From: Xanthostigma xanthostigma
Lineage: Eukaryota; Arthropoda; Insecta; Raphidioptera; Raphidiidae
Direction of reading: 5' to 3'
Length of the DNA: 64,000 nucleotides
Assembly: GCA_963575645.1 (NCBI GenBank)
Contig: OY754465.1
Location: 53,963,901-54,027,900, forward strand
The notes under the pieces: generated by a model
Databases searched by the model: none
What the model saw: only the letters and a program-made list of their open reading frames with translations
What the model was told of the DNA's origin: nothing
Made by a program: the position numbers and the translations under genes
Shown: positions 1 through 64,000 of the stretch, piece by piece
Numbering within the stretch: the first letter of the stretch is position 1
How the letters are laid out: every line of letters begins with the position of its first letter

Positions 1-450
1 GCCGGTCCGACTTCGTCCGGGTAAAAAACCTCAAAAACTCTTTTACCGATTTCAATTATTTTTATTGTTCGATCTAGATGATACTTTCCTTTAGGACATA
101 GGCTATAAAAGTAACTGGTCAGCCCTGCTTCACTTTTAGAACATAGGCTATAATAATTGGTCGACCCGGCTTCGCCCGAGTGAAAATCAGAGATAATCTC
201 AGAAACTAATCAACCGATTTCAAGTTTTTTTTTCACTGTTCAATAGGTGATACTTTGTTTTCGGATATCGGCTATAATAACTGGTCGGCCCGTCTTCGCC
301 CGGGTGAAAATCGGGAATTATCTCAGAAGCAACTAAACAGATTTCAAAAATTTTCTCACCGTTACCTATAGGTAAATATGTGACACCTACTTTTCTTTAG
401 GACATAGGCTACAATAACCGGCCGGCCCGACTTCGTTCGGGTGGAAATAG
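1..450. repeat. Degraded tandem repeat, unit about 125-155 bp
   Basis: The phrase 'ggtcggcccgtcttcgcccg' recurs in diverged form near 1, 157, 281 and 420. Each copy is followed by a stretch like 'accgatttcaa' and then 'aggacataggctataataa'. The spacing is uneven and the copies are diverged, so this is an old array, probably built from the 3' end of a non-LTR element. The left edge is cut by the window. Confidence 0.7.
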
Positions 451-640
451 AATTGAATTCGCTACACCTACTTTTTTAAAAACGATTGAACCGATTTCAA
501 TAAAAAATATAAGGTAACATTTTGAATAAAATGGTTCGAAATTTTTCATATCGGTCAACCCCTCGAGAACTTATGGCTCAATAAACATTTCGAACTGATA
601 ACCTCTTTTTTTGAAGTCGGTTAAAAATAATGTCTAATGG

Positions 641-946
641 CAGTGGCGTACGTAACTATACCACCTGAGGCCCTTGGCAAATGCATCGGATGGGGCCCTC
701 CTTTAATATAAAAAAGCTTCACGTTGTAGTTTCATCTTTATAAATCACGAAGTAAAGTATATATTTGTACAATTCGTGTATGTTCTTGAGTTAATATCTA
801 ACTTAAATTAATTAAATGCAAAATTAATATTTGTTGTAATAAATGTTAGGTTCGTCTTGTCCTAACGGCGTCTCGGGCCGAAGAGCCCCTCAGGATTGGG
901 ACCCGTGGCATTTTGCCCGTTCTTCCACCCTATTGTTACGACACTG
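641..946. mobile_element. hAT-like MITE, 306 bp
   Basis: The ends are inverted: the left begins 'cagtggcgtacgtaac' and the reverse complement of the right begins 'cagtgtcgtaacaatag'. Flanks are tctaatgg (left) and tctaatag (right), an 8-bp duplication with one change. CAGTG-type ends with 8-bp duplications are typical of hAT elements. There is no coding content. The interior holds a GC-richer patch around 860-930. Confidence 0.75.
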
Positions 947-1146
947 TCTAATAGTTAAGTGTAACTGTTGTATCTATTAATAAATGTTATTTTATATTTC
1001 ACCACATTCTCGAAAATTCTGAACACGTCAGAATTACACTTACGTCATTTCGAACAGTGTTAGAATCCCGAATATATTCTACAAAATCCTATTGTACTTA
1101 TAGCAATCCTATAGACATAAAATTGTTATTTGATTACACCAGATGC
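947..1146. other. Unassigned AT-rich sequence
   Basis: I see no gene, repeat boundary or RNA gene here. Confidence 0.5.
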
Positions 1147-1294
1147 GTTCCCGAATCCAGTTTCCTATGAATTTCAGAAATGTGAAATGTTTGATTTGCA
1201 TTTTTATTTGTTTTTCATTCAGGTTTCCAACAAAGAATCTGCAAAATGAAACATTTCACATTTCTGAAATTCGAAGGAAACTGGAATCGGGAAC
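1147..1294. repeat. Hairpin, 46-bp arms
   Basis: 'gttcccgaatccagtttcct' at 1,147 continues through the arm and is repeated as its reverse complement ending 'ctggaatcgggaac' at 1,294. The arms are about 46 bp with a few mismatches, around a loop of about 55 bp. The short frames on both strands here are products of the inverted repeat. Confidence 0.8.
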
Positions 1295-1548
1295 ATATAC
1301 CTCTCTGGTATAATAAAACAGCGAATTGCAAGACAGACAGACAGATAGACAGGAAATGGCTGCGATGCATAAAGCGTGCGTCGCAGTGGTTAATCTCAGA
1401 CGACATGCAGACTTGCCAACCGTGTAACAATGTTTACTCGAGGGTATAACGAATAACTCTATACAATGTATGCGTGAGTGATGTAACGAATGTCAATTTT
1501 TAGAATGCGAATATTCATTTTTCAAATCTGGCGCCATTTGTCCAAGAC

Positions 1549-1683
1549 AAAAATTTAACAGCCGATTGACAGCGCAAGTCGCACGCACACATTAATATAA
1601 CCAATGTGTGCGTGTGACTTGCGCTGTCAATCGGCTGTCAAATTTTAAATTAAACAGCGCAAGTCGCACACGCACATTGGGTA
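1549..1683. repeat. Near-perfect 43-bp-arm hairpin plus third partial copy
   Basis: The left arm 1,549-1,592 contains 'gccgattgacagcgcaagtc'. The right arm 1,604-1,646 is its reverse complement with very few changes. A third partial copy, 'acagcgcaagtcgcacacgc', lies at 1,654-1,683 in the left-arm orientation. The loop is about 11 bp. The high identity suggests a young palindrome or one maintained by gene conversion. Confidence 0.85.
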
Positions 1684-1726
1684 GTAGTTCTGGGTACCAG
1701 GTTGATTATTATTAATACTAACGTCC

Positions 1727-2235
1727 ATATTCACCGAACACTATTAAAGAAAGAAGTTACTAATCTCGGAACTTTATTCGTTAGAATAAAATTTACTTTC
1801 AATTCACCAAGCTAAATATCACGTAGAAACTTTAGTTAAAGAATAAATATAGGTATACTGCACTATATTTATATACTCCTCGCTCAAAATAATAATGTTT
1901 TATCCTAACCCAATTGCACACAAAACTTCCACTAACTTTAATGTTTTACAACCATACACTTCACAGAAGGTTAATAAACATTCACAAGAGCAAACTGTAG
2001 ATATAATACTCCACGTTAATAGGTTAGGTATTATGATCTATGTGGCGGCCATTATTATTTTATCAGGCGAATAAATATTTATACCCTGAATAAGACAGAA
2101 TAGATTTACATACCTGCAGTAAACATAATTATGTTTGGTGAATTGAATTATGGCTATTTATTCGGAGGAATAGCTATACCTGAAGAACAAATGAACCGAA
2201 TAAATAACTCCTTACGTTCGGCCATAGTCTAAAGC
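1727..2235 (+). mobile_element. Repeat G, copy 1
   Basis: This block matches the reverse complement of 36,205-37,630 over its length, for example 'cctaacccaattgcacacaa' and 'ataaatatttataccctg'. It carries no coding frame. Copy 1 lacks the 906-bp MITE present in copy 2, so it shows the empty site (around 1,850). The family is not recognised. Strand is set arbitrarily by this copy. Confidence 0.7.
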
Positions 2236-2703
2236 TTTATTACCTGATGATAAAATATATTGTAACAGGTGTTGTTACATTAACTCTCTGTTTATAATTC
2301 AATTTTAAGCTGTTTTGTTTATTTGAAGTAAGAACTTATTTAAGTGCTTACAATATAATTGCAAGGTTAGTTAGTTAGCGAAAAAACTGACGAACTCATT
2401 TTTAAAAAGGAGTAAGTAAAAAACTGCCTTAATAAAAAGGCTAAGAAATTAATATTTGTTGTCTTATTTAATATTATTTTCACATAAAAAAAAAAAAATG
2501 ATTTTTACCAGATAACACCATTCGCAAAATATTCGCATGAATTTTGCGACTGCGGTTGCGAATGTCAAAAAATATGAGAATTCGTTACATCACTAATAAG
2601 CGCTGGGTAACACAGCTTATTACATAATATAGGACGATATTAATATAGGTATGGTTAACCGACGAATTATTGTCAAGTGTATTTTCACATATATATATAT
2701 ATA

Positions 2704-3118
2704 CAGAGTGATTTTTAAATTGATTCTTCTTTTTTAACAGCGTGCAGAAATCAAATAGACGAACAAATATTTTAAGTATAGGTAACTTTTCTATCAAAAC
2801 TCAAAAATAAGAGAGAAACAGCCTTTCAAAGTTCGAAAATGCATCCCTTATCGCTACTACAAGCATGTACTACGACGCAAGCATCTTTGTGTCTAACAAA
2901 ACGGGGACAACTTCGATCAATTTCTGTGAATACTTGATAATGACATAACATATTTCCACATTGACATAACATAACGCCAGGACAGAAATTTAATAAAACT
3001 TTGAAAGGACGTTCTTCTTTCATTTTTGACTTTAGATAAAAAAGTTACTTGAAATATTTGCTCGTCTATTTGATATCTACACGCTGTTAAAAAAAGAATC
3101 AACTTAAAAATCATTCTG
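2704..3118. mobile_element. TA-flanked MITE with about 130-bp TIRs
   Basis: The left end 'cagagtgatttttaaattga' is matched by the reverse complement of the right end, 'cagaatgatttttaagttga'. The arms extend to about 2,832 and 2,998 with 80-85% identity by eye. Both ends abut TA (2,702-2,703 and 3,119-3,120), as in Tc1/mariner-type elements. The left flank is an (AT)n run, so the TA duplication is only weakly informative. Confidence 0.7.
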
Positions 3119-3124
3119 TATATG

Positions 3125-3574
3125 GCGGTAGGTCATCGTCACATGTGTTGCCAATTAGAAATATTAAACTAGTACGTCGAAAAACGCGCTCGCCTTTGTC
3201 ATCGTTTAATGTTTCAAGTTCAAGTTAATCTTTGATCTTGAAAATTAAATTTCACCAAAAATATAAATGTGAAAAAGAGCCAACTTCGATACACAGAAAA
3301 AGTTTTGTCGAAAAAGAGAAGTTAGAATTAAAAAGGTGCAAGCAAGTTTTTAGTTGGCAAATTTATATTATTATAAATATTATTATTTTTATTATTAGGT
3401 ATTATTATTATTATAGGAGCCATTTACAAAAACTTTCCAAGGCAAAACTTGGCGTCTTCTTAGATCTCACTTCTTTTTTTTACATCAAAAAATACGGGTC
3501 GAATTGAGAATCACTTTTTTGAACTCGGTAAAAAAAAAGCGAATGTCAATATTCTATAATCTATTTACGACATC
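3125..3574. other. Unassigned; ATT microsatellite
   Basis: AT-rich sequence with an interrupted ATT microsatellite around 3,364-3,415. There is no convincing gene. Confidence 0.5.
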
Positions 3575-4272
3575 TAGTTCATTGAAATGTTATATTTTTT
3601 GAGGCGAAAATTACATTTTTCAGAGGACGCAATTTTATTTTTTAGATATCAAGAAGGGGTTAGTGTAAAGTTAAATTCAAGTTTGTGGGGTCACAACCTT
3701 TGTCCCACGGCCGCCATCTTGGAAAAAGGAGTGCAAGTGGTTTCCATGGTTTATCTCACGAACTATAGGTCTCACCAAAAAAATTTCTAAACATTTTTTG
3801 TAGAAAATATAATTTCCTACAACTTTGGTTCAGTAACTTTTTGTCGTAGTATTCCCAATAGGTTTAATCCACGGTCATTTTCGAAATGACATAATTACTC
3901 TGTCCTCGCTTTTTTTGATGGACCAGGCTGCGGCTCAGGATCTTGTATATGAAAGCCAACATTGTATACATTTATAGGATCTTGTTGACCTTGTATAGGT
4001 TCTACGACAAAAAGTTACTGAACCAAAGTTGTAGGAAATTATATTTTCTACAAAAATGTTTAAAAAAATTTTTTGTGAGACCTATAGTTCGTGAGATAAA
4101 CCATGGAAACCACTTGCACCCCTTTTTCCAAGATGGCGGCCGTGGGACAAGGGTTGTGACCCCACAAACTTGAATTTAACTTTACACTAACCCCTTCTTG
4201 ATATCTAAAAAATAAAATTGCGTCCTCTGACAAATGTAATTTCAAATGTAACTTTTCAATGGACTAATCGAG
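3575..4272. mobile_element. Fold-back element, about 275-bp arms
   Basis: The left arm (about 3,575-3,852) and right arm (about 3,998-4,272) are reverse complements. Landmarks such as 'cacggccgccatcttgg' on the left reappear as 'ccaagatggcggccgtg' on the right. The spacer is about 145 bp. No transposase frame exists. The GC-richer 'aagatggcggc' motif in each arm resembles a YY1/Pho-type binding site. A transcript would fold into a long double-stranded hairpin. Confidence 0.85.
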
Positions 4273-4820
4273 TAGAAAATAAACTCCGTTATTCAGTTTA
4301 TGAAATATTTCTTGTATTTCTATACTGTTTACACAATTTGTTTATAAAAGTTAAAAATAGTCTGCGTAATTAGAGCTATTAGTGTTGGCGTTGACTGACT
4401 TTACTGATCATTTTATGTTTTGATGTTGGTAGGCCTTATGTTTAGATTCGGAAGCGAGAGAACATCTGTTAGGCAATCATAAATGTCATAATATCTCAGT
4501 GCAGCACAACTGCAGCACGGAAGGTTACAGTTGTGGGTCAACAAAGTCTATCCGGTGGCTTTCAAACAAAAATAACAAGAATTGTTCGTTGCACAACTTT
4601 CAACAATTCTCTGACAGTTAATCACAAAAAAAAAATTTAATTCTCCTATTTGGGAATTTAAAATCATAACAACAAGCGTTTTATTTTAATTTAGCACCAG
4701 CCATCAACGTCTCGAGTTACTTGAAATCATATACTTTTATTCTATACTGAGCATAGGAATAAAATCGCAATCGAACTATTAGGGTGCAAACATATACTTC
4801 TGTCTTTTGACGCCGTAAGC
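4273..4820. other. Unassigned AT-rich sequence
   Basis: No gene or clear repeat boundary is visible. Confidence 0.5.
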
Positions 4821-4920
4821 ACTGGCGTATCCTGGAGGGCAAAACAAGCACGGGGGACCAGGCTTAAGAAATTTCTAATTTGCCCCCACCTGGGCCAAAA
4901 GCTGGGTACCTACGCCCATG
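4821..4920. mobile_element. Short hAT-like remnant
   Basis: Begins 'cactggcgtatcctggaggg' and ends with the reverse complement of 'catgggcgtaggtaccca'. The ends resemble the other CAGTGGCGTA elements in this window, but no 8-bp flanking duplication is apparent. Confidence 0.4.
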
Positions 4921-5610
4921 TTAACGTCATAGAAAAAAACAAAGTTTTTGAAACAATAGTTATTGGCGTAACTAGTAGTCTAAGTTATTCATCGCGCTGA
5001 CAGGTCATGACTTAGCCTACAAGTTGCGCCCATAATTTTATTCAACAATTGCGCGTTATTTATGTTTTAATTATAATGAGATGTTGTAAATATCTATTTA
5101 TTTCTTTATAAAAAAAAAACTGTCAATACTAACAGCACCAAACAGCACGATTCAATGTTTTGGTTTGAGGTTAGCCGGTTATGAATAAACTTCATGTCGA
5201 AAACATTCGGCCTCTCAATTTTAGCCTCAATGGGTAACAACGAAGTTGTTGTTACCTACTATTTCGTTACGACTCAGAAAATAGTTACGTTTATTTTCAT
5301 TACTCCACAATGGCCGAGCTAGCAGGAATCTTCATTGAGTTATGACAAGTAATTGTCACCAGTCGGTAAATAGCTATTTAGGGTTCGGTTTTTAGGCATG
5401 ATAAAACATGAATAACGCGCATGAGTTGAATAAAGATACTTTATTCAGTTTGAATGCAAGTATCTCAACGAATCCTATCATCGGAGAAATCAGGGAATTA
5501 CATCGAAGAAAGAGACGCAGATATATTTTCGATACGCTTTGTTGCGTTCACTCACCGCACATTGAGTAGATAGGCAATGATTCACATAGGTAATTAATAG
5601 ATATATTATG
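4918..5610. mobile_element. Repeat H, copy 1, with about 470-bp internal insertion
   Basis: 'gttaacgtcatag' to about 4,961, and 'agatactttattcagtttga' to 5,610, match two adjoining parts of the inverted copy at 55,800-56,035. In that copy the parts are contiguous. The segment about 4,962-5,433 is therefore extra here and was probably inserted, although its ends show only weak inverted similarity. Confidence 0.6.
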
Positions 5611-5637
5611 CTTGAAATATATACTCGTATATATACT

Positions 5638-5896
5638 TATATAAAACATTCTCGTGTCATATCTCCGAAACTATTGAACCAATTTTAATGAAATTTTGTA
5701 AATGCGTCTTAGCTTAGTGCAACTGTTTTAGTACCAAGTAGCGTCATCTGTTACAATTCGCTCAAAGCTATTAGTTCAGAATCAAATCTGGTAGAATGTG
5801 CTCAAAGTTATTAGTTCAGACGCCGGGCCGCAAACGAAATACATTTTGTAGAATTATCTCTATCGCACCCGGGTGAAACCGGGACGGACTTCTAGT
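5638..5896 (-). mobile_element. Repeat B, copy 1 (partial)
   Basis: It ends at 'cccgggtgaaaccgggacgg' and contains 'caaagctattagttcaga', the marker of repeat B, which is repeated inside each copy. It is truncated relative to the copy at 54,796-55,213. Repeat B looks like the 3' part of a non-LTR element or a derived SINE and ends in a TATATA-rich tail. Confidence 0.75.
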
Positions 5897-6458
5897 TTAC
5901 TATATAATTAAGATTAAGTGAATGCGTACTTCCTTCGGTCAATATAATAGGTATATACCGGAACTATCTCACAAAAAGAGATCTACTTTACCGACATTCA
6001 ATATTCACGCCGGTAAAGTACAAACATTTGAAAAGTATTTCTGTCCATAAAAATAAATTAAAATTTGAACGTAATAATAACCTTAAAAACCAATAAATTT
6101 CAAAGTTATCGATTTAATATTAACTCAGTATTTTTGATATGTCTAAACTCCAAACGGTTAAATACAATAGGTCAAAATCGTGATTCAGTTCTAATACACT
6201 AAAGTATATGTACTATATGTATTTTTTTTTTATATTAAAAATAGTGTAATCTAAGACCGAATTAATGAAATATCCGTCACAGATTCAACTAAAACTCATA
6301 TAAATAGTTGAGTTCTTGTATGAAACGTAGGGTTTATAATAGTGTACTCGTACCTAATTTAAAATAAGAAAAAAAACATTCACACCGATAACTTGAAGTT
6401 TCTGAGTCCAGAGTGCGACAAAAATAATAGATATCAAAAGTTAGGAGTGTAGTATAAT
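5897..6458. other. Unassigned AT-rich sequence
   Basis: No gene, hairpin or recognised repeat is visible. Confidence 0.5.
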
Positions 6459-6878
6459 GCACACGAGGCTGGATTTGTTGCTAGATTCCTTACTAGACTT
6501 GACTACTAGTTTTCTATCACTGGTTTTCTTGATTGCTTTTATGTGCTCGCTTCACACGAGACGTCTTTTCAAGCTTGTTTTGTGGATAGATCTGGTGCGC
6601 GCGCAGTGACAGTTCAAATATAAACACAGAACAAAACGTGTCTGTTGTCTGACTCTGAGCAGAATGACGCCATGTTTGTTTGTGGGCGTTTGTCCATGTC
6701 GCCCACGTGACAAGATACTGTTTCCTGATTTGTTCTTGCACAAAAACGAGCAGACAATGAACGAAAAATAGTCCCGGTTTAATTTTTAAATCCAGCTTGT
6801 GACCACGCACGCGAGCTCGCAGTCAGCGCGTCAGCCAGCACAAGAATTATTCCAGCATCAAAACCAGCCTTGTGTGCA
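6459..6878. mobile_element. Family C MITE, copy 1
   Basis: The left end 'gcacacgaggctggatttgt' and right end (reverse complement 'tgcacacaaggctggttttg') are inverted. The interior carries 'ctggtgcgcgcgcagtgaca' and other blocks shared with copies at 7.2, 9.0, 19.9, 31.5 and 47.6 kb. It is GC-richer than its surroundings, and this produces the open frames on the minus strand. No protein is supported. Confidence 0.8.
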
Positions 6879-7183
6879 TGTTCAAACAGATAAAACAAAA
6901 GAACACTTTCTCCTATCTGAGTTTCTATGTCATGCAAAATGTTCAACAACCCAGAATAGATAAACGTCCCTAAAGACTAAGATAATACAAAAAGTGGTAG
7001 CGTTATCCGTTACCATTTATACACTACCAATTATGTACCATTCTGTATCCTATTTTATTTTATTAATAATAATTATTGATTATTTTGATTCGTATTAAGC
7101 GTTACAAATTGAAAAAAAAAAAACAAATCTGAAAACAGTTATAATATTTCAAACGCTTTTAAATGCCCAGAAAATAAATTATT

Positions 7184-7447
7184 AAGACCGCTGCACACGA
7201 AGCTGGTTTTGCTGCTAGATTCCTTGCTAGATTTGACAGCTAGTTTTGAAGCGTTGATTTTCGTGATTGCTTTTATGTGTTCGCTTCACACGATGCGTGT
7301 ATTGAAGCTTGCTTTGTAGGTTGGTTTGGTGCGCGCGCAGTGATAGTTCGAAAGTTAACAAAAGTGGACGTTTATCGCCTCTGAACAGAACACACGCTAT
7401 GACGCCGTGTTTGTGGGCATTTGTTCATGTCACCCACTTGACAAAAT
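7184..7447. mobile_element. Family C MITE, copy 2 (left part)
   Basis: Begins 'aagaccgctgcacacgaagc' and follows family C through 'ggtgcgcgcgcagtgatag' to 'cacccacttgaca'. The right half is missing. Confidence 0.75.
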
Positions 7448-7757
7448 ACTAGAACTAAACTAAAATATAGAAGTTTTCCCTAGTACCTACTAGTAATGAG
7501 AAACCAAATAAAATAAAACACAAAGATGTCGATTCAGTAAGTTTTACATAAATTCTCAATAATTAAATCGCAACCGCGCTTGCTCTTCTTCGCTTGTGTT
7601 CTCTCGAGAGTGTGGATAAAAGTGTAGATGGAAGTGTTTCTCTCTTGCACTATCCAATAGTACACTCGGGTGTAAGTGAGAAAGAAAATGCATAATGTTG
7701 CCAATACCTTTGCCCAAGTTTAAATGTATCGTCTCTATAAATAAATCCGACGAATAT

Positions 7758-8067
7758 ATAGATAGATAGATAGATAATTTATTTTTTGTGTGTGACCATA
7801 GATATGGTATACAAAAAGTCAATAATCCAATTAATAAAATACATAAGACAGGTTAAAATTATACAATTTGGACATTTAAGAAATCGTGATTGTTATAATA
7901 ACATTTAGCAGTTAAAAATTCTTTAATGTGTTTTTTAAATTTAGATAGTGGCAATTTTTGCACATTTATCGGTATTTTGTTAAAGATGTCGATTGCCATA
8001 TGGTATATGTTTTTTGCAATATAAGATTTAGTTGTTGCCGGTTTATATATTCTATTGTTATATAAAA
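7758..8067 (-). mobile_element. 5'-truncated LINE remnant with (TATC)n tail
   Basis: On the minus strand a coding remnant ends at 7,859. It is followed by a short 3' untranslated stretch and a (TATC)n run near 7,760-7,780, which is typical of non-LTR retrotransposon tails. The 5' side stops abruptly at a repeat A copy (8,068). Confidence 0.65.
7859..8067 (-). pseudogene. Reverse-transcriptase C-terminal fragment (non-LTR LINE)
   Basis: One frame is open for about 68 codons to a TAA at 7,859-7,861. It includes MAIDIFNKIPINVQK, then LSKFKKHIKEFL, and a final tyrosine- and asparagine-rich stretch. The pattern (F/Y)NKLP, some residues, FK..LK..L and then a stop is characteristic of the extreme C-terminus of jockey/CR1-like LINE polyproteins. 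There is no upstream polymerase domain and no start codon of its own, so this is a 5'-truncated relic. The exact clade cannot be assigned by eye. Confidence 0.6.
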
Positions 8068-8403
8068 CTAGCGGTCCCGCCCGGTTTCACCCGAGTGCAA
8101 AAGAACGAATGGGTGGGGAGGGAGATGAGTACGCACATTCATCCTAGTTTACCGAGATGAATGTTGTGTCCAAATTTCATGATGATCGGAGTTACCGTTC
8201 AAAAGTTTTTGCTGGACGGACAAATTTTGAGTTACATTTTGCAACATTTTTCATTGATGCTTCGCTCTTATTGGTCGTAGCGTGATATTTATATAGCCTA
8301 TAGCCTCTCTCCAACAAAAAAAAAATTCAATTCGAACCAGTAGTTCCTGAGATTAGCGCGTTTAACCAAACAAACTCTTCAGCTTTATATATTAGTATAG
8401 ATA
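8068..8403 (-). mobile_element. Repeat A, copy 1
   Basis: Runs from 'ctagcggtcccgcccggttt' to 'agctttatatattagtatag'. This full-length repeat of about 335-350 bp recurs at 9.2, 17.4, 19.2, 40.1 (broken) and 60.3 kb. It has no coding frame. Its conserved ends and lack of inverted termini suggest a retroposed 3' segment (RTE-like or SINE-like), but the class is inferred. Confidence 0.75.
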
Positions 8404-9028
8404 TAGATTAGGATTAGTACAGTGCGCTCGGCTAAAGAAGACCGGTGACGAAAGGGCGAGAAGTCGCTGATGTGTGCCATTGCGTCCCTTATTGCATAGA
8501 AGTGGTTCCAGGATCATTACCTTTTACTTATATAAAATGCAATAAGGTCATAGTACATTCCATAGACCAGTTTCTTTTTAAAGCGTAGTTTTCCCTGCAC
8601 CGCGTACCCCGCAAAAGTGCCTACTCACCCTCCTTAAGCTCGGAAACATTTTCGTAAGCACTGTTTCCTGTTCGATAGTCCCGAATATGAGTTGTTAGTT
8701 AAAGTTGACGTAAGAACAAATAAATAAGGGCCCATACATCAATCTGAAGAGACGTGCGTGAGGGTAAAAATGCGTATATAGAGTTTTAGGTGCGGCCTGA
8801 CACAGCTGTTGTAGGGTCGAGCTTGTTCAACACAAATTAAAAGTCCTTAATGAAAGTATTTAAACGTGAAGGGGTCACTCGATCATGAATGTCCACTCAA
8901 ATTGGCGTAATCAATTCAAATAACCGGACGCGGCCGTTTAAAATCCCGACAAAGTCGTAATCAGTGAATGAAAATGTCGATGTATAATTGGAAGTTTTAA
9001 AGACTTAGCCGCGCTTTTCATTTTCGCG
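8404..9028. other. Unassigned, moderately GC-rich
   Basis: It contains blocks such as 'ccctgcaccgcgtaccccgc' and 'aagggcccatacatcaatctg' that look like the worn interior of a mobile element. I could not identify a frame or boundary. Confidence 0.35.
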
Positions 9029-9204
9029 GTCACTGCACACGAGGCCTGGGTTGCCGAAAATTTTGCAGGTTTTCTTGATTGTTTTATGTGCTCGCTTTAC
9101 ACGAGACGTCTTTTTAAGCTTGTTTTGTACGTAGGTTACGTGCGCGCGCAGTGACAGAACGGTAACAAAAGTGGACGTTTATTGTCTCTGAACAGAACAC
9201 ACAT
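9029..9204. mobile_element. Family C MITE, copy 3 (left part)
   Basis: Begins 'cactgcacacgaggcctggg' and runs through 'acgtgcgcgcgcagtgacag' to 'tctgaacagaacacac'. The right half is missing. A repeat A copy follows. Confidence 0.7.
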
Positions 9205-9228
9205 TTATTTTTCGGTGTACTTTTAAAT

Positions 9229-9571
9229 CTAATACTAATATATAAAGCTGAAGAGTTTGTTTGTTTGGTTGGTTGAACGCGCTAATCTCAGGAACTATGG
9301 GTTAGAATTGAAAATTTGTTTTTCGTTGATTAGCCTATTTATCGAGGAAGGCTATAAGCTATATAATATCACGCTACAACCAATAGGAGCGGAGCATCAA
9401 TGAAAAATGTTGCAAAATATAACTCAAAATTTGTCCGTCCGACAAAAACTTTTGAATGGTAACTCCAATCACCATGAAATTTGGACACAACAGTCATCTC
9501 GGTAAACTAAGATAAATGTGAGTACTCATTCGTTCTTTTGCACCCGGGTGAAACCGGGCGGGACCGCTAGT
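9229..9571 (+). mobile_element. Repeat A, copy 2
   Basis: Runs from 'taatactaatatataaagct' to 'cgggcgggaccgctagt'. It is full length and in the opposite orientation to copy 1, about 830 bp away, so the two could form a large hairpin. Confidence 0.8.
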
Positions 9572-9687
9572 TATCAATACGAATAAATAAAATTACAAGC
9601 AGTTTTTGGGTGCAATATACCTACTTAGACTGAAGCCATTTTTAAAAATTTAAACATTTTTTCTAAATGGTAAATTAATTCGCTTAC

Positions 9688-9739
9688 CTTAGCATAATCG
9701 AGCGGCACACTAGTATCAGGACACGTAAAGAGGCCGTCA
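9688..9739 (-). CDS. Candidate 52-nt internal exon, LDLa-like fragment
   Basis: On the minus strand a polypyrimidine tract ending 'ttttttctttcag' precedes the segment and 'AAG|gtaagcg' follows it, giving strong acceptor and donor sites. After one leading base it reads DGLFTCPDTSVPLDYAK and ends on a complete codon. The string F-x-C followed by a VPL(D/S)-type stretch resembles the first half of an LDL-receptor class A repeat, which would continue with a CDG motif in the next exon. The usual second cysteine is missing, so the assignment is tentative. The surrounding introns are full of repeats. No neighbouring exon is certain; the next (downstream) exon would lie at lower coordinates or outside the window. 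Confidence 0.5.
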
Positions 9740-10863
9740 CTGAAAGAAAAAAAATTTTTTTTAATAAAAATGTATAAGTAAGTAGCTACACAAAAAAGAA
9801 ACATTAAATTTGCCATAGGTATTGTATTTGTGTCCTAATCACTGTTCTTATCCACAGTGATTTTTCAAATAACAGTTACTACTTACTATGATATACCTAT
9901 TTAATCATAATGGTTTATATGCCTTACAACGCAAATCAAGTTACAAAAACATTGTTTTAATAAACTTTTGTTCATTCTTACATAATGTACAGGAAAACGC
10001 TGTTATAACTCAATAAACCAATGGCGAATTCCAGTCACTAATTAAAAATTAATGCATGCTTAATTGCTTACACATAAGTGCGTTTATTAATAAGTCTAAT
10101 TTCAACGCAATGTTAATTATTTATATTCCGTTGCAAATAACATCGCAAAAAACATACTTCTAAAGGCCATCGTTTTTATTTCCTTTTTCTATTGTTTTTA
10201 ATCTTTTGTTTAATTTTATTTTCCAATTTTTATCATACGCTGGAAAACACTTTTGGTTTTTCCAAGTATTTTACTTTTTAACAAATTACCTTTATTAATT
10301 GTTATTAATCATGTTCTACCAAGAGACGAGCGAAAAATCAGTGCAAATTATATTTTACTTTTTTATCACATTTACGAAAATTCCGGACACGTCAGAACTT
10401 CGCACGTGTTCCAATTCCGGACGTGTCCGGAAAAATCCCAACGCATGAAAATCCTATACACGCAACATACTAAGACGGGCAAGTCTTACTCTTGTGGAAC
10501 CGTATTTGGGAAATACTGTTCTGTACTAAAAACTTATTGCCCGGATGCAGAGTATAGAGTGGGGACAACTGCATCGATCACAGCGCGAGCTGTGGACTAA
10601 ATAAACAATAAATCGTGCAACGGTTATAGAGTATGATTTCATGTGGCCGTCAGATGTCGTTTTCGTTACGCTTCCAGCCATATCGGTTATTAAGAAGGCG
10701 CGCGGCTTAAAACAATAATAACAAGGCAGTTCTATCCCGCTCTATTGCCCGCTAGCGGCGCTAGTAGTCTTTGTAGAAGCAAACGTCGAATAATACATTT
10801 TTTTTACATTTTTCCAAATAATAATTACGTCAATATGTTTTTTTTTTCAGTGCAAATCTATAT
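9740..10863. other. Unassigned; open frame ending before AATAAA
   Basis: The plus strand is open for over 110 codons to a TAA at about 10,598-10,600, and 'aataaacaataaa' follows at once. The last part (KTGKSYSCGTVFGKYC and onward) has several cysteines. No family is recognised and no splice acceptor is convincing, so this could be a 3' terminal exon or chance. From 10,650 to 10,790 is a GC-richer patch with no assignment. Confidence 0.2.
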
Positions 10864-11115
10864 CATTGGCGTAGCAAGAAGGGGAGAAGGCAGGTGGGCC
10901 TGGCCCTCCCTACAATATTAATTGTTCACGTAAAAATAACAAGATAAATCTACAATAATCTACGTTTTCTTTGTCGCGAAATTTCTCCAGAATGTCGTGT
11001 TGATCGATTTCGTTTCTATGAACAGTTTTCAATTTATGTACAAGTGGCAGCTGGTAATGGTAGGTAGAGTTGAAAATTTGCCCCCCCCCAGGATAAAATC
11101 GTTGCTACGCCTATG
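10864..11115. mobile_element. hAT-like MITE, 252 bp
   Basis: The left end 'cattggcgtagcaagaaggg' is inverted relative to the right end (reverse complement 'cataggcgtagcaacgattt'). Flanks are atctatat and ctctatat, an 8-bp duplication with one change. The runs of G and C near the ends are typical of CAGTGGCGTAGC-type hAT MITEs. Confidence 0.75.
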
Positions 11116-11664
11116 CTCTATATCTCTTTAGCTGGGTATACAAATTTCAAAAATTAAAGGTTTTGTTTAAATATTATTACAGTTATTTGACACAATGTTA
11201 TAAGAGCATAGAAAAATGCGGACGGCAGACGGTGCTTCCGTCACGTACCCAAAATTAGGAGTGCAGACATCAAGTGCCTCCAGTGGCAACGCTAAAATAT
11301 TAAAAAGAAATTCACGCACAAATTAAAGACGCCGCAAAGAGTATTTAGGAATTACCGATTTTAATTCGAAACATTTGTATGCTAGGCAGATTAAAATGAT
11401 TCATGTTACTAGATTCCGAAATGATGAAATCATTTCTTGTATATTTTATAATCAAACATTACAACATTTTGGCATATAATAAAACATTATTAAAAAACTG
11501 TTTAAATTTAAATATATTAAGTAGTTTGTTTACTTAAATGTGATAAGGTCAATATTCTGTATTTAATGAATGCTTGGCATTATTTCAAAAATCTTTAAAT
11601 AATTTAATTCTAATTTTTAAATCTTTCCATGAAATTTATTTCGTATAAGGAATATACTTCCGAA
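11116..11664. other. Unassigned AT-rich sequence
   Basis: No gene or clear repeat boundary is visible. Confidence 0.5.
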
Positions 11665-12420
11665 TATCGGTCAGTTGGATGAAACTTTGGGCGTTTGTTG
11701 ACCATCGTCAAGGGATTGTTGGCGCAAACCCTCATAACATTTTTTTTACCATTTAAAATCATTTACTCATAGAAATTTTGCTTGAACGGTTGATCGGAAT
11801 TAAGCTTTTCATTTGTTGACCTTGGTAGGACACAAAATACCGTTAAAAGTATTCGTCCCTGCAAATACCCCTTGCACCCTTCATCTCAAATCTTTCCCCT
11901 CGCCTAAAAACGGTTCGCGCTCTCCCAACGCTATTTTTAAAGCTAGAGGGTTCTGGTAAACGCCAAATGAAAGACAAAGAATCAGACAACAGATCCGTCA
12001 GGCGAATTTTTTGAAAAAAAATTCCTGAAAAAACTTACAACCTTTTGAAAAAAATAATAAGTTACGTAATATTTCAGTTTTTCAAAAAATTCGCCTGAAA
12101 GATCTGTAGTCTGATTCTTTGTCTTTCATTTGGCGTTTACCAGAAACCCTCTAGCTTTAAAAATAGCGTCGGGAGAGCGCGAACCGTTTTTAGGCGAGGG
12201 GAAAAGATTTGAGATGAAGGGTGCAGGGGGTATTTGCAGGGACGAATACTCTTAAAGCAAAATTCGTATGAATAAAAGACTTAAAACAGTAAAAACTTTA
12301 AGCCCCCATAAAATCATGTTTGGGGGATTTGAGCCAAAAATCCCTTTCATGTCCTACCAAGGTCCACAAATGCCCAAAGTTTCATCCCGATCGCAGATGA
12401 CCAGTATTCGAAACTCTACC
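11665..12420. mobile_element. Fold-back element with long inner arms
   Basis: The inner arms, about 11,845-12,020 and 12,075-12,256, are near-perfect reverse complements; 'cctcgcctaaaaacggttcg' on the left returns as its complement on the right. Outer parts such as 'ccaaggtccacaaatgccc' on the right pair more weakly with 'ttgttgaccttggtagg' on the left. The spacer is about 55 bp. There is no frame. Confidence 0.85.
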
Positions 12421-12811
12421 CAAATTTAGCGTGCATTTTTGTAGTAAAAGAAGTCATCAAAAATCTCATGGATGCTCGAGTACCGGAGCACCTTCCATGT
12501 GAATGAACACGTTCCTGAATTATTTGACTACCGTTTTTGATCGATGTGATATTTTTTCCCGGTTCACTAACGAGCTAAATATATTCACTTCGTCACCGGA
12601 CGAACAAAGATGTGTTATCGGAAGTATCGGATAGGAAATCCGCCATTTCTAATGCATTGTTCAAATGCATCGACGTCTGCCCGTTTCATCTTAATTTAGG
12701 TCTTATTTTTCACAGAGTACCTTATGGATTTTTAAATCCATCCACAACGATATTCGACAATTAAAGAAATGCCGTATTCAATGTATATGATTCTCATCAT
12801 AATATGAAATA
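12421..12811. other. Unassigned sequence
   Basis: No gene or clear repeat boundary is visible. Confidence 0.5.
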
Positions 12812-14011
12812 CTAGCGGTTCGTCCCAGATTCACCCGAGTGCGATAGATATCATTTTGCAAAATGTATTTCGTTTGCGGCCCGCTGTCTGAACTGATAGC
12901 TTTGAGCAAATTCTACCAGATTTGCTCCTGAACTAATAGCTTTGAGCGAATTCTAATAGATGTCGCTACTTGGTACTAGAACAGTTTTTTTTTGTTTGCT
13001 TCTGAACTAATAGTTTTGAGAGTAAATTCTACCAGAGGTCGTACATGTTACTAAAACACTTTTTTCGAGAAAACACCGTAATTTTATACAAAATATTTAA
13101 TAAAAACTATCCTATAGCGTAAGTTGCACCAAGCAAGACACATTTACAAAATTTCGTTAAAATCTGTTCAGTGGTTTCGGAGATTAGCGCGGCCAAAATT
13201 GTGACACGGGAATTTTATATACACTGACCGGCAAAAAAAACGCAACACCTAAAATGATGACCAGTTTCAAATTGCAATAACTTTTGAATGTATCGCTCGA
13301 TTTGAATGAGTTTTTTTTTATTTGAAAGGTCTATGCTTTTTCAATGTTTCTATGTACAAACTCAGCCCATTTTGGCGCTCTTCAATTTCGGCTGTAAAGA
13401 ATAACGCCAATGCGCGTTTTCTTCATACACTTTGAAGCTTGCTGTGGGGTAACTTTGGTGTTAAAAGCAATAGAAACATGAATAAAAAAAATTGGTTGTC
13501 TGTAAAGTCGGTTTACGGACGATAGTTTTACGTGATAACGTATTCCGCTCGAATATCATATTTAATAATACATAACCTAAATTTTAGTAGCTGTCAAACT
13601 TGGGCCGATCGTGCGCGGAACATGACACATTTCGGAACGTGACACTTTTTCGTGCATGCAGCCGGTGTTTCATCAATTTATAAGACGTTATCACGTCAAA
13701 AAGACAAATGCTCAGAACAGACGAGGCTACAAGTTTCTTTTGTTTAAAATTAATTTCTTTTGTCGGTGTACCCCGCAGCAAGCTTCAAAGTGTATGAAGA
13801 AAACGCGCATTAGCGTTATTCTTTACAGCCGAAATGGAAGAGCGCCAAAATGGGCAGAGCACGTACAGAAATATTGACAAAGCATAGACCTTTCAAGTAA
13901 AAAAAAACTCATTCAAATCGAGCGATACGTTCAAAAGTTATTGCAATTTGAAACTGGTCATCATTTTAGGTGTTGCGTTTTTTTTGCCGGTCAGTGTATA
14001 TATAGAAGATA
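12812..14011 (+). mobile_element. Repeat B, copy 2, split by a TA element
   Basis: Starts 'tagcggttcgtcccagattc', carries the 'gaactaatagctttgagc' markers, and resumes as 'tatatagaagata' after the insertion at 13,222-13,996. The undisturbed copy at 54,796-55,213 shows the empty site in its tail. Confidence 0.8.
13222..13996. mobile_element. Tc1/mariner-type MITE, 775 bp, long TIRs
   Basis: 'cactgaccggcaaaaaaaac' at the left is matched by 'gttttttttgccggtcagtg' at the right, and both ends abut TA. The TIRs run about 240 bp. Near the inner ends 'tgaagcttgctgtggggta' pairs with 'taccccgcagcaagcttca'. The central unique part is about 280 bp with no transposase frame. TA target duplications and CACTG termini fit a Tc1/mariner-derived non-autonomous element. 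Confidence 0.9.
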
Positions 14012-14017
14012 ATATAC

Positions 14018-14130
14018 AGAGGTAAAGTTTCAATGTATAGGAGGTAATCTCCAAAACGACTCATCCGATTAAATTTTTTTACCAATATTTAAAATGGACT
14101 TACCACGAAGGTATATGGTCTCAATGTTAG
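14018..14130 (+). repeat. Fragment of a fossil repeat shared with 62.7 kb
   Basis: 'gaggtaatctccaaaacgac' and 'catccgatt' match the block at 62,700-62,830. It is probably the 5' part of a retroposed family related to repeat B. Confidence 0.5.
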
Positions 14131-15458
14131 CATGCTAACCATATACACTACAAGTTGTTCTCCAACAGCCAATTAATTTATAAAATATGAAATAATAAGA
14201 TATTTTGTAGGCCGTAATTTACGACGTCATTAAATCCGCCACATTCGATCGGTTCAAATAAAAAACAAATATCAAATCTAATAAAACGGTGCGATAAGCA
14301 TAAAACTTTTTATGACAACTCGCAGTCAGTGTTGCCAGATCTCCCATTCCAACGGTATATTTAGCCCCTAAACTAATCGCTTAGACCCAATCGATTCAGC
14401 GCACTTTTTTCTACAAAACTCGTTAATATTAAGCATATCTGAGACTATATAATTTTTCCAAATATCGCAAATCTTTTCATGTTTACATGCTCTTTGCAAA
14501 TCTGCGACTTTTTACGACACTAAGTGATTTTTTGCCCGTTTTATAATTAAGGAGGTTGATCCGTTACAGTCCCAATCAAAAGTAAGACGAATTCTAAATG
14601 GGAACTTTTATAGTTTATAAAACGATGATACCAATAAATTATTGTCATAAAGGCATAAATAATTACTTTTTTTAAATATTAATTAATTATTTCAGTACTT
14701 TATACTTAATGGACTAACTTTTAAATTTTTTGTACTAAGTTAGTTAAAAAAAATAAATTTATCTAAATATCTGTATTTACATATTTTTTGCAGTAAATAA
14801 TTAAAAAAAGAAATTAGAAGTAATAAAAATTAAAATTAAATCATTAAAAAGTTGAAAATTTAGTTAAAATTGTTAAAACTGTCAAGAATAAAAGTCCAAA
14901 ATTGAAAAGTGCTAAGTTTTAATAATTTTTTTTATTGATTAAAAGTCTCCTAATTAAATTGGAAAAAATATTAAAATATGCGTAAGACATCAATGCTTTA
15001 CATAGTTTACGAAACTGCTGGCATTATTTGGCTATTTGCAAAAAAATAAAATGAACAGTTTGCATGCTAGGTTGACATATTTTCCATAAGACTACATGTA
15101 AAAGTTTTTTTTAATTTTTAACTTTATAAATCTCCTAATGTTTTTGAATTTTTTATAGAAAATTTTGTCATAAAAAAATCTATTAAAAAAACTTTATTTC
15201 AGATTTTTTTCATTATCTTCGTAAAACGGCTCAACCTCCTTAACTGATCTTATAGAAAAAATCATTCTGAATCGATTCCGACCATCCGCAACCTTGTATA
15301 ACTGTAGGTTTCAGAGATATGAGCATTTATTTACTTTTTTTTATTTATTTAGAAATGTGCTCAGCTACTTAGGCTATATTCACATGATAAAATACATATA
15401 CCTATAGTAAGTATTTTCATATTAGATTCTTAAGTAGAATATGGTTATAAGGTAAGTA

Positions 15459-15852
15459 CAGTACAACCTCGTTAATCCGGATAGGCAAAAACAAGACCCT
15501 TTCCGGATTATCGAGGCGTCCGGATTATAGTATGCCATATTTAATGGTAATAAAACACATGTTTAACCTTAGTTTCTTTAATCAATTTTTAAATTAAAGC
15601 ATAAAGACAAAAATGTACATGTTCAAAATTACAACCATGTAAGAAAAACAGTACCTATCTTAGTTAAAATAAAACATTAGTTAATTCTTCTTGAAAAAGT
15701 CTGTAATACTCTTCTGTTTATAATTTTCGCACTTCATTTCAAAAGCCCGGTCTCTAAGTCGACGGAGAAACATATCTTTGCGAACTCCATTGCCCGGCCG
15801 GATTACAGCGATCACCGAACAAGCGGGAGTCCGGATTACCGAGGCCCTACAG
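15459..15852 (-). mobile_element. pogo-type remnant nested in the hAT element
   Basis: The left end 'cagtacaacctcgttaatcc' and the right end (reverse complement 'ctgtagggcctcggtaatcc') abut TA on both sides. 'CCTCG-TAATCCGG' termini are typical of pogo/Tigger elements. It carries the last part of a transposase on the minus strand. Confidence 0.75.
15681..15773 (-). pseudogene. pogo/Tigger transposase C-terminal fragment
   Basis: A 30-codon frame ends in TAA at 15,681. It has an arginine-rich helix (LRRLRDRAFEMK) followed by KSITDFFKKN, the classic '(Q/K)xSITDFFK' tail of pogo-family transposases. The sequence upstream of this segment is the terminal repeat of the element, so the DNA-binding and DDE domains have been lost. 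Confidence 0.7.
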
Positions 15853-16279
15853 TATTAATATTGTCTATTATTAATTATTATTTTTTTTTTTTTAATATAT
15901 AAGTGCTCAGCATCAAAGGCTATATTAATTATTATTAAAATACATAAATAGATATGTTTTTCACGTAATAATTAGTTAAATTTTATTTCTTAGGTTGATG
16001 ATGTCCAGGAACTGTGGCACCATTTATTTACTTCTAAACGGCTAATGATACAGAGGTGGGAGTGGTCGGAATTGATTCAGCGTGAAAGCATCTATTCGCT
16101 CGTTATGTACAGTGACAACCGGTATTTCTTTCTTGTGTTACCCTTAGATTTCAATCGCTATAATAACTACGGGACTATAATAACGCGTTAACAATTGTTG
16201 AGCCCCCAACGGGAAGAGCATGTTTTTAGTTAGCGCTACCGCTTTTTAACAGACCGAGTCTGGCAACACTGTCCGCAGT

Positions 16280-17039
16280 TAACAATGCATTAGCGAGATG
16301 AAAATAGATTATAGATGCTCGACAATTGAGGTAATAAACGTAGCAATGCATTAGCACTTACCTATAGCGAGAATTAATAGTAATATGTTTGAAATATTTA
16401 CTGTTCAATTACAGACCCATAAATATATGTACCTATATTTTATATTACCGCAAAACTTTTTCTTGGCTAACTTGAATCTACCATCTGCGAATTCGTATAT
16501 TTCACAAGGAGTTTCACTGGAATCCATATTTAAAGAAACTGATTTTCGCGACCTTTGACCTTGAATATATAAGGACGCTCACACGTGACCTCATGAGACT
16601 TTTGAGACAACATTTAGAATGCCAAAATAAAGGTTTATACAAATATTCAGCTTATTACGTTTCATTCCAAGGTGAAAGTAACAGATCTGTCTGGCTGTTA
16701 CGCTTTCACCGGCCAAACTGCTGGGCCGATTGTGATGAAATTTATAATATGGAGATAGTTTAAGCTCTGAGGAAGGGCATTAAACCATTTTTTTCAAAAA
16801 TTAATCCCTAAGAGGGTTAAATGTCTTCACAGAAATTAAGGTTAAAAGTGAGTGTTCCGATACTTTTAATGAGAAACTTTGATGCGTCCAAATTGTGTAG
16901 TGGTTCACGTTTATAAGTTTCTAATCTGGGTTGAAAATTGAAATATTGTTAGGGAATAACACGAATACCTACTAATTATACCAACGGATGTTCTTTTTCA
17001 ATTTAAGGGATTACAATTTTCGTTAAGAACTACTTTTGG
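16280..17039. other. Fossil repeat fragment and unassigned sequence
   Basis: At 16,680-16,860 the text 'ttcaccggccaaactgctgg' and 'gatgaaatttataatatgga' follows the well-known 3' consensus of arthropod non-LTR repeats (the 'cgctgaaccgatt...gatgaaattt' pattern). Near 16,305 is a 'tagatgctcgacaattgagg' fragment also seen at 20,230 and 35,665. No gene. Confidence 0.45.
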
Positions 17040-17170
17040 AATATTCAAATCTTTGATTAACTACTGAATAGAATTATTGATCAATTTTTTCAGACTATAT
17101 ATTGACAAAAATTATAATTCAATAGACGACGTTTTGGTTCGGATTTGGATCTTCTTCAGAAACAAAGCCC
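17040..17170 (-). repeat. Single arm of the hammerhead-like family
   Basis: The block 'caattttttcaga' to 'ggatttggatcttcttcag' matches one arm of the palindrome at 56,942-57,182. On the minus strand (17,128-17,159) it reads CTGAAGA, A, GATCC, loop, GAACC, AAAA, CGTC. This keeps the layout of a hammerhead core, but stem II is unpaired and the GAAA box is changed, so it looks inactive. Confidence 0.5.
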
Positions 17171-17409
17171 AGGGGCAAACACTTAAGGTAGCTGGCATTC
17201 ATTTAGAAAAATGCATGTTTTTCGCACGGCCAGCTATATATAGCTTGCTCACGTGTATCGAATCCACAAAATCTTTATGTTTTTGCAAAAGATGGTAAAA
17301 ATTCTTGTTTGTCACATAGTGACATAACATTTTTTTTGTTTAAGCAAGATTCAACGTCAATGTTATTTTGCGTAAATTTCAAACATGCTTTTATTTACAA
17401 GCATCTGAA

Positions 17410-17746
17410 TCTATACTAATATATAAAGCTGAAGAGTTTGTTTGTTTGTTGAACGCGCTAATCTCAGGAACTACTGATTCGAATTCAATTTTTTTTTTTG
17501 TTGGATAGCCCATTTCTCGAGGAAAGTTTTAGGCTATATCACGCTACGACCAATAGGAGCATCAATTTGAAAAATGTAGCAGAATGTATCTCAAAATTTG
17601 TCCGTCCGACAAAAACTTTTGAACGGTAACTCAGATCATCATGAAATTTGGACACAACATTCATCTCGGTAAACGAAGATGAACGTGCGTACTCATGTCC
17701 CTCCCCTCCATTCGTTCTTTTGCACCCGGGTGAAACCGGGCTGGAC
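17410..17746 (+). mobile_element. Repeat A, copy 3
   Basis: Runs from 'tctatactaatatataaagc' to 'acccgggtgaaaccgggctg'. It is full length apart from a changed right terminus. Confidence 0.8.
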
Positions 17747-18138
17747 GTCGAACAATAAACAGTGATTGTTTACAGAATTTCAAGCAATGTTCGTAAAACT
17801 GAACAATGAAATGTTATAGTCTATAAAACACAAACATTTTGAAAATATAAAACATATCCATGCAAAGACAAATGTGTCAGTGACATGAATAAATAATCAG
17901 TCATTATATAAATGTTTACATTCGAAGAAGACTGCCGATCAGGGAGAGAATATTAATGTGCTTCAACCACTTCCGAAAATGGTAACCGGATGCCAGTGAA
18001 CCTGGTTTATTGCGCTTGTATATTCCCATGACATATTATTACGGTGAAACCTCTCATAAATGAAAATCGTTTGCACGTAACATTAATTTCGATTAGAGGC
18101 GAAGTCACACAATGGTGCTTGTCTCAGTTCGGCTCAAG
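17747..18138. other. Unassigned AT-rich sequence
   Basis: No gene or recognised repeat boundary. Confidence 0.5.
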
Positions 18139-18238
18139 GTTGCACCAAAGCAAAACAGATTTACAAAATTTCATTAAAATCAGTTCAATGGTTTCGGAGA
18201 TTAGCGCGGCCAAAATTGCAACATGAGAATTTTATATA
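18139..18238 (+). mobile_element. Repeat B, copy 3 (3' end only)
   Basis: 'ttcattaaaatcagttcaat' followed by 'ggagattagcgcggccaaaa' and the tail 'gagaattttatata' matches the last 100 bp of repeat B. It is cut at its right end by a TA-specific element. Confidence 0.75.
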
Positions 18239-18805
18239 CAGTATGTAAACACGTAAGGTGCACATATGGAAATGAACATTGGGAAAAAATGACTGGATCA
18301 GAGTGAGCATTGAAATCTTGTTTTTCAATTTGACAGATAATATTCTTTTGCAAAATGAATGTGTAGACTACCGAAGAAAAGATTCAAATTATTACAACAT
18401 AATCGGACTTTTTTATTAATGGGACATTAAATTCCCAAAAATACTTAAATTTGGTGCGAGATCAAATATCTCCGCCTATTCGTGTTCAACCTAAAGACAT
18501 TGGGTCACTGATTTACCAACGCGCATACGTCATACTAGTCAGACAATTTTTGAATGAAATGTTTCCAAACAGATGGAGTTGTTTTTTTGGTGTATTTTTG
18601 TACAAAAAAATTAAAATAATGATTTATAAGAGCTTTTTATTATTAATAAAGCCAAGTAAAATAAAAATAAATCAAAATAAAATAGAAATCCTCAAGATTA
18701 CCACGATAATTCAATAGAAATAACAATTAATGCAGTCATGGCTAACTCTGATCCAAGTATTTTTTCCGAATGCTAATTTCGTGCACCTTACGCGTTTACA
18801 TACTG
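18239..18805 (+). mobile_element. mariner/Tc-type element, internally deleted, 567 bp
   Basis: Inverted ends 'cagtatgtaaacacgtaagg' and (reverse complement) 'cagtatgtaaacgcgtaagg' abut TA on both sides. The reverse complement identity over about 26 bp is nearly perfect. It carries transposase remnants on the plus strand. It was inserted at the TATATA tail of a repeat B copy. Confidence 0.9.
18352..18594 (+). pseudogene. mariner/Tc-type transposase remnant
   Basis: In one frame the sequence shows TTEEKIQI, the usual start of the N-terminal helix-turn-helix in this transposase group, then about 12 codons later FFINGTLNSQKYLNLVRDQI and VRQFLNEMFPNRW. The last two match the region around the second catalytic aspartate and the 'FLNETFPNRWIGR' motif of mariner-like/Tc3-like proteins common in insects. 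Two stops occur in frame (TAG after the first four codons, and TAA before the FFINGT block). The middle of the protein, including the first catalytic aspartate, is deleted. The frame then runs into lysine-rich sequence unrelated to the family. Confidence 0.7.
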
Positions 18806-18807
18806 TA

Positions 18808-19228
18808 TAAGCATATTTGCAACGTATAATTACTTAAATCTTTCATGTAAAGATTCGTGGATATGTATTTAATTTCATTACAATGAAAACAAAGGAGACT
18901 TCACAGAGCAGCAGCTGTTTTAGCAGTTGAAAAACAAAACCACGTATCTCCCACCTGCCCGCAGTACAGGTGGAGACATCTGGTTTCTGGACGCCGTCGG
19001 TCAGTGATTGTTATACAAAAATGTTTATTACTTTTGTATATATAATTTATTCGAACAGCTGCATTTAGCTTATGAAATTTACATCAAATAAAATCACCTG
19101 CTTTTGACGTCACAGCGTCCAAACTCGATGAATTTTGATTATTTTCTTTCATTAAAATTTAGACTAGGTAGCCATTGATGCGTTTTGTATAACGGTTATA
19201 ACATAACGTTCAATAATTGTAAACAAAA
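18808..19228. other. Unassigned; short GC-rich palindrome
   Basis: Around 18,945-18,975 'cccacctgcccgcagtacag' folds back on itself ('cacctg' with 'caggtg'). No gene is seen. Confidence 0.4.
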
Positions 19229-19576
19229 TCTATACTAATATATAAAGCTGAAGAGTTTGTTTGTTTGTTTGGTTGAACGTGCTAATCTCAGGAACTACTG
19301 GTTCGACTCCATTTTTTTTTTATTGTTGGATAGTCCATTTACCGAGGAAGGCTATAGGCTATATAATGTCACGCTACGACCAATACGAGTGGAGCATCAT
19401 CTGCATCAATGAAAAATGTTTCAAAATATAACTTAAAAACTTTTGAACGGTAACTCCGATCATCATGAAATTTGGATACAACATTCGTCTCGGTAAACTA
19501 AGATGAACGTGCGTACTCGTGTCCCTCCCCCCATTCGTTTTTTTGCACCCGGGTAAAACCGGGCGGGACCGCTAGT
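19229..19576 (+). mobile_element. Repeat A, copy 4
   Basis: Runs from 'tatactaatatataaagctg' to 'cgggcgggaccgctagt'. It is full length. Confidence 0.8.
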
Positions 19577-19866
19577 ATGTAATAAATGTTTGCAAAACTT
19601 CAAAAGTTGACTTACGCTGTTTGCAATTAAACTTTATTTTCTAAAATAAATAATTAAAAACACTGTTTTGACATTTGAGGCAATGACATCTGGCGACAGA
19701 AAATAAAAATATCACAAAATGTGTTTGCGGTTAGCCTCACTGTCAAATCAACTTAGAAATTTGACACTAAAAAAAATGAAAACGTTTCCAGGGAATGATA
19801 TATCTACACGTTAAAATAATTCAAATGTTTTAGCATTTGAAGCAACATCAAATAACAGAAAAAAAT

Positions 19867-20436
19867 GCATCATGCCACGGCTCTATGTCAAATCTTCTGC
19901 GAGCTCTTCACACTGCTGGCGACGAGGCTGGAAACGACGTCACTGCGGGCTCGCCTGCTAGCTCACAAGATGGATTTTAAAATTAGAAAAGGGGCTAGTT
20001 TTCTTGCTAGGTCCTCTGCTAGGTATGAGCAAGGACCAATCAGAAAACAGTATTTTGTCACGTGGACGACATGAACCAGAACAAACGACCACAAACCAAC
20101 ATGGCTTCAATCTGAGTCAGACAACAGACACGTTTTGCTTCTGTGTTTATATTTGAACTGTCACAAGCTTGAAGCGAGCACATAAAAGCAATTAAGAGAG
20201 AGAGAGAGAGAGATTGTGAATTATAGACGCTCAACAGCTGAGGTCATCAGCGTCTTTATATAAATATATTTAAAAAAAAATTCAACAACAATTGTCAACA
20301 AAAAAAAGGAGCTATAAAAACTCTATAAAGTATAAACCAACAATAAACAACAAGCTAAAAAGCAATTAAGAAAAGCAGCGTTAGAAAACTAGTAGTCAAA
20401 TCTAGCAGCAAATCCAGCCTCATGTGCAGCAGCCTT
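19867..20436. mobile_element. Family C MITE, copy 4, with nested insertion
   Basis: Opposite orientation to copy 1. It ends 'aatccagcctcatgtgcagc'. The interior matches the other copies (for example 'gcgagcacataaaagcaatt'). A 160-bp segment with a 14-bp duplication is nested at 20,198-20,357. Confidence 0.8.
20198..20357. mobile_element. 160-bp retroposon-like insertion with 14-bp duplication
   Basis: 'aaaagcaattaaga' occurs at 20,184-20,197 and again at 20,358-20,371, flanking the insert. Other family C copies have it once. The insert starts with a GA microsatellite, carries a small hairpin ('agacgct' with 'agcgtct'), and has A-runs. The duplication length and A-runs suggest insertion by a LINE-type machinery. 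Confidence 0.65.
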
Positions 20437-20492
20437 AAAACTTGTTTCAAACATTTGAACCTAGTGTGGCTCTACCTTTGCATGGTGCGAAT

Positions 20493-21035
20493 AGTAGTGG
20501 GCGATATAAATCGATATTTCAAAAAATATCGATACATGTACGCGATATATCGCTTCAATCCGATATTATCGAATCATCTAGTATCGAATGTAATATCGAT
20601 ATATTTCATCCGATATATCAAATATCGTGTCACATTTCATTTTTTTTTCTTTATATCTGTTTATTCCTTTAAATCTGCAACATTGTCAGTTTGAGTAAAA
20701 ATAAAACGAAAAACCCCTGATTATTGAAAACTATAGCACTAAATCATGATTTCGCAAATTTGAATCTGGCGCGAAAACTAGTGCGCAGATTCACATTATC
20801 TAACCAGTTGGCGTCAGAATTAAATTTACAAAATCATGACAATCTCACCCTTGGTGATCAATTTTACCCCAAACAACGGTAGTTAAATACAAGTAATTAC
20901 TTACGATATTTTTAAAATATCGATATATTTAAAATATCGATATATTTGTTCGATATATCGCAAAGTATCGATATAACATTACGATATATTATATCGAAAA
21001 AAATATCGATATTTTTTTGACATGAACATCCCTAG
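20493..21035. mobile_element. hAT-like MITE rich in TATCGATA
   Basis: A perfect 8-bp duplication gtgcgaat (20,485-20,492 and 21,036-21,043) encloses it. The ends are 'agtagtgggcgata' and, on the complement, 'ctagggatgttcatg'. Both terminal thirds contain many ATCGAT palindromes. At least six exact TATCGATA octamers occur. The centre (20,640-20,900) is unrelated AT-rich sequence. No coding frame. Confidence 0.85.
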
Positions 21036-21043
21036 GTGCGAAT

Positions 21044-21626
21044 CGTCCTTGCCATAATAAGTCTTCCAGAAGGTACCATCTGCTGTCGCAACACCTGTTT
21101 TTACTTCTCGCATATTTATTTTAACGTAAAAAAAAAAGATTTCTATCATATATATTTTATGAAAGCTAATTATATCACGTAATATTATGTATCGCAAAGT
21201 GAAGAAGGCAAGCCACAAAGACGTGCATAAAATACAACAATAATTATTGCAACAATACAATAACGTAATGTTGTAAAAGAATATCTTTATATTAAATCAA
21301 CTCATTATTGCTGTAAAAGGGAAAACTATATTATGCTGCTCCTTTATGCTACCGTGATTTTCAAACAATACTGTTTAATTTTTATAGTTCAAGTGTTAAA
21401 TAATTACTATTATTTTGTGCCAACGACGCTATTGAGAAATTTCCAGGATGTTGTTCATCAATTCAGTTATTCCGGTTTTTTTAATTTTTTTATTTTAATT
21501 ACATAAAGTAGCGTAATATACCTGTTAATTAATAGTTTTTTTTAATCTATACATATAATATATAATCAAAATACCATTCACTGATTCACTGACTGACTCC
21601 TCACGACTGTGCGACCTATTGACTTG
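21044..21626. other. Unassigned AT-rich sequence
   Basis: No gene is visible. The short frame on the minus strand is not supported by splice sites or family similarity. Confidence 0.45.
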
Positions 21627-22118
21627 AAAGGACCCCGCACAAACCTTATGGGATTTGGTTCTCGGTTAAATTGATCGAAAATGGTTTTATTTTAAAGTTT
21701 AAAGGTCACTAAAAAAAGTGTCCATGGGCGCATAGCCTAAAAATCAAAGATTTTTAGCTATAGATATGTTAAGCGAGATTTTAGATATAGGGATATCAAT
21801 TGAGTTCACAAACATATTTCATGTTCAACTTTTGTGCTTTTTTTAGAAATAGAAAAAAAGTCGAAAACTAGGTAATGTTGGAAGGTGTCATTCTGTATAA
21901 AATAATAATGTCATATTCGGATTCAGCGCACTCGAAAACATATTTCTAGAACATAGGATTTTTTAGGATTGTGAATTCAATGGATATCCCTATAATCTGT
22001 TGTTAGGCTATGCACCCATAGACTTATGAACACTTTTTCTTAGTGACCTTTAAAATATAAATAAAACCATTTTCGATCAATTTAACCGAGAACCAAATCC
22101 CATAAGGTTTGCGCGCTG
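21627..22118. mobile_element. Fold-back family D, copy 1
   Basis: The left arm starts 'aaaggaccccgcacaaacct' and includes 'tatgggatttggttctcgg'. The right arm ends with the complement 'ccgagaaccaaatcccata'. The arms are about 200 bp each. Four copies exist in this window (also 34.9, 50.6 and 56.8 kb), all palindromic and none coding. Confidence 0.85.
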
Positions 22119-23474
22119 TGCAAAAATATCAAACTTTCGGCGCTTGTGAAGTAGTTGAACAACCATGACATTTTTTTTATCGGTACATGTTTATTAACCG
22201 TTAAACATCGCATAAATATCTTACAAACAAAAATAACACAACGCGTAATACATATTATATCTAACAAATTACAAAACTATTTTGAAATTTAAATAAGTAT
22301 CTAAATAAATAATATATTATTCAATATAAACATATTCACAACTTACCTAGATATGTTATAAATAAGTCCTACAGGCATATTTGCAATCGAAGATGCGCCA
22401 AGAGTATGGTCAGTTCACAAAAAAAACTGGTTTCTGTCTACAAAAACACACGCTGTATAATTTATTTACTGTCTAATCGACACAGTTCCAAACGCGATTG
22501 TAACAGTTTCTCGATTAAACTTTGTCCCATTTATACTCTAACTAAGAAAGAACTAAACTTTATTAATCAGTAGATATTTTGATCCAAAAGAACTTCGTTT
22601 TTATATCGTAACAATTTTATTATAATTTGACAGCAAATAATATTGTTTAAACTTCCCGAATTGAAACGTTTTTGTTACCTATAATTCGAAAAAAAAAACG
22701 CAACTATATAAACAATGTTGGTACCGCTTTTAATCTCTCGTTAAATTTTTGTCTTATTTATATCTCATGGAACGAAGAATCAAATTTTAGGTTACTTCAA
22801 CTCAGCACTTGATGTTTTTATTTGGTAATTATTTTTGATAATTTCGCAACAAAATTTTTGAATTTGTAATCATTTGTTGTATTAGGCAACAAATAAAATA
22901 AACAATTAACACAGCTGATTTTACTACAATGGTTTAGAAATGCACAACACTTATTTTCAAAAAGAACGGTTAAGTTATAACACCATTATTTTATAATACT
23001 GACTACGATTATACAAATTATGTTTGATTAACAATAATCACAATTAATATTACAACCGAAATTTACAATTTATCCGCACAACAGCAATTGTTTTTAGTGT
23101 TTTTGTTTTAACGGCGATGTTTGCCGATCAAACGAAAACAGGTGACTGTTTAGTCGGTCGTGTTACAGGTCATATAGAAGAGTTCATGCAAACGGAAACA
23201 CCTTCTGCTGCACCAGCACACACTCTCCCAACGACTTTTACACAGTAACTTAGTATTATAGGTAAAGACTAAAGAGCGTCAGTCTTTCTTGACTCTTGAG
23301 TGCTTGTTGTTGTTAGAACACAAACACGAAGCTTCAACTGTCACAGTCTATAAGCAGCGCAACATTATAAGATGACTTTATAGCGACATGCGAACATTGT
23401 AATGTAAGGTAGGTGTGTAGCAGTCATATAGAAGATTGCAAGTGAACATCCGTTCCTATAATCCAATCAAAACA
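22119..23474. other. Unassigned AT-rich stretch
   Basis: This is one of the few long stretches (about 1.35 kb) without a recognised repeat. Near 23,110-23,260 is a GC-richer patch ('aacgaaaacaggtgactgtt' and after), but I found no supported exon. It may be ordinary intron or intergenic DNA. Confidence 0.4.
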
Positions 23475-23750
23475 AGTAGTCCATAGCGATCGAACGATCA
23501 ATAGGTCCAGCACTATCATTATTCATTGCAGATCTCATCGCGATCGAATTTTAAATAGGTTCGGGACTATCAACAATGTATATTTTATCGAGATCGAATA
23601 GTCAATAAGGCCCAGCACTATCAACAATGCGTAGTTCATAGCGATTGAATGATCAATAAGTCCAGCACTATCAACAATGCATATAAGTAGTTCATCTCGA
23701 TCGAACAATCAATAGGTCCAGCACTATTAGCAGTAGGTTCTGCACTATCA
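23475..23750. repeat. Minisatellite, about 50-60-bp unit, five copies
   Basis: Units contain 'cgatcgaacgatcaataggt' and 'ccagcactatcaacaatg' in diverged form, repeated five times. Each carries a CGATCG-type palindrome. Confidence 0.8.
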
Positions 23751-23904
23751 GGGGTGGAGTAACCAAGAAGACTTCCCTAGCTCTTTCGGGAGTAACTATA
23801 AAAGATGAATAACTCCATGAAGCTACAACCCAGGAAGATCCATGACTCTTCCACCACTTTTCTCCACCCAGTAGAACTTATGCCGGATATAAAGGGACCA
23901 AGGA

Positions 23905-24095
23905 TTGTCTAGAAATCATCTAGAAGGCGTCTTTCTGGACACCCGGGAAAACATTGATTGGATGGTGTAGAGGAAGACATTACAACTTACAAGGTTAAAA
24001 ATTAGATTTTTAGCCTTGTAATACCTTTGCCACCTAACCAGTGTTTTCTTCCAAAAAGACGCCTTCCTTCTGGATGATTTCTAAAGACATTCCGT
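23905..24095. repeat. Hairpin, about 85-bp arms
   Basis: 'agaaatcatctagaaggcgt' at 23,910 is matched by its complement near 24,060-24,090. The junction at about 24,000 is 'aaaaattagattttta'. Diverged at several sites. Confidence 0.7.
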
Positions 24096-24960
24096 CCGTG
24101 ACCCCTCTACTTGACCGGTTCATCGTAAGTGCGTTTTCCGTAGTTCTGCCGTTATGTGCGGATCTTAGTTCGGATACACCATTCTTCGTCATTTTGAAAC
24201 TGTTCATGGATTTTTCGTAAAATCTTTCATTTCTATGTATTTACTAGGTTTCAGATTTCTTCATTAACCTTTTAATCTGTAGTGGAGGGCTAACGAAGAT
24301 ATCTGAAGACTTAGTAAACACATGGGAACGATAAATCTTACAAAAAATGCATCCGCAGTTTCGAAATAGTTGAAGAACTAACTCTATCCCGGAAAAAAAT
24401 CCTGTAACGAACGCTAAAAAGTCTGTGCCAACAAAAATGTCTATGTTTAATAAGCAATCTACAAATCCGGGCAAAGCCGGACCAGGCTGCTAGTAATATG
24501 GCGTTGGGACTATGATGACTTCCCACCACGATTCTTGGTACTACTTGTTTTGAATACAGCTTCGCTGATATTATATGCTAACTGTTGAGACATGACCGTT
24601 TATAAAATAAATCGTTTACTGAACACATAAAGTTGTTGACAAACAGAATGGCGATTTGAAAAGTTTATTAAACAAATACTAGAAACCACGCACACTATAC
24701 CTGCACGAATCAGAACAGCCTGTTTGTAAAGGTTGCCATATTATTTAACGAAGTAACGCACATTAAATCGACTTAGGTAATCTTGTGTTTTGGTACTTTA
24801 TGTGAGGAGGAATGATTCCCATGAGTTCATAGGATTTGTGTTACGACATTCGAAAATATTGAAAGAATTTTTGTTGACCTCTTTTAATAATTCAGGAAAT
24901 AAGTGATAATATTATTCTCTATATTGTTTCCTCTTTTCGATGATAAGGTGAACCCAAAAC
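24096..24960. other. Unassigned; fossil repeat tail at 24,463-24,495
   Basis: The text 'ccgggcaaagccggaccagg' followed by 'ctgctagtaata' resembles the terminal motif of RTE-type repeats. The rest is unassigned. Confidence 0.4.
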
Positions 24961-25110
24961 CTTTTTTTCCTCTTCCTTCTCTTCACAGAATATCATCAAA
25001 ATAAAATCAGCGGAGGTGAGATTCGAACCCAAAGGTCAACACTATTATAGGCAGTTCAGAGCTCTCCGATCTGTAATACAGTACGCTACTGTGACAATAT
25101 CAGAGCAACT
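24960..25110 (-). mobile_element. tRNA-like SINE head (probable)
   Basis: On the minus strand 'gggttcgaatctcacctccg' is a good pol III B box. It is preceded by 'cagtagcgtactgtattaca', which could hold a worn A box. No precise ends were seen. Confidence 0.4.
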
Positions 25111-25870
25111 TCTTAGGACGTTTCGAGTTGCATTTCTCAATGTCTTCGATGGGAGAAGTTGTGGTTGAAATTAGAAACCTCAAAAGGATGAACCGTTGCA
25201 ATGGCCGCACATATTATTGGTCAAAGAACATTCATTAATGTTTATTCATGTATTTGTTTCTGTGAAAACTTAGGAATACTATGTCAATAACAATGAGGTG
25301 CTGCACAAGCGCCAGAATAAATCTTAGAAATATTTGAGTATGCCAAAAGTTTCATCAGGTTCATCACGAATGGACTTGGCGTCCGCTCATGAAGGCCCGG
25401 GACTGTTCGGGTCTTAGTCAGGGTGACACAATCGAAGTCTTATAGGCCTGTGTGGATTGAGGAAATGTTTCATGTCCCCCAAACTATCATTAATGTAAAA
25501 TATATTTTATTGATAAGTCGCTCGGCACATTCTATTCGTCTCAAACTATATCCCGACCCCACTTGTGCGAATGGCAACGTCTCCTTATATAAAGACACTC
25601 CTAAATGACATAAAATAACATAATATTTTAGACCTTACAACAGAGCAGACCAATCCGACTTTTAGTGAAATTATCACAAACCTGATAATTATTTTGTATA
25701 ACACAAAACTTTCATAAAATGTGCTCCTGGAAATCAATAATAATTTGCAGACTGTTATCATTTAGCATCATTTAGTTTAATGTTTATTTACTATTAATTT
25801 CAGTTCGTTTAGAGTTCAGACGATAATATCACGGAGATGCGACATAATCATCAACCCTCAAAATTTAGTT

Positions 25871-25944
25871 GCTGCTTAGCTCAGTTGGTTAGGACGCCAT
25901 GCTAATAACTAAAAAGTTGTGGATTCGATCCTCCAATGGCTCAA
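25871..25944 (+). pseudogene. tRNA-Ile(AAT)-like pseudogene
   Basis: The text 'ttagctcagttggttaggac' gives a D arm and A box, 'gctaataac' gives an anticodon loop with AAT, and 'ggattcgatcc' gives a T loop and B box. The acceptor and T stems pair poorly and the anticodon stem is damaged. A T-run follows directly at 25,949. It is best read as a decayed tRNA gene or a SINE head, not a working tRNA. Confidence 0.45.
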
Positions 25945-26145
25945 ATAATTTTTTTTTAGTGTTTCTAAACAATGGAATATTGTTTTTTATTTTTTATAAG
26001 TTTTTTTTATTTTTTTAATAATTTAAAATTAATAATAATAATAATGCGTTTAATGTCCGTTTCTCGACTTTATGTCATAACAGACGCCATTCGCACCATT
26101 ACTATTTTCCATCTATCACACTTCTCGTCATTTTCTACATTTTTA

Positions 26146-26281
26146 GTGTATTTGCCATAAAGCACTTACACTATTGGCGTCGGTCGGATGGCGGGACCTA
26201 GGGGTCGGACCAAAATTTCTCGACGTTTCATAAGTTTCTAAGAAGTTTGGCACCATTTTTGGAAATGTTTATATATATATG

Positions 26282-26380
<99 letters not shown>

Positions 26381-26856
26381 TAGCACGATAACTCTCGACA
26401 GACTTAATCGATTTAAACGAAATTTGGTCCACACGTTGGAATCCATCACCGCACGAAGCCTATTTAAAATGGGCCCAATCGGGCCATGTTAAGGGTGGTA
26501 TTTAGGGGTTGAAAAAAGTTTTCGGGCCCGAAAATACGGAAAAAATTCTCAGAATCACTTCAAATTTGAAATTTAACCCTTTAGTCATTATTGAAATGTG
26601 CTGCTAAAATTTAAATAAAATCGGCCCGACAGGACCGGACTTACAAGTTTTATGAAAACGCAAGTTTACTGATATGGATTTACATACTGAAGGGTGTATA
26701 TAATTTGGTACAGATGTTGAATTGGTATGTAGTATTGAAATTAAGTAAAAAAATGTTGTTTTAAGGGGTGTATTAGAGGGTAATTTTTTTTATTTTGTCC
26801 AAAAACAAAGTTAAGTTCATACAATAGAGCCACACTGCTTATAAAAGCAAATACAC
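26146..26856. mobile_element. TA-flanked element, 711 bp, nested in the SINE
   Basis: Inverted ends 'gtgtatttgc' and 'gcaaatacac' abut TA on both sides. The two intact SINE copies lack this segment. It contains a long (TA)n run and the phrase 'ttaatcgatttaaacgaaat'. No transposase frame is seen. The inverted repeats are short (about 10 bp). Confidence 0.65.
26268..26378. repeat. (TA)n microsatellite
   Basis: About 110 bp of nearly pure TA with a few single-base interruptions. The tyrosine- and isoleucine-rich open frames on both strands here are artefacts of it. Confidence 0.95.
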
Positions 26857-27210
26857 TATATTGTCGGCAGGGTTTCGCACTGCGACCCGAGTTTTTTAAA
26901 CTTCAACTCAATAGCAATGGGTGAATGAAGGAGTTTTAGGACATCAGGATAATGAGCATAAGAGTTGGACAGGTAATCGGCTATGGCCTTGAATCAGGAA
27001 CCATCTCGATATTTATCTGGAATTATTGAAGGAAACCATGGAAAACCTCAACAACAGTAATAAAAAGCCCCAGCCACACCTGCTCCCGTCGGAATTCGAA
27101 CCCGGTAACTACAGAATGCAAGTCTAATGCTCTCACCACTACGCGTAAATTAATAGTGACACTTATATTATTCATACATAAGAAATTTGATTTCGGTCAC
27201 GTGTCTTTTT

Positions 27211-27386
27211 AACTTCCCGCTTTAAAAAAAAAAAAAAAAAAATTTTTTTTTTTTCAAAAATCGGGAAGTTATTGGTTTCACCCCGATTTTCGAAAATCGA
27301 GTTTTCGCCAGATCTCGACGTTTTGGGGTCCTAGGAAGCTATTGAAACTATTTTGGCGATGATGTCCGTAGGGCTGTATGTATGGA

Positions 27387-27426
<40 letters not shown>

Positions 27427-28341
27427 AACCTTTTATATCTTTTGAACGGAGTGTCCGACTGAAACGTGGTTTGCGGCATCTGACGTGATCTTGGTGAACT
27501 TAGACTTCCTGAAAATTTGAAACGATTCGGCCCAAAAAATTTTGAGAAATCTTAAAAAAACAAGTTTCAAAAATTTTTAAAAATTTGTTTTTGTAAAAAA
27601 TTTTCTAAACTACTAAACCGATTAATTCCAAAAACTAATCAGCTCTTCTCCTTAACAAACTGCGTCGATTTCCGCAAACCGCATCAAAATCGGTTCATTT
27701 GTTCACGAGAAACCGTGAACGAAAAAATCGTAAAAAAGTGTTTTTTTAAAATGACTCTTAAAATTGTTATCAGATTGATTTTTTTGTAATAAATTACTTT
27801 CTTAAGCTAAAAAAACTGCGTCGATCGCCGCAAACCATATCAAAATTGGTTCATTTGTTCATGAGATAACGTGAACGAAAAATTAGGAAAAAAGTAATTT
27901 TTTAAAATTACTCGTAAAATTCTTATCAAATCGATTTTTTTGTAATAATTTACTTTCTTAGGTTAAAAAAACTGCGTCGATTGCAGCAAACCGCATCAAA
28001 ATCGGCTCATTTGTTCACGAGATATCGTGAACGAAAAATTTTTAAAAAGTGTTTTTTTTTAAATTTCTCGTAAAATTCCTATGAGATCGATTTTTCTGTA
28101 TAAAATTACTTTTTAAGGTTAAAAAATTGCGTCGACTGCCGCAAATCGCATCAAAATCGCTTCATTTGTTCATGAGATATCGTGAACGAAAATTTCGTAA
28201 CAAAGTGTTTTTTTTTGAGCTCGAAGAGCTAAAAAATAAACTTCTTGCTATATTTGACATATTTTTGAGCGTTTTGAACTCGAAAATAGCGGGAAGTTAC
28301 AGGGATGGCCTGCAGGGTCAAACTACTTTTCAAATTTTTTT
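27211..28341 (+). mobile_element. Element E, copy 1, four internal repeats
   Basis: Begins 'aacttcccgctttaaaaaaa' and ends '...agcgggaagttacaggg' plus a short shared tail to about 28,341. The same element lies inverted at 45,745-46,530. It has a TG-rich microsatellite at 27,390-27,425 and four tandem units of about 155 bp, each with 'actgcgtcgat' and 'tcatttgttcacgaga' (starting near 27,660, 27,816, 27,968 and 28,126). No coding frame; a non-autonomous element of unknown superfamily. Confidence 0.85.
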
Positions 28342-29096
28342 ATTTGACTTTATTGATCGCATAGGAGCAACATTTTAAAATCTTTGGAATATTTGCTGGA
28401 ATATGTACCTTAAAGATTAGTCTATACTTAAAAAAAAGACAAAGTCTATGGTAAAAGTACATACTTCAACAGAACGGAAGGATGTTGAACATGACTTGAA
28501 TTCTTTGCGATTGTCTCATTGGTATCTATAGTCGATTCACGGAGACGAAAAATTCGTAACAATTATAAGATAAATATCGTTCTATTTTAGCATCAGATAA
28601 CTTGAAATTTTGCATTGTTTAATTTTAGATACCATTTTCTCTTAAGAAACTTACATGACAACAATTTTGATTTTTTTTGTGAAACATCTATTGGCGCGCG
28701 TGGCAGTACAGACGGCTCGACGCTTTCTTTTACAGTCATGCCCCCTCTACGCCACTGCTCTCGACTCTCTTGTGTGTGCGCACTGCCCTCTGCATAGTTA
28801 ATAGTTTGAAAAACTGGATAACCACTTTTGTAGGTGGGTACTACCTACTTAAAAATATACTTCATCAATTTATTGACCGAATCTTTCACGTATCAAGTTA
28901 ATTTCTTAATTTAAAATGTGCATTGACTCACGTTTTTTTCAGAAATCAACAAACATATTATAAATTTGCACGCTTCTAATTAAAGTTCTAACAAAATAGT
29001 TTTTAAAACGTTTACACTTTTGCAGTAAAAACAGAAGTACCTACAGCTGATATTATAAAAATAAAATATTGCAAAATACATACGTAAGTTAATAGT
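28342..29096. other. Unassigned; GC-rich patch at 28,690-28,800
   Basis: The patch 'ggcgcgcgtggcagtacaga' and 'ccccctctacgccactgctc' resembles the end of a CAGTGGCGTA hAT-type element in reverse. No partner end was found. No gene. Confidence 0.35.
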
Positions 29097-29916
29097 CAGT
29101 GGCGGCACGTCAACATTTTAAATGCAGGGTCAATCGGCGGTACCTCCTGTAACGGACTAGGAAAGGCGGTGGGGGGAGGGGGGGTTAATTAAATAATAAA
29201 TCACATCCATGTTTAAGATGTTTTAAAACACTGATTACAATATACACTGCAACACTAGTCACTACTGCCATAAGCCGTGTGTCGTGTATCATGTATGCAC
29301 GACGTACGTATAAATGCTCATTTGTATATACTAATGTGCTGACGTCAAATGCAGCTCAAAGTCAATCTAAATAACACGCTATAACTTGTGGGTCAAGAGT
29401 TGCAGGCTGTACAAGGGAGTCTGATGATGATGTCTTAATAAATGTGCTGCTTCGAAGCGCAGAACACCGCCTGAACGCAAAAAAGTCTGCTACACAGAAC
29501 ACATACAAGTTTCGTGGTCTGCCAGTGGCTTTTAAACTTTAGCGTTGAATTTGTAACTATTGTACTATGTCGTATAATATTAAATTGAAGTGTCTGTTTG
29601 TCATGTCAAAATAACAGCTTTTTACTAAATGCATATGAAAGGTACTTTTAACAAAAAACAGTTTTTAAAATGTTTGTCTGTTCCGGCTAATCTTCGGAAC
29701 GACTGGACCGATTTTGACGGAACTTTCACTGGTTGATAGCTAATGTTATAAGGAGTAACTTACGCTAAAAAAATAAAAAAAATTCTTTTCGTAAACTCTG
29801 CGAACCAAACAAACATTTTGCCGCGGAGAGCAGCTAGTTCATTCTAAAATTATGAAGTACCTATAAGATTTTGGTTGTTCTGCAGCTCTGCAGTGCTCAT
29901 AGAGGAACCGCCACTG
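29097..29916. mobile_element. Possible hAT-like element, 820 bp
   Basis: The left end 'cagtggcggcacg' and right end (reverse complement 'cagtggcggttcc') are inverted. The flanking 8 bases match only in part (ttaatagt / attattgt). A fossil repeat ending 'cgcggagagcagctagttc' (29,670-29,840) lies inside. Confidence 0.4.
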
Positions 29917-30578
29917 ATTATTGTTAGTTATGTTAATCCGCGAAGAATAAATAAAAATATTACTCACAAGTATTCTAAGCATATCACACGTTTTAATCAG
30001 TTTTGTGTAATTAATTAATAAAAAAATTAATGGCTGTTTTATACGCGTCTTGGATTTTTTCTTTTTAAACAAAGCACGTTCGTTGCGGTGTTCATAATTC
30101 GCAAAACAAACTGATAACGCATTTCCCGTGTGAAAAATTCGCCGAAGGATGTTTATTTTGATTAATATTCGAAAAAATAATTGCATTTATGCTTAATTTG
30201 AAATAAATCAGTCAAGTTCCAACAGCTATGTTTAAGAATTCCGTACTTGCGGCGTAATTGTTGTTAAGTTAAATAAGTTTGTTGATAATCGGTCCAGTGG
30301 TTTTTAAGATAAGTATATTAATGTACCAAAATTGTTTGTTTTTCAATTTTCACGTCGCTGTATTATTGTTTTTAACAATAAAAAAAAACCCGTTATTTAC
30401 TCTATTAGATAAAAGTTATTTATTGACACTTCTTATGGAAGGTTTAACAATATTTTATATGCTTCCTAGATGAGGAACGCGTTTCCAAAATTTTCGTCTG
30501 CTTGTATTGGCACTATTCGAAAACAGCTAGTTCTATTTTGATGAAATTGTCAATTGATACTAAAATAATGTACAAGCG
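29917..30578. other. Unassigned AT-rich sequence
   Basis: An open frame of about 110 codons lies on the minus strand, but its composition and lack of splice signals do not support a gene. Confidence 0.4.
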
Positions 30579-30929
30579 CAGGGGCGAATTTAGATAGGGA
30601 ATAATAGGACTTAAGCCTTGGGCCCCCAAGTGTCAAGGGCCCACAAAAAAGAATTGTTATCATACATATTTAATACTTTTTCATAGACAATGCGCCTTTA
30701 TCGTTTAGTATAAAATAGTTAATATTAATGATTATCGTTTTTTATGTATTTGGACAAATTTTTTGGTGAATTTTAACACTTTTTAGGTGTATTATGACAA
30801 TTTTTTCGGTGAATGCTCACATTTTTTTAATGTCAATTTCGGAATTTTTTAATAAATTTGACAAATTTTTGCGTGAATTTTGACGACAATTTTGACTAAA
30901 TAGGATCCGAAATCCTAGATCCGCTCCTG
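30579..30929. mobile_element. hAT-like family J, copy 1
   Basis: Left end 'caggggcgaatttagatagg', right end (reverse complement) 'caggagcggatctaggattt'. After the left end comes 'gggcccccaag', and the interior repeats a unit like 'gtgaattttgacaattttt' of about 21 bp. Flanking duplication is not clear here. See the better copy at 38.2 kb. Confidence 0.65.
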
Positions 30930-31488
30930 TATACAAAGTATTTTTATGGCGCTGCTGCCAGATCAAGAAGCTCCTAAGGCAAAAGGTTAAAATTATAAAA
31001 AAATGAACCGATTTTTGAACACCAAAGCGATTTTTTTATTACAATCTCTCAATACAGAATATAACTGCACTTATTAATTTTATTATGATTTAATAATAAC
31101 AATAAAGATTCTTGAATAATTGTCGGTCAGAGTTGAGAATTTATAATCAGATATACGCATTAGTACAAAATAATCTGTACGGGAAAAAAACACTCATTTT
31201 CAGGGAGTCCGTCCCAAGTATAAAAAAATATTACCTATCGATGTACACTTATAAAAATTCCATGAGGCTCATGCGCGAAATATTCCTGCTCTTACGTACA
31301 TTTTTTTATTTATTTATAAATCTCCTTTTATTGCACAAATTGAGGTATACCTACTAGAACGAGCTCTGTGTCGACGCCCGGAATTCAGTATGGCTGTGTT
31401 TCGTGTTCAATGTGTAAATGTGCATGTGTTTGTGTTGTATGAGTGCGTTGTGTAATGTGTGCATGTGTTTATGAGGAGCTTTAGTGTT
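30930..31488. other. Unassigned sequence
   Basis: No gene or repeat boundary. A GT-rich stretch (31,395-31,470) is low complexity. Confidence 0.45.
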
Positions 31489-31944
31489 AAGGCCGCTGCA
31501 CTCGAGGCTAGAAACGCTGCTAGATTCCTTGCTAGATTTGCCTACTAGTTTTCTAGCGCTGGTTTTCTTGATTGCTGTTAAGTGCTCGCTTCACACGAGA
31601 CTATTTTTCAAGTTTGTTTTGTGGATAGATCTGGTGCGCGCGCAGTGACAGTTCGAATATAAACACAGAGCAAAACGTGTCTGTTGTCTGACTCTGAGCA
31701 GAATGAAGCCATGTTGGTTTGTGGGCGTTTGTTCAAGTGCCCACGTGACAAGATATTGCTTCCTGATTAGTTCTTGTTCATACCTAGCAGCAAATCTAGC
31801 AGGGATAATAGCCCCTGTTCTAATTTTAAAACCTATCTTGTGAGCTAGCAGGCCAGCCCGCAATGACTCATTTCCAGCTTCGTACCCAGCCTACTGGCTA
31901 GCAGAACTCTTAGCGGCGTTTCTAGCCTCGTGTGCAGCGGTCTT
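31489..31944. mobile_element. Family C MITE, copy 5, best preserved
   Basis: Inverted ends 'aaggccgctgcactcgaggc' and (reverse complement) 'aagaccgctgcacacgaggc' enclose 456 bp with no insertion, giving the reference structure for the family. The TIR runs about 30 bp. The flanking bases do not give a clear duplication, so the superfamily is unresolved. The 90-codon frame on the minus strand is shared with other copies only as noise. Confidence 0.85.
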
Positions 31945-32581
31945 TACAATGCAAACTAAGTATTTGAAAATTTGATTTCTGTCACCATTGTGCAGCCATT
32001 TACTGATTTGTTTTGTTTTTTTTTTTTTTAACTGAAATAGACGTCAAGAGCCTAATAAAATTGTTTGATTCACTCGATATGTTGGCATTAAAGCCTTTTA
32101 ATTCTCAAGAAAAAAATTCGCATAATTTCATATTCAAGTTGAAAACAAACAAACAGCTTGTTTTGTATAAAATAATGTATAGCAAGGTGATGAGAACAAT
32201 AGACATTCTTGGAAACTTAGAGGTACTTCTGTTGTCTGTCCTACCACATAATATTCACTTCTACTTAACATGTATTGTGTCCGATGTTCATTGTTGGGAT
32301 TGTATTTGTACAACTAGATATTATGTTAAATAGTAGCAAAGTGTTGATATAGGTGTCGAATTGCTGCACCATTTCTAACCATCCCTAGCGGGCAAATGTT
32401 TATAATTTTTTCTAACAAATTTAGGAGGACAAATTTCAAGATTTTTGTGTTTTCGCCAATCAACGACTTTTTGCGACATTAAAAACTTTACGAGACGATT
32501 AATATTGACTATACTTATAGAAAAAATCTTGCTGAATTCAACGAGACTAGCCGCAACTCTGTATCTATTTTGGTTTAGGAA
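31945..32581. other. Fossil repeat, left part, with unassigned sequence
   Basis: The text 'gctgaattcaacgagactag' at 32,531 resembles blocks at 15,268 and 61,951. It continues past the hAT insertion as 'ctagccgcgg' at 33,135. The rest is unassigned. Confidence 0.4.
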
Positions 32582-33126
32582 CAGCGTTGCCAGTTTTTTT
32601 TTGCCAAGTCGGGATTTTGGAACTCTTTGAGTGAAAACAGCGGGATTCTTTCGTCGAAAGCGGGACATAGTAAAAAAACGTATATAATCAGAAGTTTTCA
32701 AATATTTATCTTTTTATTTGAATTAAAATTACGTTTACGTGACAATAGATAGCAAAAATAGCCATGGAAAATGTATTTTAATAAAAATATAATATTTTAA
32801 ATCAGATTTACCCTATCGTTAAATAGTTGAGTCTTATTCGTCTTCAGAATTAAAAAAAAAAAAACAGAAATCAAAATCAAAAAAGTTTTATTCATTAGAA
32901 AAATATGGCGTTTCAAACAATAGTCTGTGGAGTGAGTGTTACAAATTGCAACTTACAATAAGAGAATAATTATTTATAAGAATTACTTATTCATGATATT
33001 TCTGTGAAGATTTAACTTCTTGTAAAGTTATCCCCGAAAAGCGGGACTGAGCCTCCCGCGCGGGACATTTAATTTTGATTTAAAAATCAGGACATTCCGC
33101 CAAAATCGGGACGTCTGGCAACGCTG
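32582..33126. mobile_element. hAT-like MITE, 545 bp
   Basis: Ends 'cagcgttgccagtttttttt' and (reverse complement) 'cagcgttgccagacgtcccg', with subterminal 'cgggattttgg' and 'ccaaaatcggg' blocks. Flanks tttaggaa and ttaaggaa match at seven of eight bases. No coding frame. Confidence 0.75.
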
Positions 33127-33887
33127 TTAAGGAACTAGCCGCGGTTATATTAAATTTTCAAGAAAAAATTAAAAACTTAACCTAAAAACAATATTAGCTA
33201 CAGGGTACTACCTATAAGCTCATTCGATTCAGCGTGATTTTTTGCATAGGACTAAGTCACTTTCAACAATATATTTTATAAATTTCTAGGCGATACTACA
33301 CTTTTTTGAAAATGTGTATTTAACAGACCCACCCCTGTAAAGAAAACGCAAAAATTTTCAAAAATAGATATATTTTTCTGGACCCAAAAAGAAAAACATT
33401 GTAAAATTCTATAAAACGTGATTTTTCACCTAAATTGGTACCTACCATTCCTCACTAATTGTGGAGTTGATATGGTAAAATACAAAAAGGTTTGTAAAAG
33501 ACAGCGCCATGGAAACGACAATGCGACATTGCAAACAGCTCTTATATAGATACATAAGAAGTGGAGTGCCACGAATGCGCTGAACCAGAAATCCTGTCAT
33601 TCTTTAATTATTAGGTATTATAGACTTGGAAACAATTTGTGCATCTAACTGCTTTCATTGTAAACACAGTTGACAGCAACATTTTAGCGTCTTCATATTA
33701 TCTTGATAGCGAAATTAAGACTTAAATATTTTTGGTAAAACAGTTCCTGTTAATACATTTCTCGTTCCGAGTTAGTTCAACGTTGTCACACAGAATTCGG
33801 AATATTTTAATGATGGTAATTGGTAGATCGTTTAGACTTGCTTCTAGGTTTGACAGCGAGAATTCCTTAAAAATTTCTTCATAATTC
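33127..33887. other. Unassigned sequence
   Basis: No gene is visible; AT-rich with no clear repeat boundary. Confidence 0.45.
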
Positions 33888-34318
33888 AATATAATAACAA
33901 TAATAATGCGTTTAACGTCCGTTTCTCGACTTTATGTCATAACAGACGTCATCCGCACTATTACTATTTTCCACCTATCATACATCCCGTTAATTTCTAC
34001 ATTTTTAAACTTCCACTTAATAGCAATGGGCGAATAAAGGATTTTTTTTTCTTTTAGGAAATTACGATAAGGTAGGCAAATTCTGAGCATAGAAGTTTGA
34101 CACGTAATCGGCCATGGCCTTGAATAAGGAACCATCTCGATATTTATCTAGAAATATTGAGGGAACCCAGGGAAAACCTCAACAAGATGGCCGGTACAGG
34201 AATTACCGTTTCTCGGCGAGAGGCAGCAGTAAAAAGCCCCAGCCACACTTGCTCCCACTGGAATTCAAACCCGGTACCTCCCGAATGCGAGTCTAGTGCT
34301 CTCACTACTACGCCGCCC
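33888..34318 (-). mobile_element. tRNA-headed SINE, copy 2
   Basis: On the minus strand the tRNA-like head is near 34,318-34,255 with a B box like GGGTTTGAATTCC. It is followed by a body with 'ttcaaggccatggccg' and a tail of (ATT)n at about 33,890-33,905. The plus-strand phrase 'aaggaaccatctcgatattt' is shared with copies at 26.9 and 59.5 kb. The 60-75-codon frames come from this SINE. Confidence 0.85.
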
Positions 34319-34935
34319 CGCTCGGTTCACACAAACCAATATCGACTTAATACTAATAAGCACGTAACTTATATTAGTCAATAATTATCGTGCACGTTGC
34401 ATTGATTCGCGCACGTAAGTCACGTAAACCAGTCACGTGACGTTACCGGTTGATCTATTCGTTTCCCACGGCAATCATTGCACCGCCGCACCGGGTCGGG
34501 CCGATCGGACCCGAGTGGGTGGACACAGCACGCTACGCGAATCGTCTACACACGATAATTTGTAAGGTACCTACGATTGAAAATGATTAATTTACTGATT
34601 GACACACAGGAAGTTACGTGATGGGAAGTGACGTGCTAAAAAATAAATGAACGTGTTGTAAACAAAAGACGATCAATAAACACAGACAGTATAGCCAAGA
34701 AGTCGACAATAAGATTAGAAGTTTCTGGTTTTATAGGATTAAAATGATATATTGTATAATGATACCAAGAACCAATGTTCCTTTTTTCGCTGACTGCGCG
34801 GTACAAAAGTATATTGTAGTAAAAATGTTCAAAACGTATATAGGAGTGTGCAAGTGGGAATGTAGGAGTGTTTCCTGTGCGTGTTTGAAGTCAAAACAAT
34901 TTTTAAGACATTTTTTGACCCTATCAAAGAACACA
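34319..34935. other. Unassigned; CpG-rich patch at 34,390-34,560
   Basis: From 34,390 to 34,560 the sequence turns GC- and CpG-rich ('caccgccgcaccgggtcggg') with palindromic E-box-like CACGTG and ACGTGAC motifs. It could be a promoter or first exon of a host gene, or the end of an unrecognised element. No splice signals were convincing. Confidence 0.35.
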
Positions 34936-35426
34936 AAGGCACAAACCTTATGGGATTTGGTTCTCAGTTAAATCGATCAAAAATAGTTTAAAAAAGTGTC
35001 TATGGGCGCATAACCTAAAAACTAATAGATTTTTGGTTACAGATATGTTTAGTGAGAATTTAGATATAGGGATATCTACTGAATTCACAATCTTAAAAAA
35101 TCCTAAGCTTTGGAAATATGTTTTCGAGTGCGCTGAAACCGAATATGACACTATTATTTTATATAAGATGACACCTTCCAACATTATATACCTTGTTTTC
35201 GACTATTTTTCTATTTCCAAAAAAATGCACAAAAGTTGAACATGGAACATGTTTGTGAATTCAATGGATATCCCTATATCTAAAATCTCGCTAAAATATC
35301 TGAAGCTAAATATCTATTGGTTTTTAGGCTATGCGCCCATGGACACTTTTTCTAAATGACCTTTAAACTATAAAATAAAACCATTTTCGATCAATTTAAC
35401 CGAGAATCAAATCTCATAAGGTTTAC
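34936..35426. mobile_element. Fold-back family D, copy 2
   Basis: The left arm starts near 'cacaaaccttatgggatttg'. The right arm ends 'atctcataaggttt'. The inner landmark 'ttagatatagggatatc' is shared with the other D copies. The arms are somewhat shorter than in copy 3. Confidence 0.8.
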
Positions 35427-36204
35427 AACTTTTTTTCGTAAACTTACCTACATGTGTTTAATAATGGATGAGTTTGACTTCGTAAAAGTTGATTGATTTG
35501 AAAACATTTTTGTATATATCTATTTTCCAGTTTAATATAGGCACTGTTACTTATATCTATTTGACTGTCAAAATGGTCAGAACCCCCTCTCCCTAGATCA
35601 AAAACCTATCTACGCCACTGGAGTGAACGGTCACATTAAGAGAGTCTGCGCTGTAATGACTTTATAGACGCAAGACAACCTAGGTCATAAGCGTCTTAAA
35701 CAACAGCGTGTATCCTATAATCCGGATAAACTATATAAAACACTTATAAATATACAATAAACAAATTAGCCATTTCACAAACCTATCAAACAAATTGCAT
35801 GTATCCGGCGATATAAAAATTCCTTTGGTTTCAAACAAAGGATTTATAAAGCATGCTTGACTAGCGGTAAATCAACGAAGGTCACACGCTCAAAAGATGT
35901 CGCGCCATTTTGTTTTATTGCGTAGTTAAGATGGCGCCCACATAATGTTGAATCTCTGTTGACATGGGATGGGTGCAGCGTGCGGGTGTACAATTTCCGG
36001 TTATCACGCATGGCTGCCAACCAAACAATGGTTGTAATTTCATCAACGCTAGCAAAAGAGCATGCCTTGCATACCTTCCCACAGTTACTGACAGAAATAA
36101 TGTTCCTCGAACGATAATAATCATTAAAAAAAAAAAACAAGGTCGTCAGTCCTAATCGGATGACATCTCAGCAAAAAAACATTTAATTCTTAAAAGAGCA
36201 TCTT
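35427..36204. other. Fossil fragments and unassigned sequence
   Basis: At 35,575-35,622 is a hAT-type end ('ctatctacgccactg' read right to left). At 35,663-35,698 is another copy of the 'tatagacgc...gcgtct' hairpin fragment. From 35,880 to 36,120 a GC-richer patch is open on the minus strand for about 90 codons, with several cysteines (SNCGKVCKACSF), but I recognise no family and see no splice sites. Confidence 0.3.
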
Positions 36205-37630
36205 ATCTATGGCCATATTCGATTCATTTGTTCTTCAGATAACTATTCCTCCGATTAAATAGCGATAATTCAATTCAACAACCATAATTACTGCAGGTAT
36301 AAATCTATTCTGTCTTACTTCCAGGGTATAAATATTTATTCGTCTGATAAAATAATAATAGCCCCCACATAGATCATAATACCTAACCTATAAACGTCAA
36401 GTATTATATCTACAGTTGCTCTGTTGTTTATTGACCTTTTGTGAATTAGTGAATAGTTGTAAAACATTAAAATTAGTGGAAGTTTTGTGTGCAATTGGGT
36501 TAGGATAAACCATTATTATTTTGTGAAACTTTTGATGCTTACACTAACGCCATAGGTCGGTTTTTTGGGTGAACGTCAAAATACTCAACAAAAAGAGCAA
36601 GGATTATTGTGCAGTGTATATGTTACCGTTAAAACCCGTTTTTAGTTAGAACGCGTATTTACTAGTTAAAACTAGTTTTCACTAAACGCCCTCGTTAAAA
36701 CTAGTATTTCCTAGTAACAGCTAGAATTTACTGATTTAGAAGATTGATTTTTAGGTAAAACTAGTTTTAACTGTGAGCGTTAGACAAAACTAGTAGTAAC
36801 TAGAAAATTGCGTTTCAGAGAATTGATTTAATAGAATGAAGCCTTGATTAAAAAATAAACATTATTACATGTTATTTATTAAAATATTTATTGAGAACAT
36901 TCGTGAATAGTAACATCTGAACAACGTTGATATTAATTAGTATTTAGTAATATAAAAATATCATTCTTCCTTATGGAGATCAAACATCCATATTGGCAAC
37001 TTTTATTAAAGTCTTACACATTTAACAAAGACATTAATAGCGAACAAAAACAATTAGTACTCCTCTTAGTCATTTGAAAAAGAAACATTATATGATAACA
37101 TATTATTTAATACAATATTTATTTAAATATTTACGAATTGATACATCCCAAACAAATTTAATATTTAAAGTTAGTAACATAACACAGTAAAAGAACATTT
37201 TTCCGTATGAAGATCAAACAACCATATTGGCAATTTTAATAGTGATTTTCTTTTTTTTCATGTTGATCAATCTGTAATATCCTTGTTAATAATGCCTCTT
37301 TCCATCGCGTCCCTTGGTTTATATCACATTACGCGACCTCTAAACTTTGTGGAACCAATTTTAACTGCTTGGTGCCGTTAAAACGCGTTTTGACTAGTTA
37401 AAACTAGTTTTAACTGATATTCATTTTTACCAACAGTAAATTCTAGTTTTAACGAGAGCGTTTAGTGAAAACTAGTTTTTACTAGTAAATACGCGTTGTA
37501 ACTGAAAACGGGTTTTTACGGTAACATATATTTATTCTTTACCTAATTTTTCTGTCTGATATTTTGTTTTGTGAATTGAAAGTAATAAATTTAGTAAACT
37601 CTATCTTTAATAGTGTTCGGTAAATACGGG
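36205..37630 (-). mobile_element. Repeat G, copy 2, split by a long-TIR MITE
   Basis: Inverted relative to copy 1 at 1.7-2.2 kb. 'ttgtgtgcaattgggttagg' and, beyond the insertion, 'ttgtgaattgaaagtaataa' both match copy 1 in order. The MITE at 36,621-37,526 interrupts it. Confidence 0.75.
36621..37526. mobile_element. MITE with long TIRs built on an ACTAGTTAAAACTAG motif
   Basis: The left end 'tgttaccgttaaaacccgtt' and the complement of the right end 'tgttaccgtaaaaacccgtt' are near identical. The TIRs run over 100 bp and repeat 'actagttaaaactagtttt' variants. Both ends abut TATA. The corresponding site in repeat G copy 1 lacks the element. The interior is AT-rich and has no transposase frame. 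Confidence 0.9.
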
Positions 37631-37818
37631 CACTAAAGAGAAAATCGCGTGAAAATAACTTCTATTGAAAATTAAAAGACGAGTATTTTTTAATTGTTCT
37701 GAAGTAAAACTTGGTGTTCGATTCAAATAATCGATTTCAAAAGTAATGGAATTTCATAATCTCTATAACTTTATAACATAAACGAATATTGTTCTCTTTT
37801 AAAAATTCTCTGTTGCAG

Positions 37819-37935
37819 GGCATCGTTCGTTCAAAGACCGGAAGAGAATAAAGATTTGGACCATCAGCATTCAGCAGATGTTTCGAATCTCACACAGACT
37901 CATAAAATTATACCTGCCCGAGTGTTCGTGTATGC
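37819..37935 (+). CDS. Candidate 117-nt plus-strand exon
   Basis: A good acceptor ('ttctctgttgcag') opens a frame that starts one base in with ASFVQRPEENKDLDHQ and runs about 38 codons. It can either splice out at 'tatgc|gtaagg' (37,935/37,936) or stop at the TAA at 37,937-37,939. The 117-nt length keeps the frame if it is an internal exon. Its protein is polar and matches no family I know. It lies just beyond repeat G. Chance is a real alternative because only one frame and two splice signals support it. Confidence 0.35.
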
Positions 37936-38160
37936 GTAAGGACTAAGGACCAAGGGCCACGCGACAACATCTGCTACCACGCGTCGTCAACCCCTCAATC
38001 GACATAATATCATTTGTGCTCCAGGGTCTCGGTCTGGGTTTTCAAGAGATGAGGAGGCGGACACGTACATACGAAATACGCTCTTTAGATGCTTTAAAAA
38101 CAGTTCTTTAATGTTGACGCTCCTGAAACGCTTTATGCTCGCTCAAAATACATCTCTGAG

Positions 38161-38634
38161 CAGGGGCGGATCTACATATAGGGACTAATAGGACTTAAGC
38201 CCTGGGCCCTCAAAAAATGATTTGTTATCATACATTTTTAATATTTTTTTATTAACAATGAGTAATTATAATTGTATTGTAAAAAATAGTTAATATACAT
38301 TTTTCGGTGAATTTTGACAATTTTTTGGTGAATTTTGACAATTTTTTCGGGTGAATTTTGACGAATTTTTGGGTGAATTTCGACAATTTTTTGGGGGAAT
38401 TTTGACGATTTTTTGAATGAATTTTGAAGATTTATTGGGGTGAATTTTGAAAATTTTTCGAGTGATTTTACAATATTAATTGTTTGGTCAGATCACCAAG
38501 TTTCAACTCTGATTTTGATGATATTATAAAAACGAATTTCAAATCCCAATTTCAAGATTCTTAATCTAACAAAAAATAGGGTCCCACCGGACATAAATAA
38601 ACCCTAGGCCCCGAAAAACCTATATTCGCCGCTG
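38161..38634. mobile_element. hAT-like family J, copy 2, with internal minisatellite
   Basis: Starts 'caggggcggatctacatata' and its reverse-complemented end starts 'cagcggcgaatataggtttt'. Flanks tctctgag and tgtctgag match at seven of eight bases. The interior (38,300-38,460) repeats a unit like 'ggtgaattttgacaattttt' of about 21 bp. Copies or fragments at 30.6, 40.65, 49.0 and 52.0 kb share the minisatellite or the ends. Confidence 0.75.
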
Positions 38635-39385
38635 TGTCTGAGATTGGTGCTGCCATTGTGTTTCCGGATCGGTTTGTCAATAGAAAAACTTTTTTTCGAA
38701 AAAAATATTCTTCATAAAAATTCCTGCTTGTTTAAAGAAACGTGATTCTCATAAAAAAAATTTAATCAAATGTACAGGGTGCTTAGAAATTAAAAAAAGA
38801 CATGGAAATGCATCAAGAGACAATACCATTTTCCGGGTCAGAAACTAGGAACTGAAGGCTCTTAAAATAAGGGTCACGGAAACGCCATATGACTCGGCGA
38901 ATTTCAAGCCCAGAATTCGGTTATTAATTTCGTGTAATCATTTTTATTTAATTTTAAAAATTTAATTTTGTCGATTCTTAATTTAGGCCTATTAAATCAT
39001 TTTGTTTAATTCAAGCGCTTCGTAAGTACCAAATTTAAGATGCGTATGTTATACAATAAACAGCTTGCTAGAGTTCTGCGTTTTGTTAATAAAAGGTACA
39101 TACATTTTTAACCGCGCAGGTGAGAATGGTGCTACCTTTCTGATAAATATCCAGTTACCCCGTAGGTATTATACTATTGTTACCGATTAAATAATATATT
39201 TTTTTGTAATAAATATATAGAACAACACAAAAGGATTAGTATTTTTCTAAGTGCAATAATTATTTTACAAATTATTTTCAAACATTCCTCAACCCTTATA
39301 AATAACAGTATATTTTTATTTAATATAAAGCTGATCGAAGGGGGTATTAAATTTCATAAAAAAATATAACCGAATTACTCATATT
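38635..39385. other. Unassigned AT-rich sequence
   Basis: A 'tacagggtgcttagaaatta' string at 38,773 looks like a transposon terminus, but no partner end was found. No gene. Confidence 0.4.
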
Positions 39386-39505
39386 CAGAAGCAAACAAAA
39401 AAAACTGTTTAGTACCATGTAGCGACATCTGATAGAATTTGCTCAAAGCTATTAGTTCAGAAGCAAATCTGGTAGAATTTACTCAAAGCTATTAATTGAG
39501 ACATT
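39386..39505 (-). mobile_element. Repeat B, copy 4 (partial)
   Basis: 'ctcaaagctattagttcaga' occurs with a second, more diverged copy and 'agtaccatgtagcgacatct' between. It is truncated on both sides. Confidence 0.65.
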
Positions 39506-39567
39506 TCTGCGTTGAAGTCGTTTTCATAACATTTTTTAGAATTTTCCGATAACACAAAATATATCTA

Positions 39568-39820
39568 GCTCACTGTGCAACTGAAATTGAATTGGCAAAG
39601 ATAGTTGCTCCTGCTTTACAGAAGAAAAATTCCGCAACAACACGTGACTGAAATTGCTTTTCGACCTGCAAACACAGTCGTATGCGACCAGTTTGAAACT
39701 AATTTCAAATCGGTCGTGTTTCTGTCGACTCGTGTGCGGCAACGTACGAAAAGTCACAGAACGATCGCATCGCGAGCCGGTTTGAAACTCAAATTGCAAA
39801 AAAGTCGACCAGTGAGCGGA
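39568..39820. mobile_element. Possible MITE, GC-richer, about 250 bp
   Basis: The left 'gctcactgtgcaactgaaat' and the complement of the right 'gctcactggtcgactttttt' are related ends. The interior repeats 'tttgaaac' and 'cgac' motifs in both directions. The 87-112-codon frames here are on both strands and are not supported as genes. Confidence 0.4.
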
Positions 39821-40069
39821 GGGCCTATAAGGGTTTTGAATTTTGATAAGGAGAATGTTTTTGTCTTCTGGGAATTTTTTGGATAACCATTGCTAATAAA
39901 TGTCAAACAAGTCCACTGATGGACAAAGAAAATAATTAAATATGCATTATGCAAAAATATATATTTTTCAACAAAAGATTTTGAAACCGATATTTGCCAT
40001 ATGGTAAAATGCACAAATCTCATTATTTGACATGATTTAGGACGTACAGACTGTTCAAATATGTATTGA

Positions 40070-40644
40070 CTAGCGGTCCCGCCAGGTTTCACCCGGATGC
40101 AAAAGATCGAATGGAGACATGAGTACTACGCACATTCATCTTATTTTGTAATACTACTTTTTAGGTACCTATCGTTGTAACAGTTTTTAAATGAGCTATT
40201 AATTAGATTTATTTAATTTTAATTAGTCATAATAAAATTTTAAAAAATTGAAATGTATAAGCCTTAGGAGAAAGCAATGTAGAAAATAAAAAAAATAAAA
40301 ATATATTCGCCGACGTGGGGCTTGAACCCACGACCCTGGCATTAAAAGTCTCATGCTCTACCGACTGAGCTAGCCGGGCTTGTGAACGTGAGGCGTTAAT
40401 ATTGCAATATTTAGTTAGGGCATTTCACCTGATAATATTTGTCGGACGAACAAATTTTGAGCTACATCTTGCAACATTTTTCATTGATGCTCCGCTCCAA
40501 TGTTTCGTAGCATAATATTATATAGCCTATAGTCTTCCTCGATAAATGGGCTATCCGATAAAAAAACATTTTTCAATTCGAACCAGTAGTTTTTGAGATT
40601 AGCACGTTCAGCCAAACAAACAAACTCTTCAACTTTATATATTA
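40070..40644 (-). mobile_element. Repeat A, copy 5, broken
   Basis: The right half (from 'tagcggtcccgccaggtttc') runs to about 40,145 and the left half resumes at about 40,441 ('cggacgaacaaattttgagc') to 40,644. The middle 70 bp or so of the repeat is replaced by about 295 bp of other DNA that carries the tRNA-Lys-like gene. Confidence 0.75.
40307..40379 (-). tRNA. tRNA-Lys(TTT)-like gene, probably a pseudogene
   Basis: On the minus strand 'gcccggctagctcagtcggt' gives the acceptor and D arm with the A box, 'gagacttttaat' gives the anticodon loop CTTTTAA (anticodon TTT), and 'gtgggttcaagccccac' is an intact T arm. The anticodon stem has two mismatches (second and third pairs), and the last two acceptor pairs fail. 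T-runs follow downstream and could serve as a pol III terminator. It is probably a decayed gene or a SINE head. Confidence 0.6.
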
Positions 40645-40647
40645 CGG

Positions 40648-40760
40648 AAGCAGGGGTGGATCTACATAGAGACTGATAGGGTTTAAGCCCTGGACCCCCA
40701 GAGTTACGAGTCCACAAAAATTGGTTTATTATCATAAAATATGTTTAATACTTTGTCTTT
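40648..40760 (+). mobile_element. hAT-like family J, left-end fragment
   Basis: 'caggggtggatctacataga' followed by 'agggtttaagccctgga' matches the first 100 bp of the 38.2-kb copy. The rest is missing. Confidence 0.6.
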
Positions 40761-41486
40761 AAGAGCCCGTTTGCCGATCACAGAGGGGTAGCTGTATTTT
40801 GCGGCGTGTGGTGAGGAAACATTTTGAAACATTCCATTCATAATAGTACACCTAAATATTGTGGTCTATGAGAATTGTATGCTCTCTCTCTATCTTTCAC
40901 ACATGTGAGAAGGATTGACAAAGAGAACCGAATTATTATATGCCTCGTTATAGTGATATACATACTATTACATGTGTTAGTATACTAACACAGACACGTA
41001 TAGACTGCAGATATCAAATAGGGATGTGCTATATTCATTTTATATCCAGAATTACAAAACTTTACAACATATAATTTATCTGCAAAGAAATAGTTTACAA
41101 AAAATAGAATTATGTTAAATGTCACAAAAATATGGAAAAAAATGTATTGTATATTCATAATAATAACTATAATACAGTAGGTACTGTTTGTTACAATTAG
41201 GGTTGCCACCTTTTTTTCGAAAAAAAAAGTATTTTTTTAAAGTTGCAAAAATATAGGACTTTCATTATTTGTTTTATATATTATTTATTTAATTATTTAA
41301 TTTATGACTGAGTTTCTTTACTCCACAGACCACAGTGACACAACTATTAGCCAACTTATGAGCTATGGAATCTAATACAGTTGCATAAATAACCAGTGGG
41401 AGTATATGCCCAAGTAATTCAAGAATTACAAGGCGCGAAATTTTACATCATATACCCTGGTGTTTTGTTTGAAAATTGGTGTATAT
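40761..41486. other. Unassigned AT-rich sequence
   Basis: No gene or clear element boundary. Confidence 0.45.
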
Positions 41487-41694
41487 TTATCGTTCAGCCC
41501 GGATTTTTTTTTTTAAAACTCCACATTTGCCGCTTCCCGTTTCACTGAGAGACAATTCGCATACCCCTTTATCGTTCACCCCGGAATTACAATTCGCATA
41601 CCCGTTTATCGTTAACCCCGAAATTATTTTTTTAAAAACTCCACCTCTGCCCCATCGCGTTTCACTGCGAGACAATTCGCATACCCCTTTATCA
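41487..41694. repeat. Tandem repeat left of the satellite
   Basis: 'cgcatacccctttatcgttc' and 'tttcactgagagacaattcg' recur, giving about two units with a half unit between. The layout 'aactcc...tttcactgcg...ccccg-aatta' also matches the 81-bp repeat at 56.15 kb, so the two arrays appear related. Confidence 0.7.
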
Positions 41695-41702
41695 AAAAAA
41701 GC

Positions 41703-44700
41703 TTAGTCCGCCATATTGAATTTAGAGTAACGTCACTTTATTTTTCGAGTTATTCTCAGCAAGCCCTTTCATTTGATACCCATATTGTAGGAAAGCATAA
41801 AAAACTTAAGCCGCCATTATTAGAAGTCCGCCATATTAGATTTAGGATGACGTCACTTTATTTTTCGAGTTATTCTCAGCAAGCCCTTTCATTTGATACT
41901 TATATTGTAGGAAAACATAATAAACTTAGTCCGCCATCTTTAGAAATCCGCCATATTGGATTTAGAGTGATGTCACTTTATTTTTCGAGGTATTTTCAGC
42001 AAGCCCTTTCATTTGATACCCATATTGTAGGAAAGCAAAATAAAATTAGTCCGCCATTTTAGAAGTCCGCCACATTGGATTTAGAGTGACGTCACTTTAT
42101 TTTTCGAGTTATTCTCAGCAAGCCCTTTCATTTGATACCCATATTGTAGGAAAGCATAATAAAATTAGTCTGCCATCTTTAGAAGTCCGCCATATTGGAT
42201 TTAGAGTGACCTCACTTTATTTTTCGAGTTATTTACAGCAAGCCCTTTCATTTGATACCCATATTGTAGGAAAGCATAAAAAACTTAGTCCGCCATCTTT
42301 AGAATTTCGTCATATTGGTTTTAGAGTGACGTCACTTTATTTTTCGAGTTATTCTCCGCAAGCCCTTTCATTTGATACTTATATTGTAGGAAAGCATAAT
42401 AAACTTAGTCCGCCATCTTTAGAAATCCACCATATTGGATTTAGAGTGATGTCACTTTATTTTTCGAGGTATTTTCAGCAAGCCCTTTCATTTGATACCC
42501 ATATTGTAGGAAAGCAAAATAAAATTAGTCCGCCATATTGGATTTAGAGTGACGTCACTTTATTTTTCGAGTTATTCTCAGCAAGCCCTTTCATTTGATA
42601 CCCATATTGTAGGAAAGCATAAAAAACTTAGTCCACCATCATTATAAATCCGCCATATTAGATTTAGACTGACGTCACTTTATTTTTCGAGTTACTCTCA
42701 GCAAGCCCATTTGATACCCATATTGTAGGAAAGCATAATAAACTTAGTCCGCCATCTTTAGAAGTCCGCCATATTGGATTTAGAGTGATGTCACTTTATT
42801 TTTCGAGTTATTCTCAGCAAGCCCTTTCATTTGATACCCATATTGTAGGAAAGCAGAATAAAATTAGTCCGCCATTTTTAGAAGTCCGCCATATTGGATT
42901 TAAAGTAACGTCACTTTATTTTTCGAGTTATTCTCAGCAAGCCCTTTCATGTGATACCCATATTGTAGGAAAGCATAATAAAATTAGTCCGCCATTTTTA
43001 GAAATCCGCCATATTGGATTTAGAGTACGTCACTTTATTTTTCGACTTATTTTCAGCAAGCCCTTTCATTTGATACCTATATTGTAGGAAAGCATAAAAA
43101 ACTTAGTCTGCCATCTTTAGAAGTACGCCATGTTGGATTCAGAGTTACGTCACTTTATTTTTCGAGTTATTCTCAGCAAGCCCTTTCATTTGATACCCAT
43201 ATTGTAGGAAAGCATAATAAAATTAGTACGCCATTTTTAGAAGTCCGCCATATTGGATTTAGAGTGACGTCACTTTATTTTTCGAGTTATTCTCAGCAAG
43301 CCCTTTCATTTGATACCCATATTGTAGGAAAGCATAATAAACTTGGTCCGCCATCTTTAGAAGTCAGCCATATTGGATTTAGAGTGACCTCACTTTATTT
43401 TTCGAGTTATTTTCAGCAAGCCCTTTCATTTGATACCCATATTGTAGGAAAGCAAAATAAAATTAGTCCGCCATTTTAGAAGTCCGCCACATTGGATTTA
43501 GAGTGACGTCACTTTATTTTTCGAGTTATTCTCAGCAAGCCCTTTCATTTGATACCCATATTGTAGGAAAGCATAATAAAATTAGTCTGCCATCTTTAGA
43601 AGTCCGCCATATTGGATTTAGAGTGACCTCACTTTATTTTTCGAGTTATTTACAGCAAGCCCTTTCATTTGATACCCATATTGTAGGAAAGCATAAAAAA
43701 CTTAGTCCGCCATCTTTAGAATTTCGCCATATTGGTTTTAGAGTGACGTCACTTTATTTTTCGAGTTATTCTCAGCAAGCCCTTTCATTTGATACCCATA
43801 TTGTAGGAAAACATAAAAAACTTAGTCCGCCATTTTTAGAAGTCCGCCATATTGGATTTAGAGCAACGTCACTTTATTTTTCGAGTTATTCTCAGCAAGC
43901 CCTTTCATTTGATACCCATATTGTAGGAAAGCATAATATTATTAGTCCGCCATCTTTAGAAGTCCGCCATATTGGATTTCAGTGACGTCACTTTATTTTT
44001 CGAGTTATTTACAGCAAGCCCTTTCATTTGATACCCATATTGTAGGAAAACATAAAAAACTTAGTCCGCCATTTTTATAAGTCCGCCATATTGGATTTAG
44101 AGCAACGTCACTTTATTTTTCGAGTTATTCTCAGCAAGCCCTTTCATTTGATACCCATATTGTAGGAAAGCATAATAATATTAGTCCGCCATCTTTAGAA
44201 GTCCGCCATATTGGATTTCAGTGACGTCACTTTATTTTTCGAGTTATTTACAGCAAGCCCTTTCATTTGATACCCATATTGTAGGAAAGCATAATAAAAT
44301 TAGTCCGCCATCTTTAGAAGTCCGCCATATTGGATTTAGAGTGACGTCACTTTATGTTTCGAGTTATTTACAGCAAGCCCTTTCATTTGATACCCATATT
44401 GTAGGAAAGCATAAAAAACTTAGTCCGCCATCATTAGAAGTCTGCCATATTGGATTTAGAGTAACGTCACTTTATTTTTCGAGTTATTCTCAGCAAGCCC
44501 TTTCATTTGATACCCATATTGTAGGAAAGCATAATAAAATTAGTACGCCATTTTTAGAAGTCCGCCATATTGGATTTAGAGTGACGTCACTTTATTTTTC
44601 GAGTTATTCTCAGCAAGCCCTTTCATTTGATACCCATATTGTAGGAAAGCATAATAAAATTAGTCCGCCATATTTAGAAGTTCGCCATATTGGATTTAGA

Positions 44701-44710
44701 GTGACGTCAC
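41703..44710. repeat. Satellite array, 120-bp monomer, about 25 copies
   Basis: Each monomer contains 'cactttatttttcgagttat', 'agcaagccctttcatttgat', 'acccatattgtaggaaagca', 'ttagtccgccatctttagaa' and 'gtccgccatattggatttag'. Monomer length is 117-120 bp. Because 120 is divisible by three, the plus strand stays open across several monomers (up to about 165 codons), which is not evidence of a protein. Many monomers join at a GTGACGTCAC palindrome. Diagnostic variants recur at offsets of 1,417 bp and 239 bp, showing higher-order duplication. Confidence 0.97.
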
Positions 44711-44808
44711 ATAGCTAACCATGCATTGTTATTCAAACTTAACGTGTATACAAATTTTCATCTCAATCGGTTGAAGATATTTGCTTCAAAATTACCGAAG
44801 GCATTCTT

Positions 44809-44880
44809 GTCGCTCACTTAGTAGTTCAGTCGCTCACTTAGTAATTTAGTCGCTCACTTATTAATTTAGTCACACAACTG
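44809..44880. repeat. 20-bp tandem repeat right of the satellite
   Basis: 'gtcgctcacttagtaattta' is repeated three times, with a fourth partial copy starting 'gtcacacaact'. Confidence 0.9.
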
Positions 44881-44974
44881 TTATTTTAATATTCAAGTTA
44901 TTAAAACAGTATCTCATCACCAAGTTTTTTTTTTATTCGACCGTTTTATAATTCCCCAATTATTATTATGTAAA

Positions 44975-45110
44975 ACAACATTATAAGAGGTATATTCTTT
45001 TACGCATGCGCCGATGTTCCCAAAAAACAATAGGCCACTTCATATTTGCATATGAAACATCCTCCCAAAATTTGGTTTCAATCCGCTCGTCCGTGGTGTC
45101 GGAATAGTAA
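44975..45110 (+). repeat. Repeat K, copy 1
   Basis: 'tttggtttcaatccgctcgt' and 'cttcatatttgcatatgaaa' match 58,985-59,160. A short fossil repeat of unknown class. Confidence 0.65.
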
Positions 45111-45744
45111 GAAATGTCAAAAGTGACGTTTGCATCTGTCACAGTATTATGTTCTAATAATTAGTTATTCAAATTGTTAACCCAGAAGGCGTTGCATTTT
45201 ACAAATATTCGAAACGGCATCCGTTTTTGAACAAATGCTATCTTTTAATTTCATTATTGTAATAAATAATATTATCGACCAATTTTATTTGAAGACAGAA
45301 CATACGTAATTTTTAAATTGCCATGTTAAACCGTGCAACAGAGAGAGATAACCGAAAGATGTTTGCCACCGGTTATATCAGATTGAATTTATTTCTATAT
45401 AAATGTGTATAAAAAAACTGATTGGGCAAATTCTGTTGTACGAAATTTATGTAAAATTTTCTCCTCTTTCGTTTAAGACAGGTTTCGAACCGATCTGATT
45501 TAAATTGAGCGAGTTATAAGCGAAAAACTTCGTTTTTTCTAAATTGCTCCCCTCTGAAGCAAAAATTCAAAAATCGGGCGACGTTAGGATCTAAGTTACC
45601 CGGAGACGAATCGAACAAAAAAAAGTTTTTTAAAATCGGTTAAGGCGTTTGAGCTGTACACAATCCACAAAAAAGCGTGACATACAGATTCACAGACAAA
45701 GCGAGTACATATAGGCGCTTTAGCTTACGCTATTCGCGCCTAAA
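45111..45744. other. Fossil repeat, unassigned class
   Basis: Phrases such as 'cggttaaggcgtttgagctg' and 'acatacagattcacagacaa' are typical of the 3' region of arthropod non-LTR elements. 'taggcgctttagcttacgct' folds on itself with 'attcgcgcct'. No frame is seen. Confidence 0.45.
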
Positions 45745-46530
45745 AATTTGAAAAGAAGTTTGACCCTGCAGGCCATCCCTGTAACTTCCCGCTATTTTCG
45801 AGTTCAAAACGCTCAAAAATATATAAAATATAGCAAGAAGTTTATTTTTTAGCTCTTCGAGCCCAAAAAAAAAACACTTTGTTACGAAATTTTCGTTCAC
45901 GATATCTCATGAACAAATGAACCAATTTTGATGCGATTTGCGGAGTCGACGCAATTTTTTAACCTAAAAAAATAATTTATTACAGAAAAATCGATCTCAT
46001 AGGAATTTTACGAGCAATTTAAAAAAAAAAACACTTTTTTACGATTTTTTCGTTCACGGTATCTCGTGAACAAATGAACCGATTTTGATGCGGTTTGCGG
46101 AAATCGACGCAGTTTGTTAAGGAGAAGAGCTGATTAGATTTTGGAATTAATCGGTTTAGTAGTTTAGAAAATATTTTACAAAAGCAAATTTTAAAAAAAT
46201 TTTGAAACTTGTTTTTTTAAGATTTCTCAAAATTTTTTGGGCCGAATCGTTTCAAATTTTCAGGAAGTCTAAGTTCACCAAGTTCACGTCAGATGCCGCA
46301 AACCGCGTTTCAGTCGGACACTCCATTCAAAAGATATAAAAGGTTTACATACATACATACACACACACACACATACAGCCCTACGGACATCATCGCCAAA
46401 ATAGTTTCAATAGCTTCCTAGGACCTCAAAACGTCAATATCTGGCGAAAACTCGATTTTCGAAAATCGGGGTGAAACCAATAACTTCCCGATTTTTGAAA
46501 AAAAAAATTTTTTTTTTTAAGCGGGAAGTT
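45745..46530 (-). mobile_element. Element E, copy 2, two internal repeats
   Basis: It is the reverse complement of the 27.2-kb copy, from the shared tail near 45,745 to 'aagcgggaagtt' at 46,530. It has only two of the 155-bp units (near 45,940 and 46,095) where the other copy has four, and an AC-rich run matches the TG microsatellite. No coding frame. Confidence 0.85.
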
Positions 46531-47559
46531 AATAATAAATCAGTTAATTTACTAGAAATCAATTAAAAAAATGAATGCACACTTTTTATTTTTTTGGTTT
46601 TTTTAATTCTGAATTTTTATTATGTACATAATTTTATTACAATTCATTCTTATTTTATTATGTCCACTCATGCGCCTAGGCACAGGTTTTTTGACATTAG
46701 CGCGTTATAACTTTAAAAATATTAATTTTAGAAAAAAAGTTTGAATTAAAAGCTGTAGAAAATTTGTAGATTTAAAACTTAAGTCATTAGCATTTTATTG
46801 TTTAAACAATTATTAGAAGAGATATTATGGATCCAAAAGTCAATAAACAAATCGTAATAGTTGAATAAGTCGTAAACGGTAAGTGATACAAAAAAAAATT
46901 ATTGAACAAAAAAGATAGTAAATTTATTTATCTACAATAAAGGTTATTACCTTTTTTCGCCTCAAGTGCACGGTTAGGGAGATATAGGCTGAAACGGTTT
47001 TTGTCAAAATGGCGGCACTTCCGCCCTCCTAATTTGTAAGGATTTTGTGCATTTAGGGTCAGTACGTGATACTGAACCTATTTAAGAAAACAAAAAAAAG
47101 TTGTAGGATAATGCAGAAAAAAATTCTCTATTACCTGTACTAGTGCCATAGTAATTAAAACAGTTTTATTATTTACATCATTTTAATTCAAAATTCTTAT
47201 TTTGTCATTAATTCTGAATTTTTATTATGTAGGTACACAATTTTATTTGAATTCATATTTATTTTATTATCTCTTCATAATTAAAATTCTCAATATATTC
47301 TATGTGTATAGATGTAAAATTAATCTCTTCCATTTTAATTATGCTGTGACAAAATTTTTTTTCTGTTTTGACTTTTCAGATAATTTTTCTTTTACTATTA
47401 AATACAATAACTTCCTATTGGAAGTTAAATATCAATATAAATCAATAAAATAAGTATTATAGATAAAATATTTACCTATTATATTTGGCAATGTTACATT
47501 TTTTCTTACGTACTGCTGACAAAGGTAATCTTGTTTATTTTCCAAGGCGATAATCCATG
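46531..47559. other. Unassigned, with a 55-bp direct repeat
   Basis: 'attctgaatttttattatgt' starts a block at 46,609 that recurs in direct orientation at 47,212. The rest is AT-rich, with one GC-richer line at 46,990-47,050. No gene is supported. Confidence 0.45.
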
Positions 47560-48455
47560 TTGAAACGCTGGACTTCTGTTGGTACAAAGCTGGAAATGAA
47601 GTCACTGTGGGCTCGCCTGCTAGCTCACAAAATTACAATAAGAACAGGGGCTATTGTTCTTTCAAGGTCATCTGCTGGCTCTGAGCAAGAACCAATCTGG
47701 AAACGGTATCTTGTAACGTGGGTGACATGAACAAAGGCCCACAAACAAACATTATGACATAGTGTGTTTGTAAAGATGTCTCGTGTGATGGCAAGGTGAC
47801 CTCTTAAATGACAAGGAATGATTTTAATACCAACTGTGTAAAATGGTGTGTGTGTCGTAGCTGCCCTGGGAATGGTGTTGTCACAACAAGCACGTTTCGA
47901 ACAAAATGGTTGATGTTTAAAATACATTTCCTCTTATAATTGTAATTTTGTAAGAATTGAACAGTTTTTTATCCTTTTTTATTAAATAATATTGTTCATA
48001 ACATAAGTAGACAATTTTGAAACTCCCGCTTTGATGCGCTTTGGTGAGCTGGCACCATTTCAGCGATGCCAATGACTGAAAAAAGTTCGTCAAAAGTACA
48101 TTTTCATTAATTTTCATGCTATCATGTTGGCATTAAAATTATTTCTTCAGACAAATAAGAGAAGCTCGAATAGCATTGAGTTTCATACCCCTGGTCAGTC
48201 CTGCATTAAAGTTCCGTGTCCCGTATTATAGGAAATGTCCCGCATTATTACGTGAATTTTACGAGACCCGTGTGGCTATTCGTTTGGTTTTGGTGTTCCT
48301 ATTAATAAAACTTAAAAATATTGATTTATTTAGCTTTATACCCCGCCCCCCAGAAAAAAAATATCTACGCCCTTGTGTGAAACGAGCACATAATAGCAAT
48401 TAAGAAAACTAGTACTGAAATCTAGCGGCAAATCCAGCCTCGTATGCAGCGAACT
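47560..48455. mobile_element. Family C MITE, copy 6, split by a hAT-like element
   Basis: The left part shares 'actgtgggctcgcctgctag' with copy 4. The right part, 'gcacataatagcaattaaga' to 'aatccagcctcgtatgcagc', completes it. The interruption at 47,792-48,375 separates them. Confidence 0.75.
47792..48375. mobile_element. hAT-like insertion, 584 bp, nested in family C
   Basis: Ends 'caaggtgacc' and (reverse complement) 'caagggcgtagatatttttt'. Flanks tgtgatgg and tgtgaaac share only TGTGA, so the duplication is partial. The enclosed segment is absent from the other family C copies. No transposase frame. Confidence 0.5.
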
Positions 48456-48610
48456 TTAAATTAAAATCGTTGCAACGAATATATCAAACCACTATATAGT
48501 ATACAACACAGCCCTAAATTTTAACGGCACATGCCAGCACAGATGATAATTTCAAAAACACCCGTTCTTTCCGTAGTTACAGCACCAGTCAATTCAACAT
48601 ATTACGATAT

Positions 48611-48957
48611 TTTTTCATTGCAGAGCTACGGCTTCCCGTATAAACTGGGTCGTAATTTTGGAAAACAGGCTACGGCATATTTTTTTCTAGTTATATTAAG
48701 GATCAATCTATGTCCGTATTGTAACAAATTTTTCATTTTTTACTTTGTTAATTAATGGCGAATGCTTTTAAAAGACACTTTTTACGGTTTTTAAAATTTT
48801 TATAAAAATTTTTCTGCTAAAAAAATTAAAAAAATGGTACAATAGAGACATAGATTGATCCTTAATCTCCATAAAAATAATTTTTCATAATTTTATCTCT
48901 CGTTTTACGATCAGATTTATACGGGACCGCAGACCACTGTATTGCATTGAGAAAACC
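48611..48957. mobile_element. Fold-back element, about 60-90-bp arms
   Basis: The left 'aaggatcaatctatgtccgt' returns as the complement of 'acatagattgatccttaat'. The outer blocks 'cattgcagagctacggcttc' and 'ttatacgggaccgcagacca' pair in part. No frame. Confidence 0.7.
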
Positions 48958-49243
48958 AGGGGAAACGGGCTCTTAAGAATGAACTGCACTTATCGTATAG
49001 TGAAAAATTGTCATTATTATTATTATTATCATGGGTGAGTTTTGGCAATATTTTGGGTGCATTGTGACAAATTGTTGGATGAATTTTTACAATTTTTTTG
49101 ACGAATTTTGAAGATTTTTTAGGTCAATTTTGAATGAATTTTGATAATTTTTTTATTAAATATTAACAGATTTTTGGATGAATTTTGAGTATTTTGCCTT
49201 TTTTAGAGTGAATTTTGACAATTTGTTGAGTTACTTTATAGTA
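48958..49243 (+). mobile_element. hAT-like family J, fragment with minisatellite
   Basis: 'caggggaaacgggctcttaa' begins it. The interior repeats units like 'tgaattttgacaatttgttg' (49,030-49,230). The right end is cut by a pogo-like element at 49,244. Confidence 0.55.
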
Positions 49244-49576
49244 CAGTAGAACCTCTGTAAATTGAACTTCAAAGGAGACGTCAAAAATTTGAGTTATAGT
49301 GTTTTCAAATTACGAAGAATTTCAATTTAGGCAATTTTTGTAAGGAACTATTTGATTTGCTTTGAGTTGCTATGGTCGAGATACAGAGGTTCAAATTATT
49401 TTTTCGAGTTATGGAGAGATAATATGTACGGAAATGGCTTGTAGGGGCTCATTAATTATTTCGACCTATAGAGGTTGAGATTTCGAGTAATGGAGGTAAA
49501 GGGAAAGGAACAAAATATCTTTTTGAGTTTTGGAGGTTTTCAACTTATCGGGGTTCGACTTAAATAGGTTCTACTG
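49244..49576. mobile_element. pogo-like MITE, 333 bp
   Basis: Ends 'cagtagaacctctgtaaatt' and (reverse complement) 'cagtagaacctatttaagtc' abut TA on both sides. The CAGTAGAACCTC terminus is typical of pogo/Tigger-type elements. No coding frame remains. Confidence 0.85.
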
Positions 49577-49683
49577 TATTATTATTGAAATTCGAATTAA
49601 AAATAACGATAGAGTATTTGGAAAGAATTCCGTGGCATAATTAGGATCGAAAATGAAGCAATACTAAAAATTTTATTAAACTT

Positions 49684-49739
49684 GCATTTAATACTGACGT
49701 TTCGATACGTTTTGTATCATCTTCAGAGTTTTCAAATGC
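49684..49739 (-). ncRNA. Hammerhead-ribozyme-like motif (minus strand)
   Basis: It is the exact reverse complement of the motif at 49,771-49,826, so the two arms carry the same fold on opposite strands. Confidence 0.5.
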
Positions 49740-49770
49740 TGTCACAACAATATACTGATAACATGTGACA

Positions 49771-49826
49771 GCATTTGAAAACTCTGAAGATGATACAAAA
49801 CGTATCGAAACGTCAGTATTAAATGC
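49771..49826 (+). ncRNA. Hammerhead-ribozyme-like motif (plus strand)
   Basis: The sequence folds as follows: GCATTT with AAATGC and ACT with AGT form an interrupted stem I (internal loop GAAA/ATT). CTGAAGA is a CUGANGA core box. GATAC pairs with GTATC around loop AAAAC as stem II. GAAA is the second core box. ACGT, a palindrome, forms a minimal stem III with the cleavage triplet GTC. One extra T lies between the core box and stem II, so activity is uncertain. Short stem III hammerheads of this type are known from Penelope-like elements and retrozymes. The family link is inferred. Confidence 0.5.
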
Positions 49827-49898
49827 AAGTTTAAAAAAATTTTCAGTATTGCTTCATTTTCGATCCTTATGCCACGGAATTCTTTCCAAATACTATAT

Positions 49899-50552
49899 CA
49901 TTAACTTCAATGGATCACAGTTACTTTATTTATTGAATAGAGTCAAATTCAATTAAAAATAACTTTTAAATCCCAATTTAAAGATTCTTAGTCTAACAAA
50001 AAAATCGCCTAAGACTTTGACTGCCATAACAAAACGCCTATATTCGATCAGAATCTTTTGTAATTTAGCAGTTTTATAATTAAAACAATACAATATTTGG
50101 CGTTTCCAGATTATTTGAACATATTGTAGGAATTGAACGACAACACAATTTTAATGGTAAACAAATGAAGACAGGCACAGCAGCGGTGTTGTTATGGTGG
50201 ACTGGGGGAGAAGTCAGGCGCGAATGAAAGAAGAGGGCAACGTCTGGACTGACAGCACCTGGCGAAAAGGTATGCGGCCAACAGCACGGCCGGGGCATCC
50301 ATTTACTTCTTGCAATATCCGTCTATCTTGATGAAGTCCACCATATTATCTACAAGCGAGACAACACATGCGTCCATTAGGTGGGTACACGATGGCAGAT
50401 GTTTTGTGGATCGTCATCTCATCGATATGTTATTATGACGGTTTGGCGTACCTATTTCGAAATAATGTATATCGAACAATACCCGCTTTTGTTATTGTTT
50501 TAAAAAAAATAATGGTCGCCAAGTGGTCGAAATTGAGACCGTAATTCATTAA
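49899..50552. other. GC-rich island with conflicting short frames
   Basis: From 50,150 to 50,310 the sequence is markedly GC-rich for this window. The plus strand has an acceptor 'tggcgtttccag' near 50,108 and then about 38 open codons ending at a TGA. The minus strand has ATG at about 50,299 with a hydrophobic start (MDAPAVLLAAYLFA) that could be a signal peptide. Only one of these can be real, and none is proven. A host promoter or exon is the main alternative to an unrecognised element. Confidence 0.3.
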
Positions 50553-51013
50553 AGGATCCCGCACACCTTATGGGATTTGGTTCTCGGTTAAACCAATAGA
50601 TTTTTAACTACATCAGATATGTTTAGCGAGATTTTAGATATAGGATATCCATTGAAATCACAATCTTAAAAAATCCTAAGCTCTAGAAATATGTTTTCGA
50701 GTGCGCTGAACCCGAATATGACATTATTATTTTACCTATACAGAATGACACCTCCCAACATTATCTAGTTTTCGACTATTTTTCTATTTCTAAAAAAAAG
50801 CACAAAAGTTTAACATGGAACATGTTTGTGAATTCAATGGATATTCCTATATCTAAAAACTCGCTAAACATATCTGTAGCTAAAAATCTAGTGGTTTTTA
50901 GGCTATGCGCTCATGGACACTTCTTCTTAGTGACCTTTGAACTATAAAATAAAACCTTTTTCGATCAATTTAACCGAGAACCAAATCCCATAAGGTTTGT
51001 GCGGGATCCTTTT
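50553..51013. mobile_element. Fold-back family D, copy 3, best preserved ends
   Basis: It starts 'aaaggatcccgcacacctta' and ends with the complement 'gtgcgggatccttt'. The arms are about 200 bp with internal landmark 'agatataggatatccattg'. No coding. Confidence 0.85.
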
Positions 51014-51959
51014 TAAGTTTGAGCGTTATTGAGGTCTTCTCCTGAATCGAAAGGTGTGATTTGAATTTACAATCTCTTTTTATTAACTCGGTTAAAAAAT
51101 TCAATTCTTTTTTCGCAATTCCAGAAAGACGTTACTTTTTTCGTGGTCGCTCTAATTTTATTACGGTTTAAATCTTTGTCAATTTTTTGTTATTATTTTT
51201 TGATTAATATTTCGATATTGAATAAACTCAAGTGGAATTCTTTTAGAAGCTACTTACTAATTGATTTTTATATTTTTTAGCTCAATTCTAAAGAAGGTCT
51301 TAATTCCAATCGGAACGTTTTATTTGAATTATAATTACACAATTGGTCGATAATTTTATTTTTTTTATTACGGTTTGTTAGGCGCTTATCACATTTTTAA
51401 TCAAACTGGGTCGATATTTATACCAGTAAAAAAATCAAGCATAAAATATGTTGCAGATTCGAAAGTATAAAATATAAATAAATTTATTTTAAACATTATA
51501 GATACCTATTGAGTAAATACAGCTGTTCTTTATTTATTATTATGTATATTAAAAAACGGTTTATCGCAAAAATAAATGCAAATAAAGGTACGGTTCCGAG
51601 CACAAAACTATCTGCAATATACTCACTAATAAAGAACCATTTTTAATACAGTACGTTCTCTCTAATAACGAGGGTTCGGGATCGAAATCTGTCTTTCTTT
51701 ATTAAACGCTTTTATATAGCTTGACTCCGTAATTTCTTTATAATATCTTTTTAGCTTTTTTTTAATATCTAGCATTAAAATCGAAGTTCAAACTTGGTGG
51801 CCTAACAAAAAAAAATTAAGAATAGAGTATCTCAAAAAATTGTGTTGTTTTCTATCTATTGGTATAGAAGTTGCGAACCGTTGTATTAAATATTTGGTTG
51901 GGAAATTTGTAGGTTATGTATCAATGAAAAGAAGTAGTACTTTTGATGTTTTAGCTATT
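51014..51959. other. Unassigned AT-rich sequence
   Basis: A short block 'acaattggtcgataatttta' (51,340) matches the stem of the palindrome family at 57.0 kb. The rest is unassigned. Confidence 0.4.
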
Positions 51960-52240
51960 TATCTAAAAATTGTTAAAATTCACTTAAAAAATTATCAAAG
52001 TAAATGTCAAAAATCACCTAAAAAATCGTCAAAATTCACATAAGAAAATTGTCAAAATTCATTCAAAAAAATCCAAAATTCATCCAAAAATTTGTCAAAA
52101 TTCACCCATGACAATGCTGATATTAACTAGTTTTCACTACAATATGATAAAAGCTCATTCTTAAAGAAAAAGTATTAAACATTTTTGTTAGCCCTTGACA
52201 CCTTAAGCCCTAATAGTCTCTATGTAGATCAGCTCCTGAA
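51960..52240 (-). mobile_element. hAT-like family J, copy in reverse
   Basis: Units like 'aaaattgtcaaaattcactt' (21-bp minisatellite in reverse) fill 51,965-52,110. They are followed by 'ccttaagccctaatagtctc', the reverse of the family's left end. The right edge is 'gatcagctcctg'. Confidence 0.6.
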
Positions 52241-53987
52241 ACGTAGTAACCCAAAGGGTTAAATATGAGACTTAGAATTTCCAATTAAAAAGTGTAGGTA
52301 CATAAATAATTCATCAATGACAATCGACCCCATTGCTAAATAAATAATAAATTAAACAAAGTTATCTAATACTCACACATATTACATACGAATGTAAACA
52401 AACTATAAGTTATAGTGAAATTATTCACCCTTTGAATAAATAATGACGCCACACAGTTTAATTTAAAAAATATGTATGAAATATGACACCCCGCCTTTAT
52501 TCATAATATAATCAAGCACTCAGTTGTTTTCCCCCAGTTTTAATTTGTTTACTAAAAAACTGAAGATAGATTACTATTTTTCATTAATGCCTCCAAAAAA
52601 CGACCCAAAACTCGCAACTGACATTTTGTCAAAACGAGAAACAGCGAGGCCTAACATAGTTTCATTACGAACAAGACACATACCACATTTTTTGTACGTA
52701 CCTCCTATAAATTAGTTAATTTTCACCTAATTTTCAAAATTTTTGACACATCAATTTTAAGCAAGATCACGTCTGACTGTAGGCTGCGTTCAATTCTCAT
52801 GCGTTTAGACTGCGATCTACTATGGAAATGGTAGAATGACTACGTTTATTTTACTTTACTCTACTTTACACCACTAGTGTTAAATTTGTCATTAGTATTA
52901 CACGATAGGCACGAAAAGTAGCTATTTTATTGGAAGGTGTGCAAAAAAATTATTCAGAATTATCATATAAGAGAAGCAGGTATAGATAGTAGATACCTAC
53001 GTAAGTTCCTGTAGTTTTTGAATAAAAGAATGTATAGTACCACCAGCATATCCACTTGTAAAATGATCCTTACTTCCGACAGACATACAAGACATCAAGA
53101 CGAAACGTGCAGGTGTACTTAGTACACAAAGCAGTAGCGTAATATCCGAACTATTTAATTAAAAAAGATAAATCTTTAAAGTTTCCAAAAATATTTGTAA
53201 TGTAACGAAAAACCGTATTTCAACATAAGCCTTGAGGTGTGTTGTTTATTGGAACTCAAGTGCAACCCTTAAAGTATTTATTTTACAAACTGAACCCCAG
53301 AAATTCTAAAAAACACTTTTTTGGCAGTTTTTTTTGTTTAAGCAAAAAACGGCTGGACCGACTTTGATAAAATCTTTTTAGATTCATACTGACGTTAATA
53401 AGCTATTGACTTCGTTATAGCGAAGTCGATATCGTTTTTTATTCGCGAGATTTCGTGCAAAACAAAAAAAAAACTGCTGGGTCAAATTTTTATCTTACAT
53501 ACTTTTTTTTGGGATACAATTTTAGAAAGGGCCTCGGACCCTACGAAGTATTAATTTGTAAAAAGTCATCCGAAAAAAGTATTTAAGATAATATTAAGTA
53601 ACCGAATTGAAATTAAGATTTATTCAATTTAGATCATTTTAGGGGCCCTGCAAAGGGGTCTTAAGGTTCAAAATCGAGCTTTAGAGACCTATAAAGTATC
53701 GATTAGTGAAATTTCCCCTCAAAACAAATATTTTAGGTGAAAGTTAGTCAATAATTTCAAATTTAGATATTTATAGTACAGGACTTTCTTAGAGGCGGCT
53801 CTACAAAGGACGCGAGGGTTAAAAAAACACTAAAATGTATTCGTATGTAAAATTTTACGCAGAATCCGAATATGAAATAAAAAAGTATAGTTCCCATTTA
53901 AAATTTCAAGGTTGGGCCCTACGGGACCCATTTAAGGTACACGGGCCCAAAATCTAATTTTGCCATTCGATACACAGGAAAAAATTA
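52241..53987. other. Unassigned, low-information stretch
   Basis: No gene is seen. Fossil phrases ('ggctggaccgactttgataa' at 53,350) suggest a worn non-LTR 3' end. A small hairpin GACTTCG...CGAAGTC lies near 53,408-53,428. A plus-strand frame at 52,587-52,715 (MPPKNDPKLATDILS and on) ends in a stop and matches no family. Confidence 0.35.
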
Positions 53988-54322
53988 CAGTAGAACGCCG
54001 ATTATCCGAATTAATTGGGACCGGGGTCGATTCGGATAATCGAAAATTCGGATAATCGGACATCTAGTGTCCTGTCTCTAGCTTTCAACCATAACAGTTG
54101 AAATATATCTATGGACTCCAGCGAGTTCCAACTTCGACGTGTGCTGATACCATTGTAGCGTCTACACGGCAATTGTCACTCGCATTTTTGTATTCTTGCG
54201 TCCCCACAAAACTTGTTTTTATTGAAAAATTACTTGGTTTTAATTTTTTAAATTACGCTTAGGACCGATTCGGATAATTGGCGATTCGGTTAATCGGCGT
54301 TCGGATAATCGGCGTTCTACTG
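53988..54322. mobile_element. pogo-like MITE, 335 bp
   Basis: Ends 'cagtagaacgccgattatcc' and (reverse complement) 'cagtagaacgccgattatcc' are identical over 20 bp or more, both flanked by TA. Subterminal 'ttcggataatcg' repeats lie inside. Identical ends suggest it is the youngest pogo-like insertion here. Confidence 0.9.
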
Positions 54323-54795
54323 TATTAAAAAACCATTTTAACATTTTTACTCCAGCTTACCCGATAAGAAATATTAAGCCGTTCCGGGACTTTTGAAACA
54401 TTTGATAATAATAGTCGACACCACTGGAAAGGTTAATGTAGCCCCAACTAGACGTACGGCAATGACTGCGAGTCAGGCATCGAGAGCATTACATTGTTGT
54501 GCGGGTTTGTACTTTGTTGGAGTTCGCTTCGCATCTGTGGTTATTTCCTGTGCATCGGACAGTATAACATGTTGCATTAATTACAATGAGTCTGTTGTTT
54601 TAATTGTTGAGCTCTTTTCGAAATATTCACGAGTGTTGTGATTACATTTGTCAACAATCAACATTAATATTTCATTGTTGTTACACTCACAACTAATTTA
54701 ATTCTTGACAGTATAGGTACTGACCACGTCACGATAACAAAAAATCAATATTTAAGACTAAAGTCCAATGAATCTTATCATAAATTTTGAGTAAA
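54323..54795. other. Unassigned sequence
   Basis: An open frame of about 80 codons on the plus strand (54,393-54,641) is not supported by splice signals or family similarity. No other feature. Confidence 0.35.
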
Positions 54796-55213
54796 TTAGC
54801 GGTTCGTCCCGGTTTCACCCGGGTGTGATAGATATAATTCTGCAAAATATTTCTTTGCGACCCGACGTCTGAACTAATAGCTTTGAGCAAATTCTACCAG
54901 ATTTGCTTCTGAACTAATAGTTTTGAGAGAATTGGAACAGATGTCGGTACTTGGTACTAAAACAGTTTTTTCGTTTGCTTCTGAACTAATAGGTTTGAGT
55001 AAATTCTATCAGATGTCGTGACATGTTACTAAAACAGGTTTTTTGAGAAAATACCGTAATTTTGTACAAAATATTTAATAAAAACTATCCTATAGCGTAA
55101 GTTGCACCAAGCAAGACACATTTAGAAAATTTCATTAAAATTTGTTCAGTGGTTTCGGAGATTAGCGCGGCCAAAATTGTGACAAGGGAATTTTATATAG
55201 GTATATAGAAGAT
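54796..55213 (+). mobile_element. Repeat B, copy 5, intact
   Basis: Runs from 'ttagcggttcgtcccggttt' to 'ttttatataggtatatagaa'. It is the undisturbed reference copy: two or three internal repeats of 'gcttctgaactaatag' and the block 'ttggtactaaaacagtttt'. The terminal TATATA region is where other copies carry TA-specific insertions. Confidence 0.85.
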
Positions 55214-55799
55214 AGATAAAGATGATAATTTCAATAAACCTCGGCAATTTTAGAATTTTTCAGAATTTAGTAGTGATTATATTTATGGTATATTTTACAG
55301 ACGATTAAAAAAAATTGAACTAATTGCATAAGTCTGTGGCGACAAGATGTTCAAAATTTACTTATTTCGATATCCTCTCCCACGAATGATATTTTTAAAC
55401 GTCCGTGTATTATGTATTTTTAACACTTTTCTGGTTCGTTATTTTGTGGGGTCTGAAGCGATTTTTAACTATCAAATTAGTAAAGATGTAAAAATGGAAC
55501 GCTGATACATAAAACTACAAATAATTGTATGCTATAAAAATAAAAATGCAAAACATTTCTTTGAAAAGTTTTCTATACAGAAATCTAAACAGCGGCGGAG
55601 CAAGAGCTAAATTTGATATGGGCAAGAAGATAAACTTTGCTAGACCCTTTGATAGCTTAATAGGACGGATTTTTTGTAGAGATTTTTTTTGAAACTCAAA
55701 TTCTTATTCTTAAAAATGCTGGCATCCTTGTTTAACTAACATTATTGAACTAACAATAAAGAACTAAAGAAACAGAAATGTCTGATTTTCATATTATAT
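55214..55799. other. Unassigned AT-rich sequence
   Basis: No gene. A 'cagcggcggagcaagagct' string at 55,592 resembles a hAT end without a partner. Confidence 0.4.
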
Positions 55800-56035
55800 T
55801 TAATAATAACCTATAATTATTATTAATCTATATGAATCATTGCCTATCTACTCAATGTATGATGAGTGTACGCAACAAAGCGTATCGAGAATATATCTGC
55901 GTCTCTTTCTTCGATGAAATTCCTTGATTTCTCCGATGATAAGATTGGTTGGTGTATACTTGCATTCAATCCGAATAAAGTATCTCTGTTTCAAAAACTT
56001 TGTCTTTTTCTATGACGTTAACTTTTCATCTTTAA
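55800..56035. mobile_element. Repeat H, copy 2, continuous
   Basis: The inverse of copy 1 at 4.9-5.6 kb: 'atcattgcctatctactcaa' and 'tttctatgacgttaac' are adjacent parts that in copy 1 are separated by about 470 bp. Confidence 0.65.
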
Positions 56036-56146
56036 TTGTCATTTTTTTAATCTAACCAATCAGAAATCACATGTACACGTCATAGTATAACTGGACCTGG
56101 TGTAGAATTACTGCATTTTACTATCTCACTTACTATACATGACTCC

Positions 56147-56400
56147 GTAATTGTTTTTAAAGAACTTCCCCAAACGCCCTCCCTTTTTCACCGCGCAAAA
56201 AAACGCCATCGCATCGACACGACCCCGTAATCGTTTTTTACAGAACTCCCCCCAATCGCCCTCCCCTTTTCACTGCGCAAAAAAACGCCATCGCATCGAC
56301 ACGTACCCCGTAATTGTTTTTTAAAGAACTCCCCCCAGACGCCTTCACCTTTTCACTGCGCAAAAAAAAACGCCATCGCATCGACACGACCCCGTAATTA
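56147..56400. repeat. 81-bp tandem repeat, three units and a part
   Basis: The unit contains 'gaactccccccagacgcctt', 'cttttcactgcgcaaaaaaa' and 'cgccatcgcatcgacacgac'. It shares its plan with the repeat at 41.5 kb. Confidence 0.85.
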
Positions 56401-56767
56401 TTGTTCAAAGAGCTTTATTGTGTATTTTACAATGGATATTTTGCACATCGATTTATCGTACTCTAACCAAATTGTTATAACGTCACGAATTCCTCAGGAT
56501 GCGGGTTCTACTCGCACTTGTCCGTTGTTATTTATTATTTTAAAACCAGCACGCGCTCATTAACATCATTGTTTCCAAAGTTTATTATAGCAGACTTTAA
56601 TGTGCACGTGTTCTTTGTTTACCCCCGTTAAACACACGTGTTACTGTTTCTTCAAAGACAGTGCCGTGCACGGTTAGCTAACAAAAACAATAACAGATAC
56701 AATAGTTATTTTTTTATATCTACCTACAATCTCTACAAATATACCTACATCCAATAATTTTTTTACT
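56401..56767. other. Unassigned sequence
   Basis: No gene or clear repeat. 'cacgtgt' motifs occur near 56,610-56,640. Confidence 0.4.
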
Positions 56768-57545
56768 AAAGGACCCAGAACAATACTTATGGGATTTGGT
56801 TCTCGGTTAAATTGATCGAATATTGTTTTATTTTATAGTTTAAAGGTCACTAAGAAAAAGTGTCCATGGACGCATAGCCTAAAAACCAATAGATTTTTAG
56901 CTACAAATATGTTTAGAGAGATTTTAGATATAGGGATATCCTCAATAAATAAAATTAGCGACCAATTTTTTAGACAAATATATTAACAAAAAATATAAAA
57001 ATTAATGCATTAACGTTTCGGTCCGAATTTGGACCTTCTCCAGAACTGAAGAAGATCTAAATCAGGACCGAAACGTTAATGTATTAATTTTTATATTTTT
57101 TGTTAATATATTTGTCTGAAAAATTGGTCGATAATTTTATTTATTGAAGAGTTCTGATCAGACGTTTATCAAAGATATTTGAATATAGGGATATCCATTG
57201 AATTCACAATCTTAAAAAATCTTAAACTCTAGAAATATGTTTTCGAGTGCGCTGAATCCGATTATTTTAGACAGAGTGACATCTTGCAACGATCCCTATA
57301 GTTTTCGTCTATTTTTCTATTTCTAAAGAAAAGCACAAAAGGTGAACATGGAACATGTTTGTGAATTCAATGATATATTCTTATATCTAAAATTACGCTA
57401 AACATGTCTGTAGCTAAAATCTATTAGCTTTTAGGCTATGCGCCCATGGACACTTTTCTTAGCGACTTTTAAACTATGAAATAAAACCATTTTCGATCAA
57501 TTTAACCGAGAACCAAATCCCATAAGGTTTGTGCGGGGTCCTTTT
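56768..57545. mobile_element. Fold-back family D, copy 4, with nested palindrome
   Basis: Starts 'aaaggacccagaacaatact' and ends with the complement '...tgcggggtccttt'. The arms match the other D copies. An insert at 56,942-57,182 lies in its centre. Confidence 0.85.
56942..57182. mobile_element. Palindromic retroposon-like insert with 14-bp duplication
   Basis: 'atatagggatatcc' occurs at 56,928-56,941 and 57,183-57,196, flanking the insert. Other D copies have it once. The insert is a hairpin of two arms of about 98 bp (56,945-57,043; 57,047-57,145) that meet at a 3-bp centre. Each arm carries a hammerhead-like core (minus strand 57,012-57,043; plus strand 57,046-57,077). The minus-strand one keeps stem II (GGTCC with GGACC) and GAAA, but its first box is CTGGAGA. 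The plus-strand one has CTGAAGA but a broken stem II. Confidence 0.75.
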
Positions 57546-58984
57546 TAGACCTACTTTATATCTACCGGGGTAACCATTTTCATAATTTTTTCTGTCTGTT
57601 TATCAGTTTTTTTTACGTGAAAACGTCTATTCACAGTGATAGCGTGTCGAACTTTCTTGTTTTACAAAATACCGGCAGATTTGAATCTCTAATAACTACG
57701 AGACTAAGAACAACGGGTAGAGCATATTTGTACGAGTTCGTCGCGCAAGATTTATTTTGTCTGTGCCGTCGTTGCACGAGTGTAGGCGCATGCGCGTGAC
57801 AGTTACAAATTAGCTAATAAAAACTGTGATAAAATTCCTTTTGCAGCCACGGTTTAAAATTTGCCGAGGGCATTTTTTACAAATAGAGAATTTTTTGTGG
57901 CTCTTATTTCTTAAGACCCTAAGGCCTAAATTTTATAATTGATAAACATTTGACTCACCCGTAGATGTGAAGATACAGCGGAACGCCCGACATTTTCCTT
58001 TTTGCAGAAGTTCTTCCAAATTTTTAAAACGCACTACGAGTTTTAGGTAATCACGCACAAATATTTTATCACACAGTTATTTTTTAGCATCATCAATTTT
58101 GCAACAACAAATAAAGAAATGCTTACTGCACAGACTGTGGATAGTTTTTGTGCCAACGTAAATAAAAAAAGTTTCCGGTCAACACAATAGATTTGAAAAA
58201 AAAACGATTAAAACGCTAATTTGTTTATTTCTATTCAATTGTTATTTTATAAAAAATATCAACGCATGCACTCAAAGTTCATTTCAATACCGATTTAATT
58301 TATAAAGTCAATAAACTCGGTAATTAATTGTTAGTTTTTTAATGAAATTACGTGAAGCACACCGGTTTAATTAATTTTTAGTTACACTAAAATTTACGAT
58401 ATTCTTCCTCATATTAAGTAAAACCTAACAGTCCAGATTTGTACAAAAATGTAAGTCGTGCCAGGAAATCATATCTGGAAAGATAAGAAAATAAACTTTA
58501 ACAATAATAATATCACTGTATGCAAATAAACATTCCAATAAATAAAATCGAAACACCAAAATTGTGCCACTTTTCACAAAATGTTTTATTATAATAAACG
58601 AGTGTAACACAAAAAATTCCAACCAATTGGGCGACGGGACCATTCCAACTTCAAAAATGTTGACATTTGATTATAATAAAGAAAATAAAATTTCTGATAT
58701 CGCGTGAGGTGACGAGGGTAATGGCTAGTATTCAATATATTTGCTATTCGTTGCCATGGTTACCCACATAATAATATGTTCCACGTTATATAAAAATTAA
58801 TCAAAGCATGCCTAACTGGTTTATTTATGACAGATCCATAAAACAAAAGAGCGGCTGATTTTTTTTTATTTTCAAAATATTTCCAAAACTATAAAGTTTA
58901 GAAAAAAATTTTCTTAGCAAAACTTTCTTGAAAAAATAAATAGAATAATAAGCCGTTATGAAAAGTATACTATTATTATATAAA
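57546..58984. other. Unassigned AT-rich sequence
   Basis: A GC-richer patch near 57,670-57,800 is open for about 60 codons on the plus strand but without support. No other feature. Confidence 0.35.
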
Positions 58985-59160
58985 AAAACACCGTTATAGC
59001 ATATATCTCTTCTGCGCATGCGTCGATTTTCCCCAAAAACAATAGGGCTCTTCATATTTGCATACCAAACATCCTCCCAAAATTTGGTTTCGATCCGCTC
59101 ATCCGTTTGACCTGTATCGTATTCACAGACTAACAGACGCACAGAGTTTTTCCAAAAATA
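58985..59160 (+). repeat. Repeat K, copy 2
   Basis: 'tttggtttcgatccgctcat' and 'cttcatatttgcataccaaa' match 44,975-45,110. A fossil repeat of unknown class. Confidence 0.65.
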
Positions 59161-59267
59161 TGTTTTTTTTGGATTCGAGGGACTTCAAAACGGAAAGATA
59201 TTGTCAAATTTTTAAAAAGTAATTAAGTCTATAATGTCCTGTTGTTTAGAACATTCTAACACAAAAA

Positions 59268-59698
59268 CAAATAATAATAATGCATTTAACGTACGTTTCT
59301 CGACTTTATGTCATAACAGACGCCATTCGCACCATTACTATTTTCCATCTATCACACTTCCCGTTATTCTCTACACTTTTAAACTTCCACTTAATCAATA
59401 GCAATGGGCGAATGAAGGAATTTTAGGACATTAGGATAAGGGAGGCAAATTTTGAGCATATGCGAGTTTGACAGGTAATCGGCCATGGCTTTGAATAAGG
59501 AACCATCTCGATATTTATCTGGAATTATTGAGGGACACTATGGAAAACCGCAACAAGATGGCTGGTACAGGAATTACCGTTTCTCAGCGAGAGGTAGCAG
59601 GAAAAAATCCCGGCTATATCTGCCCTCGCCGGGATTCGAACCCGGTACATCCCGAATTCGAGTCAAGTGCTATCACCGCTATGCCACCACGCTCGGTC
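59268..59698 (-). mobile_element. tRNA-headed SINE, copy 3, most complete
   Basis: On the minus strand the head (59,698-59,630) reads 'gagcgtggtggcatagcggt' (A-box region) and 'ccgggttcgaatcccggcga' (B box, 59,632-59,645). The body includes the complement of 'aataaggaaccatctcgata', and the tail is (ATT)n at 59,268-59,280. The 430-bp length and order head-body-microsatellite are typical of SINEs. It depends on a LINE partner that is not visible here. Confidence 0.85.
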
Positions 59699-59753
59699 AC
59701 AAATACAAATGATTGATCTATACATAGAAAAAGATCATTTTTAAAGCTAAATT

Positions 59754-60083
59754 TTGATCACAATGCGTAGAAAATGTTGTTTCGAAGCGAAAAAAAATAT
59801 CGATTCAAGCCATCAATTATTTTTAGAGCAGAATCAATTTCATATGGAAAAATATGTGCGATCACAATCTAAGATCATTGTCAAATCAGATTTTTTGACT
59901 ATGCTTTCAGCAACTGAGCAAAAGTGTTTCAGTTATCGGTCTAAATGCAATGCTGCTGTACTTTTTAATCGACATGTGACGTCACTCGGCGCTGTTGACG
60001 TCAAAAACGCTTATAATTATCAACAAAGCACTTTCGGTGACTCGTGTCTTTTAGCGGATCGTTCAATATTTCTCAGATTTTAA
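59754..60083 (+). CDS. Unrecognised 109-codon open frame
   Basis: Open from near the end of the SINE flank to a TAA at 60,083. The composition (many Ser, Lys, Cys) is not low complexity, and I know no match. There is no splice or promoter evidence, and a chance frame or an old element is the likely alternative. Confidence 0.2.
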   Translation: MITMRRKCCFEAKKNIDSSHQLFLEQNQFHMEKYVRSQSKIIVKSDFLTMLSATEQKCFSYRSKCNAAVLFNRHVTSLGAVDVKNAYNYQQSTFGDSCLLADRSIFLRF

Positions 60084-60117
60084 AGTTTTGTAACTGTCGT
60101 ACATTTTCATTCTTAAT

Positions 60118-60226
60118 TGTGTTAATTCGTATACACATCGTGATGAAACGTATATTGTGAACTTCCCCTCATTAAAACGAAGAGAACAATGTATGTTTCA
60201 TCACAATGTGTGCAAATTAACACACT
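60118..60226. repeat. Hairpin, about 42-bp arms
   Basis: 'cacatcgtgatgaaacgtat' returns as the complement of 'gtatgtttcatcacaatgtg'. The spacer is about 26 bp. Confidence 0.8.
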
Positions 60227-60274
60227 CAAATCGATACCCCACTCTTTTTTTTTCTTTCCGTATTCATATATATG

Positions 60275-60621
60275 GCTAGCGGTCCCGCCCGGTTTCACCC
60301 GGGTGCAAAAGAACGAATAGGGAGGAGGGACATGAGTACGCACGTTCATCTTAGTTTACCGAGATGAATGTTGTGTTCAAATTTCATGATGATCGGAGTT
60401 ACCGTTCAAAAGTTTTTGTTGGACGGACAAATTTTGAGTTATATTTTGCAACATTTTTCATTGATGCTCCGCCCCTATTGGTCGTAGCGTGGTATTATAT
60501 AGCCTATAGCCTTTCTCGATAAATGGTCTATCAAACAAAAAAAATCGAACCAGTAGTTCTTGAGATTAGCGCGCTCAACCAAACAAACAAACTCTTCAGC
60601 TTTATATATTAGTAGGTATAG
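60275..60621 (-). mobile_element. Repeat A, copy 6
   Basis: Runs from 'ctagcggtcccgcccggttt' to 'ttatatattagtaggtatag'. It is full length. Confidence 0.8.
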
Positions 60622-61593
60622 ATGAAGAAATTTTAAAAAACTTACAGATTTGTTGGAACTTTTTTTTAATTTTTCACGTTCTATAAGTAAATTAAGGTAC
60701 TAAATTATTTGTCACAATTAACGACTTAAATTTCGAATAAAATAAATTATTGTTTGCAAGTAAAAACACCGTTCTTTCTAATGTGATTTAGAACACTGTG
60801 CTCCATGGAATGTTTTTAAGGAGGACAAAGTTACTTTTGGAACGTATAAATATCCACATGTACGTATCATTGACGGCTGCAACCACATGCCCTTATGATG
60901 AGCGTTTTCCTTCGGGATAGGTTTTCAAAACACATACATATGGCGTTAGACTACGATCTTTACTTATATAAACACTACAGTTAACCAACAGACATATAGG
61001 TGCTTTCCAGCAGCCAACCAGTGCCGGATTAACCTATAAACAAAGTAAGCAATTGCTTAAGTGACCTCTAGATTACCAATATTATTGCGCAATAATATTG
61101 CACAAAAAATTGAAACTTTCAGGGCATCACGTCTCAGGGGGCACCATGAAGCACAACTCAGAAATGAAAAGTACCTTACTAAACCGTGTCAACAATTTTT
61201 TCTTTTTGTCAAGTTCTCAAATTTGATCTATTGATATGTCTTTAGAAGTATAATATAAAAGTTAAAAATAAATAATAATTTATTTTTGAAAATGAAAACG
61301 AAAAAAGTATTATTTCTTAAGGGTCATTTTTTTTTTTATTTTAAAGTTTTGAAAGTTTTTTTCTATTAATTGTATAAATGCCTAAGTCCGATTTTATAGG
61401 GAGCTAAATTTTCAATGAGAGCATTGATTGTGTAGCACTGTAGTGTATGCTGAAGATGGGAGCATTGCTCTTGAAATGTACGTTCATTTCAATAAAACTG
61501 TTGTGGTAAGAAGTAACTATTCTTTTATTTTTTATTTTTTATTATACCACAGTGCTCTTAATATATATTTTGTCAAAATATATAGTTTGGAAC
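60622..61593. other. Unassigned; hAT-type end and 24-bp perfect palindrome
   Basis: 'cagtgccggattaacctata' at 61,019 is a familiar hAT-type terminus without a partner. CAATATTATTGC followed by GCAATAATATTG at 61,077-61,100 is a perfect 24-bp palindrome. No gene. Confidence 0.45.
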
Positions 61594-62033
61594 CATGACA
61601 ATATAGAAACCAATGGTTTAGCCTAAACCTCTTTTTGAGAATTAGTGTGTCAAATTTTATTAATTATTTTTTTCAGTACTAGCCCGTACTTGTAAAGGGA
61701 GGTGGGGATGATTAAATACTATGTTTTTTAGTTCGAAACTTTTTTTGGATGACAAACGACGTTTTACGATCCTGCTGGATTCAGCATGTCTTTTTCTATA
61801 AGCATGATGATTATGCCAAAGTTCCGAAAGATTTCGGTTTTTGTCAAATATCACATTTTTAGGGGTTATGCCTTGAAAAAATAGCAAAAATCGAATTCTT
61901 TAATATAATGTACCTTTGAAATTGAGAATGCTTACAGAAAAAAATACGCTGAATTCAATGAGCGTAAGCAAACGTCTGTATCTCTTTTAGTTTGGAAACT
62001 ATATTAGGAAATCATTGGTTTCTATATTGTCAT
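61594..62033. mobile_element. Inverted-repeat element, 440 bp
   Basis: 'atgacaatatagaaaccaat' at the left is the complement of the end 'attggtttctatattgtcat' at the right. The inner parts match weakly. Its interior shares the 'gctgaattcaatgag' block with fossils at 15.3 and 32.5 kb. Confidence 0.65.
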
Positions 62034-62302
62034 ATTTCACACACGATGGCTGTTCAACTACAGTTTTCGTAAGCAAAGTGATGCATATGTTAGGGACGTT
62101 AGAATCCGTTTGTCAGTCACATTGTTTTTATATGCTTTTGAATAAATATTTTCTGAAACAAAGAAAATACTTATTTTCACATGAACTACAAAAATTCAAC
62201 ATTACAAGAAAAAAATGTCGAATTTATTTTTATTATTTTAGTTGCTATATTTTTGTAGAATGTATCATTGCAAAAAGAAAAAAAATGTGAGATAATCTAT
62301 AC
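62034..62302. other. Unassigned AT-rich sequence
   Basis: An open plus-strand frame of about 90 codons overlaps the inverted-repeat element; no gene is supported. Confidence 0.35.
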
Positions 62303-62685
62303 CAGGGCTGCCCAACCTATTAGTAGGTGCGATCTACTTTTTTTTTAAATAGTTTCATCGCGATCTACCAATATGCGGGAAAAAATAAAAATCGCTTTTA
62401 TAACGTTGCAAATATAGAAATTTTATTAAACATTTAAGTGGGAACAAAAATTATACAATATCGAGTATAGTCATATAAAAAAATAAAGAAACAAAATTAG
62501 GAATATATAGTGTAGTAATTTTAATGATATCGCTGACACTGTCCAATTTGAATAAAAATTTCACTATACTTCGATTTAGTTTAAAATTGAATTTTTGGAT
62601 GTTAGAATAGATAAAGTATAAAGATCTATTTAAAATTACGCTGCGATCGACCGGTAGATCGCGATCGACTGGTTGGGCACCCCTG
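62303..62685. mobile_element. hAT MITE, 383 bp, perfect 8-bp duplication
   Basis: Ends 'cagggctgcccaacctatta' and (reverse complement) 'caggggtgcccaaccagtcg', flanked by atctatac on both sides (62,295-62,302 and 62,686-62,693). Subterminal 'gatctacc' and 'ggtagatc' repeats follow. The target was the 'atctatactaat' start of a fossil retroposon. No frame. Confidence 0.95.
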
Positions 62686-62830
62686 ATCTATACTAATATT
62701 ACAAAGAGGTAAAGTTTGTTTTTGATGTAAGAGGTAATCTCCGAAACTACTCATCCGATTTCAAATTTTTTTTCACCAATATTTAGAACAAACTTTCAGG
62801 ATGGATATTGGCTATATATTATCGCGTTAA
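62686..62830 (+). mobile_element. Fossil retroposon 5' part
   Basis: 'ctatactaatattacaaaga' and 'gaggtaatctccgaaactac' match the start of a repeat also seen at 14.0 kb. Confidence 0.55.
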
Positions 62831-62912
62831 AATAAAAGCGCTTTTCGTGGAGACCAATTTTGCAACGTAAGTAGACGAAAATACGGTGGCAAACTAAAAT
62901 ATTAACATAGAT

Positions 62913-63420
62913 AATAGGTCATATGCATAAAACTCCAAATTGGTTAAAATTTTTATTTCGAAATATATATTTTAGCTCTTGATCATAACGTAATGGTTAT
63001 TTTATTAATCTAATCACTGAAAAAAATACAAATAATAAAAAAGAAATGTAGAAAATAAGCGCTATTTTCGAATTTTCAAAACGCATCGTGACGTCAGAGT
63101 ATATATCAACAACAGTTTTCATGACGACTGTGTCGTCTCACAGTAAGATTATGTCAGTATTTAGAGAAAACAACAAATAAACTTCATTTAGAACATTGAC
63201 AATTTGACATCAAGGTTGGCATGCATCGTATATCATGACGTCACATAAGCCCGCGAACATGGCCGATTGTTTAAACTGTCTATTTTTGAATGTGGAATTT
63301 AATATTTTTTTTCTTATGATAATATTACATTTTTAAATGATTATCAATTTTTTTCCGTATTATGGTTGACTATAAATAATCTATTAAAAATATAAAAAAA
63401 AATCATGCATATGACCTATT
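62913..63420. mobile_element. Inverted-repeat element, about 508 bp
   Basis: 'aataggtcatatgcat' and 'atgcatatgacctatt' are exact inverted ends. No flanking duplication is clear and no frame is present. Confidence 0.55.
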
Positions 63421-64000
63421 CGAGTCACTTTCTTATATAAGGTTTGTTACTGATTTTAATCTTCTTTACAAAAACGTTTCATTTGAATATGTCACCGACT
63501 ATCGGTCAATGTCACCCATCTATAAAATATCTGGTGTATATAATTATATGTATTGTAATACATGTACATGCATAATAATATATTAGTTAAAGGGTCAGCA
63601 TAGGTCATCCTTTATTCAATATGTCACCCGTTATACTCCGTACTCGTACCTTTTGATCATACAAAAAACTTAAAAAAAACCGGCTAAGCATAATACGATT
63701 AGAATACGATTAGTAGTGTTCGTATGACGTATTTATGACGTATTTATGGGCTATATCGTTGCTTGACAAATATGATACCTTAACCTAGAAATGCGTCATT
63801 GCAATATGTTGATGCTGTTTGGTAGATTATTAATTACAAAGACCTGTCCAACGGTACCATATGCATGGGCTGCGCGAAAATACAAATTTTCATTCCTCAA
63901 TGGAAAGCTACCGTTAAATTATTTTTGAAGTAAAACTACTTCACGCACGCTTGACTTGGGGAATAAGCTGGTGAATGCGCGACGAGAGATTTACGGAAGT
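63421..64000. other. Unassigned sequence to window edge
   Basis: A 'catatgcatgggctgcgcga' stretch near 63,860 and 'gtaaaactacttcacgcacg' near 63,930 look like fragments of repeats. No gene. Confidence 0.4.

Follow-up and report, generated by a model that had tools for sequence, protein, structure and literature searches.

How did a near-perfect palindrome with a hammerhead-like fold in each of its arms come to lie in the genome of Xanthostigma xanthostigma, and is that fold, which carries one base too many before stem II, a ribozyme or the relic of one? We studied the locus in a window of 64,000 nucleotides, the whole stretch of DNA that was analysed, which has a G+C content of 33.5%. The answer that we consider probable is that the palindrome is a short non-autonomous insertion of a Penelope-like element (PLE), with two hammerhead-bearing pseudo-LTRs head to head that would have arisen from two facing starts. 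The window also holds a tRNA-Lys(TTT) gene (40307–40379, − strand) and a weaker tRNA-like match (59628–59687, − strand), which, as a guess, may be a tRNA-derived SINE.

Hammerhead-like folds in the arms of a palindrome

An earlier note on this DNA had described a hammerhead-like fold in both palindrome arms at 49684–49826, present on either strand. The sequence is as described on both strands, and the − strand copy, read from 49739 to 49684, is identical to the + strand copy. It is the extent of the element that needs revision, the insert being really 337 bp long (49608–49944). The parts of the fold are as follows.

49771–49826, + strand: hammerhead-like fold of the right arm, predicted cut after 49814
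49684–49739, − strand: identical hammerhead-like fold of the left arm, predicted cut after 49696 (reading the − strand)
49771–49776 and 49821–49826, + strand: outer helix of stem I in the right arm, GCAUUU/AAAUGC
49781–49783 and 49815–49817, + strand: inner helix of stem I in the right arm, ACU/AGU
49784–49790, + strand: core CUGAAGA
49791, + strand: extra U before stem II
49792–49796 and 49802–49806, + strand: stem II, 5 bp, GAUAC/GUAUC
49807–49814, + strand: GAAACGUC, the stretch 3' of stem II
49790–49792, + strand: ATG consisting of A9, the inserted T and the base that opens stem II; its frame stops after 10 codons

All of the CUGANGA and GAA core residues are present, with one U inserted after A9, and an internal loop separates the inner (three-pair) from the outer (six-pair) helix of stem I. 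On this sequence evidence we class the fold as hammerhead-like and as a putative ribozyme. The core of each arm ends in GAA followed by the palindromic ACGU and the GUC site, which bears out the earlier proposal of a stem III of the dimer type. No stem III is formed in cis, the ACGU having no loop with which to fold back; a second copy of the RNA has to supply the other strand.

Folding calculations qualify this picture. For a 63-nt arm the most stable predicted structure is built on a CUGA/UCAG helix (−14.9 kcal/mol) and is not a hammerhead, the hammerhead pairs without stem III reaching only −9.2 kcal/mol; stem II itself is strongly favoured. Shuffled sequences folded as well as the arm in 2 of 200 cases for the 63-nt segment, 3 of 200 for an 81-nt segment and 22 of 200 for a 52-nt cut. 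The whole insert, treated as an RNA of 337 nt, is predicted to form a hairpin of about −213 kcal/mol. Since such a transcript would fold into a long hairpin rather than a ribozyme, cutting from the present locus is unlikely; the parental RNA may have cut itself as a dimer through ACGU or with the help of a protein. The same RNA was also considered as a microRNA precursor, a candidate that we rejected: many Rfam microRNA families gave matches at E values up to 10, all below their gathering scores, as is to be expected of any long hairpin.

How often would such a fold turn up by chance? A loose hammerhead pattern had three matches in the 64-kb window, two of which were the arms of this insert, as against an expectation of 0.07, and a strict descriptor (the core and at least four pairs of stem II) had one match per strand. 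We counted the two arms as one event, not two. In Markov-simulated 64-kb windows the descriptor of core and stem II was matched 5 times in 1500, or about 0.003 times per window, and just one of these five simulated matches also had a stem I (three inner and at least six outer pairs).

Two palindromic inserts built on the same plan

The alignment of the arms and a flanking direct repeat delimit the insert, referred to here as the first, as follows.

49608–49944, no strand assigned: the entire insert of 337 bp, composed of two pseudo-LTR copies head to head and a one-sided tail
49608–49746, − strand: left (inverted) pseudo-LTR arm
49747–49763, no strand assigned: spacer of 17 nt at the inverted junction
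49764–49899, + strand: right pseudo-LTR arm, with 49899 pairing with 49608
49900–49944, + strand: tail of 45 nt, on the right side only
49588–49607, + strand: left copy, 20 bp (AAATTCGAATTAAAAATAAC), of a probable target-site duplication, with a one-base indel relative to the right copy
49945–49963, + strand: right copy, 19 bp, of the probable target-site duplication

Within the insert the arms are identical in 133 of 136 aligned columns, with one 3-nt indel; a repeat search reported them, around the 17-nt spacer, as a stretch of 107 nt at 97% followed outwards by one of 45 nt at 89%. The direct repeat that brackets the insert is AAATTC(G)AATTAAAAATAAC. Its score was matched by 19 of 20,000 samples of the same geometry when a satellite and the locus itself were excluded, all 19 coming from two 500-bp places, and by 24 of 17,577 random flank pairs with the satellite excluded. 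With repeats kept in, the corresponding figures were 19 of 5000 random pairs and 814 of 20,000 same-geometry samples, the latter inflated by the satellite at 41.7–44.7 kb. The first 12 nt of the tail match the left copy of the duplication, inverted, at 8 of 12 positions. Because the inverted similarity thus continues into duplication and tail, the position of the boundary can be fixed only to within about 12 nt, and a longer arm with a shorter tail may be the true arrangement.

Two neighbouring features may be recorded here. The satellite is a 3-kb array (41705–44710) with periods of about 120, 359 and 479 bp, and immediately to the left of the first insert lies a 345-bp element (49238–49582) with 30-bp inverted ends (ATAGTACAGTAGAACCTC...), which we take to resemble those of pogo/Tigger-type MITEs.

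The pattern search of the window led to a second palindrome; it is listed here together with a decayed single copy related to it.

56942–57182, no strand assigned: second insert, same plan, 241 bp, arms identical at 94 of 102 positions, 2-nt spacer
57148–57182, + strand: tail of the second insert, 35 nt, on the right side only
56928–56941 (left) and 57183–57196 (right), + strand: 14-bp target-site duplication of the second insert
57012–57043, − strand: left core, with an extra A, stem II (GGUCC/GGACC) intact and A6 changed to G (CUGGAGA)
57046–57077, + strand: right core, with CUGAAGA intact, an extra A and one broken pair in stem II
17067–17161, − strand: third copy, single and decayed, related to the second insert; core at 17128–17159, with GAAA changed to AAAA

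The second insert is not a complete hammerhead, since its arms meet at C3 and the 5' strand of stem I is absent; nor does it have an ATG at the stem II position. It sits in a MITE-like repeat, and its flanks, when joined, align to all five of the stretches of other copies that were compared, four of which span both flanks and one of which covers the duplication and the right flank. This empty site in other copies of the host repeat shows that the second insert was inserted with a 14-bp duplication. The host repeat belongs to a MITE-like family of inverted repeats, represented in the window by at least four copies (21636–22115, 35020–35310, 50560–50930 and 56768–57544), the last of these being the target.

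Outside the core, we found no convincing similarity between the family of the first insert and that of the second. As the two share sequence only around the core, their common plan rests on structure. Another view, which we regard as unlikely, is that the palindromes are DNA elements of the foldback or MITE type that contain a hammerhead-like string by accident. The window is rich in such architecture, with 18 inverted-repeat pairs of at least 60 nt within 1500 bp, several of them MITE-like; yet a hammerhead core and a one-sided tail are common to two palindromes of different sequence, the target duplications measure 14 and 20/19 bp, and core and stem II would arise by chance at the low rate given above. 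Two further palindromes with short spacers (1147–1294 and 11893–12204), read by eye, contained no hammerhead-like string. Other long inverted repeats, with arms 87–97% complementary, lie at 3608–4242, 8053–9585, 13216–14002 and 36617–37530 and are probably foldback or MITE elements.

Less probable still is that a fragment of a retrozyme, a small tandem hammerhead retroelement, was rearranged into a palindrome. According to passages of PMC7229834, animal retrozymes share with the inserts their small size, AT-richness and non-autonomous nature as retroelements; their hammerheads are of type I, and some work as dimers. The same passages describe them as direct, head-to-tail tandem repeats, whereas the inserts are inverted, and comparison of the window with itself yielded for the arm of the first insert its inverted partner and otherwise no match longer than about 22 nt. 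In addition, the lack of a closed helix III and the ATG at stem II fit a PLE.

Stem II and the extra base before it

We built a covariance model from 12 viral hammerhead cores, none of them from the window; the model is mostly sequence, with four pairs. It ranked both arms of the first insert top in the window (25.1 bits, E = 1.2e-4), followed by the cores of the second insert, right (17.1 bits, E = 0.014) and left (15.9 bits, E = 0.029). A gapped match at 29421–29434 (11.9 bits, E = 0.3) ranked above the third copy, whose core scored 11.3 bits (E = 0.44).

Stem II was then compared across five cores: two from the second insert, one from the first, and those of the third copy and of locus L022, which is discussed below. 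Among these five cores, three of which are close relatives, changes on both sides were seen in four of the five pairs. In all, 88% of the stem II cells were paired (3 of 25 unpaired), as compared with 12–56% in slid registers, and the covariation score was reached by 3 of 500 shuffles of the five cores. The compensatory changes support stem II as an RNA structure, five sequences, three of them closely related, being few for the purpose.

They also bear on the idea, to which we give very little credence, that the core was conserved as coding sequence and not as RNA structure. One frame through the right arm and the tail is indeed open for the 53 codons shown. Against it, the 54-codon reading had no homologue among candidates limited to proteins of similar length, and a one-base difference inside loop II between the first and second inserts shifts the frame while the pairing of stem II is largely kept.

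The extra base had led to the earlier suggestion that the fold may be a non-cleaving relic. That argument does not hold as it stands, for three-stem hammerheads with an extra base at this position recur elsewhere. We ran extra-base patterns over IMG/VR and GTDB and obtained 79 matches from three scans, of which 18, all in viral contigs, passed for stems I, II and III; since the extra base was what the pattern had been designed to favour, the count speaks to occurrence, not frequency. By scan, 2 of 17, 0 of 44 and 16 of 18 matches passed. One of the 18 loci (L001) is doubtful and looks like chance, and four are duplicates. At least five pairs of stem II were present in 4 of the 61 matches of the first two scans, and we take most of the remaining matches of these scans to be chance. 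An earlier, first pattern scan of viral contigs had given zero matches, and a pattern for the canonical form gave 30 matches, some of them duplicates, that all passed the stem tests.

The viral extra-base hammerheads resemble the cores in the window in having CUGANGA, one extra base, a stem II that starts with G-R-Y, and GAAACGUY. Unlike the window cores, which have only ACGU, they either close stem III (type I) or adopt a type III fold. De la Pena and Flores reportedly described, in 2001, an extra nucleotide in the catalytic core of the hammerhead of Chrysanthemum chlorotic mottle viroid. That base is reported to be an A located between A9 and helix II of a type III ribozyme; the likeness consists in the one extra core nucleotide, and the difference is that the source is a viroid, not a retroelement.

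Searching with Rfam, the test suggested in the earlier note, was without power to refute the fold. No hammerhead match to the first insert was returned at E values up to 10, but the same search at gathering score also missed the known sites of 15 out of 15 canonical viral hammerheads, returning for these loci a single hammerhead match, which lay elsewhere. Nothing was found at gathering score in 11 extra-base loci, among them L022, which is not three-stemmed. For one extra-base viral hammerhead searched up to E = 10, the best hammerhead match (16.2 bits) was in another register. As a side claim, we tentatively suggest that hammerheads with one base inserted before stem II form a widespread set, found in eukaryotic retroelements and viral contigs and unseen by current covariance models. 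The corrected argument is that a single extra base before stem II is not, by itself, the mark of a dead hammerhead.

Some of the viral contigs have features of their own. Two extra-base hammerheads in the same orientation lie 360 bp apart in L078 (12920–12954 and 13280–13314). In L012 a type III hammerhead (3709–3763) carries an additional G before stem II, and a nearby ORF of 584 aa resembles, by eye, a large terminase. L089, a contig of 4.4 kb, has a canonical hammerhead at 2642–2675 and Twister-P5 matches at 1318–1377 and 1810–1867.

A probable Penelope-like origin and a possible mechanism

What commends a PLE origin is what can be read directly in the window: inverted arms, one-sided tails, direct repeats, a core with compensatory changes in stem II and, for the second insert, an empty site in other copies of its host repeat. 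Penelope/Poseidon-type PLEs likewise have head-to-head inverted pseudo-LTRs, a tail on one side and a target duplication, and this combination is present in both inserts, with the boundary less certain in the first. They also resemble the first insert in having a minimal hammerhead without helix III, an ATG at stem II and a cut about 25 nt past it. PLE hammerheads are, according to PMC6155905, usually minimal and without helix III. The ATG, of which the extra T is a part, is found only in the first insert, where, counting from 49790, the predicted cut after 49814 falls 25 nt on, the arm ends at +110 and the tail at +155; on an equivalent count the two ends in the second family lie at about +96 and +131. 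In these respects the first insert matches known inverted PLE pseudo-LTRs with minimal hammerheads.

Similar arrangements occur in the Penelope families of Adineta vaga, for which passages of PMC3846280 describe inverted pseudo-LTRs (head to head being the commonest arrangement), junction palindromes, an optional 31-bp tail on one arm and short target duplications (8–10 bp in the examples). The examples described there include, with their pseudo-LTRs, an ORF, a host gene or some captured sequence, whereas the inserts have only a short spacer between their arms. Unlike Penelope/Poseidon PLEs, the inserts keep no coding region, and the tail of the first measures 45 nt as against 30–40 nt in published cases. 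The extra nucleotide before stem II may be a further difference. Since its frame from the ATG stops so early, the first insert encodes no PLE protein; an ORF with reverse transcriptase and GIY-YIG domains is not to be expected in an insert so short and truncated, and the 20 ORF pieces scanned, out of 56 of at least 80 aa in the window, contained neither domain and gave only sub-threshold, unrelated Pfam matches. We therefore class the palindrome as a PLE-derived non-autonomous insert and not as an autonomous PLE. Telling against a PLE are the one-base indel in the direct repeat of the first insert and, in the second, the missing 5' strand of stem I, the change of A6 in one arm and the missing ATG.

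Titles and abstract openings in the literature yielded no PLE insert that is palindromic, lacks coding sequence and has a hammerhead in each arm; subscription journals were thinly covered, and we make no claim that such inserts are unpublished. A term search of PMC12910113 did not find the word "hammerhead".

How could a PLE leave a palindrome that has a single tail? A PLE reverse transcriptase/endonuclease supplied in trans would cut AT-rich target DNA on both strands, and each cut end would prime synthesis from a separate internal position on a pseudo-LTR RNA. From the ATG overlapping the hammerhead, the distance to these starts would be about 110 nt in one case and about 155 nt in the other. 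Both cDNAs would then meet and be joined at their 5' (hammerhead) ends, and the resulting palindrome would bear a tail on just one of its sides. In this scheme we infer the involvement of a PLE enzyme, the pair of facing starts and the self-cutting of the parental RNA. According to passages of PMC11167929, both target strands are cut and extended in vitro, the later steps being yet to be validated, and insertion in vitro is unaffected by hammerhead mutants.

A different route, also from a PLE, is that a single cDNA or antisense template folds at its end and primes itself. Such snap-back has been proposed for Penelope palindromes in PMC3846280, which, in the passages concerned, favours self-priming on an antisense template, and a hairpin loop could account for the 17-nt spacer between the arms of the first insert. 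The arm copied in this way should, however, run through the tail into the target, and in both inserts the inverted arm stops near the start of the tail; moreover, the 2-nt spacer of the second insert is tight for a simple hairpin loop. We hold snap-back to be possible but doubtful. Two separate starts explain simply why the tail-less arm ends, in both inserts, about where the tail begins.

A hint about the template comes from L022 (3205–3433), in which an extra-base hammerhead core lies between head-to-head arms of 64 nt. The start of its inverted arm lies 3 nt beyond the predicted cut, a single, isolated case hinting that the template may be RNA that has already been cut. L022 comes from a MAG labelled Pseudomonadales (isolate MH-Pat-SR, presumably a sponge sample), and is eukaryote-like, with 35% G+C, microsatellites and few ORFs; its presence in a bacterial MAG is likely to reflect host contamination of the bin.

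Returning to the two facing starts, we put forward, tentatively and with less assurance than the PLE origin itself, that one-tailed palindromic PLE inserts are direct fossils of two independent starts of reverse transcription, one per cut strand, at two start sites on the RNA, with the cDNAs joined at their hammerhead ends. Palindromic inserts bear on the insertion mechanism of PLEs. If their arms end at two different, element-specific positions, they would provide in vivo evidence for two facing starts that could be counted in any genome.
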